From assembly GCA_022563255.1 (NCBI GenBank), contig JADFNS010000006.1, positions 1-64,000 of the forward strand: 64,000 nucleotides of DNA. Reading direction: 5' to 3'. Each line of letters begins with the position of its first letter. Within the stretch, counting starts at the first letter, position 1. Below, one piece after another: positions 1-64,000 of the stretch. The position numbers and the translations under genes are program-made. The notes beneath the pieces were generated by a model. It did no database searches. It worked only from the letters and a program-made list of their open reading frames with translations, and was not told the origin of the DNA. Source of the stretch: Pseudomonadota bacterium. Its GTDB lineage: Bacteria; Pseudomonadota; Gammaproteobacteria; Steroidobacterales; Woeseiaceae.

Positions 1-2
1 AC

Positions 3-434
3 GGCATCGACCTGTGGTTTGATGCGGACACAATTTACTCTGTAGCCGACGTCTATGCCGTTATCTATCTGAGCTACGAATATGGGCCGTGGAACGAATA
101 CGCAGTGACGGAAGACTTCACGCTCTTTGGTACGTCTGGCAGCGATGATTACGTGATCGAAACCGAGCTCATTTCCGGTTACGAGACGGGCAGCTACGAC
201 ATACTCATCGAATTGTTCGACGCATATGACGGCAGCTTTGTTGCGGACATCGGGCCCGATTTCTCGTCCGAATTGTCGCTGCTACCGCTGGAGGATGCAG
301 GCCGGGATGCCGTCGGGGAGCCACGAATCGTTGTCAATTCGGGTGGCGGGGGATCTCCGGGGTGGCCGCTGCTGCTGGCACTGACCGTGGTCTGTCTAAT
401 AAATAAACGTCATCGCATGTCGACTGAGGTTTAG
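3..434 (+). CDS. C-terminal part of a secreted protein with a GGGGSPGW + TM + basic tail sorting signal (choice-of-anchor / GlyGly-CTERM-like), truncated by window start
   Basis: Open frame runs from position 3 into ORF 105..434; ends GGGGSPGWPLLLALTVVCLINKRHR, a Gly-rich/TM/Arg-Lys C-terminal anchor signature. Confidence 0.6.
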   Translation, partial: GIDLWFDADTIYSVADVYAVIYLSYEYGPWNEYAVTEDFTLFGTSGSDDYVIETELISGYETGSYDILIELFDAYDGSFVADIGPDFSSELSLLPLEDAGRDAVGEPRIVVNSGGGGSPGWPLLLALTVVCLINKRHRMSTEV

Positions 435-538
435 GTCGTTGCGTGCGCACCACGAGCAGTGTGCATGGTAATCACCCCTAAAAATAGCTGACGTCAAAAG
501 TAGAATTTTCTCGTAAACTGAACGCAGGAGATTCTCAA

Positions 539-842
539 ATGAAAACATCGAGATACAGTGATAGCCAGATTCTATCGATTCTGAAGCAAGCCGAATGTGG
601 CACGCCAGTACCGGCTCTTTGTCGGGAGCACGGTATGAGTAACGCCAGCTTCTAGCGCGCAGCCTGCCCTTGGGGTATAAGTGGCGTGCAAAATTTGGCG
701 GGATGGATGTCTCACTGATGAAGCGAATGAAGGAACTGGTAGACGAAAACCGGCGCTTGAAGAAGATGTACCCAGAGGGCATAAATATGCCGATGAGCGA
801 CTGAAAGCAGAAATTGTTCAGGAGGCGCTTGCAAAAAAGTGG
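539..842 (+). pseudogene. IS3 orfA (HTH), disrupted by 23-bp and 17-bp insertions
   Basis: MKTSRYSDSQILSILKQAECGTPVPALCREHGMSNASFY | KWRAKFGGMDVSLMKRMKELVDENRRLKKMY | [18 protein letters not shown] restored only when 655..677 and 771..787 are removed. Confidence 0.85.
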
Positions 843-1658
843 TAAGGCCGTCTCACCGTAAAGAGATGGCCCAGAAGGCGGTTTCAGCACGCGGCCTCAG
901 TGTTCGCTTGGTGTGCCTGGCATTTGGCATCAGCGAGACCTGCTACCGTTACCGGCCGATACTGTCGGACGAAAATGCGGAGATTGCAGACTGGCTTATT
1001 CGCCTGACCGACAACCACAAGGATTGGGGCTTCGGTCTATGCCGTGATTACTTGCGTAATGTGAAAGGATTTGAGTGGAATCACAAGCGTATTTACCGCA
1101 TTTACTGCGAGCTGGAACTAAACCTGCGGATCAGATCCAGGAAACGAATACAGCGAGAAAAGCCGGTGCCACTGGCGGTACCTGATGAGCCCAATGACGT
1201 TTGGTCAATGGATTTTATGCATGACCAATTGAGCGATGGTCGTTCGTTTCGCCTGCTCAACGTGCTTGATGACTTTAACCGCAAGGGATTGGGCATTGAG
1301 GCAGACTTTTCATTGCCGGCGGCGCGTGTTATTCGTGCTCTGGATCAGATTATTGAATGGCGCGGAAAACCCAAGCGGCTGCGTTGCGATAACGGCCCGG
1401 AGTTCATCAGCCAGGATCTGGAGAAGTGGGCGGACAAGCACGACATCCGACTTGAGTTTATCCAGCCTGGCAAACCGCAGCAGAATGCCTACGTCGAGCG
1501 CTACAACCGCACGGTACAGCTGGCTAAGCCAATACCTGTTTGAGTCCATCAAAGAGGTGCAGGACTATGCCACCGGGTGGCTTTGGTTTTACAATCATGA
1601 ACGGCCCAACAAGGCCAATGGTGGCTTGCCACCGAAACATATGCTGAGTGCAGCATGA
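839..1658 (+). pseudogene. IS3 orfB transposase (rve integrase core), frameshifted near 1515
   Basis: [35 protein letters not shown] in one frame; continuation [42 protein letters not shown] in another. Confidence 0.9.
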
Positions 1659-1970
1659 TCTCTGCTTTTGGTGTCAGTTAAAAAAGGGGGGATTACCCTA
1701 TGGCCACGAAAGCGGATAGTGGATTTCTAATTCGCCTCGGATTCCGGTTGGTCAGTGACTTCACGGTCATCGAGCTGTCGTTCGCCTTCGAACCCTCACG
1801 CATGGCCAATCGCATTTGCCGTCAGGATCATTACACCTGGAAGACAATATGCGAAACAGGCGAAGCCGTATCTGCAAGTGATGGAATTAGTATCAATGTC
1901 GAATTCGGCATCGAAACCATCGGCGCACTCACTTGCCGGGAAGGATCCTTAGAGATAGGAGGTATGATGA

Positions 1971-3239
1971 TCACAGCTTACTTCCCATGGTTGACAAACC
2001 GGTGCCAGGCGCTTCTGGTTTTTTGAAAGGTGTGGATACGGTTTCCGCCCAGACCAGTTCCTTGGCATATTGATCATCCAGTTTGACCTGCAATTGGGTA
2101 CCCAGTTCCGTGAGCTCTACTGGCAGCATTGCATACCCTATATTGCAACCCATCGCCGGGGAATAGAAGCCGGACGTAACATAGCCAACAACATTATTAT
2201 CATGAAAGACATGATAAAAATCGGCCGGATACCAGTCAATTGGCTTGCCGCCCATCTTAATACCCGCCAACTTGTGCGTGATGCCTTTGTCCGCAATATC
2301 TTGCAGTGCATCCTTTCCTATGAAATTTTCTTTTGAAAAATCTACTTGCCAGGCAAGACCACATTGATAAGGATTAGTTTCAACATCTATATCTTGACCC
2401 CAGGATAGAATGCCGGCCTCGATACGACGGATATGCCCAGGTGCGATGACTCGCAAGTTAAACTCTTCCCCTGCTTCTAATACCGCATTCCACATTTCAT
2501 CCGCATGTATTGTGGCGTCATAGAGAAAAATCTCATATCCCTTTTCCGCAGAGAAACCCGTTTGACTGAGGATCACTTTGAGTCCATTTAGATCTGTTTC
2601 CATGAGGCCGTAATACGGAATATTCTTTACGCTATCGTCAAACAGCTTAACCATTAGGTCTATGGATTTGGGACCCTGGATCTGTACTGGGCAGACATCG
2701 ATTTCATTGACATCGACATCGTAATCTGTAACTGCCTGAATGCCTTGCAGATAAATGCCAATGTCACTATCTGAAAGTGAGAACCAGAATTCGTCATCCG
2801 ATAGTCTGAGCAAAACAGGATCATTAAGTATTCCACCATACTGGTTGCACAAGATCACATATCGCGCTGTACGAGGACTAATTTTGTCCACTGATCGGGT
2901 AATAACCAGATCGACAAATTTTGCGGCATCAGATCCAATCACTTGTATTTGGCGTTCCACAGCGACATTCCACATCGAAACATGCTCGGTCAGATACTCA
3001 TATTCCTTCAATAAACCGCCTTCTTCTTTCGGTATATAGGCTCTTGGGTGATAGATGCGATTATATATTGTATAACACCACGCTCCAGCTTCCTGCGATA
3101 GATGATGGAAAGGGGATTTGCGGATACGCTGAGATATCAGCATCTTTGCGTCATGATCGCCACTGTTACGGAGATTTACCGGCACACGGCGTTCGCAACT
3201 TACTTGGTTTGAACTTACAATACGTTTGTTCGGCGACAT
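1971..3239 (-). CDS. GcvT-family aminomethyltransferase resembling DMSP demethylase (DmdA-like)
   Basis: ORF 1971..3344 with HVSMWNVAVERQIQVIG, GGILNDPVLLRL, FSLSDSDIGIYLQGI, GLLSWGQDIDVETNPYQCGL; likely start at an internal Met (3239 or 3143). Confidence 0.7.
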   Translation of the reverse strand: MSPNKRIVSSNQVSCERRVPVNLRNSGDHDAKMLISQRIRKSPFHHLSQEAGAWCYTIYNRIYHPRAYIPKEEGGLLKEYEYLTEHVSMWNVAVERQIQVIGSDAAKFVDLVITRSVDKISPRTARYVILCNQYGGILNDPVLLRLSDDEFWFSLSDSDIGIYLQGIQAVTDYDVDVNEIDVCPVQIQGPKSIDLMVKLFDDSVKNIPYYGLMETDLNGLKVILSQTGFSAEKGYEIFLYDATIHADEMWNAVLEAGEEFNLRVIAPGHIRRIEAGILSWGQDIDVETNPYQCGLAWQVDFSKENFIGKDALQDIADKGITHKLAGIKMGGKPIDWYPADFYHVFHDNNVVGYVTSGFYSPAMGCNIGYAMLPVELTELGTQLQVKLDDQYAKELVWAETVSTPFKKPEAPGTGLSTMGSKL

Positions 3240-3438
3240 GATAAATGCCTCGATATTGTTTAGGTTGTCGATTGTTTTTGATTTAAGAGATGTTCGTAAA
3301 ACACTATAATAAAGTCTCCTAAGATGACATATTATTTTGAACAAATTGCAAACCTAATGCGACAAAACAAGTTCTATTTGCGACCTTAAACCCATTGTTC
3401 TTGGAGTTAAGGTCAAATCTGGTGTTTCAGAAGTTTCA

Positions 3439-4080
3439 TCAAGCGGCAATCTGATCGACTTGCATCACTTCGACTCCGTCCTTAAATTTAATTCCGGTGA
3501 CCAGTTTGGCGAGGTAATCGAAACCGCGTAGTCGTCTCCAATTCTTCTCGGCGCACTGACCGAGTTTGAACATCATGTGCAACATGCCGTCACGAGTCAG
3601 GCAGCCTTTCGAGCGTTTGGTCCGATGTCGGATGGTCGCGAAGGTGGATTCAATCGGGTTGCTGGTTCGAATGCTCTGCCAGTGCTGTGCCGGAAAATCG
3701 TAAAAAGCCATGAGCTCCTCGCGATCTTTTTGCAGACAAATGGTGGCCTTCGGATATTTGGCCTCGTAGGTTCGAATAAACAAATCGAATGCCTTCTCCG
3801 CCTCTGCCTGGGTGGCGGCCTGCCAGATATTATGCAGCGCCTGCTTCGCTTTTGCCTGGCCCGATTTCGGCAGGCAGTTGAGCACGTTCATGGTCTTGTG
3901 CATCCAGCAGCGTTGCTGGCGAGACTCGGGATAGACCTCCTCCAGCGCTGCCCAAAAACCCATTGCGCCATCGCCGATAGCCAATTCAGGAATATTCATG
4001 CCGCGTGATTTGAGCTTCAGCAGCACCTCGCGCCAACTCTGTGTCGATTCCCGCACACCGTCTAATACTACGATGCTTTT
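3439..4080 (-). pseudogene. IS256-family transposase, C-terminal portion (N-terminus missing)
   Basis: GVRESTQSWREVLLKLKSRGM, IGDGAMGFWAALEEVYPESRQQRCWMHKTMNVLNCLPKS, SNPIESTFATIRHRTKRSKG. Confidence 0.85.
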
Positions 4081-4199
4081 TTTGATCGATTCGAGGAGTT
4101 GGCGGAACAACCCTATTTGTACCAAGCTGTTGATGAGTGGATCTAGTGTGCGACATCTTGGGTGAGAATCTCCGATAGTTGCCGTTGGGATTTCTGTAA

Positions 4200-4536
4200 T
4201 CCTCAACCAATTACGCAAAACTCCCGCAAGATCATTTTGAATTCCAGTGCTGCCGCGTTGGATGTTTGCGATCGCATGAACCGCATCGTGACGATCGAGA
4301 TTCTCATCGGTCAATCTGTGAAGCGCTGCTTCGACGGGCGTTTGTTATCCCAGTGCTATCTGATTCTCAACAATTACATGCAGCAGGGCATGGGTGTATT
4401 CGTCCGGCAGTTCTATGTCTGCCTCTTGGTGGTACTTCATCACCATGCTGACGCGCTCATCCTCATCGAGCAAGCCCCATAGCTTGGCGTCGACTTCGAG
4501 CATTGGGTCATAATTCTGCATATTATTCGGACACAT
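4200..4536 (-). pseudogene. Small conserved protein fragment (HALLHVIVENQIALG...TPVEAALHRLTDENLDRHDAVHAIANI), with in-frame stop, fused downstream to the IS256 fragment
   Basis: ORF 4345..4536 ends ENQIALG*; next codons QTPVEAALHRLTDENLDRHDAVHAIAN continue the same protein into ORF 3439..4314. Confidence 0.55.
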
Positions 4537-5883
4537 CTGTCAGTGAAGTTAATTTCAGTTCATTCCACATCCAGCTGCTGTCATACGGTTCCTGTCCAGC
4601 TTCCGCAGCACGGTGCAGTTCATTGTTTTCCAGATATTTTAACCACTCGATGACTTTTCGCCGCCCAGTTTTGTTCCTTGCACTTTGCCGCGGGGTCTTG
4701 TTACCAAGCGCTGGAATGGGTTCATCCAGAATTTGGCGGTAATGCTGATCCAATGTGTTATGGACAATCTCCTCCTCGATTCTCGGATCGATGGTGTTTG
4801 CAGCATGCTTAGGGCAGGGCCAATGAGGTTGTCCAGTAGCTCCCGCAGTACATCTGTTCCTCGCTCCGCTCGTTCCAGCGAGTTGGTGAAGAGCGTAAGC
4901 ACGTCCTTCAGTTCCAGCGTGCCACTGATCGGGCGTTGTCCTTCGAGCGACGTGTCAAAGCCCATACCACCTGGTGGCTCTTCACATATTGCTTTCGGTT
5001 CCGGTAGCCAGATCCAGGCATCCTCTTGCGGGCCGCTACGATTCCATTCAGCGGCGGCGTCCAACCGCCCTGCAATATCCGCAGCCTTTCCCTTCAGAAA
5101 TGGAAATCGGGTTTCACAAAACACAAGAGAAGCACCGTCACGATTAACTATTTCAGGCAACGGCGCTTGCATTTGTTCCAGAATGTGTACTAGCCAGACG
5201 GCAGTGAAGGCGGGGCAGGCATCCCTGAGAAACAGGTCATCCGGACTCTCCGGAGATGGCAGGTTTGCCTTGGGGTTCGTGTCAGATATGCGTGAGCGCC
5301 TTCTACGAAATCTTTTTCGCGATTTCGTCAGCACACTTAGTAATTCTTGCGATGCTTCGTGGGGGAACGGAAGGATGCCACCGGAAAAAGTATACTTGCC
5401 ATTCGTATTCAAGACGCGAGCCGCGATCCGATCCCACTTGACCATGTTAAGGGTGCCCATATTTTCATGAACGCGGATCGCTTTTCCGCCACGGACCAAG
5501 TCGGTCAATTCACAATGTTTGCCGGGGAAAACCTGGGTCACTTCGTAAAGACTAAGAACGGAATTTCGAAGCTGTTGCAAATAGCGGCGGCTGACTACGC
5601 TCTCGCGCCAGCCACGACGTGCCAAGTAATCGTCGACTATGTTTTTGTTACTCGGTGACAAATTTTGGCTGAGAAAATCTTCGAACACAATACCAAACAG
5701 CATGCCGCCGTAATCGCTCTCCACAATATTCTGGTGGAATTCCCCTGGACTGATGTCGACATGTTTGCGAACGGCCGCAAAATGGGCATCGAAGACAATT
5801 GATAGTTCATCCGACCATTCAGGTCGGTCTGCCCAATTCTTCATATTGCGCACGGCTTTATCGATATCGTGTCGTTTTCCCAT
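4523..5883 (-). pseudogene. Hypothetical protein with C-terminal LDEPIPALGNKTPRQ...W domain (SEC-C/DUF2384-associated style), frameshifted
   Basis: ORF 4639..5883 continues in another frame as DQHYRQILDEPIPALGNKTPRQSARNKTGRRKVIEWLKYLENNE...SSWMWNEL (ORF 4523..4753). Confidence 0.5.
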
Positions 5884-5952
5884 GCGCTAGCTCCGCGTGC
5901 GAAATTGCACCTAACTCAGATTACAGATATTCCCTTGTGCGCATTATCGAAT

Positions 5953-6597
5953 TCATGGTCTGAAATTCTTGACCGTTGTTCTAGTTCGTACCTCTACTTG
6001 CTCGGGCCGTAAGTGCGTGTACCGGCTCAAGGTTCCCCAGCTATCGTGTAACGTGAATTGTTGTACCTCGACAATGGAATACCCCGCCTCGAATAATCGA
6101 CTCGTGGCTTCATGGCGCAGGTCATGAAAACGTAGGTCGTGAATTTCAAGGAGTTTGCACGCCTGGCGGAAGGCGCTGCCGATTGATCGCGGTTCATACG
6201 GAAATATCCTGTCCTTGTCGTGCAACTGCCAACATGCGATTTCCCACGCATCCGGCGTGTATTTGAAACGTCGAATTAGGTCTCGTTCGGTTGGGTGTTT
6301 GAGATCACGGACGGCTACAGTTTGCGATTCTTCATCGTTATCGCTGAAGAGGAGGTCAGTGATTTCGCTCTGTCGTCGTGCGGAGAAAATCGCAAACCAC
6401 ATGATGTCATTCATCGGTATGTTCGAACGTCGCTTGTCACGACGCTCGAATAACTCAGTCAGTGCGTTGAGTTCATCAGCGGTCGGTCAAACGTCCTCGA
6501 CTCTCGATGAACGATCTCGCCGTCACGCTTGACTCGAACTTCGCCGAGATACGCTAGACTGCCGTCTTTGCGTTGACGGGTTCTGATTGTGGCCATG
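5953..6597 (-). pseudogene. Tyrosine-recombinase integrase, disrupted (N-terminal and catalytic parts in different frames)
   Basis: MATIRTRQRKDGSLAYLGEVRVKRDGEIVHRESRTFDRP (6459..6597) and SARRQSEI...HDLRFHDLRHEATSRLFEAGYSIVEVQQFTLHDSWGTLSRYTHLR (5953..6414). Confidence 0.85.
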
Positions 6598-6751
6598 GAA
6601 ATACTCTCAAATCTGCTGATTTCGGTGCGACATGAGCCGATTTCTGGTGCGACACGGTGCGACATGCGCTCGAAGTCATACTAAAAGGACGACAACAGGT
6701 ACAAAATCAGTACAAAATAGTTAACAATAACTTGTTGATTTAAAATAGAAT

Positions 6752-7774
6752 ATGACCAATAAGGCCGCTATGCAAATGCGTTCAAGAATAGCCGTCGCCC
6801 CCATGATGGACTGGACCGATCGTCATTGCCGCTACTTCCTGCGCCTGCTCAGTCCGAGCGCGTTTCTGTATACCGAAATGGTAACGGCAGCTGCCATTCA
6901 TCACGGCGATGCCGAACGATTTCTGCAATACAACAAAGACGAACACCCCATCGCGCTGCAATTGGGTGGCAGCAATCCTGAGTGGATGGCGAGTGCGACC
7001 AGAAAGGCGGCCGCATACGGTTACGACGAAATCAATATCAATGTCGGTTGTCCGAGTGATCGTGTACAGAGTGGTCAGTTCGGCGCGTGCCTGATGGCCA
7101 GTCCCACAACAGTTGCCGATTGTTTCCGCGCCATGCGGGAGCAGGCAGACACCCCGGTTACCGTCAAGACACGCATCGGTATCGATGACAGGGACAGCTA
7201 CGACTTCCTCAAAACGTTTGTCGATGCGTTGGTCGAGGCAGGTTGCCGCAAGTTTGTCGTGCATGCACGCATCGCAATACTGGATGGCTTGAGTCCGAAG
7301 GACAATCGCACCGTACCGCCGCTAAATTACGAACGCGTGTATCGCCTCAAACGTGAGTACCCGGATCTTGAGGTCGTCATCAATGGCGGATTGGCAGATG
7401 TCCATCAGGTCGACGAAGTTCTACAGCACGTCGACGGTGCGATGATCGGTCGTCAGGCCTATCACCAGCCGTATTTTCTCGCTGAGCTGGAGCATCACTT
7501 TAATCCTGACCGGTCACTGCCGGAAAGACGCGAGATCGTTGAGCAGATGTTGCCATACATCGATTCCGTTGTTGCCGCTGGCGTGCCATTGGCGCGAGTG
7601 ACCCGGCACATGCTGGGCTTGTTCGCAGGTCAGCCCGGGGCCAGGGCCTGGCGGAGATACATCAGCGAGCACGCCCACGTCCACGGTGCCGGAACGGAAG
7701 TACTGGTCAATGCACTAAACTCTATGCCTCTCGCCGCCCAGACCGCTACAATGCAGGCCATTCGGAGAACCTGA
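6752..7774 (+). CDS. dusA: tRNA-dihydrouridine(20/20a) synthase DusA
   Basis: RIAVAPMMDWTDRHCRYFLR, NINVGCPSDRVQSGQFGACLM, VKTRIGIDD, FVVHAR; full-length 340 aa. Confidence 0.95.
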   Translation: MTNKAAMQMRSRIAVAPMMDWTDRHCRYFLRLLSPSAFLYTEMVTAAAIHHGDAERFLQYNKDEHPIALQLGGSNPEWMASATRKAAAYGYDEININVGCPSDRVQSGQFGACLMASPTTVADCFRAMREQADTPVTVKTRIGIDDRDSYDFLKTFVDALVEAGCRKFVVHARIAILDGLSPKDNRTVPPLNYERVYRLKREYPDLEVVINGGLADVHQVDEVLQHVDGAMIGRQAYHQPYFLAELEHHFNPDRSLPERREIVEQMLPYIDSVVAAGVPLARVTRHMLGLFAGQPGARAWRRYISEHAHVHGAGTEVLVNALNSMPLAAQTATMQAIRRT

Positions 7775-7795
7775 AAAACGGACGCAGTCAGACCT

Positions 7796-8620
7796 ATGAG
7801 TGCCAAATCTGCAAGTAAACACCTGACCATGGCTGAGCAAGCGGACATCCATGAACTCTACGAGTTGTCGGTGCAGAACGTGGAACACGAAGTCGAGTTT
7901 CTGCAAACGACGTTCAAACAGCTGACTGGCCGTACGGCTTACCTGTTTCGTGAAGACTTTTGCGGTACCGCGAGTGCTTCGTGCGAGTGGGTCCGTCAGG
8001 GCAAAGAGTTTCAGGCGATCGGTGTCGATATTGACGCAGCGGTGCTGGAGTGGGGCCGCGCCAATCGTGTCGGCAAGCTAGACATCGAGGATCGGGCCCG
8101 GGTCAGCCTGATCGAGGCGGACGTCATGGTGGTCGACACGCCCAGGGTTGACGTGCTGGCTGCATTCAATTTCAGCTATTTTATTTTCGATACGCGCGAC
8201 ACACTGCGGGCGTACTTCGAGCGTGCTTACGAGGCAACGAACGACGGTGGTGTATTTTTCTGCGACATGTTTGGCGGCCCCGAAGCTCAGGAAGAGCTCA
8301 AAGAAAAGACCAAGTACAAGAAACACGGTTTTTCATACATCTGGCATCAGGCTAAATTTCACCCGGTCAGCAATTTCATTCGTTGCCATATCCATTTCAA
8401 GTTCAAGGATGGCTCGAAAATCAAGAAGGCCTTCACCTACGAATGGCGGTTGTGGTCAGCTCCCGAGATTCGCGAGCTGCTGCTGGAAGCCGGATTTCGC
8501 AAGGCGACGCTCTACTGGGAGGGCGAGGATGAGGACGGCGAAGGCAACGGTGAGTTCACGCCGGATGAAAAAGGCGAAGCCGATCTTGCATGGATTGCTT
8601 ATATCGTCGCTGAAAAATAG
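7796..8620 (+). CDS. Class I SAM-dependent methyltransferase
   Basis: FREDFCGTASASCEWVRQGKEFQAIGVDIDAAVLEWG ... AFNFSYFIF. Confidence 0.8.
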   Translation: MSAKSASKHLTMAEQADIHELYELSVQNVEHEVEFLQTTFKQLTGRTAYLFREDFCGTASASCEWVRQGKEFQAIGVDIDAAVLEWGRANRVGKLDIEDRARVSLIEADVMVVDTPRVDVLAAFNFSYFIFDTRDTLRAYFERAYEATNDGGVFFCDMFGGPEAQEELKEKTKYKKHGFSYIWHQAKFHPVSNFIRCHIHFKFKDGSKIKKAFTYEWRLWSAPEIRELLLEAGFRKATLYWEGEDEDGEGNGEFTPDEKGEADLAWIAYIVAEK

Positions 8621-8651
8621 TAGTACTATTAGTGGCTTGTCGCTATAAGTT

Positions 8652-9560
8652 GTGGGCCGTGTAATGGCGAAAGATCTCGAAGTTGCAATTCTGTTTGCCG
8701 ACGTTGTCGGCAGTACGCAACTGTATGACAAATATGGCGATACCAGGGCCAGCGAGACGGTGGCGGCGTGCCTGGACATCATGAAAGACGCGACTTTCCA
8801 GTTCAGCGGCACCGTTATCAAAACCATTGGCGATGAGATCATGGCGACTTTCGGCACGGTCGACGAGGCCATGGGCGCGAGTGTCATGATGCAATCGCGC
8901 ATTACCACGGTGGGCAAGAAAGAAGGCGGAATCCCGGTACAAATTCGCATCGGTTGTCATTTTGGCCCGGTGGTTCAGGAGCAGAACGACATTTTTGGTG
9001 CCGCGGTACACACGGCCAACCGCATGACGTCACAAGCGAAAGCCGGACAAATCGTTATTTCCGGCTCTACGGTCGAGCACATGAGCACCGAGCTTCGCAA
9101 TCAAGCCAGGCAGATCGATGTCGCCACGGTACGTGGCCGTCTCGACGAAGTCGCGTTGTTCGAATTGGTCTGGCAACCGGACGAGGCAACCAGCATGTTG
9201 CCCACGATCGAGTGGGAGACCCGGTCGCGCAGGGCCTCGAAATTGCTCTTGAATTTCCGCGATAAAACAGTGGAAGTCAGCGATAAGCGCAAGAGTATTA
9301 ACATTGGGCGCGCCGACGACAATGATCTGGTCATCAAAGGCAATCTGATCTCAAGAATTCACGCGAAAATCGAAATGCGGCGCGGCAAGTTCATGCTCGT
9401 GGATCAGAGCACGAATGGTACTTTCCTGCAGAGCGCGCAGGGACAGGAAATCTTCGTGCGTCGGGATTCAACGGTGCTTGGCGATGAAGGCACGATCGGA
9501 CTGGGCCGCACCGAGGCGCCTGATTCAGACCGCGCGATTCGTTACAAGACGCTGGAATAG
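8652..9560 (+). CDS. Adenylate/guanylate cyclase (class III) with C-terminal FHA domain
   Basis: ILFADVVGSTQLYDKYGD, IKTIGDEIMATF; FHA core INIGRADDNDLVIKGNLISRIHAKIEMRRGKFMLVDQSTNGTFL. Confidence 0.85.
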   Translation: MGRVMAKDLEVAILFADVVGSTQLYDKYGDTRASETVAACLDIMKDATFQFSGTVIKTIGDEIMATFGTVDEAMGASVMMQSRITTVGKKEGGIPVQIRIGCHFGPVVQEQNDIFGAAVHTANRMTSQAKAGQIVISGSTVEHMSTELRNQARQIDVATVRGRLDEVALFELVWQPDEATSMLPTIEWETRSRRASKLLLNFRDKTVEVSDKRKSINIGRADDNDLVIKGNLISRIHAKIEMRRGKFMLVDQSTNGTFLQSAQGQEIFVRRDSTVLGDEGTIGLGRTEAPDSDRAIRYKTLE

Positions 9561-11302
9561 TGTAGGAGCGCTTTCACGATGTCTTGCTGCTGCTGGCGCA
9601 GCGCCTCGGGCAAACGGTCGCCGTAGGTGTCGAGATACTCGCCGATGGATTCCATTTCTGCTCGCCACTGATCCCGATCGATAGAGGTCAAGGTCGTCAT
9701 AGCCGCATCGCTGATGTCGAGGTCCGTTGTGTCAATATCGACCGGATGCGGCAGATAGCCGATCGGCGTTTCATTGGCTGCAACGCGGCCTTCGCAACGG
9801 TCTATGATCCAGCGCAGTACCCGCAAATTTTCACCGAAGCCTGGCCACAAAAATTCGCCGTCATCATTTTGGCGAAACCAGTTGACGTGAAAGATCCTGG
9901 GCAGCTTGTCAGAGCGCTTCGCGAACGACAGCCAGTGGGCCCAATAATCAGCGAAATTGTAGCCACAGAAAGGTTTCATCGCCATCGGGTCGCGCCGCAC
10001 GACTCCGACTTCGCCAATATTGGCAGCCGTCGTCTCCGATGCGACACCAGCACCGATGAGCACGCCATGCTCCCAGCTCTTCGCCTCGTATACGAGGGGT
10101 GCCAGTTTTTTGCGGCGGCCGCCGAAGACGATAGCGGAAATCGGCACACCTTCCGGGGCCTCGGCGAGGCTTGAGTAACTCGCATTGTTGGTTGCGGCTA
10201 CCGTGAAACGAGAGTTTGGGTGCGCAGCTGTGCCATTCGCCGCGTCGTAGTCCCGACCTTGCCAGTCTATGGCTGGCGAGCCGTCTTTCTTGCCCTCCCA
10301 CCACGGTTCATTATTCTTCGTGATTGCGACGTTGGTGTAGATCGCGTCGTGCTTGATCATGTCGTAGGCATTCTTGTTGGTTTTCTCGTTGGTGCCTGGC
10401 ACCACGCCAAAGTAGCCGGATTCCGGGTTGATGGCACGCAGCTTGCCGTCATCGTCGAGATGCAACCATGCGATATCGTCGCCCAGCGTCCAGACTTTCC
10501 AGCCCGGCAGTGATGCCGGCGGTATCAGCATCGCCAGGTTGGTTTTGCCGCACGCGGACGGAAATGCGCAGGCAATATAGTGCATGTCGCCGTCGGGGCT
10601 TTCCAGACCGACGATCAGCATGTGCTCGGCGAGCCAGCCTTCCTGACGTGCCTGGTAGCTGGCGATACGTAACGCATGGCATTTCTTGCCCAGCAGCGCG
10701 TTGCCGCCGTAACCCGAGCCGATGCTCTTGATGCTGAGTTCGTCCGGAAAATGCATGATCAGGCGCCGTTCGGGATGGAGATCGCCCGTCGAATGCAGGC
10801 CTTTGACAAAACTCCCGTCAGATTCAATGCGTGTCAGTGCCTTGTTGCCCATGCGCGTCATGAGTTTCATATTGACAACGACGTACGCGCTGTCCGTGAT
10901 TTCGACTCCGCAGCGCGAGTAGGGTGAATCAATCGGGCCCATGCAGTACGGAATGACATACATCGTACGACCCTTCATGCAGCGGTCGAACAGCGCATCG
11001 ACCTTCGCGTGGGCCTCCGCGGGTTTCATCCAGTGATTGTTCGGCCCGGCGTCATCCTCGTTGTCCATGCAGACGAAAGTCAGGTGCTCAACGCGAGCCA
11101 CGTCGCTGGGATCGGAACGGTGCAGGTAGCAATTCGGATACTGTGTTTCGTTGAGCGCGCTCAACGTGCCATCCGCCAGCATTAACTCGATCATTTCCTG
11201 GTATTCGGTGTCAGTTCCCGTGCACCAGTGCACAGCGTCAGGCTGTGTGTGACTTGCAACCTGGTCCACCCAGGTCTGCAGTGCCGAATGCTTGGTCGTC
11301 AT
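9542..11302 (-). CDS. pckG: Phosphoenolpyruvate carboxykinase (GTP)
   Basis: FPSACGKTNLAML, GDDIAWL, NWFRQNDDGEFLWPGFGENLRVLRWI; 586 aa. Confidence 0.95.
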   Translation of the reverse strand: MTTKHSALQTWVDQVASHTQPDAVHWCTGTDTEYQEMIELMLADGTLSALNETQYPNCYLHRSDPSDVARVEHLTFVCMDNEDDAGPNNHWMKPAEAHAKVDALFDRCMKGRTMYVIPYCMGPIDSPYSRCGVEITDSAYVVVNMKLMTRMGNKALTRIESDGSFVKGLHSTGDLHPERRLIMHFPDELSIKSIGSGYGGNALLGKKCHALRIASYQARQEGWLAEHMLIVGLESPDGDMHYIACAFPSACGKTNLAMLIPPASLPGWKVWTLGDDIAWLHLDDDGKLRAINPESGYFGVVPGTNEKTNKNAYDMIKHDAIYTNVAITKNNEPWWEGKKDGSPAIDWQGRDYDAANGTAAHPNSRFTVAATNNASYSSLAEAPEGVPISAIVFGGRRKKLAPLVYEAKSWEHGVLIGAGVASETTAANIGEVGVVRRDPMAMKPFCGYNFADYWAHWLSFAKRSDKLPRIFHVNWFRQNDDGEFLWPGFGENLRVLRWIIDRCEGRVAANETPIGYLPHPVDIDTTDLDISDAAMTTLTSIDRDQWRAEMESIGEYLDTYGDRLPEALRQQQQDIVKALLHYSSVL

Positions 11303-11579
11303 TGAAAAATCTCTGCAAGTGAGATGTGCGTCTGGCCGATTTTATCAGCCGTCTGATTCAGGTGGCGAATTATACTGATGCGGCGCCGAATTGCAGAGTG
11401 AATTGCGAATTGTAGTATGTGAACTACTTCACAGTTCAAGTGTGAGGACGATCACAATCTGGGCACATACACGCCGTAATTATGGCAAATCGACGGCGTT
11501 TCTGGGAACTTGACAGTCATGAATTGTGGCGCGCCAATTTGGCGCGTTTTGGCGTTCTGGCGCCTGACATTCTGATGCT

Positions 11580-12092
11580 GTGGAGGCACCGACTTTGATT
11601 TCATTGCTGCGGGCAATGTTAAGCGCTACGCGAGCACTTCTCGCGCGCGCAGTCATGTGCGCTGTCATGACATTGGCGTTAACGCAGCATGCCTTTGCTG
11701 TCGGTACCGTAGTTGGCACGATCATCGAGAATACGGCCACGGTCGACTTCGTGTTCGTCAATTCTGCCGAAAGGGTCGTTTCCAATACCGTCACATTCCT
11801 GGTCGCCGAGCGTGTTGACGTAGTGGTGACGCCGCAGAGTGGCCAGGTTGTGGTGCTGCCCAATGGCACCGCGCGCTCGCTGTTGTTCACAGTGACGAAT
11901 ACGGGCAACGGCACGGAAACTTATCAGCTGGCGATAAACAGCATTGTCGTGGGTGACGACTTCGATCCAATACCGGCACTGCCGAATTCGATCTTCTTCG
12001 ATACCGGTGCACCCACTGTCGTTGTCCGACTTGGCGATCTGACGCTGATAGACGGGCTTCAGACCGTGGTCTTCCAGGTAACGATCGATTGA
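11580..12092 (+). CDS. Secreted protein with DUF11-like repeat region
   Basis: Signal peptide then ENTATVDFVF... LLFTVTNTGNGTETYQLAI. Confidence 0.6.
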   Translation: MEAPTLISLLRAMLSATRALLARAVMCAVMTLALTQHAFAVGTVVGTIIENTATVDFVFVNSAERVVSNTVTFLVAERVDVVVTPQSGQVVVLPNGTARSLLFTVTNTGNGTETYQLAINSIVVGDDFDPIPALPNSIFFDTGAPTVVVRLGDLTLIDGLQTVVFQVTID

Positions 12093-12130
12093 TTGTTTTA
12101 AACGATAGAGATGCAGAGTGAGGAGTGATT

Positions 12131-12601
12131 ATGAAAATTTTAATGAGTTTGATCCTGACCCTTATGGCCTTTGCGGCCGTAGCCCAGGGCCATCTGGATA
12201 TGCAGACCACTGTGCAGAAACAGGAGACGTTTGTGAACGAGGCCGGCGAGACCGAACAACGTCTTGTCGCGGCCGATGTCGTGGTGCCGGGTGAGCGCGT
12301 TATTTACACGATTACGTTCACCAACATCAGTGACGAGTCCGCCGAAAAGGTCGTGATTACGAACCCCATTGAGGACGGCCTGGTGTACGTCGACGGTTCG
12401 GCTTTTGGGGCGGGTACGGACATCACGTTTTCCGTGGACGACGGCGCGAGCTTTGCGGCGGCGAGCGACCTGACGGTAACCGAGGACGGTGAGTCACGCC
12501 CGGCTGAAGCTAAAGACTACACGCACATTCGCTGGGTCATGAAAAATGATTTGGCTGCAGGCGCGCAGGCAACTGCGCGTTTTGCAGCAATTTTGGAATG
12601 A
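12131..12601 (+). CDS. DUF11-domain secreted protein
   Basis: MKILMSLILTLMAFAAVAQG; VVPGERVIYTITFTNISDESAEKVVITNPIEDGLVYVDGSA. Confidence 0.7.
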   Translation: MKILMSLILTLMAFAAVAQGHLDMQTTVQKQETFVNEAGETEQRLVAADVVVPGERVIYTITFTNISDESAEKVVITNPIEDGLVYVDGSAFGAGTDITFSVDDGASFAAASDLTVTEDGESRPAEAKDYTHIRWVMKNDLAAGAQATARFAAILE

Positions 12602-12677
12602 GGAACTGCTTTCGCAGAACTTCGTTTTGGCAACCGCCGGCAATGCCAGCATTTAGTGAAAGGTAAGGAGTACCATA

Positions 12678-12770
12678 ATGAAAATCGTAACTGGAAAGAT
12701 AGGCCTGATACTCAGGCTGGGTAAGACGGCAGTCGTCTTGTTGCTTGGGCAACAGGCGATGGGGTACTGA
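12678..12770 (+). pseudogene. Signal-peptide-bearing gene truncated by IS6
   Basis: AAGGAG then ATG: MKIVTGKIGLILRLGKTAVVLLLGQQAMG, running directly into the IS6 terminus GGGGTACTGACAAATTAA. Confidence 0.55.
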
Positions 12771-13517
12771 CAAATTAACGGCGGCTGAGCGACAATGGCG
12801 GAATGAGTACACCCAATAATCAGTGCAAACGCCACCGATTTCCGCCCGAGATCTTTCAACACGCGGTACCCCAAGGGCAGGCTTCGCGCTCTGACTCTAT
12901 CATCGCTTCAGTCTGAGCAGCCGCGACATCGAGGATCTTATGGCCGAGCGAGGTATTGGGATCAGCTACGAGTCGATCCGGTTGTGGTGTATCAAATTCG
13001 GCCCGAAGTATGCGCAGCGACTTCGGCGCCGGCACCAGGGTTTCGGTGATACTTTCTTTATCGACGAAGTCTTCGTTAAGATTCAAGGGCAGCAAAGCGA
13101 TTCTTCAAACGCCTACTACGTGCGAGTGGCAGTGAACCCAGACGAGTCGTCACCGACAAGCTGAGAAGTTACGGTGTCGCTCACCGCGAACTCATACCGG
13201 ACACGATCCATGACACCTCCCAATATGCCAACAATCAAGCAGAGCTTTCACATCAACCGACCAGGGTCAGGGAGCGAGGTATGCGGCGGTTCAAATCCAC
13301 TCATCAGGCCCAACGGTTTCTGAGCACTCACACGGCTGTCTACAATCTATTCAATCTGGGGCGGCATTTGATATCGGCCAAACACTATCGATTTTTCCGA
13401 GCGCGAAGCCTGCCCTTGGGGTGCAGCGCGCCTTTGCGTCTTGGAATTGCGCAACGGCCTCATAACCGAATCAACATTGGGAGCCTCGTCGTGCTCGGAC
13501 ATTGATTTGTCAACACC
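12763..13517 (+). mobile_element. IS6-family insertion sequence, degenerate; transposase pseudogene begins at 12803
   Basis: Ends GGTACTGACAAATTAA and TTGATTTGTCAACACC are inverted repeats; MSTPNNQCKRHRFPPEIFQHAV...LSSRDIEDLMAERGIGISYESIRLWCIKFGPKYAQRLRRR, then KLRSYGVAHRELIPDT, HQAQRFLSTHTAVYNLFNLGRH; 23-bp insertions, a nonsense codon and a missing central catalytic stretch. Confidence 0.88.
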
Positions 13518-13547
13518 GTGGCTTGAACAATAATTCGCCACAGACAA

Positions 13548-13898
13548 CTAATCCAACATCATTAACACAGTAGTCTCTCGTCCTTGGGATTGTTCGTCGA
13601 AGAATTTGAAGCGATTCCAACCGATCGCCACGACATCGTTTGGATGCAGTTGACAACGCTCAACTTTTCGATCGTTTACGACTACCCCGTTTGTGCTCTG
13701 CATGTCGTAAATAACGACATCGTCATGTCCGTCTAACAGCTCATTGGGCGTGATCTTGATCAGAGCATGGATCGAACTCACGCTCTCGTCATCTATGCAG
13801 ATATCGCATTTTGGTAATCGGCCAATAGTCACGGACGACTTATCCAGGGGAAAAACTTGTACAACAACATCATCAATCAACAGCGCGAGGTGGGCCAT
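13548..13898 (-). CDS. FHA domain protein
   Basis: VTIGRLPKCDICIDDESVSSIHALIKI...YDMQSTNGVVVNDRKV. Confidence 0.8.
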   Translation of the reverse strand: MAHLALLIDDVVVQVFPLDKSSVTIGRLPKCDICIDDESVSSIHALIKITPNELLDGHDDVVIYDMQSTNGVVVNDRKVERCQLHPNDVVAIGWNRFKFFDEQSQGRETTVLMMLD

Positions 13899-13972
13899 GG
13901 GAGATACTCACATTTATCTAGTCAATAGAACTCGATGATTGCGCCTGAGTAGGTACGGTTATCTTTTGATAA

Positions 13973-14974
13973 TCACGCGACATTAGGGCGAACAATACTG
14001 GGATCGCTTTGATCCACTTCGTCTGTCGCACTGGAGTCATGCTTGGACAAGGGCTTCCATCGATCAACAGTCGCCATGATTCCTAATTCGGCCTCGATAA
14101 AGTCCACCAGTACTTTCACCTTGGCTGCCGCATTACGATGCGGGTAAACGGCATAAACTCCGTACGATTTCGGATCAACAAATTGGGGTAAAACTTCCTG
14201 AAGTCGTCCTCGAACGAGCTCGCTGCTGATGCAAATCTCTGGCAAGTAGACGATGCCATCGTCCAGGCATGCGGACAGAATCAGTACAAGATTGTTATTC
14301 GCCGAACTGCTAAATGTGATCGGAACGTCGACGATCTCACCGGACTCCAGGAATCGCCAAGTTGTGCCAAGATTGACGGCATCACCAAGGCCGAGGCAGC
14401 GGTGATTTTTTAGGTCAGCGAGGTGCTCAGGTACACCGTATTTATTCAGATAGCCGGGTGAGGCAGCGAGTACGTTGTGGGTCGTATACAACCGCCGCGA
14501 CACGAAGCTGGAGTCCTCTAGCTTTCGAGATATTCGAATCGCGAGGTCGAAGTTCCCGGCAATCATATCCACTATGTGGTCACCAAAGTGAGTGCTGAGT
14601 TTCAGTTCTGGCCAGTCCTGTTGAAACTTACTGATAAGGGCCGGCATTAGTGCGGCACCTAGACTGGAAGGTATCGTTAACGCCACCGTGCCCTGCGGAT
14701 TTTGCTTCGTGCTGCGCACAATTTCTGCAGCATGCTCGATTTTCGTGTCAATCTCAGACGTGTACTGATCGAATGTACGCCCTGCTTCGCTTAAATTGAC
14801 GCTGCGGGTTGTACGGTTGATTAGTACAACTCCAAGGTCTCTTTCGAGTCGATTAATTTGCTTGCTAACAGCAGATCGGCTAACGCCAAGCTGACGCGCC
14901 GCATCGGAAAAGCTTAACGTCGCAGCTACTTTCTTAAAAGTGTAGACATCGGAGAGGTTCATAATAGGTTGCAA
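13973..14974 (-). CDS. LysR-family transcriptional regulator
   Basis: N-terminal HTH DAARQLGVSRSAVSKQINRLERDLGVVLINRTTRSVNLSEAG. Confidence 0.92.
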   Translation of the reverse strand: MQPIMNLSDVYTFKKVAATLSFSDAARQLGVSRSAVSKQINRLERDLGVVLINRTTRSVNLSEAGRTFDQYTSEIDTKIEHAAEIVRSTKQNPQGTVALTIPSSLGAALMPALISKFQQDWPELKLSTHFGDHIVDMIAGNFDLAIRISRKLEDSSFVSRRLYTTHNVLAASPGYLNKYGVPEHLADLKNHRCLGLGDAVNLGTTWRFLESGEIVDVPITFSSSANNNLVLILSACLDDGIVYLPEICISSELVRGRLQEVLPQFVDPKSYGVYAVYPHRNAAAKVKVLVDFIEAELGIMATVDRWKPLSKHDSSATDEVDQSDPSIVRPNVA

Positions 14975-15376
14975 GTTTGCTCTTTGAAAGTCGCTCTTTT
15001 AAGTAATGTCAATATTCAACGGGGTACAGCACCGAGCCCAGTTACAATGCGGTGGAGCATATCGCATATGGTCAATTTGGTAATTTGATTATGGTCATTC
15101 CGTCGGAAACACTGTGTGTCCATTAAATCTACTCCTCCAGTTTGTGATAACCGTGCGAATCAATCCGACCGTCCATCAGTACAATTCATGCTGCCTGCGT
15201 GTGGCGAATTGATAATCACTCGCTATCGTTCGGTTTCTGCCCTGTGTGAGAATCGTGTGACACGGCTCTGCACGGTTGTGATAGGTACCGCATTTGCAAC
15301 GGGCGCCTTGCGCCAGACTATTAATTTAATCAAATACTTACAGGTCTATTTCCGTTTTCGGGAGGCAGGGGCCGGA

Positions 15377-15455
15377 GGTTCACAAAATGCGATAGCATTT
15401 TGGACGCCGAAGGCGCCCTTTAGGGTGAGGATCGCCCTAAGGCGAGCAGTGAACC
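15377..15455. repeat. Cloverleaf-like structured element (four helices), possible ncRNA or dispersed repeat
   Basis: Outer stem GGTTCAC/GTGAACC; internal hairpins AAAATGC-GATA-GCATTTT, GGaCGCC-GAA-GGCGcCC, TTAGGGTGA-GGA-TCGCCCTAA. Confidence 0.6.
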
Positions 15456-15494
15456 CCAGAAGACCAGCAGGTTCGTATTGATCGGGCGTCGCTG

Positions 15495-16661
15495 CTATCC
15501 GGGGTCCCGGCGCGCGTAGCCCGTCAGTTCCACATAACCACGTCCTTCAACAGGCATGCCTGCCTTTTGCCCGACGACATCCACTGCGCCTTCCCAGTAG
15601 CGTACTGTCGTGCGGAGTTCCTGGGCGTCGAGGACCGGTCTCAGACTCAGATGGAGATCGATCTGCGGAATGCGGAGGTGCCAGGCCATCGGGTAAGTTC
15701 CACCAAGGGGGCTATCCCAGTAGTCCTCGACGCCGATGTCTACGTCATCGTTACTCAGATGCACGCTGTGTCCGTCGGCCGTGATCCAGGTGCCAGCGCT
15801 GTACGGATCGCGGCTGCCGTCGTTTTTTCTCAAGCTGTAGAACATCAGGTCGCTGCCATCGGAAAGCTGTATTGAGAACCAGTCCCATCCTTGATGTTCA
15901 TTGGACAGGCCACTGCTGCCCCACTCGTGATCGAGCCAGGAGAGGCCGGTGACGGAGTAATCCTCGTTCTCAATTTGTAGCGTACCAACCGTTCGCAGTC
16001 TCGGGATGGAGTAATAGTAGCTGGCGTTGCCGCGCTCGGACGATTTTTGCGACAGACCGTCGATGCCGTTCAGGACCGGTGGCTTGAGCGGGCTTAGGGT
16101 CAGGTCAATTGCGATGTCCTTGTCGCTGGCATTGATTTGCCAATTATCATTTTTGAATTTGATGGTCCAATCTTCGAGCCAAATCTGGAAAGGATCTGCC
16201 TGTGCCCCGGCGAGGCCGAGACTGCCTCTCGCGTAGCGTTGCGCGACGTGGAAGTTCGCGTTCCCGACATCGGTTATCGCGAAGTGGCCAATGTAGACTT
16301 GGTTGGTTTTCCAGGCGGACGCATTGGGATCATGGTCATGTACCGGCGTCAATGAGAAGCGAAATATCGTCAGTTCGAAGCCGAAGCGCTCGTCGTTCTC
16401 ACCGTCGAGATTGCCAGTGATGTACCACCATTCGTGACGGAAGTCCGGATGGGACCCGTGGTCTTCAGGGAAGGCAAAGTCTCTGGGCTCGGTAGCCTGA
16501 GCATAAGCTCCGATCCCCCGATCGCTCAGGAGTTCAGCAAGGCGCGAGGAGCCGACGACGTATCGGGGATCGGTGCCAATCGTATCGGTCGGTGGCCAGA
16601 GTTGGCTCACCGTGATGCCGAGAATCAGCGTGATAAGAATGATGAAGATACCCTTCTTCAT
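15495..16661 (-). CDS. AttH/CrtC-like lipocalin-fold predicted secreted hydrolase
   Basis: FPEDHGSHPDFRHEWWYITGNL, GLSWLDHEWGSSGLSNEHQGWDWFSIQL; start placed at MKKGIFIILIT. Confidence 0.85.
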   Translation of the reverse strand: MKKGIFIILITLILGITVSQLWPPTDTIGTDPRYVVGSSRLAELLSDRGIGAYAQATEPRDFAFPEDHGSHPDFRHEWWYITGNLDGENDERFGFELTIFRFSLTPVHDHDPNASAWKTNQVYIGHFAITDVGNANFHVAQRYARGSLGLAGAQADPFQIWLEDWTIKFKNDNWQINASDKDIAIDLTLSPLKPPVLNGIDGLSQKSSERGNASYYYSIPRLRTVGTLQIENEDYSVTGLSWLDHEWGSSGLSNEHQGWDWFSIQLSDGSDLMFYSLRKNDGSRDPYSAGTWITADGHSVHLSNDDVDIGVEDYWDSPLGGTYPMAWHLRIPQIDLHLSLRPVLDAQELRTTVRYWEGAVDVVGQKAGMPVEGRGYVELTGYARRDPG

Positions 16662-16662
16662 G

Positions 16663-19173
16663 TCATTCGTCGCGCATGGCCAGTGCCGGCTGGCTGCTGG
16701 CCGCACGGTAGGCAGGGAAGATACCGGCAATCAAAGCGGCGATCACGGATAAGGCAACTGCCGTGACGAGAACGTCGGGCGAGACTTCAATATCCATCTG
16801 CCAGCCGAAGGAACGGCGGTTGATGACGTCGATGAGCACCCAGGCCATCAACAAGCCCAGGGGGATCGCCGCGAGACCACTCAGAAGACCCATGAAGCCC
16901 GTTTGCACTGTCACCATGGTGCCCAGCTGACCCGGGGTCATACCAATGGCTCGCAAGACAGCGAATTCCCGTCCCCGTTCGAGCTCCAGCGCCAGCATTG
17001 CACCCAGGATGCCGATGATCGCGACGCCGACCGCCAGCCAGTACAGGACATCAGTGATGATGAAGGTACGGTCGAATATTTGCATCGATATATCCCGGAT
17101 CTCCCTATTCGAGTGGATCAACAAAGACTGGCGGCCTTCGCTGACTTTGCGCAGTTGTTCGATGACCTCATCGGGTTTGGCGTCGGGACTCAAGTAAAGC
17201 CCGATCGCGCCGATGGTCGGATCGTTCCAGTGGGATTCATAGGTGTGGCGGCTCATCAAAACGCTGCCCGCATTAGCATCGTAACTGCGGTAGGTTGCAG
17301 CGATCTGAAAAACTTTATCGCCGTGCATGGTGTTCAGCGACAGCGTATCGCCTCGTCGAACATCATGTCGATAGGCATAGGGTTCGGAGACGATGACGGC
17401 GCCCTCCTCGTCAAATGAATTCCAGACGTCTTGCGGCTCGGCGTCGAGCAGATCGACGCCGGCGTAACTCCCCGGTGCCATTTTGAGCGCAATGATGCGA
17501 GTGCGGCCGGTTTCGGATTCGAGCCAGACTCTCCGGCTGCTGCTGTGGTGCGCAACACCGGGTACGCGCACGAGTTCGTCGACCAAATCCGTATCGAGCG
17601 TGCCGCGGGCAACACTGATATAGATGTCGGAGCGCAAGGTGTTGCCGAGCCAGTCGCTGACCGAGCCGCGAAAACTGTCGACCATAATGCTGACACCCAC
17701 CGTTGCCGAGACGGCGACGGCAAGTGCGACTATCGCAACGCTGGTACGGCTTAAGGACGCGCCGACGCTGGAAATCGCGAGTCTGGCCGTGGTGCCGCCG
17801 ACTTTGTTGGCCATTGGCGCGATCAGACTGGCGCAGGCGCGTACGGTGATCGGAATGCAGAGCGCCAGACCCAAGATCATCAGAAAAAGCGCCGTCAAAC
17901 CGGCAACCAGGCTGGTGCCGGAGACTTGGATGAGGATTACGGCCAAAACGACCATGCCGATGCCGCCGACAGCGATGGCAGGCATGAGTTTGCTGGTCTT
18001 GTGCTCCAGCACCGAGCGCGAAAGTGCGAGCCGCGGCTGGTAGGACGCAGCCTCCATGGCGGGCACGATGGCCGAAATGACGGTCGCGCCTAATCCCGCG
18101 ATCAGTCCCTTGGCGGCGGAGAGTGGACTTAAGGACACATCTGTCACGTTGACCACGAAGTAGAGATCATTAATCGAGCGTGAGACCAACACCAGCAATT
18201 GTTGGCCGAGCCACATGCCAATCAGGACACCGAGTGCGGCGCCGATTGTTCCCAGCACCAGGCCCTCGGTCAGGATCAGCGTGAAGATTTGGCGGCGCGT
18301 AAGCCCGAGTGCCCGAAGCACACCGATCAGCCGTCTTCGCTGTAATACGGCGAAGCTGACGCTGTTGTATATAAGGAATACGCCAACGAGAAGCGCTAAG
18401 AGACTCATGGCCGTCAGGTTCGTCATGAAGGCCGCACTCATCGCAATAACGGACCGGGTGCGGCCGGTGGCGTTTAGGAGTTGGCCATCGATCGGCAGTG
18501 CATTACGTATTTTGTCAGTGATAACTGTTGCGTCGTCCTGCGGGATCTTGACGTCGATGCGGGTGAGCCTGCCGAGCATGGCCAGCCATAGTTGCGCGGT
18601 CGAGATGTCAGCGATGATGAGGTTGTCAAGCCCGCGATCATCACTGCCACCGACGATAGCCACAAGTTCGGCGCGATAGGCCCGCCCCCCTGCGGAAACG
18701 TCGAATCGATCGCCGGGACTCAGATTTAGCGATCTAGCCGTTTGCTCCGACATCAGAACCGCGCCAGAGACGGTCAGCACGCGGCGGTAGGTATCATTGA
18801 CACTGACGACGGAATCCGACATCGAATAGTTACGAAACTCGCGCTCGGCGAACGGGTCGATGCCAAGTACCTTCATTGTAATGTTGCCGATGTCGACATA
18901 GCCCTCGACGACCGGGGCGATCGATCGAATGCCCTCCTTTAGGCGGAGTCTCACATAAAGGGTTTCGTCGACACCCGCGGGGCCCTGGACAATTTGATGC
19001 GTCGCCTCGCCGTTGATCGTATCCATCGACAGCCGAAATGCCTGTCTTGAACTTTCGTTGGCGAGATCCACTGCGACCATGACGGCCACGCCGACACAGA
19101 TCCCAAGCAGCGCCAAGGCGAGCTGCCACGGGTGCCTCAAGAGGTAGCCAAAGCTTGCGCGATAGAGCGCCGG
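16663..19173 (-). CDS. FtsX-like ABC transporter permease
   Basis: Two FtsX-like halves: SVSFAVLQRRRLIGVLRALGLTRRQIFTLILTEG and GRSREFAVLRAIGMTPGQLGTMVTVQTG-type motifs. Confidence 0.88.
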   Translation of the reverse strand, partial: PALYRASFGYLLRHPWQLALALLGICVGVAVMVAVDLANESSRQAFRLSMDTINGEATHQIVQGPAGVDETLYVRLRLKEGIRSIAPVVEGYVDIGNITMKVLGIDPFAEREFRNYSMSDSVVSVNDTYRRVLTVSGAVLMSEQTARSLNLSPGDRFDVSAGGRAYRAELVAIVGGSDDRGLDNLIIADISTAQLWLAMLGRLTRIDVKIPQDDATVITDKIRNALPIDGQLLNATGRTRSVIAMSAAFMTNLTAMSLLALLVGVFLIYNSVSFAVLQRRRLIGVLRALGLTRRQIFTLILTEGLVLGTIGAALGVLIGMWLGQQLLVLVSRSINDLYFVVNVTDVSLSPLSAAKGLIAGLGATVISAIVPAMEAASYQPRLALSRSVLEHKTSKLMPAIAVGGIGMVVLAVILIQVSGTSLVAGLTALFLMILGLALCIPITVRACASLIAPMANKVGGTTARLAISSVGASLSRTSVAIVALAVAVSATVGVSIMVDSFRGSVSDWLGNTLRSDIYISVARGTLDTDLVDELVRVPGVAHHSSSRRVWLESETGRTRIIALKMAPGSYAGVDLLDAEPQDVWNSFDEEGAVIVSEPYAYRHDVRRGDTLSLNTMHGDKVFQIAATYRSYDANAGSVLMSRHTYESHWNDPTIGAIGLYLSPDAKPDEVIEQLRKVSEGRQSLLIHSNREIRDISMQIFDRTFIITDVLYWLAVGVAIIGILGAMLALELERGREFAVLRAIGMTPGQLGTMVTVQTGFMGLLSGLAAIPLGLLMAWVLIDVINRRSFGWQMDIEVSPDVLVTAVALSVIAALIAGIFPAYRAASSQPALAMRDE

Positions 19174-19175
19174 CA

Positions 19176-19883
19176 TCAGTCGCGTCCGTCGGCGGCAACG
19201 AGCACGCCGTCGCATAACTCGAGCCCTCGATCGCAAAACGAAGCCACCCGGGCACTGTGTGTCGCCACGATCATGGTGCCCCCTGCCTGACGAACGAGTC
19301 CGTCAAGCAATTCGAGTACGCCTTCGGTTGTTTTGTCGTCGAGATTACCGGTCGGTTCATCGACGAGTAACAGCGAGGGCCTGTGGGCAATCGCCCTCGC
19401 TATCGCAACCCGCTGTTGTTCGCCGCCCGACAGCACGTCCGGGTAGCTGTTCTTTCGGTCCGCGAGCTCGATTGAGGCCAGAAGCTCCTCAATACGCTCG
19501 GCGATTTCCGGCTCTGATACGCCGTTAAGTTCGAGGACGAGCCGGATGTTATCCGCCACCGTCAGTGTCGATATGAGGTTGAACGCCTGATAGACGAAGC
19601 CAATGTGCTCACGCCGGAATAATGTCCGGTCGCGCTCGGACATGGCGGTGATATCCAGGCCCGCGACCTCGACCCGACCGGAATCGGGCTGATCGATGCC
19701 GCTGATGATATTCAGCAGTGTCGATTTGCCCGAGCCACTGCGGCCTTTGAGCGCAACCGTCTCGCCCCGAATGAACTCGGCATTGAGATTTTTGAGTACG
19801 GAGTGCAGCTGGTCACCTTCCCGAAAGCTGCGGCTGACGCCCTGGATGCAGACCTGGATGTCGTCTTGTATGCTGCTCGCCAT
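19176..19883 (-). CDS. ABC transporter ATP-binding protein (LolD/MacB-like)
   Basis: [23 protein letters not shown] (Walker A), [27 protein letters not shown]. Confidence 0.93.
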
Positions 19884-20017
19884 ATTCGGCTCAGTCTAAC
19901 GCCTGAATGAAACCGGGGTCGAACGTTATCAAAAAACATCCTATGTGAATGTTAAGGCTCGCAGCAGACTACACATGCTGAAATCGCAGCAAATCGGATC
20001 ATCGGCCTTGTGTCAGC

Positions 20018-20308
20018 ATGTCGCCCCAACCAAAATCAGTCGCTCTTATCGGCTCGTACCTACCGAGACAGTGCGGAATCGCGACCTTTACGGCTGATCT
20101 TGCCGCGGCGATTCTTGAGAACAACCCGAGAATTGATTGTCCTATCGTAGCTATGAATGATCGACGGGATGGCTACGAGTATCCGGACGAGGTGCAATTT
20201 CAAATCGGCCAAGACAATCTGAGCGAGTATCGTCTCGCTGCCAATTTCCTGAACCTGCGCGATCCGGAAGTAGTCTGCCTACAACACGAATTCGGGATAT
20301 TCGGCTGA
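20018..20308 (+). pseudogene. Glycosyltransferase family 4-like, N-terminal fragment
   Basis: SVALIGSYLPRQCGIATFTADLAAAI...VVCLQHEFGIFG* then no continuation. Confidence 0.65.
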
Positions 20309-21054
20309 AGGGCGCAAAAACTCTACCGAAACTATAGATTTGCCCATAATGCGATGCCACGTCCTTTTGCACCAAGCCCACGCATCGTCGGGCTGATAAC
20401 CGCTTTTAGAGTGCCGGAAAATTGCCGGGATCAGTCCTGACCCGTTATGACCTGTTAGGCACTTGCGTCCGCGAGCGTCTCCAGCATGCCTATTAATAAC
20501 AACTACTTATAAACGCCCAACTGCCTTCGGGAAGCAGTGCTCTATGTGCCGGTATCAAGCGCGCGCTATCTGTCGCGCACCGACATTGAGATGTCTTTGC
20601 AAAACGATCCTCAGCTGGATCCTAGATGCCACAGCTTGTTGTGATACCGCTGGTGAAAGGCGGCAACACAGTGTCAGTGGTGGTGCGTTAGCCGAGGATT
20701 TCGTCAGGCGAGGTCTAGGGGCCAATCACTTTAAGCGCGGGTCCTTCCTGGCCAACGAGCCGTACGGGGCTACGACGCTCGCTTTTCGTGTGTGTTTAGA
20801 AGTTGAAACACCCATTTCCGTTTCCGCACGATGCGGAAATCTAGGTGATCGGTGTGACAGACCGGTGCAATTTGGACGGCTGAGTTACAAACACTGGCGG
20901 GGACTGACGAGGTAAGTGACCCAAAAAGCGGCCGCTCGCGTGACAGGATTCTGACGGGCCGCAAATGACCCGAAGCCGACGTTCGGATCGTCGCGATAGG
21001 CCAAATACGCGGGTAGAATCCACGCAAGAACGATTTTGGTCGTCAGGAGGGGTT

Positions 21055-21663
21055 ATGAGACAAATCGTCGTAAAACTCTGCACGAGGATAATCTTGATAG
21101 CAGTAGTTGTTGGTGCGGGTTGGGTTCACGTCGTCTTGGCACAATCCACTGCCGATGAGCATCTCCCAGAGGGCTTAGGAATCGCGCAATTCACACCGTC
21201 GGATGAATTGATCTACCCTTCGGACACAGACAGGTGGGTAGTCGTTGGTGCGAGTATCGGAGGAGACTATTCTGAGACCGAGTTCGATCCAAGTAATCCA
21301 GGCCCTATCAGTGTGGTGCAATTGGAGCTGAACGCGTATACCTATCTGCTGGAAAATGGAAGGTATGCAGATGGAACAATGTTCCTCTTGTCCTTTTATC
21401 AGACTCAGGAAAAGCCCGAACCAGGCTTAAACGGATTCGTTCAGGGAGATCTTATGGCCCTCGAAATGCATGTCATCGATCGAGTGAAGTATCAGGATAA
21501 TCGTGGATTCTATATGTTCGCCGCCGACGAGCGCGGACCTAGTGCAATGCTTCCGGCTGGTAATGAATGCGTACAGTGCCACGCTGAACACGGAGTCTTC
21601 GACAGTACGTTTACCCAGTTCTACCCGACAATTCGTCATATCGTTACTCAAGGCCCGGAATAG
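21055..21663 (+). CDS. Cytochrome P460-family secreted haem protein
   Basis: Signal peptide; terminal NECVQCHAEHGVFDSTFTQFYPTIR (CXXCH) with upstream YPSDTDRWVVVGASIGG. Confidence 0.75.
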   Translation: MRQIVVKLCTRIILIAVVVGAGWVHVVLAQSTADEHLPEGLGIAQFTPSDELIYPSDTDRWVVVGASIGGDYSETEFDPSNPGPISVVQLELNAYTYLLENGRYADGTMFLLSFYQTQEKPEPGLNGFVQGDLMALEMHVIDRVKYQDNRGFYMFAADERGPSAMLPAGNECVQCHAEHGVFDSTFTQFYPTIRHIVTQGPE

Positions 21664-21690
21664 ACGATCTCCACCGACGGCGAATGACTG

Positions 21691-21890
21691 CTTTTGGCCG
21701 AGGCTGTGTGAAAACTCAAAATTGACCGCTTGAGATCGTTTCCACGCTAGACGAATTATCAGTTGAGGTCAGTTGCTTACTAACAGGACGTTATCGGCTC
21801 GTAAGCCAGTCAATAGCGTCTCACGTTGTATTTGAAGGCGACCTCTGGGGTGAGATTGTTTCGGAGTTTTCACACAGCCTCGGCCGAAAG
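21691..21890. mobile_element. MITE-like non-coding element with 27-bp terminal inverted repeats
   Basis: CTTTTGGCCGAGGCTGTGTGAAAACTC (21691-21717) and GAGTTTTCACACAGCCTCGGCCGAAAG (21864-21890), one mismatch; no ORF inside. Confidence 0.75.
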
Positions 21891-22180
21891 CGACCGTTCA
21901 ACGCAGTAATTTTGGAGTCTTCTGAGCGGCCGCTTTGTGGATGAATAAATAAGCTAGGGTGAACAGTGGACACTGACCGGAGCGGACAGCGGTTCTGAGC
22001 TAGAATCCTGCCTATGTATGGTGGAGAGTGGGCTGCTTTAGCTACAAGACCGGCAGTCGATCGTTTAGAAAAAAAATGAAGCGGCCAGCAAGAGTCGATC
22101 TAAAGCAGACGTACACGCCTTATATTGCACGACATCATATGTAGCACTTTTGCAGGATAATTATCCGCCGAGGAGTAGTC

Positions 22181-22813
22181 ATGCGTAGCAAGGGACTTTT
22201 CAACTGGATCGAAGTCTTTGAGACAGGCCTGTCCGCTGCAGAGCGGGTGTGGCGGATTATGATCTTCGTTTTTGTTGGCGGAAGCAGCGCTCTGACTGCA
22301 ATTATCGCTAAATCCGACCCGATTTTCGAGAATCTCGGGCCGATATATTGGATTGCGGTAGGTCTAATTACAGCAGTCGTAATTTCGGTAATTCTGTTTC
22401 TAATCAAGTCGTCTCACTTAAAAGACTCTGAAAGACATTTGAACAATGCATTGGCAAAGCCGCGAACTGCTATCAACCCACTTGCGCATAGTTTTTCTGA
22501 CTTGATTATTCCTGTCGAAGATCTAAGGTTGCCGACCTTACAGCTTCACGAAAATAAGCACTTCAAGAATAGTAAATTTGTTGGGCCAGCCGCACTGGCC
22601 ATCATAGGCGGCAATTACATCAACTCCGGGTTTATTGACTGTGGGGATGTAATAGCGCTGCCTGACAAGGTTCGTTTGACTGGAATTGTCGTATTGAAGA
22701 ATTGCACTGTTGAAGATTGTGAATTTATTCGAACAACGATTCTTGCAGACCAACGTACTGCAAAAGCGCTCGCTAGCGTACCCGGCGTGCAGATTAGGGG
22801 ACTCAGCGCATGA
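22181..22813 (+). CDS. Two-TM membrane protein with C-terminal beta-helix-like region
   Basis: TM segments IMIFVFVGGSSALTAII and IYWIAVGLITAVVISVILFLI; then GNYINSGFIDCGDVIALPDKVRLTGIVVLKNCTVEDCEFIRTTI. Confidence 0.55.
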   Translation: MRSKGLFNWIEVFETGLSAAERVWRIMIFVFVGGSSALTAIIAKSDPIFENLGPIYWIAVGLITAVVISVILFLIKSSHLKDSERHLNNALAKPRTAINPLAHSFSDLIIPVEDLRLPTLQLHENKHFKNSKFVGPAALAIIGGNYINSGFIDCGDVIALPDKVRLTGIVVLKNCTVEDCEFIRTTILADQRTAKALASVPGVQIRGLSA

Positions 22814-22894
22814 CAAATCGCCGTGACCCGAGGGCGACTGCCTGATATGAGCGCAGCCGAGAGTGGGCCGCCGTTCTGCGGTAGAATCCTGACT

Positions 22895-23092
22895 ATGGTG
22901 AGCTCGACCCACTGGACATCAAACACACCAATTGAATCTGGCTGGTATTGGTTCAGAGCCCGATCGCATCGGGCACTAATGCTTAGGATTGATGATCATG
23001 GTCTCGTTGATTCGCATGGAGAGTTCGACGGTATTCCGGCTGCCAAATTAGCCGGTGACTGGTGGACGCCGCAGATCCAGGTCGCTGACTAA
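22895..23092 (+). CDS. Small hypothetical protein (65 aa)
   Basis: MVSSTHWTSNTPIESGWYWFR...AAKLAGDWWTPQIQVAD; start site inferred, stop 1 nt before next GTG. Confidence 0.55.
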   Translation: MVSSTHWTSNTPIESGWYWFRARSHRALMLRIDDHGLVDSHGEFDGIPAAKLAGDWWTPQIQVAD

Positions 23093-23093
23093 C

Positions 23094-23699
23094 GTGAACA
23101 AACGTAGGGTTCAAGTCACCATTACGGTCGGCGCGCTCGTTGCTGCACTAGTTCATCTGATCTGGCCAGATATTGCGATCGACAGTGTGACTCTTGCATT
23201 ATTGCTGTTAGCAGCAATTCCGTGGCTTCTCCCACTTTTCAAGTCTGTGGAACTTCCCGGTGGTTGGAAACTCGAGTTCCGGGACTACGAAAGAGCAAAG
23301 AAAAACGCGCAATCCGCTGGCCTATTGGGAGTTCCAGAGGTGCCAGCTGCATCCGAGAAACATTTGCTCGAATCACTCGCGTACCAAGACCCGAACCTAG
23401 CTTTGGCCGAACTTCGCAACCAAATCGAACGACGGCTTCTCGAACTAGCCGCTATCGGAGGTGTTGATTTGAAAATCAGCGGGCTTGGATATCTTCTGAA
23501 GACTCTGGAGAAGCATAATCTACTGACGTCTGAACAGCAGAGCGTACTCGCTGAAATTACCGGAATGTTGAATGCAAGTATCCACGGAGGTGTAGTTAAT
23601 TATTTGGCGGTTGCATGGGTACTCGAGACCGGCCCGAAGCTTCTGCAAGGGCTCGACGTGCAAATTGAAAAAATCCGTCAAAGCAGTAACGACGCATAA
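23094..23699 (+). CDS. Membrane-anchored HEPN/DUF4145-like hypothetical protein
   Basis: Two N-terminal TM helices, VELPGGWKLEFRDYERAKK, then all-helical LRNQIERRLLELAAI...LLTSEQQSVLAEITGMLNASIHGG. Confidence 0.5.
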   Translation: MNKRRVQVTITVGALVAALVHLIWPDIAIDSVTLALLLLAAIPWLLPLFKSVELPGGWKLEFRDYERAKKNAQSAGLLGVPEVPAASEKHLLESLAYQDPNLALAELRNQIERRLLELAAIGGVDLKISGLGYLLKTLEKHNLLTSEQQSVLAEITGMLNASIHGGVVNYLAVAWVLETGPKLLQGLDVQIEKIRQSSNDA

Positions 23700-24061
23700 G
23701 AACACGACGGCGGAATGACCACTGACTGACATGATCACGGGCCGTCCCTGGCCGGTTGAACGCCGTTTCCCTGTCTCTTGATTCGACCAATTGCAATATT
23801 GGCGCCTTAATCTTGGGCATTGGCCCGTAGTATCCATAATTTTTTATCGTCCGATAGGCGAACGAGCAGCTTGTGACGTCTGCAGAATTTGTAAATATTG
23901 ATAGCCGGGTTCTAGTCCACTCTCACTGTAAGATTTTCTTCAGCTGCGCTTTCGATGCGTCTCTCTTGTTGGCTTTTCACCAATCCTGTGATCACGAGTT
24001 CAGAGCGTTAACGATGCCAATTGAGATGTGTGGAATAGTCCGGAAATATGCCGGAAAAACA

Positions 24062-24094
24062 AAAAGCTTTCAGAATAAATTCTGCAAGCTTTTG
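24062..24094 (-). terminator. Intrinsic terminator downstream (minus strand) of the tRNA-Glu remnant
   Basis: RC AAAAGCTTGCAGAATTTATTCTGAAAGCTTTTTGTTTTT: long stem followed by T-rich run. Confidence 0.75.
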
Positions 24095-24101
24095 AAATCA
24101 T

Positions 24102-24149
24102 TGGTACTCCCTGGGGATTCGAACCCCTGTTACCGCCGTGAGAGGGCAG
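24102..24149 (-). pseudogene. tRNA-Glu(CTC)-like 3' half (anticodon arm to CCA); 5' half absent
   Basis: RC CCTGCCCTCTCACGGCGGTAACAGGGGTTCGAATCCCCAGGGAGTACCA; upstream sequence does not provide D-arm or acceptor 5' strand. Confidence 0.75.
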
Positions 24150-24326
24150 GGTTTCGATTGTTAACCTCCATTTGAAGTCGCAACGCATTGTTCAACATCT
24201 TGAGAAGCGATGCTCTAACCTCCGGCCGATATGCAATAGAGGCAACGCTAAGCTGTAGGTGTTTCTGTAGGTACGATTTACAATAATAATATTTTTCATT
24301 ATTTATCAAAATGTTATGAAATAATT

Positions 24327-24417
24327 TGGCGGAGAGGGTGGGATTTGAACCCACGAAGGGCTACTAACCCTTGCTGGTTTTCAAGACCAGTGCATTCAAC
24401 CGCTCTGCCACCTCTCC
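24327..24417 (-). tRNA. tRNA-Ser(TGA)
   Basis: RC GGAGAGGTGGCAGAGCGGTTGAATGCACTGGTCTTGAAAACCAGCAAGGGTTAGTAGCCCTTCGTGGGTTCAAATCCCACCCTCTCCGCCA; long variable arm, encoded CCA. Confidence 0.96.
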
Positions 24418-24623
24418 GGTGTCAGGTCGAGCGCCGCGAATTGTGCTTGCAGTATTGGGAGGATTCAAGCCGTTCTAGCGAGTAATATTGAAAATAGTGC
24501 GAATGATCCCCACAATTTAGGGTCTGAACGCTCCGTGGCGGTCGCGAAAATAGTGATTAATATTTTAAGAAAAGTACATAAAGCAATGATAATACACTGT
24601 TTATATACAAGGAAAAAGGAACA

Positions 24624-24917
24624 ATGACTTCATCGCCCAAGTGGGGAATGCCTGCGGGAAGTCCGATTACGAATATTTTCGTAATCATTTTCGGCACGTT
24701 GGCGATAGGGGCGTCGATCGTGCTGGGTTTTTTCGCGTTGGTGATTATCGGCAGCATCATATTGGTACTGGCCGCAATCGTCGCACTGCGCCTGTGGTGG
24801 TTCAATCGCAAATTGCGCGGTCGTGCCAGGTCCAGCGCATCGCAGGCGCAAAATTCCAACGGCGGCATCATCGAAGGTGAATATCGGGTCGTTGCCGACG
24901 AGGACGATGACGAGTAA
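24624..24917 (+). CDS. Small membrane protein
   Basis: 97 aa with two TM helices and acidic tail. Confidence 0.6.
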   Translation: MTSSPKWGMPAGSPITNIFVIIFGTLAIGASIVLGFFALVIIGSIILVLAAIVALRLWWFNRKLRGRARSSASQAQNSNGGIIEGEYRVVADEDDDE

Positions 24918-25516
24918 TGTCGCATCCTATGTCCAAACCCAAGATCGATGTTGATCGTCGCCGCCGCCGTCGTCGTCGCCGAATCCAGATTGTCGTCATC
25001 TACTCTGCCATTGCGCTGGGTCTGGCGTGGTTTTTTGAATTGCAGGCAACTACGACCGTAATTTTTGTGCGTCATGCTGAAAAAGCGATGACGCCCGCAG
25101 ATGATCCTGGCTTGAGCGAAGCAGGGCAACGGCGCGCGGCAGAACTTGCAAGGCAGTTGCTTGATGCCGACGTTATCGCTGGCGTCGACGCGATCTATGC
25201 GACGCCGTATCGGCGTACCGAGGAAACAGCCATGGTGGTCGCCGAGGCTTTGGGGCTGGCAATTACCTCATACGATGCAGCCAATACCGAGACGATCATG
25301 GACCGGATCGTCAAGGATCACAAAGGCGAAATAATTCTCGTCGTTGGCCACAGCGATACGGTTCCGGCGATGATCGGGTTCATGGGCGCGAGCAAAAAAG
25401 TGCCTGCGATCGACGCAGGCGAATACGACAACATCTACATCGTTTCGATTCCCTGGTTTGGCAAGACCAAGACCATTCGCTTGCGTTACGGCGAGCCGTA
25501 CATCCCCGCGCAGTGA
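24917..25516 (+). CDS. Histidine phosphatase family protein
   Basis: TVIFVRHAEKAM (RHG motif variant), GLSEAGQRRAAELARQL, YATPYRRTEETA, LVVGHSDTVPAMI. Confidence 0.88.
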   Translation: MSHPMSKPKIDVDRRRRRRRRRIQIVVIYSAIALGLAWFFELQATTTVIFVRHAEKAMTPADDPGLSEAGQRRAAELARQLLDADVIAGVDAIYATPYRRTEETAMVVAEALGLAITSYDAANTETIMDRIVKDHKGEIILVVGHSDTVPAMIGFMGASKKVPAIDAGEYDNIYIVSIPWFGKTKTIRLRYGEPYIPAQ

Positions 25517-25581
25517 TTTCTCAGGCTACGACATAACCGCGACGTGTTTAAATGCACCTTGTAGCAGCACCTTGTAGAATA

Positions 25582-25658
25582 TGGTGCGCCCGGCAGGATT
25601 CGAACCTGCGGCCTCAAGGTTAGGAACCGTGCGCTCTATCCAACTGAGCTACGGGCGC
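25582..25658 (-). tRNA. tRNA-Arg(CCT)
   Basis: RC GCGCCCGTAGCTCAGTTGGATAGAGCGCACGGTTCCTAACCTTGAGGCCGCAGGTTCGAATCCTGCCGGGCGCACCA. Confidence 0.95.
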
Positions 25659-25720
25659 GGCGGGGGGATACTAGCAAACTGACAAGGGCTTCGTTGCTCC
25701 AGTAATGCCATAATGTCCGG

Positions 25721-26098
25721 ATGCAAGGTATTTTCGTCAGAACGCTCATTGCCATGCTAGGCCTGTTTCTGGCCTCGCGCATAGTGCCCGGCATCTGGAT
25801 TGAGGGCACGGGCAGTTTCATACTCGCGGCATTGTTGCTGGGCCTGGTCAACGCGTTCGTGCGTCCGGTCATGTTCCTCCTGACTTTGCCGTTGACGATA
25901 GTAACGCTTGGCCTGTTCGTCTTTGTTGTCAACGCGGCGATGTTTGGACTGGTCGCAGCGATGCTGGATAATTTTTCCGTCAGCGGATTCTGGTCCGCAC
26001 TTTTTGGAGCAATCATCGTGAGCATCACCGGTACTGTGGCGTCCTGGTATGTCGGCCCCAAAGGCCGATACGAAGTATTCGTTGTCCGACGGCGTTAA
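25721..26098 (+). CDS. Phage holin family (4-TM, YvlD/PF04020-like) membrane protein
   Basis: FLASRIVPGIWIEGTGSFILAALLLGLVNAFVRPVMFLLTLPLTIVTLGLFVFVVNAAMFGL. Confidence 0.85.
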   Translation: MQGIFVRTLIAMLGLFLASRIVPGIWIEGTGSFILAALLLGLVNAFVRPVMFLLTLPLTIVTLGLFVFVVNAAMFGLVAAMLDNFSVSGFWSALFGAIIVSITGTVASWYVGPKGRYEVFVVRRR

Positions 26099-26159
26099 CT
26101 GCTGGTCAGACGAACCTGTCTACAAATACACTTTGAATAATCTACTGCGGAGTCATCAG

Positions 26160-27872
26160 GTGAAACACAATACAGCACTGTTACTTATGGCCGTGAGCGG
26201 CCTGTTGCTCGCTTGCAACCCGCAAGATGCAAACATCGAATCGGACGACGCGCTTGCAGAAGCCGGTCGTGGATATTCCGCCGCTGAGGACGCAGCGCTG
26301 CAAATTGACGGCGAATACATGCGTGAAATTATCGTGGAGATTTCGGACGACAGCTACGAAGGCCGTGGGCCCGGCAGTCAGGGCGATGAGAAGGCGCGGC
26401 AGTATCTCGCCGAGCAAATGGCAGCACTGGGTCTGGAGCCTGGCGCTGCGGATGGCAATTGGCAGCAACCGTTTGATCTCGTCGGGATCAACGCGTCACA
26501 GCCGGATGGGTGGGTTTTCTCCGGTCACGGCACATCGCTGACACTGCAGCAGTGGGAGCAGTTCATTGTCGGTAGCGCCGTACAGGAAGAGCGCGCGGCA
26601 TTTTCCGATGCTGAGGTCGTTTTCGCGGGTTACGGCATTCGGGCGCCGGAGTACGACTGGGACGATTACAAAACTGTGGACGTCAAGGGCAAAGTCGTTT
26701 TGTTGATGAATAACGATCCGGACTGGGATCCCGAATTATTCGATGGCGAGACACGGCTTTGGTATGGCCGCTGGGATTACAAATACATGACGGCCGCCCG
26801 GCAAGGGGCCGTAGGCACCATCATCATCCACACATCGCCATCTGCGGGTTATCCTTTCCAGGTTGTGCAAACATCGTGGACTGGCGTGCAATACGAACTG
26901 CCGGCAGGGGATGAGCCACGCAGTCAAATCGCTGCATGGATCACCGAGGAAGCGGCGCGGAGCCTGGTCGAGATGGCCGGCATGGATCTGGATGAACTTC
27001 GGGAGCGGGCGTACAACCGTGATTTTGAACCGGTTCCGCTGGGTATCACGACGTCGATCGATATGGACGTTGAGATTACGCGAGTTCAGTCCGCGAACGT
27101 GCTTGGTCTGATCCCGGGCAGTGATTCTGAACTTAAAGACGAGGTCGTTATTTACACGGCACATCACGATCATCTGGGTATCGGCAAGCCGAACGCGGAT
27201 GGCGATGCGATCTACAACGGTGCGATGGACAACGGCACAGGCGTCGCGCAGGTAATGGCAATAGCCAGGGCGCTCAAGGCACTGCCAAAGGCGCCGCGGC
27301 GCTCTGTGTTGATCGCGCTCGTCGGCGCCGAGGAGCAGGGATTGCTTGGGTCGGAATACTATGCGACGCATCCGACCTTTGCGGCTGGAAGAATCGCCGC
27401 AAATATTAATTACGATGGCGGCAACATCTGGGGTCACGCTCATGACGTTACCTACGTCGGGCTCGGTAAGTCGTCGATCGATGAGATCGCAATATCGATT
27501 GCCGGAAAGCAGGGGCGGGTGGTCAAGCCTGATCAGTTCTCGGACAAGGGTTATTTCTATCGCTCGGATCAATTCAACTTCGCCAAGATCGGCGTGCCTG
27601 CGATGTATCTCAAGACTGGCACGGATTTTGTTGACCGTCCGGCGGAGTGGGGTCGCGAACAACAAGATCATTACACCTCAGTGAACTACCACCAGCCGTC
27701 AGATGAATACGATCCGAGCTGGAATTTCGACGGTATGGTTGACGATGCGCTGCTCGGCTTCTGGACCGGACTGACGATAGCGAACGCCGACGAGATGCCG
27801 GCATGGAACCCCGGTGACGAGTTTGAGGCGGCGCGCCTGAACGCGCTGGCCGCAAGCGATTCGACTGAATAG
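26160..27872 (+). CDS. M28-family metallopeptidase, lipoprotein
   Basis: GTG start, lipobox LLLAC; YTAHHDHLGIG, GAMDNGTGVAQ, VGAEEQGLLGSEYYA. Confidence 0.9.
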   Translation: MKHNTALLLMAVSGLLLACNPQDANIESDDALAEAGRGYSAAEDAALQIDGEYMREIIVEISDDSYEGRGPGSQGDEKARQYLAEQMAALGLEPGAADGNWQQPFDLVGINASQPDGWVFSGHGTSLTLQQWEQFIVGSAVQEERAAFSDAEVVFAGYGIRAPEYDWDDYKTVDVKGKVVLLMNNDPDWDPELFDGETRLWYGRWDYKYMTAARQGAVGTIIIHTSPSAGYPFQVVQTSWTGVQYELPAGDEPRSQIAAWITEEAARSLVEMAGMDLDELRERAYNRDFEPVPLGITTSIDMDVEITRVQSANVLGLIPGSDSELKDEVVIYTAHHDHLGIGKPNADGDAIYNGAMDNGTGVAQVMAIARALKALPKAPRRSVLIALVGAEEQGLLGSEYYATHPTFAAGRIAANINYDGGNIWGHAHDVTYVGLGKSSIDEIAISIAGKQGRVVKPDQFSDKGYFYRSDQFNFAKIGVPAMYLKTGTDFVDRPAEWGREQQDHYTSVNYHQPSDEYDPSWNFDGMVDDALLGFWTGLTIANADEMPAWNPGDEFEAARLNALAASDSTE

Positions 27873-27882
27873 GATCTTCAAG

Positions 27883-29658
27883 GTGAAGTGTTTTCTGGGG
27901 CGCTTAACGTTTGGCGCAATCGCGCTGCTTCTTATGGCGGGCCCTGTCAACGCAGACATTTCTGCGTCCGAGCGGCGGCTTGACGCCGTGATGGCTGAGT
28001 ACTGGGAATTCACTTTGCGTGAAGAACCGATAGCGGCGACCTCGGTGGGCGTAAATGATTTCAACGACCGGATGCCGCACGTGACGCGCGCAGACCAGCT
28101 ACGCCGGCTTGCGGTCGAGAAAGGCTTCTTGCGACGCGCGCGCGACATCGACAGCGAGTCCTTAAATGTCGACGGGCAGATCAACCTGGCATTGTTCGAA
28201 TGGGTGCTCGAAGACTCGATTGGCGCCTATGGGCTGAATCTGTCGCGAATTCCGTTCAATACCTTTTCGGGCTTTTTCATGAGTGCATTGACGGCGAGTG
28301 ACGGCGTCACGATGGCCAGCGTTGGGGATTACGAGGACTATATTTCCCGCATGGCGGATATTCCGCGATACTTTCGTGAGAATCTGGACAATATGCGCGA
28401 AGGCGTCAAAAGTGGTTTCGTATTACCGCAAATCGTGATCGCCGGCGTGTTGCCGACCATCGAGGCACAACTCAAGGAAGAACCGCAAGAAAGCAGCTTT
28501 TTCACTCCCTTTCTGAAGATGAGTGATCGAGTATCAGAAGTCGATCAGGAAAACCTGCGGCAACGGGGCGCGGCTGTAATTCGAAATGACGTGCTGCCCG
28601 CATTTTCCGAACTAGCTGAATTTCTTCGCTGTGAATACCAGGCAAGCGAATCGATCGCTGCCGAAGATCTGCCGGATGGCAAGGACTACTACGCTTTCAA
28701 CATCAAACGCTATACGACGTTAACGAACACCAGCGCTAAGGCCATTCATCAGACGGGTCTGAAGGAGGTCAAACGCATTCGCACGGACATGGATGCGATC
28801 ATTGCGGAGTTGGACTTCGCTGGCGATTTCGCCGCATTTGCTGATTTCCTGCGTAATGATCCGCAGTTCTACGCAACCAGCGGACTGCAGTTACTCAAAG
28901 AAGCGGCATACGTGGCCAAACGCATCGACTATAAAATGCCGGGCTTTTTCGGGAAGTTGCCGCGCCAGTCTTACGGTATCGTTCCCGTGCCTGAGGAGAT
29001 TGCGCCCAACTACACGACGGGCGCGTATTACGCCGCGCCGCCCGGAGGTAGCAATGGTGGCGCGTTTTGGATAAACACTTTCGCGCTCGACCAACGACCT
29101 TTGTATGAAATACCTGCGTTGACTTTGCATGAGGCCGTTCCCGGGCACCATCATCAGGCCGCGCTCGCAATGGAAATGGAAAATGTTCCAGCATTTCGTC
29201 GTAGCCTCTATTTCAGTGCGTATGGTGAAGGCTGGGCGTTGTACAGTGAAAAACTGGGTGTGGAAATGGAAGCGTATCAATCGCCTTACGAGCATTTCGG
29301 ACGGTTGAGTTACGAGATGTGGCGCGCGTGTCGATTGGTCGTGGACACGGGGTTGCATTCGCAGGGTTGGTCGCGCCAGCGGGCAATGGATTATTTCTTT
29401 GACAACACATCATTGTCTGCGGCAAATATTCGCAGCGAAGTTGATCGGTATATATCCTGGCCGGGCCAGGCGCTCGCCTACAAGCTCGGCGAACTGAAAA
29501 TCTGGGAACTGCGACGGATCGCAGAACAAGAACTTGGTGATCAATTCGAATTGCGGGATTTTCACGATGTTGTGCTGGGTAACGGGGCCGTGCCGTTGGC
29601 GATGATCGAGGACATCGTCTTGCGGTGGATTGATGCGACGCTCGCAAACGAATCCTAG
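27883..29658 (+). CDS. DUF885 domain protein (predicted metallohydrolase)
   Basis: LHEAVPGHHHQAALAME, AYGEGWALYSEKLG, YISWPGQALAYKLGEL. Confidence 0.9.
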   Translation: MKCFLGRLTFGAIALLLMAGPVNADISASERRLDAVMAEYWEFTLREEPIAATSVGVNDFNDRMPHVTRADQLRRLAVEKGFLRRARDIDSESLNVDGQINLALFEWVLEDSIGAYGLNLSRIPFNTFSGFFMSALTASDGVTMASVGDYEDYISRMADIPRYFRENLDNMREGVKSGFVLPQIVIAGVLPTIEAQLKEEPQESSFFTPFLKMSDRVSEVDQENLRQRGAAVIRNDVLPAFSELAEFLRCEYQASESIAAEDLPDGKDYYAFNIKRYTTLTNTSAKAIHQTGLKEVKRIRTDMDAIIAELDFAGDFAAFADFLRNDPQFYATSGLQLLKEAAYVAKRIDYKMPGFFGKLPRQSYGIVPVPEEIAPNYTTGAYYAAPPGGSNGGAFWINTFALDQRPLYEIPALTLHEAVPGHHHQAALAMEMENVPAFRRSLYFSAYGEGWALYSEKLGVEMEAYQSPYEHFGRLSYEMWRACRLVVDTGLHSQGWSRQRAMDYFFDNTSLSAANIRSEVDRYISWPGQALAYKLGELKIWELRRIAEQELGDQFELRDFHDVVLGNGAVPLAMIEDIVLRWIDATLANES

Positions 29659-29800
29659 TCGGAAAGGTTGGTCGCGTTTCTGCCGGATCGTTTAGCCCGG
29701 TACAACGCCTTATCGACTCTTTGTAACCAATCACTTGCAGACTCATCGACTTTCAGCTCGGCGAGATGCTCAGCGCGCCTAAAGCGCTCAGCACCAGCGG
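29656..29800 (-). pseudogene. GGDEF domain C-terminal remnant
   Basis: Minus strand reads RAEHLAELKVDESASDWLQRVDKALYRAKRSGRNATNLSD*; typical GGDEF tail, no upstream domain. Confidence 0.7.
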
Positions 29801-29883
29801 CAGGTAACTTTCAATGAACTTGGGTTGTGATTCTGACTGGACGATGTAGCGCCAGGCGTCCAGACCGGAGTGCAGTCGTTTTA

Positions 29884-31764
29884 CTAAGAGCGCTTGAAAC
29901 GACCGAGCAAACCGCCTTTGGAGTCTGCCTCGTCGTCTGCATCATCTTCATCCGTCGGTGCCTGGGCGTGCAACACCTTAAGGGTTGCGGTCATCGATGT
30001 ATTTATCTGATCCTCAATCGAATCGGGAACTTTTGGTGGTGCAGGCTTTGCTGCGGGTGTCGCTGTATTGGTGTTTGCGGCGTTGGGTTTGCGCTGCGGG
30101 ACCGGTTTTGGTTTCTCGCTGTTCATCTCGCGAACGGTCTTCAGCCTTCGTTGCGTGGGTGAGAGCTCCGTTCCGTCACCGGCGGTAGCTGCCTGCGGCA
30201 GGTGGACCGCTCCTGGAGCGACCGGTGCGGCAGGAGTGGGTTTGTTATCACCGTTGCCCGGTGTTAGATCCTCATTCGCCGACTTTGCGGCTTCCACTTT
30301 GGCGACGACTTGCGCGGCGATAAGACTGAATTCTTCGCCGAACAATGTCTCGGCTGCCTTACCGTCGACATCTTCGATGGATTTGGCTTTACTCAACTCG
30401 GCGGCGATCTTTTCGATCTCCGCTTTGTCCTTCGCGTCGTTTTCCCGTGCGTGATTTTCAACGGGCGCATTTTCTTCCGCGGGGTCTGCCGGGACGTTTT
30501 TCGATCCTGCCGGACTTATCTCACCCGGCTCATCGATCAAGTTGTCTTCTATGCGCTGTTTGATCGCGTGGTCGAGTGTAATTTCGGGAATTTTTTCGGG
30601 CTTTGTCGTTGGGGCGGTCTTTCGTGTAACGAATTTGGCCGTTGGGGGCAGAGTATCGCCGCTTTTCGCGACGGCCATAGCTTGTTCCAACGCGTCGAGA
30701 TCGGGTCGAAGTTGCGCAAGCGTAGGATCACGTTCCCACTCCGGAATTTCGCGAGCTGGATTCAGGTCTTTTTCGACCGCAGCGGCGGCAAGCTCTGGTG
30801 AAAGGATTTCAAGATCCGGCAGCGTGTCTTGTATCAGCTCGGGAGCCGGTTCTGCCTGCCGCGCTTCTTGCCGGGTGGCTTCTGCAACGGGCGCGGGCGC
30901 TGGCGCTGATTTCGGACTTTCAGCGCTGAGCCCAAACTCGTTTTCAGCGATTCTGGTCAACAGGCTGGAGGCCACCAGCTCGAGATCCTGGCCGGCCGCC
31001 GCCGTCAAAGCAGATTCGGCAAGGTTATTCGTGATGCGCGGTATGCCGCCGCTCAGCTGATGCAGAAGAATCGCAGCATCCGCTTCGAAGAGTTTCTCGA
31101 AATCGCCGCCTGCCAGGCGAAAGCAATGTTGCAGATATCCGCGCAGCTCAGCCGGGTTCAGCGGGGCGATGATCTGGCGTTGCCGGACGCGTTGTCGAAT
31201 GCGAGCCAGCTGCGGGTCGCGCAAAACCTCGTCCAGACGCTCGTCGCCCATGAGCACGACGTTGGCTCCCTCCGAATGGCCCGCATCGGCTGCAGTGAGC
31301 GCCTCAAGCTCGGCAAGCGTATCGGCGCCCAGACGGACACCGTCTTCGACGACGACGATAACGCCGGCATCGTTGTCCTGGAGTTCTTTGAGTTTGCGAC
31401 GGAACGCTACAAATTTTTGAATGGCGCCACTCGGCGGATCTTTCTGCCCGAGTTCTGCCAGCAGCAAGTCCAGGACATCCATGGTGTTCAGCCGCAAGCG
31501 AGCGACCGAGATGATTTTGCGATTCCCGCCGATAGAGTCCAACGCATGTTGAACCAGCGTGGTCTTGCCACAGCCGACAGGGCCGGAGATCGTTACGATC
31601 GCGTCGCTGATCGCCAGTGCCGTCTTGATGCCGGACATGGTCGTTGCTGCCTGTGGTCCAACGAATACATCGGCATTGGTTGGCGTGGCGCGGAATGGTC
31701 GCTTCTTTAGCCCAAAGTGTTGTTGGTACATAACAATCCAGTCACCCCGATATAGGACCGACAT
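29884..31764 (-). CDS. ExeA/GspA-like AAA ATPase with long disordered C-terminus
   Basis: FGLKKRPFRATPTNADVFVG, ISGPVGCGKTTLVQHAL, QLSGGIPRITNNLAESAL. Confidence 0.8.
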   Translation of the reverse strand: MSVLYRGDWIVMYQQHFGLKKRPFRATPTNADVFVGPQAATTMSGIKTALAISDAIVTISGPVGCGKTTLVQHALDSIGGNRKIISVARLRLNTMDVLDLLLAELGQKDPPSGAIQKFVAFRRKLKELQDNDAGVIVVVEDGVRLGADTLAELEALTAADAGHSEGANVVLMGDERLDEVLRDPQLARIRQRVRQRQIIAPLNPAELRGYLQHCFRLAGGDFEKLFEADAAILLHQLSGGIPRITNNLAESALTAAAGQDLELVASSLLTRIAENEFGLSAESPKSAPAPAPVAEATRQEARQAEPAPELIQDTLPDLEILSPELAAAAVEKDLNPAREIPEWERDPTLAQLRPDLDALEQAMAVAKSGDTLPPTAKFVTRKTAPTTKPEKIPEITLDHAIKQRIEDNLIDEPGEISPAGSKNVPADPAEENAPVENHARENDAKDKAEIEKIAAELSKAKSIEDVDGKAAETLFGEEFSLIAAQVVAKVEAAKSANEDLTPGNGDNKPTPAAPVAPGAVHLPQAATAGDGTELSPTQRRLKTVREMNSEKPKPVPQRKPNAANTNTATPAAKPAPPKVPDSIEDQINTSMTATLKVLHAQAPTDEDDADDEADSKGGLLGRFKRS

Positions 31765-31893
31765 CCAGTCGCGGCCTCGGCAGAGAGCCAGTTTGGGTGT
31801 AAAGCCACTCGATTTCAGGGAGTTATGTCACAGAACTGCGTGAAAACCAGTGATTTTCGGCGATTTGCTTTCATTTCGCCCTGGGCGGAATAA

Positions 31894-33066
31894 ATGACTG
31901 AATTGACTGTCAAAAACCTTCAGAATAAGCGCTCGCTCGCAGTACAAAAAACAAATAATCAGGGGAATATGAAAATGCGCATCATTCTCGTCCTGGGAAT
32001 CCCGATTCTGGCGTTCCTTGCCGCCGCGATGCTCACGAATATGCGTCCAGAGCCACCGAAGAAGGAACGGGTCAATTTGGATCCGCTCGTCGAGGCGATT
32101 GTGCTCGAAACCATGACTGAAAATTTCAGGGTTCGCAGTCAGGGCACTGTACGTCCCAAGACGGAAACCATATTGAGCGCCGAAGTGTCAGGAACGATCA
32201 CTGAGATATCCCCGCAGTTCGTTGCTGGCGGAGTATTTCAGGCGAACGACGTTCTGCTGCGTATCGATCCGACCAATTACACGGTCGCCGTTGAGCAGGC
32301 GCAGGCGCTGGTTGCGCAGCGCGATATCGAACACGATGGCGCGAAGAAGTTGAAGAGTCAGGGCTACCGCGCGGCGGCGGAGTACGCCTCCGCCGTTGCC
32401 GCGCTGGCAACGGCCAGAACGGAACTGGTTAGAGCGCAACACAATCTGGAGAAAACGTATATTCGGCTGCCGTACGAGGGCATGGTACGCGCGAAAGAAA
32501 CGGATATTGGCCAGTACGTAAGTCCCGGTGTGCGGCTGGGCGTCGTATTTGCGACGGACTATGCCGAAGTCAGGCTACCGCTGACCCAACTGGATTTAGC
32601 GTTCGTGGATCTTCCGGACGGTAGAGGGGACGGTCCGACGGTAACATTGAGTGCCGTGAAAAAGGGCCGATCGACTGAATGGGCGGCTCGAATCGTGCGT
32701 ACAGAAGGCGTTGTCGACGAGAAAAGTCGTGTTACTTATGTCGTGGCTAGCATCGCGGACCCCTATCGCCAGCATACCGACGGCGTCCCGCTGCCGATGG
32801 GAACCTTCGTCTCTGCTTCGATATCGGGGTCAAAGGCCGACAACATCATTCGTGTTCCCCGAGCCGTCTTGCGGGGCTCGAACCAACTCATCTTCATCGA
32901 CGAGAAAAACACATTACGAATCCGGAATGTCAATATTGTTCGATCGGATGCTGACTATGTCTATGTGGACGGCGGCGCGGCAGTTGGCGAACGGGTTGTT
33001 GCGACGGCGCTGGAGTCCCCGGTTAACGGCATGCTGGTCCGGACGACAACTGAGAAAATTGACTGA
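31894..33066 (+). CDS. RND efflux periplasmic adaptor subunit (MFP)
   Basis: VRSQGTVRPKTETILSAEVSGTITEISPQFVAGG..., immediately upstream of RND pump. Confidence 0.9.
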   Translation: MTELTVKNLQNKRSLAVQKTNNQGNMKMRIILVLGIPILAFLAAAMLTNMRPEPPKKERVNLDPLVEAIVLETMTENFRVRSQGTVRPKTETILSAEVSGTITEISPQFVAGGVFQANDVLLRIDPTNYTVAVEQAQALVAQRDIEHDGAKKLKSQGYRAAAEYASAVAALATARTELVRAQHNLEKTYIRLPYEGMVRAKETDIGQYVSPGVRLGVVFATDYAEVRLPLTQLDLAFVDLPDGRGDGPTVTLSAVKKGRSTEWAARIVRTEGVVDEKSRVTYVVASIADPYRQHTDGVPLPMGTFVSASISGSKADNIIRVPRAVLRGSNQLIFIDEKNTLRIRNVNIVRSDADYVYVDGGAAVGERVVATALESPVNGMLVRTTTEKID

Positions 33067-33068
33067 TC

Positions 33069-36000
33069 ATGTCGATACCTAGCGTCACCGCGGAGAAAGG
33101 CATTATTGCGTGGTTTGCGGCAAATCACGTCGCGGCAAATCTGCTGATGTTCTTCATCGTCGTCGCGGGCGTTTTGTCGGCGTTTTCGATACGCCAGGAG
33201 ACCTCGCCCGAATTTGAACTCAATTCGATTCAGGTGCAAGTGTCGTACCTGGGTGCGGCCCCACAGGAGGTCGAAGAGGGCGTCGTCATTAAAATTGAGG
33301 AGGCCATTCAGGATCTGCAGGGGATCAAGCGCATTCGGTCACGCGCAATTGAAGGGTCAGGCGTCGTCACCATCGAAGTAGACCTTGATGCCGACCTCAG
33401 CTCAGTTCTCAGTGAGGTTAAAACGCGCGTTGATGCAATTTCGACGTTTCCGGCGCTGACCGAAAAGCCGGTCATATACAAGCAGGAGGTCCGCCAGCCC
33501 GTTGTAATGATCGCAATTCATGGCGACCTCGATGCATTTGCCAGAAAGGCGATCGCCACGGAGGTGCGAGATGACCTGATGCGCCTCCCTGCAGTAAACG
33601 ACGTTCGCTACCTGGGCGATCGTCCGTTCGAAATCAGCATTGAAGTGTCGGAACACACGCTGCGTGAGTACGGACTGACATTGAGCGAGATTTCGCAGGC
33701 CATAAAGAACTCGTCCATTGATATGCCGGGGGGCACGATCAAGTCCGAAGGCGGCGACATACTGTTGCGTACCGAAGGACAGGTTTATACGGGGAAGGAA
33801 TTCAGCCAACTGGTTCTGCGCACCTATCCCGACGGCACGCGGCTGACGCTGGGCGATATTGCGACCGTCAAGGATGGCTTCGTCGAGTCTGACAGCTACG
33901 GCCGTTTCAACGGGCGGCCAACAGCAACGCTGCAGGTGGTTGCCGGCAGTCAGCAAAACGAAATCGAGACGGCGGCGGCGGTCAAAGATTACCTTTTGAA
34001 GAAATCGAAGACACTGCCAGCCGGCGTCGAGATAGATATCTGGATCGATTTGCCGCAATACCTTGAAGGCCGCCTGAACATGATGCAAAGCAACATGGTC
34101 ACCGGTGCGGTACTCGTGTTCGTTGTGTTGTCGTTATTCTTGCGCATGAAGGTCGCTTTCTGGGTCATCGCCGGGTTGCCGATCACGTTTCTGGGCGCCC
34201 TGTGGCTGATGCCTGCCTGGCCCGTCACGATCAATACGATCAGCCTGTTTGGCTTCATTGTCGTTCTGGGTATCGTCGTCGATGACGCCATCATCATCGG
34301 TGAGAGCGTTTACACGAAAATTCGGGCAGATGGCCACACTCTGGACAATGTCATTCGGGGTGCGCACAACGTCGCGATTCCGGCAACGTTTGGCGTTCTC
34401 ACGACGATCGCCGCTTTTGCTCCGATGATGTTTATCGGGGGAGTTGTGGGGCCGTTCTTTGAAGCGATGGGCGTCGTCGTGATCCTGTGCCTGATGTTCT
34501 CGCTGGTCGAATCAAAATTGATATTGCCGGCGCATCTGGTCCAGGCGCATATTCCGCCAGTGGACGAAGACGATCTTTTCCGTCCACAACGCCGCATTTC
34601 GGCGTGGGAGAAGATTCCTCGTTTCTTTCTCAAGATTCAAAGACGTATTCAACATGGTCTCCATTCCCTGATCTTCACGCGATACAAGCCGTGGCTTGAA
34701 CGTGCCATAGACAACAGGGGCCTGACGCTTTCAATATTTGTAGCAGTTTTGATCCTGACTCTCGGGTTGTTAACCAGCGGCATTGCAAGAGTTGTGATGT
34801 TCCCGGAACTGGCATTGGACTTCATCCAGGTGGATATGAAAATGCAAAACGGTACGACGCCCCAGGCAAGAAACGATGCGATCGATTTCCTGGAGGGCGC
34901 GATACTGGAACTGAACAGGGAATACGCCGACGCGCATCCGGATTCACTGCCGATGATCGAACATCTCGGAGTCTTCACGAGTGGCGATACCGGCGCCGTG
35001 ATGTTCGTGGAAATACCCATGGACGAAAATCGGCCGTTTGAGATGAACGAAGTTACAAAAATGTGGCGCGACAAAGTGGGCGAAATGCCCGGACTGAAAG
35101 AACTCAAGTTCAGGGCCGCAGGCCATATTGGCAGCGGCGTGCCATTGAGCTTCCGCCTCAGCGGTGCGAACTACGAAATGCTGGAAAAAGCGGCCGCGGC
35201 GCTGCAGGCCGAGCTCGCAAATTATGAAGGTGTGTTCGATATCACGAATTCGGCGTCCACAGGCGGCGACGAAATCAAGCTGACCATCAAACCGGCGGCT
35301 GAGGCGCTGGGTCTGACGATGTCGTCACTGGGGCGCCAAGTTCGCCAGGCCTTCTACGGCGAAGAAGCGCAACGCATTCAACGCGGCAAAGACGAACTTA
35401 GGGTCATGGTGCGGTATCCGCTCGAGGAGCGACGATCCATTTCGGACCTTGAGAATATGAGCATACGCACGCCGAATGGCGACGAGGTTCCGTTCGAGTC
35501 AGTGGCCGAGGTTTCTTTTGGCAAGAGTTTTTCGAGTATCACCCGGCTCAATCGGGAGCGCACCGTCACGGTATCTGCCGATATCGACCCGGATCTCGTT
35601 GAGCCGCAACAAATCATCCGCTCCATCTCCGCGGATTTCATACCCGCTTTGCTGGCAGCGCACCCGGGCGTAAAATACGGTCTCGAAGGTTCCAGTGAAG
35701 AGCAGGCGGAATTCATCTACGATATCGGCGTCGCGTTCGTCGTGGCGTTATTTCTGATCTACGCGCTGATCGCCATCCCGCTGCGTTCTTATTCCCAGCC
35801 CTTGATAATCATGTCCGTCATTCCCTTTGGCGCGATCGGCGCCGTTATTGGTCACATAGTTATGGGCAAGGCTATCAGTATGTTTTCCCTGTTTGGACTG
35901 GTTGCACTTGCGGGCGTGGTAGTTAACGACAGCCTGATTTTCGTCGACTTCATCAACAAGGCGAGAGCGCGCGGACTTGCTGTCCGCGATGCAGTAATCG

Positions 36001-36245
36001 AATCCGGCACATCCCGATTTCGGGCGATTGTCCTGACGTCGTTTACGACTGCGGTCGGCTTGTTGCCGATAATGTTTGAGGGCAGTGCTCAAGCGCAATT
36101 CGTTATTCCGACTGCGATATCGATTAGCTTCGGTATTGTTTTCGCAACCGTGATCACGCTCTTTCTGGTGCCGGCATTGTACATGCTGCAGATCGACCTC
36201 TTCGCCCGAACGACCCGCGCGAAGAATTGGCTACTGCATAAATGA
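33069..36245 (+). CDS. RND-family efflux permease
   Basis: 1058 aa; MLFFIVVAGVLSAFSIRQETSPEFELNSIQVQVSYLGAAPQEVEEGV, GIVVDDAIIIGE, TSFTTAVGLLPIMFE. Confidence 0.95.
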   Translation: MSIPSVTAEKGIIAWFAANHVAANLLMFFIVVAGVLSAFSIRQETSPEFELNSIQVQVSYLGAAPQEVEEGVVIKIEEAIQDLQGIKRIRSRAIEGSGVVTIEVDLDADLSSVLSEVKTRVDAISTFPALTEKPVIYKQEVRQPVVMIAIHGDLDAFARKAIATEVRDDLMRLPAVNDVRYLGDRPFEISIEVSEHTLREYGLTLSEISQAIKNSSIDMPGGTIKSEGGDILLRTEGQVYTGKEFSQLVLRTYPDGTRLTLGDIATVKDGFVESDSYGRFNGRPTATLQVVAGSQQNEIETAAAVKDYLLKKSKTLPAGVEIDIWIDLPQYLEGRLNMMQSNMVTGAVLVFVVLSLFLRMKVAFWVIAGLPITFLGALWLMPAWPVTINTISLFGFIVVLGIVVDDAIIIGESVYTKIRADGHTLDNVIRGAHNVAIPATFGVLTTIAAFAPMMFIGGVVGPFFEAMGVVVILCLMFSLVESKLILPAHLVQAHIPPVDEDDLFRPQRRISAWEKIPRFFLKIQRRIQHGLHSLIFTRYKPWLERAIDNRGLTLSIFVAVLILTLGLLTSGIARVVMFPELALDFIQVDMKMQNGTTPQARNDAIDFLEGAILELNREYADAHPDSLPMIEHLGVFTSGDTGAVMFVEIPMDENRPFEMNEVTKMWRDKVGEMPGLKELKFRAAGHIGSGVPLSFRLSGANYEMLEKAAAALQAELANYEGVFDITNSASTGGDEIKLTIKPAAEALGLTMSSLGRQVRQAFYGEEAQRIQRGKDELRVMVRYPLEERRSISDLENMSIRTPNGDEVPFESVAEVSFGKSFSSITRLNRERTVTVSADIDPDLVEPQQIIRSISADFIPALLAAHPGVKYGLEGSSEEQAEFIYDIGVAFVVALFLIYALIAIPLRSYSQPLIIMSVIPFGAIGAVIGHIVMGKAISMFSLFGLVALAGVVVNDSLIFVDFINKARARGLAVRDAVIESGTSRFRAIVLTSFTTAVGLLPIMFEGSAQAQFVIPTAISISFGIVFATVITLFLVPALYMLQIDLFARTTRAKNWLLHK

Positions 36246-37150
36246 CCGACAACAAAGATGTGCGAGACGGCATCATCGCCGCGCTCGCGGCGTACCTGAT
36301 ATGGGGTTTTCTGCCTGTGTACTTCAAGATCGTCGGTGCCGTCGATCCGCTGGAGGTACTTGCGCACCGGGTGATTTGGGCCTTGCCGTTCGGCGCGTTG
36401 ATCTTGCTGATTCGTCGTCAGTGGCCGGAAGTAAAACGGGCGCTGACGAATAAATCGATGCTCGGCTGGCTGGCTTTGTCCGCCCTTTTTATTGCGCTCA
36501 ACTGGTTCGTTTACATCTGGGCAATTCAGGATGAGCGCATATTTGAAACCAGTCTCGGCTATTACATAAATCCCCTCACGAACATGCTCGTCGGCGTCTT
36601 GTTCTTTGGAGAAAGGCTAAGACGCTTTCAAATCCTGGCGGTCGCCCTGGCGACGATTGGGGTTCTCGTGCTGATTTTCAGTGGCGGTCAGGTGCCCTGG
36701 GTTTCGTTCTTTCTCGCGATCAGTTTCACCGTCTACGCAGTCATCCGCAAGAAAGTGATTATCGGCGGCATGCCCGGCCTGTTTGTCGAGACGATATTGC
36801 TGGCGCCGTTCGCTCTTGCCTGGTTCGCCTACATCTCTACATCGGGGCAGGCAGCGTTCATGAGCGGTGATTCGAGCCTGATGGTCTGGCTGGTCATGGC
36901 GGGCCCGGTAACCGCCATTCCATTGCTGTGTTTTGCGCTTGCTGCGCGTCGTTTGCCGTTAACCACGATCGGCTTCTTGCAGTTCCTGGCGCCGACTCTG
37001 CAATTTGGAACGGGCATTTATTACGGTGAACTCCTGACGACAGCGCACATAATTTGCTTCGGATTTATCTGGTCAGCTGTACTTTTCTTCAGCTTCGACG
37101 CCATCAGGACCACAAAAAAGCCCCTGCAGGTAAAACCTGCAGGGGCATGA
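36242..37150 (+). CDS. rarD: EamA-family transporter RarD
   Basis: AALAAYLIWGFLPVYFKIVGAVDPLEVLAHRVIWALPF. Confidence 0.9.
   Translation: MTDNKDVRDGIIAALAAYLIWGFLPVYFKIVGAVDPLEVLAHRVIWALPFGALILLIRRQWPEVKRALTNKSMLGWLALSALFIALNWFVYIWAIQDERIFETSLGYYINPLTNMLVGVLFFGERLRRFQILAVALATIGVLVLIFSGGQVPWVSFFLAISFTVYAVIRKKVIIGGMPGLFVETILLAPFALAWFAYISTSGQAAFMSGDSSLMVWLVMAGPVTAIPLLCFALAARRLPLTTIGFLQFLAPTLQFGTGIYYGELLTTAHIICFGFIWSAVLFFSFDAIRTTKKPLQVKPAGA
37113..37147 (-). terminator. Intrinsic terminator of fusA, overlapping rarD coding end
   Basis: RC GCCCCTGCAGGTTTTACCTGCAGGGGCTTTTTTG: 11-bp stem, TTTT loop, T6 tract. Confidence 0.9.
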
Positions 37151-37165
37151 TGCAGAGGCCAGCTG

Positions 37166-39250
37166 TTACTTCCTGGCTTTTCTTTCCGCCGCTTCTTTGA
37201 TGACTTCATCCGCCACATTTTTCGGACACGGTGAGTAGTGCGAGAACTCCATCGAGAACTGCCCGCGACCTGATGTCAGCGTACGCAAATGAGATATGTA
37301 GCCGAACATATCGGCCAGCGGTGCATCGGCCTTGACCCGAACGCCGGTAGGACCGGCCTCCTGAGATTTGATCATGCCGCGGCGGCGATTCAGGTCGCCG
37401 ATGACGTCTCCCACATTGTCGTCGGGAGTAAATACGTCGACCTTCATGATGGGCTCAAGAATTTGGGGTCCGGCTTTGGGAATCGTCTGCCGGTACGCGG
37501 CTTTGGTCGCTATTTCGAATGCGAGCGCCGAAGAGTCGACGGCGTGGAAGGCGCCATCGAGCAACGTGAACTTCACGTCGAGCAGCGGATAACCGGCCAA
37601 CGTGCCTTCGGCCATGCAAAATTTAAACGCTTTCTCAATGGCGCTCCAATACTCGCGCGGTACGTTACCGCCAGTTACCTTGGACTCAAACTCGTAGCCA
37701 ACGTTTTTCTCGGCAGGTTCGATCCGGTATTCGATTTTGCCGTATTGGCCAGAACCGCCCGATTGTTTCTTATGGGTATAGGTGTCTTCGATCGTCTGCG
37801 TAATGGTTTCGCGGTAGGCGACCTGAGGTTTGCCCATTTCGACGTCGACGTTGTGCGTGCGACGCAGAATGTCAACCTTGATGTCGAGGTGCAATTCGCC
37901 CATGCCCTTGATCAGCGTTTCGCCGGAGTCCTCATCGGTGGCCACGTGGAATGACGGGTCTTCCTGAACCATCTTGTTCAGTGCGATTCCCATCTTTTCG
38001 TTACCTGCCTTGTCCTTGGGCGAAATCGCAATGGAGATTACCGGATCCGGAAAGACCATCGGCTCCAGCGTCGCTGGATGATCGGCGTCGGCCAGTGTGT
38101 GGCCCGTACGAGTGTGCTTCATGCCCAGGAGCGCGACGATGTCGCCGGCTTGGGCGGATTCGAGTTCCTCGCGTGAGTTGGCGTGCATCTCCACGATGCG
38201 GCCGATGCGCTCATTCTTGCCCGTGAACGTGTTGATGACATTGTCGCCTTTCTTCAAGCGACCGGAGTAGATGCGAGTAAAGGTCAGGGCGCCGAAACGG
38301 TCATCCATAATTTTGAATGCGAGCGCTCGCAATGGCCTGTCGGGATCGACGATTGCGAAACCTCCGGTCGGATTGCCCTCCAGATCGATTTCCGCTTGCG
38401 GCTTGACTTCGGTCGGGTCCGGCAGATAGTCAATAACTGCATTAAGAATGTTCTGTATACCTTTGTTTTTAAAGGCAGCACCACAGTAAGTCGGGAAAAA
38501 GTCGAGCGCGATCGTACCTTTGCGCACACAGCGTTTAATATCCTCTACGGAGGGCTCCTCACCCTCGAGATATTGCTCCAGAAGGTCGTCGTCTTGCTCA
38601 ACAGCCGTTTCGATCAGCTTCTCACGCCACTCCTCGACCAGATCTTTCATGTCCTCGGGAACGTCCGATATCTCGTAGGACTCAGGATCGCTCGCATCCT
38701 TCCATATCCAGGCCTCTCGCGTAAGCAGGTCAACCACACCGACGAAGTCATCTTCGATACCGATCGGCACAACCATGACCAGCGGGACTGCCGCCAGCAC
38801 GTCTTCGATTTGCTTCACGACACGGAAAAAGTCCGCGCCAATGCGATCCAATTTGTTGACGAAAATGATCCGTGCGACTTCCGAATCATTCGCGTAACGC
38901 CAGTTCGTTTCGGACTGGGGCTCGACGCCACCCGAGCCACAGAAAACACCGATGCCTCCATCGAGGACTTTCAGGGATCGGTAGACTTCGATCGTGAAGT
39001 CAACGTGTCCCGGCGTGTCGATAATGTTCAGGCGATGATTGTGCCAGTGGCAACTCGTCGCAGCAGCCTGAATCGTGATACCGCGTTCCTGCTCCTGCTC
39101 CATGAAGTCTGTTGTGGCTTCGCCATCGTGAACCTCACCGGTCTTGTGGATCTTGCCAGTGAGTTTGAGAATGCGTTCGGTCGTGGTCGTCTTGCCCGCG
39201 TCTACGTGAGCAAAAATGCCGATATTTCGGTAAGTGCTAAGGTCTATCAT
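37166..39250 (-). CDS. fusA: Elongation factor G
   Basis: [43 protein letters not shown]; 694 aa. Confidence 0.95.
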
Positions 39251-39559
39251 CTTCAGTTCTTCAGTTCTTCAGCTCTGTTGGTTCATTTCAGGCACCGACC
39301 ATTTCCAGCCACTATAGCTTTGGGTGCTCTCATAGCCCGGCCAAAGCGAGAACCCGGCAACATGAAACAGGTCGATGCACGTAAATCCATGCCGGTCCCT
39401 GAGGTGCTTCCCGGCAGCGGGTGCGGCGCTGCAAATCGGGCAGGACGAGCTTTCGGGCGCGGATAATAGCAGTGCGCGGCGGCCTAAACCAGTCAAAATC
39501 ACGCGTCCCTGTTGAGGCCGGTTCGTATCACATAAAAACTATTATAAAACAGCGAGTTA

Positions 39560-40249
39560 CTAGCGACGTAGAATCGCCAGCCAGCGCGCAATATTGAGCA
39601 GGCTCATTAACGACGCTGACACGTAAGTGAGGGCGGCAGCACGCAGTAATTTTCGCGCATGCGGGCGGTCCACTCGCCGCAGAATTTTGTGTTCGTCGAG
39701 CAGCGGCAGCGCGCGGTTAAAGCTGGCGTCGAATTCAGTTGGCAAGGTGACGAAATGCACCAGCGCGGAGGTAGCAAGAGTGAGTAGGCCCGCTGCAAAC
39801 ATCAGCAAACTCAGTGCTGGCACGCGCGTAACAATTCCAAGAAATGGCGAAACCATCAGTATGCCCGCACCGAGTTTTTCGATGCCGCCGGTGGCCCGGA
39901 CCAGCCGTGTTCGCCACTTCAGCGGCGCGTAGTGGGTGTGATCCTGTATAGCATGGCCGACCTCATGGGCTGCGACCGTGATGGCGGTCAATGAGTGCCC
40001 GTCGTGTTTGTCGGGTGTGAGCCGCACGGCTTTCGCGATCGGGTCGTAGTGATCGCCGCTCTCGGATGACTCGACGACGACGGATTGCAGCCCGTGCTTG
40101 TCCAGCAACTGGCGTGCGAGACTCGCCCCGGTCGCGGCATATCGGTTGGCGGGTTCGGCGTAGCGGGTCATGACTCGTCGCACCCAGATGCTAGGCCCGA
40201 AGACCAGTGCCACTATGGTCGTGATGGCGATGATGTAAGCCATATCCAC
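39560..40249 (-). CDS. Zinc metallopeptidase (YugP/DUF2227-like)
   Basis: VTIAVAAHEVGHAIQDHTHYAPLKWR-type HEXGH motif (AHEVGHAIQD), TLPTEFDASFNRALPLL. Confidence 0.88.
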   Translation of the reverse strand: MDMAYIIAITTIVALVFGPSIWVRRVMTRYAEPANRYAATGASLARQLLDKHGLQSVVVESSESGDHYDPIAKAVRLTPDKHDGHSLTAITVAAHEVGHAIQDHTHYAPLKWRTRLVRATGGIEKLGAGILMVSPFLGIVTRVPALSLLMFAAGLLTLATSALVHFVTLPTEFDASFNRALPLLDEHKILRRVDRPHARKLLRAAALTYVSASLMSLLNIARWLAILRR

Positions 40250-40279
40250 ATCGTAGCGCGCAATTCGCGCCGGTGAAAA

Positions 40280-41509
40280 CTACTTTCTGGCCGATGCAGC
40301 CGCGTAGTCCTCTACTTTTTTCCAGACGCGCAGAAGGTTCTCGCCGAGAATTTTCCGTATGTCGTCTTCGCTGTAGCCGCGCTGCAACAGCCCTTTGACC
40401 AGGTTCGGATATGACGAGACATCCTTTAAGCCAACGGGCAACGAATCGCCGACACCGTCGTAATCAGAACCGATACCAACATGATCTATGCTGGTTAGCG
40501 AGACCACGTGATCGATATGATCGAGTACGTCGTCGAGTGTTGCGTAAGGAAGCGGGCCGTTTTCCTCGGCGTAAATCGCCGGGTAGGCTCTATACAGGTC
40601 GAGCTTGGATAATTCCGGATGCTCGACCGTATACAATTTTTTGGCAGCTGATCTGGCGTCGCTGTAAGCGCGAGCCTCCGCAGTGACAAAGGACGAGCCG
40701 AAATTGATCTGCACCACGCCGCCGTTGGCGGCGAGTGCGACGATCATTTCGTCGTCCATATTGCGCTCAAAGCCTGGCGTGAAATGCCTGGCCGACGAGT
40801 GCGACGCGATGACAGGAACCTCGCTGATCTCGATGACCTGCCAGAACGCTGCGTCGGAAGCATGACTGATATCGACCATGATACCGAGTCGGTTCATTTC
40901 CCTGACTACCCTGGCGCCGAATTCGCTCAGACCGTTCCACTGCCGATTCTCGTCGTATGAGGAATCGGCGATGTGGTTCGACAGGCTGTGCGTGAGCGTG
41001 ATGTAACGGATGCCGCGATCGTAAAAATATTGCAGATTGTCCAGGTCGCCTTCGATCGGCGAGCCATTTTCCATGCCCATGGGCAGGGAAATGACGCCGG
41101 CTGCAAATTGCTCACGAACGTCGCTGGTCGTGCGGGCGAGGGCAAATTTTTCGGGCCACTGTTCGACAAAGCCCTCAATCATATCTATCAGTCCATCCGC
41201 GGATTCTTTGGAGTCTCCTGCCGCTTCCAGCTCGGCCGGAGTGTAGATCGACATGAACGGTGCGTTTAACGCTCCGGCCACTGCGCGCGGATAATCAAAA
41301 TCTCCACTTTCAGTCGCCTTCGATATGTCGTCAGGTGCGATCGTCAGCCGAAATGGAACATCAATGTGAGTGTCGACGATGATGCTCGAGCGGGAAATTC
41401 GGGCCGCTTCGGCACTGAGATCGATCTCGGTGGACTCGCTACAAGCGAATAGAAACAGGGCCGAAAGGACGGCACCGCAGAGTTTGTTCAGCATTATCGG
41501 AACCGTCAT
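40280..41509 (-). CDS. Membrane dipeptidase (M19), lipoprotein
   Basis: IIVDTHIDVPFRL, VDISHASDAAFWQVIEISEVPVIASHSS, HVGIGSDYDGVGD; lipobox LFAC; annotated start internal to ORF. Confidence 0.9.
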   Translation of the reverse strand: MTVPIMLNKLCGAVLSALFLFACSESTEIDLSAEAARISRSSIIVDTHIDVPFRLTIAPDDISKATESGDFDYPRAVAGALNAPFMSIYTPAELEAAGDSKESADGLIDMIEGFVEQWPEKFALARTTSDVREQFAAGVISLPMGMENGSPIEGDLDNLQYFYDRGIRYITLTHSLSNHIADSSYDENRQWNGLSEFGARVVREMNRLGIMVDISHASDAAFWQVIEISEVPVIASHSSARHFTPGFERNMDDEMIVALAANGGVVQINFGSSFVTAEARAYSDARSAAKKLYTVEHPELSKLDLYRAYPAIYAEENGPLPYATLDDVLDHIDHVVSLTSIDHVGIGSDYDGVGDSLPVGLKDVSSYPNLVKGLLQRGYSEDDIRKILGENLLRVWKKVEDYAAASARK

Positions 41510-41540
41510 GCTGTGAAGGGCCGGGGATTGTAACAAGACT

Positions 41541-41795
41541 CTAGACAGATAGTTCACGTTGTTTGGGTTGCCAATGTGCGAGGCTGACCTGCGCGTTGCC
41601 GATGCCAAGTCCGCGCACCCAGCGAGCCGCCGCATCGAGCGTGGCCCAGGTCCGCACCTTGCCCTTGCGTGTTTCTGCCGTGATCGGCCCGTTTGGCGTT
41701 TTTGCTTCGATGTGAAAACGTGCGCCACTGGCGATGATGTTGATGTTCGTGATGGCGCCGGCGGCCACCATAGCGCGTAACATGCGTTCATCCAT
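41541..41795 (-). CDS. Small basic protein paired with RHH protein (plasmid-maintenance-like)
   Basis: 84 aa MDERMLRAMVAAGAITNINIIASGARFHIEAKTPNGPITAETRKGKVRTWATLDAAARWVRGLGIGNAQVSLAHW; overlaps upstream RHH gene. Confidence 0.6.
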   Translation of the reverse strand: MDERMLRAMVAAGAITNINIIASGARFHIEAKTPNGPITAETRKGKVRTWATLDAAARWVRGLGIGNAQVSLAHWQPKQRELSV

Positions 41796-41982
41796 TGGAC
41801 GTCTCCGGGAATAAATCGGTTTGTTCCGGAATACTTATGCCGCTGCGGTCGCAGTGCCTGCGGATCAACATTTCGACCATGTTGGCTACGCTGCGGTGTT
41901 CCCGCGCTGCCGCTTCTCGCACAGCTTCCTTGAGTCCGGGCTCAATTCGCAGGTTAAGGGTGGATACCTTGGTCTTCGCCAT
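41788..41982 (-). CDS. Ribbon-helix-helix (Arc/CopG type) DNA-binding protein
   Basis: MAKTKVSTLNLRIEPGLKEAVREAAAREHRSVANMVEMLIRRHCDRSG. Confidence 0.75.
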   Translation of the reverse strand: MAKTKVSTLNLRIEPGLKEAVREAAAREHRSVANMVEMLIRRHCDRSGISIPEQTDLFPETSNG

Positions 41983-42081
41983 GCGACACATTGTATAGGA
42001 GAACAACAGCGAATGTAACGCGTTTCGCAGTAGGTGTTTTCCCCAATATCTCAGCCGACCGGCGTAGCGTAAAATGTCGGT

Positions 42082-42186
42082 ATGGAACAGATTTTCTTTA
42101 TGATATGCATGGCTCTAGGCGTTGGCTCGGTCGCAATGATAGGCCTTACCCTGCTGGCTATTGTGATGGGTAAAATAGACGTCTGA
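42082..42186 (+). CDS. Single-TM small protein (34 aa), not in ORF track
   Basis: MEQIFFMICMALGVGSVAMIGLTLLAIVMGKIDV*. Confidence 0.35.
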   Translation: MEQIFFMICMALGVGSVAMIGLTLLAIVMGKIDV

Positions 42187-42193
42187 CGAAGCC

Positions 42194-42618
42194 ATGCAGC
42201 TCGCAAGCGTGAACCTAGGGCAGGTCAAAACGATCGCCCACGGCAAAAAGCGATTTTCCACAGGTATTTGCAAGCGTCCGGTGACTGCTCCGGTCTTCCT
42301 GGGCGAAATGGGCGCGCGTGACGACGCGATTGCCGATCTTGAGCACATGGCGGTCTGGATCAGGCGATCTACGCGTACAGCGCTGACGACTATGACTGGT
42401 GGCGCGTATTGAACCAAGGCCATGTGCAGGTTGATGATACGGTGACACTCGTCGAAAACGACACCGCTATCGTTTCGATATTGAATCTCTTCCGGTTTTC
42501 ATATGACGTTAAACATGACGCGGAAGAACTGTGTCGATTTTTGCCAGCGCCTATTGCTGAACGGTTCCGGACAAAAATAGAAAGCAAACTTGAGAATCTG
42601 CAGCGGGCTTCAGATTAA
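42194..42618 (+). pseudogene. MOSC domain protein, frameshift plus internal deletion
   Basis: VNLGQVKTIAHGKKRFSTGICKRPVTAPVFLGEMGARDDAIADLEH, then +1 frame HGGLDQAIYAYSADDYDWW joined to RVLNQGHVQVDDTVTLVE... Confidence 0.7.
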
Positions 42619-44829
42619 TTCTGCTTTTTCGAGCAAAGCGCTCCAGTCTTCCCTGGATCTGGCATCCTCGACATTTCGCCGCATGCTCTCGATCTTTTCA
42701 TTGATTCGTTGTTCGACCAACTTGAATCTCGGGTCGCTCCGCAGCGGCTCAATAATGGGGTCCTCATCGAAGGGCCAGCCATCAAATGCCTGCGAACTGA
42801 CATAGCCATTATCGACCGCCTCGATCAAAGCCTCCATGGCCGCATTGGGTCGACCGCGAAGCGTCAGAATGTGGACGTCACTGAGGCCGCGTCCGGCCAA
42901 TCCCAGTCTCGGTAAATCATGCACCACAGGTTCGGCACCGTCCAGAAGCGTTCGTGCCCGACCGGGCCTGTCCAGTTTTTGTTCAACGAAGGCCAGCAGT
43001 ATGGCCGCCTGCACGTTGTTTGTGTCGACAACTATCTTCACATCGCCAACTAGCCTTGGACTCATATCCACCAAGTCTCGATAAGCGCGCTCGTAATCGT
43101 GTGTTATCAGCGCCGAGTTGATGGCAATATCGCGTCTGAAACCTATCGGCACTGACGACTCCGCAGCAATATTATCCAGAGCTACCAAGGTTTCTTCGTA
43201 GTTGCGGGTCATGTACTTCAGGATGCTATCGCCCAGCGGGTACACCAGATGGTCTGCAGGGAAATCGTCAAGGAAGTCGATGATTGCATCGTCATCGCCG
43301 AAAGTCTGAAAAATTCCAAGCAGGTCGCCGCCCGTTAGAGGATCAGTGGTCAACGCGCTTTCCCGCCTGCCCCATGCGATCGCCTCATCAAGCCGGCCAA
43401 GTTTTTGCAGGTGCGTGCTCAGGCTGCCATATGGAGTAGACCAGTCAGGAAAAATTGAAATGGCCCTGAGCAGAAAGTCGGTAGCTCTGTCATTCTTGCC
43501 AACCAATGCATACAAATTTGGCAAGTTGACATAGGGGATGCGCCCGCGCGGGTCTATGACCAGCGCTCGCGTCAATAATTCGATTGCGGCATCAATCTCA
43601 CCTTCCGCCTGGTGCAATGACGAAAACCAGACATAGGCATAGGCGAGATTAGGATTGAGTTCGATCGCAGTTCGGAACGATTGGGCGGCGTCGATATTGC
43701 CAGTACCGATGCCCGCTCTTTGCCACTGCATCATCTCCAGGAGACCCCTGGCGGCGAAAGCTTCGGCTAACTGCGGGTCAACCTGCAGAGCTTTGTCGAT
43801 TGCAGCGGCGGCCGTGTCAAATGCAACACTCGGCACTAGCGACGCGTGGTTTGACAACGTGACCAAAACGGTTTCAGCCAGGGCTGCGTGCGCTTGTGCA
43901 TAGTCTGGATCCAGCGATATCGCGCTCTCAAACTGTTGACGGGCGTCGATAAGGCTCTGGAAAGATCGTTCCGACAAGTTTCCCCGGCCTTTCACATACT
44001 CGGTATACGCCTCAATATTAACAGTCGGAATACTCGCAATCCGCAGCTCTTCTTCAGGCGTCAGGGCCGCTCTTAAAGACGTCGCTATTTGTGCGGATAT
44101 TTCGGATTGCAGCTCGAAGATATTCTGCATGGTGTATGCGCGGTCGAAGGAGCTTGCCCAAATATGTTCATCTGTTTTGGCATCGATCAACTGCACTGTT
44201 ATCCGTACCTGATCACCTGAGCGCTGCACAGCCCCTTCAAGTATCGTTGAGACGCCCAGCTCTTCGCCTATCTGACGCATATTCTTGGTGGTATCCCGAT
44301 ACTCATTCATCGAAGTTCGGGAAATGACGCGCAGAGATTCGATATTCGAGAGTCGTGTCAGAATGTCGTCATGGATGCCGTCTACAAAAAAACGATCATC
44401 CTTATTTTTACTTCGACTCGTAAATGGCAGTACCGCAATGGAATCCAGTCTGTTTGCTCGGGTAATTTCAATCGGATCGCCGCGTATCCCGGTAATATTG
44501 AAGGTAATTGAAATACCTAATGCAAACACAAGCAACGCAATAATTATTTTATTCATCTTGTTGCTGGAAGTGGGCTGCGCCGCCGCGGCATCGACGTTGC
44601 TTTCGATTGCAGAACCTTCCGGCGCCGTATTGAATACCCATGCGACGATTATCGATACGAAAAAACCGACCAGGACGATAATGACGTAAATCTTAAAAAA
44701 CCACTGCGGGACACCGAATGTTGGTAACAGGACGGAACCTGCTTCCACAAGTATCCATGAAGCGAGCGCGTAGGCTGCGGCGAGCCGCGGAATATTTCTG
44801 CGTTTTAGATCTGACAAGAATGAGCGCAT
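42610..44829 (-). CDS. TM protein with TolB-like (FlgO-type) domain and TPR repeats
   Basis: IAVLPFTSRSKNKDDRFFVDGIHDDILTRLSNIESLRVISRTSMNEYRDT; multiple TPR-like repeats. Confidence 0.8.
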   Translation of the reverse strand: MRSFLSDLKRRNIPRLAAAYALASWILVEAGSVLLPTFGVPQWFFKIYVIIVLVGFFVSIIVAWVFNTAPEGSAIESNVDAAAAQPTSSNKMNKIIIALLVFALGISITFNITGIRGDPIEITRANRLDSIAVLPFTSRSKNKDDRFFVDGIHDDILTRLSNIESLRVISRTSMNEYRDTTKNMRQIGEELGVSTILEGAVQRSGDQVRITVQLIDAKTDEHIWASSFDRAYTMQNIFELQSEISAQIATSLRAALTPEEELRIASIPTVNIEAYTEYVKGRGNLSERSFQSLIDARQQFESAISLDPDYAQAHAALAETVLVTLSNHASLVPSVAFDTAAAAIDKALQVDPQLAEAFAARGLLEMMQWQRAGIGTGNIDAAQSFRTAIELNPNLAYAYVWFSSLHQAEGEIDAAIELLTRALVIDPRGRIPYVNLPNLYALVGKNDRATDFLLRAISIFPDWSTPYGSLSTHLQKLGRLDEAIAWGRRESALTTDPLTGGDLLGIFQTFGDDDAIIDFLDDFPADHLVYPLGDSILKYMTRNYEETLVALDNIAAESSVPIGFRRDIAINSALITHDYERAYRDLVDMSPRLVGDVKIVVDTNNVQAAILLAFVEQKLDRPGRARTLLDGAEPVVHDLPRLGLAGRGLSDVHILTLRGRPNAAMEALIEAVDNGYVSSQAFDGWPFDEDPIIEPLRSDPRFKLVEQRINEKIESMRRNVEDARSREDWSALLEKAELI

Positions 44830-44934
44830 GCAGCGATTATGGCGCGGAATGAAGAAAATCGCAGCTATATCTTCATATGATATCGAACTAAGAGACGATT
44901 ACGGGGTGGGCGAGCGGGGTGCTACAATTCCCGC

Positions 44935-45060
44935 ATGCGCAGCATTCTTCCAATCGCGTCTGTAATTCTCGCCCTCATCGCGGCAGGCTGCATCGCCTAT
45001 ATCGCGTGGGAGTTCACCAAAGAAGCCTCGGGCGAGAATAATTCGGGCGATGAAGAGTGA
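44935..45060 (+). CDS. Small single-TM protein (41 aa)
   Basis: MRSILPIASVILALIAAGCIAYIAWEFTKEASGENNSGDEE*. Confidence 0.35.
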   Translation: MRSILPIASVILALIAAGCIAYIAWEFTKEASGENNSGDEE

Positions 45061-45064
45061 GCGC

Positions 45065-46504
45065 CTAGCGTCGGCGCTCCCGGCTTTCACCCCGATCATG
45101 TCCGGATTGGCGAGAATGAGATTCCGAGCTGCCGCGACTCTCGCTGCTTCTGCTGCTTTGGTTATCACGACTTCCTGATTGCTGCTGCCGCGGCGCTTGC
45201 TCGCGACGTACAGGTTCGCTTTGTCGATGAACTTGCGCTGCAGGCGCGCGTTCCCGGGTCTGACGAACGGGTTCCTGGTGTCTTGTCGTACCAGATCTGA
45301 CGACCGGCTCCTGACGATGTGAATCGCGTGAGCGTACTACAGGCTCCTGGCGACGAGTATCGCGAGTTCGAACGACGGTTTCCTGACGGCGAGATTCGCG
45401 CGAACGAAAGACCGGTTCTTCGCGATGTGAATCGCGTGACTGAACGGTCGAATTGTTGCTGCGAGTTCGCGTGGTCCGCGTTTCGTGCGACCGAATTGCC
45501 GGTTGCACCTCTCTATCGCGAAACGCAATTGGCTGATAGTCGCGGCTTTGCGTTCCACTGCGGTGCGACGACCTGACGCCTGCTCTGACGTAGCCCTCGC
45601 GTCGCACGAACTGGCGCCGATTGCTTCTCGGTCTCCACCGATCGCCGTTGGAATAATGATTGACGGTGACGGTCCTGCCGCCAACGTATGTCGTGTTGTA
45701 GACGTTGATTGTCGGACGCCGGTACCACCAGTTATCCCGGTAGTGGTGCCCATAGTAAGGGTGCCCGTGGTAGCTGTGGTGATAGACGTGCAGGCTGTCG
45801 GAAAACCAGCCAATCGAAAATGCCGTCGTAACGCCCCAGAAGAATCCATGGTCGAAGTGATGGCCCACGGAGTACGGGTAGTAGTAAACAGGGTAGGCGT
45901 GCGGATAGTAGTGATAGACCGGGTACGGCTGATACACGACGACCCGGCTCGGCTCATAGTACGGCACATAAATGACATCTTCAGCGACCGGTGAAATTTC
46001 GATCACACCGTCATCGTTCGACACCGTCTGGTACTCGTCACTCTTCAAATTGCCCGCCGCATACGCGGTGTCACGAAATGTTTCGATTGCGGCGATGACG
46101 TCGGCCTGTTGAGCGACAATCGCCTCGCCCAGTTTCCATGTCCAGTCGAGATCGTTATTCAACAGGTCGATGACCTCAGGATAATTCGTTAGCGCCACAA
46201 CGGAGTCATCCCAGTCCGGATCGGGCTGCAGGGATGAATCGTTTTTCAAAGCCTCAAGAAAACGAGCCGCCTGCACGATTTGCAGCGGATAAGCAGATGC
46301 CGGCAATACGATCGCAAGCAAGTCATCCGGATAAAGAGCAACGGGGCCGACCAGTTCCTGCAACTCGGCAGCAGAAAGGATTGGCGTTATGTCTGCCTGA
46401 GATTCGGACTTGCCGATAACATTGCCATCATCGTCAACAGGTACCTGCGCCTGCGAAAGCACGGGTATCAGTAGGAGTAATGCAGTAGCTAGTAGGGCTC
46501 TCAT
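45065..46504 (-). CDS. DUF3300 domain protein with RS-rich C-terminal 12-aa repeats
   Basis: LSAAELQELVGPVALYPDDLLAIVLPASAYPLQIVQAARFLE; C-terminus RRQETVVRTRDTRRQEPVVRSRDSHRQEPVVRS. Confidence 0.9.
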   Translation of the reverse strand: MRALLATALLLLIPVLSQAQVPVDDDGNVIGKSESQADITPILSAAELQELVGPVALYPDDLLAIVLPASAYPLQIVQAARFLEALKNDSSLQPDPDWDDSVVALTNYPEVIDLLNNDLDWTWKLGEAIVAQQADVIAAIETFRDTAYAAGNLKSDEYQTVSNDDGVIEISPVAEDVIYVPYYEPSRVVVYQPYPVYHYYPHAYPVYYYPYSVGHHFDHGFFWGVTTAFSIGWFSDSLHVYHHSYHGHPYYGHHYRDNWWYRRPTINVYNTTYVGGRTVTVNHYSNGDRWRPRSNRRQFVRREGYVRAGVRSSHRSGTQSRDYQPIAFRDREVQPAIRSHETRTTRTRSNNSTVQSRDSHREEPVFRSRESRRQETVVRTRDTRRQEPVVRSRDSHRQEPVVRSGTTRHQEPVRQTRERAPAAQVHRQSEPVRREQAPRQQQSGSRDNQSSRSSESRGSSESHSRQSGHDRGESRERRR

Positions 46505-46609
46505 AGGGCCTCCCGGTCCTGGTCGATGCGGACTGTTTGATATTGCTGACGATGATATCGCAGCCTAGCTGAACGGACCCTTAACGGCTGTTAACTATCG
46601 CTATTTTTG

Positions 46610-47140
46610 CTACTCGTCGTCGCCGCCGTGCCAGGCCAGGAACTTCCAGCCGTCGTCGGTCCTGACCAGAATATCGGTGTATCGGCCATTGCTGCGCGCG
46701 AAATCACCGTCTTTGGTCTCGTAGGCTGTGGAGTACAGGTAATGAGCGACTGCGACGTCATCATGTACGATGATTGATAATGCATACAATTCATGCGCGA
46801 CCCGTTTTTCCGTGCGCTGATCGAACCGATACCACATCTCCATGGAATCCTTATCGCGCGGCACGGGTGAGCTCTTTTCCCAGGCGGACAAATCATCATG
46901 CATCAACCGCTGCGGCCACTTGGGGTTCCTTTTTTCAGAAGCATTCCATTCTTCTTCAATCGTTGACCAGACATCGGCCTCATCATCTCCGGGTTCCTCA
47001 GCAAAAGCGCAGTTAAGACCCAGAAAAAAAGCACCCGTCACGATTACCTTTAGCATGTCGATATTATTCATAACTCGCATCCCGATGATTTTTCGGAAAA
47101 AGCCTGGCGTGAGTTTAGTCTCAACAGGCAGGCACGACAA
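46610..47140 (-). CDS. SnoaL/NTF2-like (DUF4440-type) protein
   Basis: VAVAHYLYSTAYETKDGDFARSNGRYTDILVRTDDGWKFLAWHGG; signal peptide. Confidence 0.75.
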   Translation of the reverse strand: MSCLPVETKLTPGFFRKIIGMRVMNNIDMLKVIVTGAFFLGLNCAFAEEPGDDEADVWSTIEEEWNASEKRNPKWPQRLMHDDLSAWEKSSPVPRDKDSMEMWYRFDQRTEKRVAHELYALSIIVHDDVAVAHYLYSTAYETKDGDFARSNGRYTDILVRTDDGWKFLAWHGGDDE

Positions 47141-47143
47141 ACG

Positions 47144-47812
47144 TCACTCGTTACGGTTGTTTATGATCAGACCTCCCAGTTCCGCCAAATACCCCGCAGA
47201 GAGCGATTCCGATTCGGTGTATCGATAGATGTCGAGAAGATCAGACTCCGACAAATAGTCTGGATGGTGCGCTTCTACGATCATTGCGTATTCGAATATG
47301 CGGTCGCCTTTGGCGAGCAGCAGTTGGTAAATATGGAGTGCCAGACTGCGATTTTCCGACAGGTTCATCAATTTGACGATGGACGAGTTGCCTGCGCCCA
47401 TATCGAGCGAGCCGATATGCAGCGTCTGCTTGTGAATTTTCCAGCCATTGGCCCTGAATACTTCGCCCAGGGAATTGCCAGCCAGGACTTTCGTGTGTTC
47501 CGGGCTGTAACTTTTGTCCGGCTCAGCGGTGAAACGCACTACGGCGTATGTACGGCAGATTCTGGACTCGCCGCTCGCGCTGTAAAGGCTGGAGCGGCGC
47601 ATCCCGGCCTCGCTTGCCAATACGTCGATGCCATAGCTACCGAAGCGACGCTCGATTCGCTCGCTGTTCAGGAGTACTGTCTCCGTCGCGCAGGCACTGA
47701 GAGCCGCAACCAGCACTGCCGGTGCCAGTTTGTTGTCGCGGACAATGTCATCAAAATAACTTAGCAATCCTGAATCCTTTTCAGTAGCAGCCGCATCTTG
47801 TTTGTAATGCAT
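47144..47812 (-). CDS. Hypothetical secreted protein
   Basis: 222-aa uninterrupted ORF, lipobox-like LSACATE. Confidence 0.55.
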   Translation of the reverse strand: MHYKQDAAATEKDSGLLSYFDDIVRDNKLAPAVLVAALSACATETVLLNSERIERRFGSYGIDVLASEAGMRRSSLYSASGESRICRTYAVVRFTAEPDKSYSPEHTKVLAGNSLGEVFRANGWKIHKQTLHIGSLDMGAGNSSIVKLMNLSENRSLALHIYQLLLAKGDRIFEYAMIVEAHHPDYLSESDLLDIYRYTESESLSAGYLAELGGLIINNRNE

Positions 47813-47834
47813 CGCACATAAGGGAGAATTTTAC

Positions 47835-49586
47835 ATGCGAAAACCGATCACTATCAGCCTATTTGCCGTTTTTTGGGTCATGTTTTCAGCGCAGGCGCTG
47901 GCTTCCGACTGGGTTGAAAAGAGTAATGAGCATGCGCAAATCGTGCTCGACCTGTTGGCCAAGCTCAGTCCTGAGGGCGCCGGGCGACTTGGTGTGGATG
48001 GTCTTGATGAGGAGATTTCCGATCTAGGGCCGGGCATTGTGGAAAGATCGAAGCAAATGTCCGAAGAGTTGCTGGCAGAATTGCAGCGCCGCCTCGCCGA
48101 AGAATCGGACACCAAGGTCAGGCAGGACCTCGGAATTCTGATCAAGGTGATCGAAGACAGCATTCGCAGCTCCGATCTGATCTACGCGCAACTGTTGCCG
48201 TACTTCAACATCAATCAGACCATATTTTTCGGCATTCGCGGCATTATCGACCCGCAAAATGCGCGCGATCGTTATCCGGCCGCAATCACAAGGCTCGAAA
48301 AGTATGCTGGTATCGCCGCTGGGCACACGCCGTTTACTGAACTGGCCAAAGACCGGACGCGCGAACGTTTTGACGTCGCAGGGTTGGTCGGACCCTACCG
48401 TGGCGAAGTGGAACAGGATCTCGAGCGGGCCGAAACCATGATCACGGGTATCGAAGAGTTATTTGCGGGCACGGATTTACAGGGCTGGGAGGAGAGTTAC
48501 GAGATGCTTGCCGACCAGTTGCGTGACTACAATGACTGGGTGCGCGCGGAAATATTGCCCCGCGCCCGGGATGACTTCCGGCTGCCCGCGGAGCTTTATG
48601 AAGACGCTCTGCGCAATTGGGGTGTCGATGCCTCTCCGCTGGACCTCATTGAGCAGGCGACCAAGGGCTACATGGATATTCGCGGCGAAATGCAGGCGTT
48701 GGCGCCATTGGTTGCTGCCGAGAAAGGCTACGACACGAAGGATTACCGTGAAGTGATAGCTCTTCTCAAGCGCGATGGTGCGATTGACGGTGATAAATTG
48801 CTGGATCACTACAATGCAGTTCTGCGCGACCTCGAAGAGATCATCGTGCGTGAGAAACTTGTTACGTTGCCAGATCGCGATGCGGGGATTCGTATTGCGT
48901 CGGCGGCCGAGACAGCCGCACAACCTGCGCCGCACCTGCAGCCACCACGTCTGATCGGCAATACCGGGGAATATCCGTTCTTTGTTATTCCATTGCTGGA
49001 ACAAAACGATGACGGCAGCTGGCCGCAGAGCGACGATACTTTCGAGGCCGGCGCCTGGACGTTGACGGCTCACGAGGCGCGACCCGGTCACGAGATGCAA
49101 TTCTCCAGTATTGTCGAATCCGGGGTTTCGATTGCACGTGCCGTATTCGCGTTTAACAGCGTCAACGTCGAAGGCTGGGGGCTGTACGCCGAGGCAATCG
49201 TCAGGCCGTATTTGCCGCTTGATGGGCAAATGATCAGCCTGCAGTATCGGCTATTGCGTGCTGCTCGCATGTTCCTCGATCCGATGCTGAATCTGGGCAT
49301 GATCACGCCGGAGGAGGCCAAGGATCTGATCGTGTCGGATATGGCGATCGGCGAATCCTGGGCGCAGAACGAAGTGGAGCGATACACGTACCGTATGCCG
49401 GGTCAGGCGACTGCGTACTACTACGGTTACAGCAAGATGCAGGCACTGCGTATTCAAACCGAGCTGAAATTAAGTGACAAATTCGATCAACAGGCATTTC
49501 ACGATTTCATTCTGGAGCAGGGAATGTTGCCGCCGCAGATACTCAAAGACGCAGTCATGAACGAATTTGTGCCGAGTCAACTCTAG
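47835..49586 (+). CDS. DUF885 domain protein, second paralogue
   Basis: LTAHEARPGHEMQFSSI, NVEGWGLYAEAI, YRMPGQATAYYYGYSKM. Confidence 0.88.
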   Translation: MRKPITISLFAVFWVMFSAQALASDWVEKSNEHAQIVLDLLAKLSPEGAGRLGVDGLDEEISDLGPGIVERSKQMSEELLAELQRRLAEESDTKVRQDLGILIKVIEDSIRSSDLIYAQLLPYFNINQTIFFGIRGIIDPQNARDRYPAAITRLEKYAGIAAGHTPFTELAKDRTRERFDVAGLVGPYRGEVEQDLERAETMITGIEELFAGTDLQGWEESYEMLADQLRDYNDWVRAEILPRARDDFRLPAELYEDALRNWGVDASPLDLIEQATKGYMDIRGEMQALAPLVAAEKGYDTKDYREVIALLKRDGAIDGDKLLDHYNAVLRDLEEIIVREKLVTLPDRDAGIRIASAAETAAQPAPHLQPPRLIGNTGEYPFFVIPLLEQNDDGSWPQSDDTFEAGAWTLTAHEARPGHEMQFSSIVESGVSIARAVFAFNSVNVEGWGLYAEAIVRPYLPLDGQMISLQYRLLRAARMFLDPMLNLGMITPEEAKDLIVSDMAIGESWAQNEVERYTYRMPGQATAYYYGYSKMQALRIQTELKLSDKFDQQAFHDFILEQGMLPPQILKDAVMNEFVPSQL

Positions 49587-49735
49587 GGAAGCTGTGCTCA
49601 CCAAGACGCTATACGCGGGTATTAAAGCGACTATCGGGGCGGTCTCGTGACCGATAAAATTGACTGACAAAGCGCTGGTCGTTCTGTCGAGCTGGCTATG
49701 GATCTTGGCGCATTACCAGTGATGGCGCTTACACA

Positions 49736-49885
49736 TACCTGCTACAACGGCGCGCGCCCGCCCTGCGGGGAGCGCCCGGCAGTTTTTCTGTGGTTCGCGG
49801 GCTGCAAACTTTGGTCGGGCCGGGAAGAGCACCGCGAGCAGGCTGTTTGTCGTTCTTGCGAAACCCTCATTGGCAGTTCAGTCTG
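49736..49885 (+). pseudogene. QueE-like radical SAM (7-carboxy-7-deazaguanine synthase) N-terminal remnant
   Basis: ERPAVFLWFAGCKLWSGREEHREQAVCRSCET matches the QueE pattern GRPAVFLRFAGCNLWSGREEHR.A.C.FCDT. Confidence 0.65.
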
Positions 49886-49917
49886 CAAATGCACAAAACA
49901 CTTGGAATTGATTGATT

Positions 49918-50325
49918 ATGAATCATCGCCTTGGGCGTACTGCGTTTGCGTTGCTTGCAGGCTTGCTGGTTGCCTACCTGTCGTATCAGTGGATTACGAA
50001 TCCGGAGGGCCGGGCAGAACGAGCGCTGCAGGTCAATGTCGTCGCAGCCGCGCGGACTGTTCTCAATGCCGCAATAGGCGCAGGCCCGCTCGAGATCGTG
50101 GATCCGGTCGCGCCCAATCGTCGGGTCGGAAAAGCCTACATTTACCGCGAGGGCGAAAATTGGGCTGTCTCAGGGCATTATCGCCGCGGCGAAGGTGATC
50201 GCTGGCACGCATACCTGATGCTGCTGGGTCCGGACGACGCTGTTTTGTCGCTCAAGGTTCAGGATACCGATCCGCAGCTGATCGAACGCGCCGTTACGAA
50301 TCAACAGCTCGAAGTTCGTCCATGA
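49918..50325 (+). CDS. Hypothetical secreted/anchored protein
   Basis: N-terminal TM AFALLAGLLVAYLSYQWI; uninterrupted ORF. Confidence 0.55.
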   Translation: MNHRLGRTAFALLAGLLVAYLSYQWITNPEGRAERALQVNVVAAARTVLNAAIGAGPLEIVDPVAPNRRVGKAYIYREGENWAVSGHYRRGEGDRWHAYLMLLGPDDAVLSLKVQDTDPQLIERAVTNQQLEVRP

Positions 50326-50538
50326 CTTCCTGCCGCCACTCGACTACGTTGAGTTCGATGAAGGCGAAGGCGACCAGCCAGACCGCCGCATTGATGATGA
50401 TGACATCGACCCACGCTAGATAACGAGCGTCTGCCAACCCCTGGGTGTCGGCGATCAGGGAACTCAGGATCGCGATGTAACCGTAGAAGGCGTAGACAAT
50501 AAACGTATAACAAAGAACCCGAATACCTTGCAGCGTCT
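50317..50538 (-). pseudogene. Membrane protein fragment without start codon
   Basis: Minus strand TLQGIRVLCYTFIVYAFYGYIAILSSLIADTQGLADARYLAWVDVIIINAAVWLVAFAFIELNVVEWRQEVMDELRAV, bounded upstream by TAG. Confidence 0.45.
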
Positions 50539-50625
50539 AGGTTACCGTTGGACTGTAATAGTGTACTTGAATAGTTGAAACAGCTTGCTGCTGTTAATGC
50601 TCAAACGGTGGCTTCCGCGCCAAAC

Positions 50626-51774
50626 TTACAATTCGGCGTGATTTGCCGTTTCCGTTTCGACGCCAGAGTAATAAATCCAGACATTTTCCTCGGCCGTGAG
50701 CAGTTCGATGTATTTCGGGTGTACAAATAAATTCTCGCGACCCGATTTCAATTCTCGCAATACACCCAGATCACATAGCTGTTTCAGGTACACAGATGCC
50801 GTTTGTCGTTTCGCGACGTTGGCTTCGACCAAATTGCCAATACGACAATACGGTTGCTTGAACAATAACTCAACGAGTTCCCAGGAATAGGTTTTTGGCA
50901 ATCTTTTTTGCACAAACTCGCCGGTGTGTTCCATCAGTTCACGAATCGACTTGATCTTGTCTGTGGTCCAGGTACAGGTCTCCTCCACCCCTGCGAGGAT
51001 GAAGTGGATCCAGGGCGCCCAGTCTTGCTCTTTCGTCACATTTTGCAGCAGCTGGTAGTACGCGGCCTTGTGCTGAATGATGTAGCGACTGAAATACAGA
51101 ATAGGGGAGTCCAACAGGCCATGTTCGACCAGGAACAATATATTGAGGATGCGTCCTGTCCGGCCGTTACCGTCGGAGAAAGGATGAATAGCCTCGAACT
51201 GGTAGTGTTGCACCGCCATGCGGACCAGCGGATCAATTTCCTGGTTGCCGTGCATGAATTCGGCCCAGTTGTCGAGCATTTCGACCAGCAGTTTTTGGCC
51301 GACCGGTGGCGTATAGATCGTCTTTCCAGAGCCACGGTTTTTGAGAGTTGTCCCAGAATCAGATCGAATATCGAGATCTACGCCTTTGATAGTGCTGCAT
51401 ATTTGTATGGCCATATCGGTGGTTAGCATGCGTCGCTGGACCATTTTGCTGCCTTCGTACAAGGCCGTGCGGTAGCGCAGGGCCTCTTTGGTCGCCGCGT
51501 CCGCGCGGTCTTCGGCGATATCGGCGAATTCGAAGAGTTTGTCCGTCGTCGTCACTATGTTCTCGATTTCGGAACTGGCGCGAGCCTCCAGCAGAGGCAG
51601 TGCGTTGACGAGCACAGCCGAATTCGGGATCAGTTCGGCGGCTTGCTTGAGTTCCGCCAGCGCCACGCGTGCGGTGATGCAGCTTTTGAGGATTTCAGTC
51701 GTCTCGATCTTGTGTGTGGGCGGTGGCAGTAACGGCAGGGCGTTGTAGGGCACTTCGGGATTAAAATCAGTCAC
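50626..51774 (-). CDS. Fic family protein, class II (N-terminal inhibitory motif) with C-terminal winged HTH
   Basis: HPFSDGNGRTGRIL; SSEIEN inhibitory motif; C-terminal IGNLVEANVAKRQTASVYLKQLCDLGVLRELKSGRENLFVHPKYIELL. Confidence 0.93.
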   Translation of the reverse strand: MTDFNPEVPYNALPLLPPPTHKIETTEILKSCITARVALAELKQAAELIPNSAVLVNALPLLEARASSEIENIVTTTDKLFEFADIAEDRADAATKEALRYRTALYEGSKMVQRRMLTTDMAIQICSTIKGVDLDIRSDSGTTLKNRGSGKTIYTPPVGQKLLVEMLDNWAEFMHGNQEIDPLVRMAVQHYQFEAIHPFSDGNGRTGRILNILFLVEHGLLDSPILYFSRYIIQHKAAYYQLLQNVTKEQDWAPWIHFILAGVEETCTWTTDKIKSIRELMEHTGEFVQKRLPKTYSWELVELLFKQPYCRIGNLVEANVAKRQTASVYLKQLCDLGVLRELKSGRENLFVHPKYIELLTAEENVWIYYSGVETETANHAEL

Positions 51775-51803
51775 GTAGAGTCACTCCAGAACATTCGGGT
51801 AGC

Positions 51804-51980
51804 TGTCGATTGCATCGACATCAACGGTCCATATGTCGATAAAAGTTCGATTTATCGACACATCAAACTGACGTGTCGATTGCGTCGACTGGAATCGTCG
51901 ATATGTCGATATTTACCATAATTTTCGACACGTTTGCAGTATATGTCGATTTGGGAGACACGTTTGTGACACATGTCGAA
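51804..51980. promoter_or_regulatory. Array of TGTCGAT/ATCGACA half-sites between fic and fhs
   Basis: Exact heptamers start at 51804, 51814, 51834, 51854, 51874, 51904, 51944; near matches at 51884, 51894, 51924, 51974 in the same 10-bp phase. Confidence 0.8.
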
Positions 51981-52075
51981 AAACGGCTGATAAATCATCC
52001 TGCAGGACAGCGCCCGGACAGGGCGATTGCTATAGAATTCGCTGCCAGATTCGGCGGTGATGTAAAGGAAGCGCT

Positions 52076-53752
52076 GTGGTTGTGAAAAGTGATATTGAAA
52101 TTGCGCAGGCGGCTGATATTCGGCCCATTCAGGAAATTGCCGAAAAAACAGGCATTCCCGCTGACGAGTTGATTCCCTATGGCCACGACAAGGCAAAAAT
52201 CAGCGCGGATTTCATCCGGGCGAACGGGAAGTCAAAAAATGGCAAGCTGATCCTGGTTACCGCCGTGTCGCCGACGCCCGCAGGCGAGGGCAAAACGACG
52301 ACGACAGTCGGGTTGGGTGACGGCCTGAACCTGATCGGCAAGAAGGCCGTGATTTGCCTGCGTGAACCGAGCCTGGGGCCGTGTTTCGGTATGAAGGGCG
52401 GCGCGGCGGGCGGCGGTTATTCCCAGGTTGTCCCGATGACCGATATCAACCTGCATTTCACCGGTGACTTTCACGCGATCGGTGCGGCAAACAATTTGCT
52501 GGCTGCGCTGATCGACAATCACATGCATTGGGAAAACCAACTGAACATCGATCCGCGCCAGGTAATGTGGCGTCGCGTGGTCGACATGAACGATCGCGTA
52601 TTGCGATCGGTGACGTCCGGCCTCGGAGGATTTCACAACGGGGTCGTCCGCGAGGCCGGATTTGATATTACGGCTGCCTCGGAAATCATGGCGATATTTT
52701 GCCTGGCAACCGACCTGCACGACCTGGAGAAGCGACTCGCGAATATCGTCCTTGGTTACACGCGGGATAACGACCCGGTCACCGTACGGGAACTTAACGC
52801 CCATGGCGCGATGACGGCGTTGCTGCGCGATGCGTTTCAGCCAAATATTGTGCAGACGATGGAAAATAATCTGGCGCTCATGCACGGCGGCCCGTTCGCC
52901 AACATTGCGCACGGTTGCAATTCCGTTATCGCGACCAAAACTGCCTTGAAGCTTGGTGACTATGTCGTGACTGAAGCCGGTTTTGGCGCCGATCTGGGTG
53001 CCGAGAAGTTCTTCAACATCAAGTGCCGCAAAGCAGGGCTGTCGCCGGACGCGGTGGTTCTTGTTGCGACGATCAAGGCGCTAAAAATGCAGGGCGGGGT
53101 TGCGAGGGATAAGTTGGGAACAGAAAATATTGAGGCCCTTCAGGATGGCTGCAAGAATCTTGAGCGCCACATCCGCAATCTCGGCAAGTTCGGCGTGCCG
53201 CTCGTCGTCGCGATCAATCATTTTACGGCCGACACCGATGCTGAAATTCAGGTTGTAAAGGACTTCTGCGACAAGTACGGCGTGGTCGCGATTAAGTGCA
53301 CACACTGGGCGGATGGTGGAAAAGGCGCGATCGAAATGGCCGAACACGTCGTGGCTCTTTGCGATAGCGGTGCGGCGCAATTTCGCATGTTGTACGACGA
53401 CGAATTGCCGCTGTGGGACAAGGCGGCAACCATCGCCCGGGAAATCTACGGGGCGGATGACATTATTGCGGACAAGAAAGTGCGTGAGCAATTTGCTCGA
53501 TACGAACGCGAAGGCTATGGAAAATATCCCGTTTGCATGGCCAAGACACAGTACAGTTTTTCCACCGACCCAAATTTACTCGGCGCGCCGTCGGGTCATG
53601 TCGTCCCGATTCGTGAAATTCGCCTTGCTGCAGGCGCCGAATTCATCGTCGTTGTATGCGGGGCGATCATGACCATGCCGGGTCTGCCGCGCGTGCCTGC
53701 CGCAGACGCGATCCGGGTGAATGCGGAGGGTCGTATCGAGGGGCTGTTCTAG
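52076..53752 (+). CDS. fhs: Formate--tetrahydrofolate ligase
   Basis: [61 protein letters not shown]. Confidence 0.96.
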
Positions 53753-53758
53753 GCGCTC

Positions 53759-54007
53759 TCAACTTTCGACGAGTCGGTGGCTGTCGGCAGCCGTCAGTTT
53801 GCAGCCGTAGACTTCTTTTAATTGTTCGATAACGCGGAGAGTTTTGGACGAGAAGGGTGCTTTGCCCTCGAATGCGTGCAACACAATGCCCTCCAGTAAA
53901 TCGCCGAGCGTGAGATCGGTGTATTCGGCGACACCTTTAAGGACTTTGAGAAGCGAAGATTCTATGCGGACGCCGGTCTGGGTCCGCTTGATCACAGTTT
54001 CAGGCAC
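53759..54007 (-). CDS. Hypothetical small protein, possibly RHH-like
   Basis: VPETVIKRTQTGVRIESSLLKVLKGVAEYTDLTLGDLLEGIVLHAFEGK; start GTG inferred. Confidence 0.55.
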   Translation of the reverse strand: MPETVIKRTQTGVRIESSLLKVLKGVAEYTDLTLGDLLEGIVLHAFEGKAPFSSKTLRVIEQLKEVYGCKLTAADSHRLVES

Positions 54008-54145
54008 AGTCTTTACCTCGTTATAAATGGTAGTAAGGTAGATTGGTAACAATATAACAAGTTCTGATCGAATGGGCAATCCCCGTTACAGTTTGTTTGC
54101 GCCAGAATTACCAGTTATAAATAAGATTCGTCGCGGAGCGAAGGG

Positions 54146-56005
54146 ATGCCGACCAAGGAAGAGCTTCTGGAAGGATTTGACCTGGGTGAATGGGAAATTC
54201 TGCCGGGCAAAGGACTTCTGCGGCGAGGCGATCAGGAGGAGCGGCCAGAGCCCATGGTTTTCGAGGTGCTCATTGCGCTGGCCAAACGTGACACCGACCT
54301 TGTCACCAAGCAACAACTCATAGACGAAGTCTGGGATGGCCGCCCGATGGGTGATGAGCCGATCGCACGTTGCATACATTTACTGCGCGGCCATCTTGAC
54401 GATCGACAGAAACCCCATTTGTTGATCGAGACACTACAGCGACGCGGCTACCGGTTAAAGCAACCTGTGAAGTTGCACAAGCAACAGGAAGTGCCGTTGC
54501 CTGCGCCAGGTCCGCGGAAGCGGAAAAATGCCGTTGCATTGCTTGCGATCGGTTTGGTGACAATAGCGATCTACATCTGGCCGCCAACAGATTCGCCACC
54601 GCCCGTTCGTTCGATCGCCGTCATGCCGTTCGACAATCTCAGCGGTGCAGCAGGCGACGAGTATCTTGCCCTGGGCTTCAAGGAAGTTCTCGTACAGACG
54701 CTGCGCAGAATTGACGATTACATCGTCAAGAACGGTCGCGTTAAGTACAACAAGGAAGCGGTTGAGGTCGCAGAATTGCTGGGCGTCGAAAAAGTACTTT
54801 TCGGTTCCTTGCGGCGCGAGGGAAATATGCTGGTGATCAGCTATCACATATCGGCGGGCCGGAGAGGGGTGGTTTTTAGCGACAACGTCAGGGGGCCCGT
54901 GGAGCAGTTGTTTGCTCTGCAGGAATCGCTGGCCGAGATGGTTCGTGGCAATTTAGACGGCAAGTCAATGCAGACGCTGTTCAAGAGCCGTCCGTCGAAC
55001 AGCGATGCCTACGACAGTTACATGCGTGGCGTGTATGCGCTCGAACACCGCGGCGTCGAGGACAACCTGACGGCGGCAATCGAACTCTTTCTGACCGCAA
55101 TCGATTTGGACGAGAGCTATGGGCCGCCGTACCTGGCTCTGGCTACGGCTTATGCCCTGATGCCGGATTACCGCCGCGCGCCGCTGGAAGAAATGAACCG
55201 GCTTGCTTTGGAGACGGTCGAGGCCGGTATCGCAGCAGATCCGATTATCGAAAATGCGGCGGGCGCTATCTATGGATTCGTTTATCACAAGCAAAAATTC
55301 TGGCGAAAAGCTGAAGAGGCGTACTTGCGGGCGGTGAATGCCGACGTTGTCGATTCCAACGCGTTCAACTGGTATTCAAGAATGCTGGCCAGTGTAGGAA
55401 GATTGGATGACGCGCTCGAGCAGGCGTTACGCGCCGTCGAGATCGATCCGAGTAACGCCGTGATCAATAGCCGCATCGCGATAAATTACTCGTGGCTGTT
55501 GAACTCCGATAAAGCCAATGAATTCTTCGCCCGTGCCGATGACCTCGGTGCAAGTGGCGCTACTCATATGCTCGCCTATGCGCTATTGCTCGAAAGAGAC
55601 GGTCAGATTGAAAAGGCGCTAAGCGCTACAAAAGCCGCCGTTCAGATAGCGGGCGGTCGTGCTAACTGGATCGAACCGTTGCTCGGTGCCCTGCATGACC
55701 CGAGCAAAGCGGTCGCCGCGCTGCGTTTATTGGATGAAGTGGAAGCGGCCGACCAGTTGCCGACGCAGGTGAGTTTCGTGGCAAGGGCGATGCTTGGCGA
55801 CGTCGACGGTGCGATGAGGATCGCTCGCCAGCTTGAAAAGCCGGGCGAGATATTCGAAATGGATTTGCTGTTCATCCCCGAGTTACGGGCATTCCGGCAG
55901 CATCCGGAGTTCATGCCGTTGCTGGATCGACTCGGGGTCACGGATTACTGGCAAAGTGAAGGCTGTACCTGGATGGACGACCGTGTCGTGTGTACAGCGG
56001 ATTAG
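54146..56005 (+). CDS. CadC-like winged-helix transcriptional regulator with TM and TPR domains
   Basis: N-terminal Trans_reg_C: MVFEVLIALAKRDTDLVTKQQLIDEVWDGRPMGDEPIARCIHLLRGHLDD...LIETLQRRGYRL; TM then TolB-like/TPR. Confidence 0.85.
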   Translation: MPTKEELLEGFDLGEWEILPGKGLLRRGDQEERPEPMVFEVLIALAKRDTDLVTKQQLIDEVWDGRPMGDEPIARCIHLLRGHLDDRQKPHLLIETLQRRGYRLKQPVKLHKQQEVPLPAPGPRKRKNAVALLAIGLVTIAIYIWPPTDSPPPVRSIAVMPFDNLSGAAGDEYLALGFKEVLVQTLRRIDDYIVKNGRVKYNKEAVEVAELLGVEKVLFGSLRREGNMLVISYHISAGRRGVVFSDNVRGPVEQLFALQESLAEMVRGNLDGKSMQTLFKSRPSNSDAYDSYMRGVYALEHRGVEDNLTAAIELFLTAIDLDESYGPPYLALATAYALMPDYRRAPLEEMNRLALETVEAGIAADPIIENAAGAIYGFVYHKQKFWRKAEEAYLRAVNADVVDSNAFNWYSRMLASVGRLDDALEQALRAVEIDPSNAVINSRIAINYSWLLNSDKANEFFARADDLGASGATHMLAYALLLERDGQIEKALSATKAAVQIAGGRANWIEPLLGALHDPSKAVAALRLLDEVEAADQLPTQVSFVARAMLGDVDGAMRIARQLEKPGEIFEMDLLFIPELRAFRQHPEFMPLLDRLGVTDYWQSEGCTWMDDRVVCTAD

Positions 56006-56427
56006 TCTTCGTCGATTTTGCTTCGTGATTTCTTGAGTTCGCCGCGGCGGCTTTTTTCCGTCAGCCGTTTTTGCTTGGCTTTCTTGCTTGGTTTGGTTCG
56101 GATTCGACGCTCGGGTTTGTGCAGGGCGCTGCGCAACAATTCGGCCAAACGGCGCAACGCCGCCTGCCGATTTCTGTCCTGGCTGCGATAGGCCTGCGAC
56201 TTGATATTGACGACGCCGTCGCCCGTGATCCGGTGGTCGGATAATTGCAGCAACTTGTGTTTGAGCGGGTCGGGGAGATGGTCGCTTTTCCGCACGTCGA
56301 AACGCAGGTGAATTGCGGTCGCCACTTTGTTGACGTTTTGCCCGCCTGCGCCTTGCGAGCGGATCGCCGTCAACTGAATCTCCGACATTGGAATACGGAT
56401 GTCGTCCGAAATGTCGAGAGTGTCCAC
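56002..56427 (-). CDS. arfB: Alternative ribosome-rescue factor ArfB (peptidyl-tRNA hydrolase)
   Basis: AIRSQGAGGQNVNKVATAIHLRFDV (GGQ), basic C-terminal tail; GTG start inferred. Confidence 0.92.
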   Translation of the reverse strand: MDTLDISDDIRIPMSEIQLTAIRSQGAGGQNVNKVATAIHLRFDVRKSDHLPDPLKHKLLQLSDHRITGDGVVNIKSQAYRSQDRNRQAALRRLAELLRSALHKPERRIRTKPSKKAKQKRLTEKSRRGELKKSRSKIDED

Positions 56428-56479
56428 GTCGCCTCCGATATGTGAGAATGCGCCTCCATGATCCGCATCGGCGCACCGA

Positions 56480-57679
56480 ATGCAAGTTCGTAATTTGATT
56501 ATTCTCGTCATTTGCCAACTGATTTCGACCAGCGGCTCAATAGTGATGGTAATGCTCGGAGGGATTATCGGCGCCACGCTCACGGCGAATAAGGCATTCG
56601 CCACTTTACCGATGTCCGTAATGGTCATTGCCGTGGCTGCGACAACGATTCCTGCGGCCATGCTGATGCGCCGGATCGGCAGGCGCAAGGGCTTTGCGTT
56701 GGCATCTGTAACATCTGTTTTGGCGTTGCTGGTTGCCGTTGTCGCGTTGCGACAATCGAGTTTTCCGCTTTTCATCGTTGCGGTGATGTTGTTTGGTATC
56801 AACATGGCATTCACGCAACAATATCGTTATGCCGCCGCCGAAAGCGTCACGGCCAAATACGTACCCCGGGCCATCTCTTTGGTCCTCGCGGGTTCTATTG
56901 GCGCAGCTTTCGTGGGCAAGGAGCTGGCAACACGCGGGCAGTTCTGGATCGAGAGTATCCCGTACGCCGGTACGATGGTTGTTCTGGCTTTGATGTTCGG
57001 AATTCAGGCGCTGCTTTTTTTGTCGATGGATGCGGCGCAGGACCATGATCAGGATCAGGACGACTCGCCGCGGTCGCAACGAGCGCTTGGCGAGATCGCG
57101 CGCCAGCCGTTATTCATTGTTGCAGTGCTCGGCGCGGCAGTGGGTTTTGGGCTGATGACTTTGGTTATGACGGCAACGCCGTTGAGTATGCACATCAATG
57201 ACGGCTACTCGCTTGAGCAAACGGCGCTGGTCATTCAGGCGCATGTGCTCGGTATGTACGTGCCGTCACTTGCGACGGGCTTTCTTATCGAAAAAGTTGG
57301 CGTGGTCAAGCTGATGTTTGTCGGCGCACTGTGCTTGTTGGCAGCCTCGATTGTCGGGCTACAGGGACACGCGGTGTTGCATTATTGGTGGGCGCTCGTA
57401 TTGCTCGGCGTGGGCTGGAATTTTCTCTATGTCGGTGGGACGACGATGCTGACCTACACATACAGAAGGGCGGAACGCTTTCGTGCACAGGCTGTCAACG
57501 AGTTTCTGGTCTTCGGTATGTCCGCCACTGCCTCGCTGCTTGCCGGTTCGGTGATGCATTTCTACGGCTGGGGAACGTTGATGCTGATACCCATTCCGAT
57601 CTTGATCATCATATGCGTGGCGCTGATCAAGGTACGCAAGGAACCGCTGCTAAGCCACGAGGGTTGTGCCGGTGAGTGA
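56480..57679 (+). CDS. MFS transporter
   Basis: 12-TM-like protein, MLMRRIGRRKGFALAS motif, 399 aa. Confidence 0.88.
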   Translation: MQVRNLIILVICQLISTSGSIVMVMLGGIIGATLTANKAFATLPMSVMVIAVAATTIPAAMLMRRIGRRKGFALASVTSVLALLVAVVALRQSSFPLFIVAVMLFGINMAFTQQYRYAAAESVTAKYVPRAISLVLAGSIGAAFVGKELATRGQFWIESIPYAGTMVVLALMFGIQALLFLSMDAAQDHDQDQDDSPRSQRALGEIARQPLFIVAVLGAAVGFGLMTLVMTATPLSMHINDGYSLEQTALVIQAHVLGMYVPSLATGFLIEKVGVVKLMFVGALCLLAASIVGLQGHAVLHYWWALVLLGVGWNFLYVGGTTMLTYTYRRAERFRAQAVNEFLVFGMSATASLLAGSVMHFYGWGTLMLIPIPILIIICVALIKVRKEPLLSHEGCAGE

Positions 57680-59039
57680 AGTTTCGAAAGTTCGTAGTTT
57701 GTTGGCAGATGCTGCGGAGCGCGGCATCCGTTACAGGGAATCCGGCGACCAGCGTCGAGTTGCGCCGACTGCTGACGCTGTCGCCGCTGTTGCTCGGTTT
57801 ATCGAGCCGCTGCCGGACAAAGGCAGCGACGATGCTGACGTGCTCGCGATGCTGGATGAAATCGGTTCACCCGCAACCGTGATGATGAGTGGACCGCGAT
57901 ATTTTGGCTTCGTGATCGGTGGCTCACTTCCGGTGACCGTGGCGACGAACTGGCTGACCACCGCCTGGGATCAGAACGTCGGCATGCATGAGGTTACGCC
58001 GGCGACAGCAACGCTGGAACAGGTGGCGATGGACTGGATGATCGACCTGTTTGGGTTGCCATCCGGAACGGCGGCTGCCTTTGTAACCGGCGCAACCGTG
58101 GCAAACTTCACGGCACTTGCCGCTGCGCGCAATCGCATCTATTCGGATCTGGGCTGGAACGTCGAGGCGGATGGATTGCATGGCGCGCCGCCCGTGACAA
58201 TTGTCGTTTCCGAAGAAACGCATCCCACCGTCATCAAGTCCCTGGGTCTGCTCGGGTTCGGGCGAAATCGAGCCATTCGTGCGCCGGTGGACAGTCAGGG
58301 GCGCATCGATATCAGCCGCTTTCCTCAGTTCGATGGTCCCTGTATTATTTGCACACAGGCTGGCAACCTCAATACGGGATCATTCGATCCGGTTGGCGAA
58401 ATCTGCGAAATCGCGAAATCCAAAGGCGCCTGGGTGCACGTTGACGGCGCATTCGGCCTTTGGGCCGCCGCGTCACCGGATCGTAAGCATCTGTGCGCCG
58501 GATTCGCTGCTGCGGATTCATGGGCCACTGACGCGCACAAATGGCTGAATGTTCCGTACGACAGCGGGATCGCCTTCGTTCGCGATGCGGGGGCATTAAA
58601 GTCGTCCATGGCGATCACGGCCGACTACCTGCTGACGGACAGTGAGTTCAGGAACCCGTCCGATTTCACACCGGAATTATCGCGCCGAGCTCGCGGTGTC
58701 GACGTATGGGCGGCACTCAAGTCTTTGGGCAGACAGGGAGTTGCAGAAATGATTGAGCTCTGCTGCCGCAATGCGCGTCGATTCGCGGACGGGTTGAGCA
58801 AGGCCGGATTCGAAGTGCTCAATGATGTGGTTTTAAATCAGGTGCTGGTGTCGTTCGGTGACGACGCCACGAATCGAAAAATCATTGCAGAGATTCAGGA
58901 AGATGGAACGTGCTGGTGTGGCGCGACTCTCTGGCAGCAAAGATCTGCGATGCGGATCAGCGTGTGCAACTGGTCGACGACGGCAGAGGACGTCGATCGC
59001 AGTCTCGACGTTATCGTCGAGATCGCGAATCGACATTAG
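57666..59039 (+). CDS. PLP-dependent decarboxylase family protein
   Basis: GAWVHVDGAFGLWAAAS, SWATDAHKWLNVPYDSGIAFV; 457 aa. Confidence 0.9.
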   Translation: MPVSEVSKVRSLLADAAERGIRYRESGDQRRVAPTADAVAAVARFIEPLPDKGSDDADVLAMLDEIGSPATVMMSGPRYFGFVIGGSLPVTVATNWLTTAWDQNVGMHEVTPATATLEQVAMDWMIDLFGLPSGTAAAFVTGATVANFTALAAARNRIYSDLGWNVEADGLHGAPPVTIVVSEETHPTVIKSLGLLGFGRNRAIRAPVDSQGRIDISRFPQFDGPCIICTQAGNLNTGSFDPVGEICEIAKSKGAWVHVDGAFGLWAAASPDRKHLCAGFAAADSWATDAHKWLNVPYDSGIAFVRDAGALKSSMAITADYLLTDSEFRNPSDFTPELSRRARGVDVWAALKSLGRQGVAEMIELCCRNARRFADGLSKAGFEVLNDVVLNQVLVSFGDDATNRKIIAEIQEDGTCWCGATLWQQRSAMRISVCNWSTTAEDVDRSLDVIVEIANRH

Positions 59040-59049
59040 CCGTTGCCCG

Positions 59050-59709
59050 TTAAAAGTTGTAAACGACGCCCAGCGAAATTACGGGCCAGGCTTTGTAGTC
59101 GCTGACCGTATTTTCAAGCTCAAGACGTTCTAACTCCAGAGCGTCCTGGAATGCGGGTACATTTGCCGCCAGACCGTCAGCTTCCATGGTGACCGTCGGC
59201 GAGCCTTGCCACAGCACACCGAAATCGAGGTTGATGCCCGCTTTGCCGAATATCTCGAAATCGAAGCCGACGCCCAGGTAGGGCGCGGTGTTGGCGAACG
59301 ACGTGACGCTTTTCAGCGTACCGACGTCGGATGAACTGTAGGTGGCGCCACCGATATCAAAGTCAGCGCCACCGGTATCCTGGCTGGACATCTGCAACTC
59401 GTTGCCATTCGAGAATGCTCCCACGGTGATGCGGAATGGGCTTAACGGAAAACGGAAGTTGCCCGTCAAATAAAGCGTATCCAGCGAGAGCGTCGCATCG
59501 TAATCGATGCCCGCTTGTGTGCCGGTGTTGTCGTAGTCGAAGCGATTGATACCAATTCGCATGTCCAGCCACGGTATCGGCCGCCAGCGGCCTTCCAGGC
59601 CGAAGCCGAGTGTACCGCCCTTGATGCCAACACCGAGGTCGGCGTTGGCGGCGCCTGACGCGCACAGCGCGAGAGCCACCAGCGTGGCCTTGAAAGTTGC
59701 GTTATCCAT
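59050..59709 (-). CDS. Outer membrane beta-barrel protein
   Basis: Signal peptide, GVGIKGGTLGFGLEGRWRPIPWLDMRIGINRF, terminal VVYNF. Confidence 0.75.
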   Translation of the reverse strand: MDNATFKATLVALALCASGAANADLGVGIKGGTLGFGLEGRWRPIPWLDMRIGINRFDYDNTGTQAGIDYDATLSLDTLYLTGNFRFPLSPFRITVGAFSNGNELQMSSQDTGGADFDIGGATYSSSDVGTLKSVTSFANTAPYLGVGFDFEIFGKAGINLDFGVLWQGSPTVTMEADGLAANVPAFQDALELERLELENTVSDYKAWPVISLGVVYNF

Positions 59710-59852
59710 GATTTCTTCAATCCTGCCCGATGTGAGGTAACACGCCTGAGCGTAACCGCGTGTCACAGGAGCGACTGTGCGATGCATCACAGGCGGCGAT
59801 TTCGGCCGTAATATGTCAAATAAGGAACAAACAGCCAGATACAGGCTGTCAG

Positions 59853-61070
59853 TTACAGGTCTGGCAGGTCGGTGCAGGTTGGCTCAATCATCTTGTCACG
59901 GCCCCATTTCAGGAAAATGGAAGGGTGCGCCGCCGGGTCGATGTTGACGTTGTCGAGATCGCCACGAACGTGCGGGAGTTCCATCAGTCGCGGGTCCATG
60001 ACTTTGAACCAGAGCCAGGGCATGTACGCGAGCACATACATGCCGAAATAACCATTGGGCAAGCGCGGCAGGTTTTCGAAGTGGCGCAGCGATTGGTAAC
60101 GCCGCAACGGATGCGAGTGGTGGTCCGAGTGTCGTTCCAGGTGAAACAGCACAAGATTGCTGAATATGTGGTTGCTGTTCCACGAATGATGCGGCTGGCA
60201 TGGTTCGAGTTTCCCGTCATCGCCGATCTTGCGCAGCAGGCCGTAGTGTTCAACGTAGTTCGCGCTCGTAAGCTGCCAGTAGGCGAAGATGTTGTGGATC
60301 ATCAGGAACGGCACGACCTTCCAGCCAAACGCGACCAGCAAGAGCACACTTAGCAATGCTGTGAGAGCATACGGCTGGAGTATCTGATTGTTCGCGCTCC
60401 AAACGGTTTTTCCGCGACTTTCCAGGCGTTCTCTTTCCACGGCCCAGGCGGACAGGAACGCGCCTGGAATTTCCCGGAACGCGAATTTATAGATGCTTTC
60501 ACCCATGCGCGCGCTGGCGGGATCATGATGGGTCGCGACGTATTTGTGATGACCCCGATTGTGCTCGACAGTGAAATGTCCGTAAGCGGGAACCGCGAGC
60601 ACTATTTTTGCGAGCAATTTCTCGAGTTTGGAATTCTTGTGTCCGAGTTCATGCGCAGTATTGATGGCCAGACCGGCGGTCAAACCCGTGAAGGCGGCCA
60701 GTACCACGAACGCCCACCAACTCATCGGCTGCGTTGCGGCGTACCACACAGCGAAAATCAGGGTGATGAAGTGCAGCGGCACGGCGGCGTAAGTCAAGCG
60801 GCGATAGTACGGGTCCCGATCGAGCTGCATCACGACTTCTTCTGGCGGATTGTTTCGATCTTCACCGATGGCCCAATCGATGATCGGCGCGATCAAATAG
60901 TTGGACAGGAACGGCAACACGATCCAGGCCTCATTTCCGGTGCGGGCGTGCAACCAGATTGCGATGAATGGCTGTAACGGATAGAACACGGACAGCAACC
61001 ACAGCCAGCGTTTCTTGTCGACGTAGTGAATTGCGCGTCCGTCCCGTAATGCTCCGGTATAAGCTTTCAC
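59853..61070 (-). CDS. alkB: Alkane 1-monooxygenase
   Basis: Histidine boxes NTAHELGHK, EHNRGHHKYVATHHDPASAR, NYVEHYGL, LERHSDHHSHPLRRYQSLR. Confidence 0.96.
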   Translation of the reverse strand: MKAYTGALRDGRAIHYVDKKRWLWLLSVFYPLQPFIAIWLHARTGNEAWIVLPFLSNYLIAPIIDWAIGEDRNNPPEEVVMQLDRDPYYRRLTYAAVPLHFITLIFAVWYAATQPMSWWAFVVLAAFTGLTAGLAINTAHELGHKNSKLEKLLAKIVLAVPAYGHFTVEHNRGHHKYVATHHDPASARMGESIYKFAFREIPGAFLSAWAVERERLESRGKTVWSANNQILQPYALTALLSVLLLVAFGWKVVPFLMIHNIFAYWQLTSANYVEHYGLLRKIGDDGKLEPCQPHHSWNSNHIFSNLVLFHLERHSDHHSHPLRRYQSLRHFENLPRLPNGYFGMYVLAYMPWLWFKVMDPRLMELPHVRGDLDNVNIDPAAHPSIFLKWGRDKMIEPTCTDLPDL

Positions 61071-61228
61071 AGCTGATGTTCCCTTAAAAGGTCTGCCGTC
61101 GGCAAATTATACAAAATCACGGACCTCAAATCACTGCTAAAGCAAAAAAACGCAAGAAATCAAAACGATGGGGCGCTGGTACAAAAATTGCTTTATATTT
61201 ATGCGGGTACTGATTCGGAGCGCATCGG

Positions 61229-61720
61229 TTGAGAAGTGATTTAAAACTACTGGCAGTCGCAGCGCTATTGACGCTTGCCGCGTGCACAAGTGATCAGGAT
61301 GACGCGCGGTCAAATGAGCAGGAAATACCGCGACTTACAGCGGCAACACTCGGGGAACAGACTGTTTTGGAGGTTTCGGAATATCTTGCGCAAGTGCAAT
61401 ACAGCAGGGCGAACAGGAAAAATGGTGCGGCACAGGCGCAAATTTGCAAAGCCTGTCACACCCTTACTGAGGGTGGCCAGAATATGATAGGCCCGGACTT
61501 GCATGGGTTTTTCGGTCGGAGCGTCGGTGCACGCGATGGGTTCGATTACTCGCCGGTCTTGCGAAATGCCGACTTTCGATGGACGCCCAGAACGATGGAC
61601 GCATGGCTTGCGCAGCCGGGACGTTTCTTGCCCGGCAACAGGATGATGTTTGCCGGCATCATGGAGAGCGGAGACCGGGACGATCTGATCGCCTATTTGC
61701 TGGATGTGACGTCCGATTGA
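61229..61720 (+). CDS. c-type cytochrome, lipoprotein
   Basis: TTG start; lipobox LAAC; CKACHTLTEGGQNMIGPDLHGFFGRSVG...M. Confidence 0.88.
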   Translation: MRSDLKLLAVAALLTLAACTSDQDDARSNEQEIPRLTAATLGEQTVLEVSEYLAQVQYSRANRKNGAAQAQICKACHTLTEGGQNMIGPDLHGFFGRSVGARDGFDYSPVLRNADFRWTPRTMDAWLAQPGRFLPGNRMMFAGIMESGDRDDLIAYLLDVTSD

Positions 61721-61740
61721 AGATGGCAAGATGAATTGAT

Positions 61741-62217
61741 ATGACGCAGGAAAACTTGGAAATCAGCCGGGCGGTTGCCGACAATCGGTCAGACTACGAT
61801 CGTCGTTTTTTCACGTGGCGAACGGTGGTCTTCGGATTTGTTCGCTCTCGCCGGCTTGTCAATCGTCGTGCCGAAGACGAAGACGTCATATTTCTGGATT
61901 GGCATCATCCGTGGTTGTTTTTCCTCGCGACCGGGACGATGCTGCTGTCTTGCGTCGACGCTTTCCTGACATTGCAACTTCTGGACCGCGGCATGGTCGA
62001 GGTGAATCCATTCATGCAGGCCGCCTTGAGTCAGGGCACATTGTTGTTTACGAGCACCAAGCTCGCAATGACCGGGTTCGGTATTTTGGTGCTCGTATTT
62101 CTTGCCAAAGCGCGCTTTCTGAATCGCATCCGTACGGGAATTTTGCTGACGGTGTTTTTCAGTTGCTATGCTTGTCTCGTCTGCTACGAGTTTGTGAATC
62201 TAATAAAGTTGATGTAG
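61741..62217 (+). CDS. DUF5658-like membrane protein
   Basis: DAFLTLQLLDRGMVEVNPFMQAALSQGTLLFTSTKLAMTGFGI; three TM helices. Confidence 0.75.
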   Translation: MTQENLEISRAVADNRSDYDRRFFTWRTVVFGFVRSRRLVNRRAEDEDVIFLDWHHPWLFFLATGTMLLSCVDAFLTLQLLDRGMVEVNPFMQAALSQGTLLFTSTKLAMTGFGILVLVFLAKARFLNRIRTGILLTVFFSCYACLVCYEFVNLIKLM

Positions 62218-62342
62218 ATCCGGCGCAGGCGCTGTTTCGATTCCCTCTAGTGTGCGCTTGAGATAAACTGGCGCCCCAATTCCGAAACGCAGCGAGAGTC
62301 ATCTGACTCCGGGTCGCTCTGGCCACACCAGCTTCTGAAACC

Positions 62343-64000
62343 ATGAGACCTTCTCTTAAAGAACAACTAGCGTCGACCCCGCTGTTCGGCAGCAATGCGA
62401 GCGCGGTCGAAATGCTTTATGAGCAGTATCTCGAGCAGCCCGATGCAGTGTCCGGAGGCTGGCGAGAGTATTTCGAGTCTCTGGGTGACGCCGGGGATGA
62501 AGTTGCACACTCGGTTATACGTGAGAAATTGCTGCGAGAAGCCCGCAGTGGTCGCAGGCCAGGCCGGATCGTTGCACGCGCGGCCGGCAAATCGGTCAGC
62601 GCGGACGAAAAGCAAGCCGCCGTTTCGAGATTGATTCAGGTTTACAGCCTTCGCGGCCATCAGATCGCCACTATCGATCCGCTCGGCCTGATGGAACGGC
62701 CCATGCCGGGTGTTTTGAAGCTCGACTACCTTGGCCTGACCGAGGCAGATATGGACGCTGAATTTTTTACCGGCGGCCTGGCGGGTATGGGCAATGACCG
62801 CATGAAGTTGCGCGATATTCTTGCGCTGCTGCAAAATATTTATTGCGGCAATATAGGCGCCGAATTCGCACATATTTCGCGTGCCCGGGAGCGGCTCTGG
62901 CTGAGGAAGCGATTCGAACAAGGTGCCGCTGCGGATACTCTAAGCGACGACGAGCGTTTGTGCATCCTGGAAAAGCTGACTAACGCGGAGGGCATCGAAC
63001 GTTATCTGCACACCCGCTATGTGGGCCAGAAGCGTTTCTCGCTGGAGGGCGGGGACAGTCTGATACCGATGCTCGATGACATCATCCAGCAGGGCGGGTC
63101 GTCAGGCATACGGGAAATTGTAATCGGCATGGCGCATCGCGGCCGTATCAACGTCCTCGTCAATATCCTTGGCAAATCGCCGGAAGAGTTATTTGAGGAG
63201 TTTGAGGGCAAGTACGATCCAGACGAAATACAAGGCTCTGGCGACGTCAAATACCACAAAGGTTTTTCCGCGGACATGAAGACGCCAGGCGGCAATGTGC
63301 ACATTGCGCTTGCGTTTAATCCGTCACATCTCGAGATCGTGAATCCGGTTGTTGAAGGTTCGGTGCGTGCCCGACAGCAACGCCGAAACGACAAGGAACG
63401 GCAGGAAGTACTGCCAGTGCTGATTCACGGTGACGCTGCGTTCGCGGGGCAAGGTGTCGTCACCGAAACCTTCCAAATGTCGCAGACGAGCGGTTTTCTG
63501 ACCGGTGGTACAATACACATCGTGGTGAATAATCAGATCGGCTTCACGACGAGCCGACCGTCGGATGCCCGCTCCACCGACTACTGCAGCGACGTCGCCA
63601 AAATGATTGAGGCGCCGATATTCCACGTCAACGGCGACGACCCGGAGGCCGTAATATTCGTTACGCGCCTCGCGTTGAATTACCGGCAGAAGTTCAGGAA
63701 AGATGTCGTGATTGATCTGGTTTGCTACCGCCGTCATGGGCACAATGAGGCGGACGAACCGGCTGCAACGCAGCCGATAATGTATGGCCAGATCCGGAGC
63801 CAAAAGACGACGCGCCAGCTTTACGCACAGCGGCTGATCGATAATGGAGTGACGACGGCTGCCAGGGTTGCGGAGTTGCAGAATGAATACCGTGACCGGC
63901 TGGATCGCGGCGAATCCGTGCAGAAAGCGTCGTTGGGATTTATCGGCAACGCGTTTACCGTCGACTGGACGCCGTTCCTGAATACACAGTGGGATGATCC
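62343..64000 (+). CDS. sucA: 2-oxoglutarate dehydrogenase E1 component, truncated by window end
   Basis: YEQYLEQPDAVSGGWREYF, YCGNIGAEFAHI, GMAHRGRINVLVNILGKSPEELFEEFEGK, NNQIGFTTSRPSDARSTDYCSDVAKM; open frame to end. Confidence 0.95.
   Translation, partial: MRPSLKEQLASTPLFGSNASAVEMLYEQYLEQPDAVSGGWREYFESLGDAGDEVAHSVIREKLLREARSGRRPGRIVARAAGKSVSADEKQAAVSRLIQVYSLRGHQIATIDPLGLMERPMPGVLKLDYLGLTEADMDAEFFTGGLAGMGNDRMKLRDILALLQNIYCGNIGAEFAHISRARERLWLRKRFEQGAAADTLSDDERLCILEKLTNAEGIERYLHTRYVGQKRFSLEGGDSLIPMLDDIIQQGGSSGIREIVIGMAHRGRINVLVNILGKSPEELFEEFEGKYDPDEIQGSGDVKYHKGFSADMKTPGGNVHIALAFNPSHLEIVNPVVEGSVRARQQRRNDKERQEVLPVLIHGDAAFAGQGVVTETFQMSQTSGFLTGGTIHIVVNNQIGFTTSRPSDARSTDYCSDVAKMIEAPIFHVNGDDPEAVIFVTRLALNYRQKFRKDVVIDLVCYRRHGHNEADEPAATQPIMYGQIRSQKTTRQLYAQRLIDNGVTTAARVAELQNEYRDRLDRGESVQKASLGFIGNAFTVDWTPFLNTQWDD

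Follow-up and report, generated by a model that had tools for sequence, protein, structure and literature searches.

The fic gene of the window (the whole 64,000-nucleotide stretch of DNA that was analysed) is preceded by an ordered array of TGTCGAT half-sites, which recurs with the same spacing rules upstream of related sofic genes and is absent from a sister family of Fic proteins. We consider it probable, at roughly 0.78, that this array is the sofic operator, to which SoFic dimers would bind via their C-terminal winged helix and so repress their own gene cooperatively.

The fic product scored 589.1 bits against NCBIfam NF046030 (the ProtAdlyltaseSoFic equivalog, curated cut-off 550) and has the domain order Fic_N, Fic, SoFic-like_C. 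Its catalytic motif HPFSDGNGRTGR matches the Fic pattern HPFx[D/E]GNGRxxR and its N-terminal inhibitory motif SSEIEN matches the class II pattern [S/T]xxxE[G/N], while SoFic-like_C supplies a winged helix. These results agree with the earlier note on this DNA, which had called the gene a class II fic with a C-terminal winged HTH and had also identified the divergent fhs gene correctly. Solved SoFic structures were strong sequence matches of the product, and the AKRQTASVYLK segment of the winged helix is identical, letter for letter, in Shewanella oneidensis SoFic. The product also matches the PADLOC SoFic profile, which makes it a putative anti-phage protein. No gene, such as a separate antitoxin, fits between the array and fic at this locus. 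The features of the gene and the array are as follows:

50626..51774, minus strand: fic (sofic), class II protein adenylyltransferase, 382 aa, GTG start
50782..50814, minus strand: AKRQTASVYLK, residues 321-331, C-terminal winged helix, presumed recognition helix
51151..51186, minus strand: Fic catalytic motif HPFSDGNGRTGR, residues 197-208
51559..51576, minus strand: inhibitory-helix motif SSEIEN, residues 67-72
51804..51980, no strand assigned: predicted operator lattice, 11 half-sites, grammar '><.>.<.', about 2.4 units of 70 bp
51804..51810, plus strand: half-site >, TGTCGAT, exact
51814..51820, minus strand: half-site <, ATCGACA, exact; with 51804 forms the short inverted repeat TGTCGAT-TGC-ATCGACA
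51834..51840, plus strand: half-site >, exact
51854..51860, minus strand: half-site <, exact; with 51834 forms the long inverted repeat, 13-bp spacer
51874..51880, plus strand: half-site >, exact; one 70-bp period from 51804
51884..51890, minus strand: half-site <, degenerate GTCGACT, 2 mismatches
51904..51910, plus strand: half-site >, exact; 70 bp from 51834
51924..51930, minus strand: half-site <, TTCGACA, 1 mismatch; 70 bp from 51854
51944..51950, plus strand: half-site >, exact; 140 bp from 51804
51954..51960, minus strand: half-site <, weak GGAGACA, 3 mismatches; position predicted by the grammar
51974..51980, plus strand: half-site >, TGTCGAA, 1 mismatch; 140 bp from 51834

All seven exact heptamers reported previously were present at their positions, five on the plus strand (51804, 51834, 51874, 51904 and 51944) and two on the minus strand (51814 and 51854), and the array does start 30 bp from the fic GTG at 51774. 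The remaining 26 copies of TGTCGAT/ATCGACA are scattered through the 64-kb window, and at their rate the Poisson probability of seven within 175 bp is ~2e-12. When the array is divided into 10-bp cells, with > for TGTCGAT and < for ATCGACA, the sites follow a 70-bp repeat, '> <. >. <.', that places half-sites at 0(>), 10(<), 30(>) and 50(<) and two-fold axes every 35 bp. The plus strand of the array thus reads > <. >. <. > (<). >. <. > (<). >, with weak sites in brackets. The earlier note had described a shared 10-bp phase; the sites do fall on a 10-bp lattice, but the real rule is the stronger one of the 70-bp unit. Its degenerate copies at 51884, 51924 and 51974 fit this grammar, the one it placed at 51894 does not, and it overlooked the site at 51954. 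A strong promoter was not seen in the array, where one weak match was found versus 0.7 expected. With the array set aside, TGTCGAT is about 2-fold over-represented in the window (26 copies versus 12.3 expected from shuffles).

Conservation of the array with sofic genes

A genome scan found 47 related loci, 45 of them Woeseiaceae-like with 77-87% identity, and the array was present at fic in 45 of 45. With homologue start codons assigned by rule, the 300 bp upstream of these 45 fic genes contained 402 TGTCGA half-sites compared to ~20 expected from shuffles, counts that are not independent events because the homologues are related. The contrast region on the 3' side of fic had 0.6 sites per 300 bp. 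Multiples of 10 bp separated 1530 of 1695 site pairs (90%) in the close relatives, where the distances allowed between sites of like orientation are 70k, 70k+30 and 70k+40 and those from > to < are 70k+10, 70k+20 and 70k+50. A single template with four half-sites in each 70 bp accounted for 379 of the 402 sites, whereas of nine sites placed at random a mean of 1.9 would fit.

The array was also found well outside this group. We assembled 23 distant SoFic genes from a gammaproteobacterial sample (369 genomes, 45 with a family match and 11 above the cut-off), a phylum sample and plasmid records. At 53-60% identity, 22 of the 23 had at least three TGTCGA sites upstream, and the set, which spans Gammaproteobacteria as well as rhizobial and other alphaproteobacterial plasmids, had 103 sites versus 5.2 expected. 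The earlier note had staked its proposal on finding the array next to fic homologues, and it is there in close and distant SoFic genes alike. On alphaproteobacterial plasmids the array takes the minimal form '>.<.><.>', at about -97 to -26 of fic, and on several of them an extra ATCGAC half-site reaches into the start codon. In E. coli, where sofic and its upstream region were recovered from 269 of 5426 complete genomes, the 70-bp unit is present in 7.4 copies, and array length reaches 270-520 bp in E. coli and some Woeseiaceae. Four of the alphaproteobacterial plasmid loci (L110, L113, L114 and L120) have a recombinase-family gene directly after sofic, overlapping it or nearly so, with repC near in three.

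In some homologues the half-site word has changed. A Nocardiopsis homologue at 47% identity uses TGTTAG, Salmonella plasmids use TGTTTA/TGTACA, and a further locus (L071) uses TGTCGC, with the grammar kept in each and 0 of 200 shuffles as good, indicating that the grammar outlives the word. A recognisable array was not found in two SoFic homologues (L107 and L119). Retention of the same grammar at 53-60% identity, in two classes, on plasmids and through changed words would be hard to explain by descent without selection.

Thirty Fic-wHTH paralogues with 35-45% identity served as a contrast family. The TGTCGA array is absent from these genes (0.20 sites each), and their recognition segment differs from that of the array-bearing group, in which AKRQTAS is kept. 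Many of the paralogues have their own word, TGTATAG/CTATACA, with 18 sites versus 0.7 expected and spacings of 20, 21 and 41 bp (upstream of fic in L085, L086, L089, L093, L095 and L096). Operator word and winged helix therefore vary together across subfamilies, which favours the Fic protein as the factor that reads these words.

Lattice cores elsewhere in bacterial and phage genomes

The genome of the window has one such array. Its sole other exact inverted-repeat match, at C6:107695, falls within a phosphoglycerate-mutase-like gene and was attributed to chance. A regulon in this genome was also considered and rejected: among the '>.<.>' matches listed, all are at fic except one with 2 mismatches. 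In the class sample, exact '>.<.>' matches among those listed were mostly at sofic, with an exception in one genome (G136) where the match is close to a degenerate Fic. Lone cores away from sofic were also observed in bacteria:

L392, 4315-4361: lone core near an AbiEi-like gene (G082)
L394, 4422-4467: lone core upstream of an Nmad2 and SNF2-helicase pair (G140)
L395, 2601-2657: lone core, context not assigned (G212)
L396, about 680-746: lone core upstream of recC, one mismatch (G058)

These lone cores may be relics of lost sofic genes, or they may form a small regulon.

In the viral collection (IMG/VR), at least 119 stretches contain an exact '>.<.>' match, mostly as an isolated core, compared to 1, 15 and 3 matches in the full scan for control patterns that were off-lattice, had one spacing lengthened by 1 bp, or had complemented words. 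Among the 108 non-identical viral matches listed, 44 are joined by a fourth half-site precisely at +50, where chance would give about 0.5, and 60 are intergenic or nearly so by mechanical ORF calling. Further 70-bp units are not enriched among the matches listed, and the flanks are like those of sofic arrays. In one recurrent context the match sits downstream of a P22-type coat gene, in the narrow space that separates two genes, and in a second it is just upstream of a terminase large subunit. The isolated 57-bp core '>.<.><' is often located in short intergenic gaps of phage structural operons, as in these examples:

L194, 4953-5009: 57-bp phage core
L224, 10671-10727: 57-bp phage core
L415, 11325-11381: 57-bp phage core
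L491, 12937-12993: 57-bp phage core
L579, 4741-4797: 57-bp phage core

SoFic is encoded in only two of the lone-core viral contigs examined. A search of the lone-core contigs for phage-encoded winged helices of the SoFic type gave no significant score except in the two contigs that carry sofic, and such proteins were discarded as candidates. Rhodobacter phage RcBaka, a cultured relative of one core phage, had no core in the 7.7 kb examined, and blastn of the consensus core against named phages returned nothing convincing.

The viral copies of the lattice might act as decoys or be SoFic sites that phages carry. We suggest only tentatively that the 57-bp phage cores are decoys or sensor sites for host SoFic. 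If this is true, replicating phage genomes with many sites would titrate scarce host SoFic away from the sofic promoter or keep it trapped on DNA, which would constitute a DNA-encoded, protein-free counter-defence or, conversely, a trigger by which SoFic senses phage.

How the array may be read

From these sequence patterns we infer that SoFic is the binder, and likewise the dimer spacing, cooperativity and repression. SoFic would act as a dimer with one winged helix per C-terminus, each reading one TGTCGAT half-site, and dimers would span half-sites 20 bp (about 68 Å) apart, the commonest close inverted spacing in the lattice. Adjacent dimers would pack along the DNA with the 70-bp repeat, making binding cooperative, so that promoter and leader would be shut off at a low SoFic threshold and the toxic AMPylating enzyme would stay scarce. 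With dimers on '<.>' pairs, every half-site would be used once and the distance between neighbouring dimers would alternate between 30 and 40 bp; '>.<' pairing would suit this lattice as well. The ordered lattice supports the cooperative binding that the earlier note had proposed, and autoregulation by the Fic winged HTH, its other suggestion, is the likely mechanism given that the array is kept at SoFic genes and absent from paralogues.

The proposal that all sites lie on one face of the helix did not hold up in that form. Relaxed B-DNA has 10.5 bp per turn, and against this pitch an exact 10.0-bp lattice over 170-270 bp drifts, by more than one turn for the longest. For the sites to share one face, the DNA would have to be constrained to 10 bp per turn; failing that, each two-fold axis is rotated by 120 degrees from the next, 35 bp away. 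Given a 70-bp unit and a 10.0-bp register off the B-DNA pitch, it is more likely that a protein-protein repeat underlies the lattice, or that the DNA is kept at this tighter pitch, and in either case the rigid register suggests direct protein packing along the DNA.

Wild-type E. coli Sofic is described as toxic and clonable only under extra-tight control (PMC12249575), and repression of a toxic gene fits this need. SoFic DNA binding was called undemonstrated in 2023 (PMC10628234), and no description of a SoFic operator was found in the literature searched. That DNA-bound SoFic is kept inactive and let go on phage infection is speculative.

We regard it as unlikely, at perhaps one chance in four, that the array serves chiefly as a sink or DNA antitoxin, on which lattice-bound SoFic would be held inactive (or activated) and repression would be secondary. 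The pool of free SoFic would then shift when host DNA is lost or phage DNA competes. The 270-520 bp arrays go beyond the need for promoter occlusion, phages carry the core, the activity of the related CbFic2 is altered by DNA binding (PMC10628234), and deletion of the C-terminal domain abolished EcSofic toxicity (PMC12249575), all of which are consistent with a sink. On alphaproteobacterial plasmids, in contrast, the array consists of a single unit that covers the leader as far as the start codon, as a simple operator would.

A separate conserved host regulator might bind the array instead, with SoFic only its target. This is improbable, given that the same array travels with the gene between classes, onto plasmids and amid unrelated neighbours, and that a different word in a Fic-wHTH subfamily goes with a different Fic winged helix. 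Still less probable is an array that controls fhs, alone or with fic, as the earlier note had allowed. The divergent fhs is separated from the last half-site by ~95 bp in the window and in several relatives, and is beside fic in many close relatives, but elsewhere it is ~1.5 kb away or was not found in the fetched flank, and the array remains at the fic start whether or not fhs adjoins. The plasmid and E. coli sofic genes have unrelated neighbours. Co-regulation of fhs is thus unsupported, because the array follows fic when the neighbour changes. A recombination or replication site is barely credible: serine resolvase res-like sites begin with TGTC, iterons also repeat, and several alphaproteobacterial plasmids have a recombinase-family gene after fic with repC near, but an adjacent recombinase is confined to some of those plasmids and is absent beside fic in the annotated Salmonella, Cedecea and E. 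coli regions, and res sites have three subsites with a consensus unlike this 70-bp repeat of up to seven units.

Significance and comparison with known systems

A conserved lattice of fixed geometry, also present in E. coli, provides a handle on how a class II Fic defence toxin stays quiet and is then triggered. The lattice names the candidate DNA and predicts a dimer spacing, and if SoFic fills it, this enzyme would assemble into an ordered multimer along DNA. Because the core recurs in phage genomes, a role as decoy or in sensing can be put to the test.

The Phd-Doc operon, which encodes a Fido-fold toxin, is autoregulated through a separate antitoxin that binds the DNA, whereas in SoFic toxin and presumed repressor are in one chain. 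The array bound by the omega repressor of pSM19035 consists of repeats of one short unit. Cooperative multimers on short-repeat arrays are formed by both omega, at parS (PMC9499535), and BldC, whose arrays reportedly also repeat one short unit (PMC5859096). The SoFic unit is instead 70 bp of mixed orientation, in a lattice with dihedral symmetry whose presumed reader is an enzyme.

CbFic2 of Coxiella burnetii is a class II Fic protein with a wHTH that binds DNA, and DNA affects its activity and dimerisation; it bound random DNA and has no known operator (PMC10628234), in contrast to the ordered array of SoFic genes. Sequence specificity can therefore not be assumed for all relatives. The anti-phage proteins SoFic of S. 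oneidensis and Sofic of E. coli share the NCBIfam equivalog, the PADLOC SoFic assignment and the winged-helix segment with the fic product of the window, and an array of this type precedes the E. coli gene as well. The parts of the two reports used here ascribe their control to the inhibitory helix and AS1 and describe no operator or autoregulation (PMC3667792, PMC12249575).

CccR of Yersinia pseudotuberculosis, a Fic protein with a wHTH, is a repressor of its own promoter, where it occupies inverted repeats; binding requires dimerisation, and the DNA-binding helices of the apo dimer are 70.2 Å apart (PMC9755527). Both CccR and SoFic are Fic toxins with the same domain order and a C-terminal wHTH, and both have inverted repeats upstream of their own gene. 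The 20-bp lattice spacing of about 68 Å would be a good match to the CccR helix distance. However, the CccR operator is one 10-bp repeat pair, AGATAATCAT-N26-ATGATAATCT, with no lattice, and neither its word nor its spacing is found in SoFic arrays, which use TGTCGAT with 3- and 13-bp spacers. CccR is also a T6SS effector, whereas SoFic is a listed defence protein. By analogy, the SoFic array is predicted to work like the CccR operator without being the same operator.
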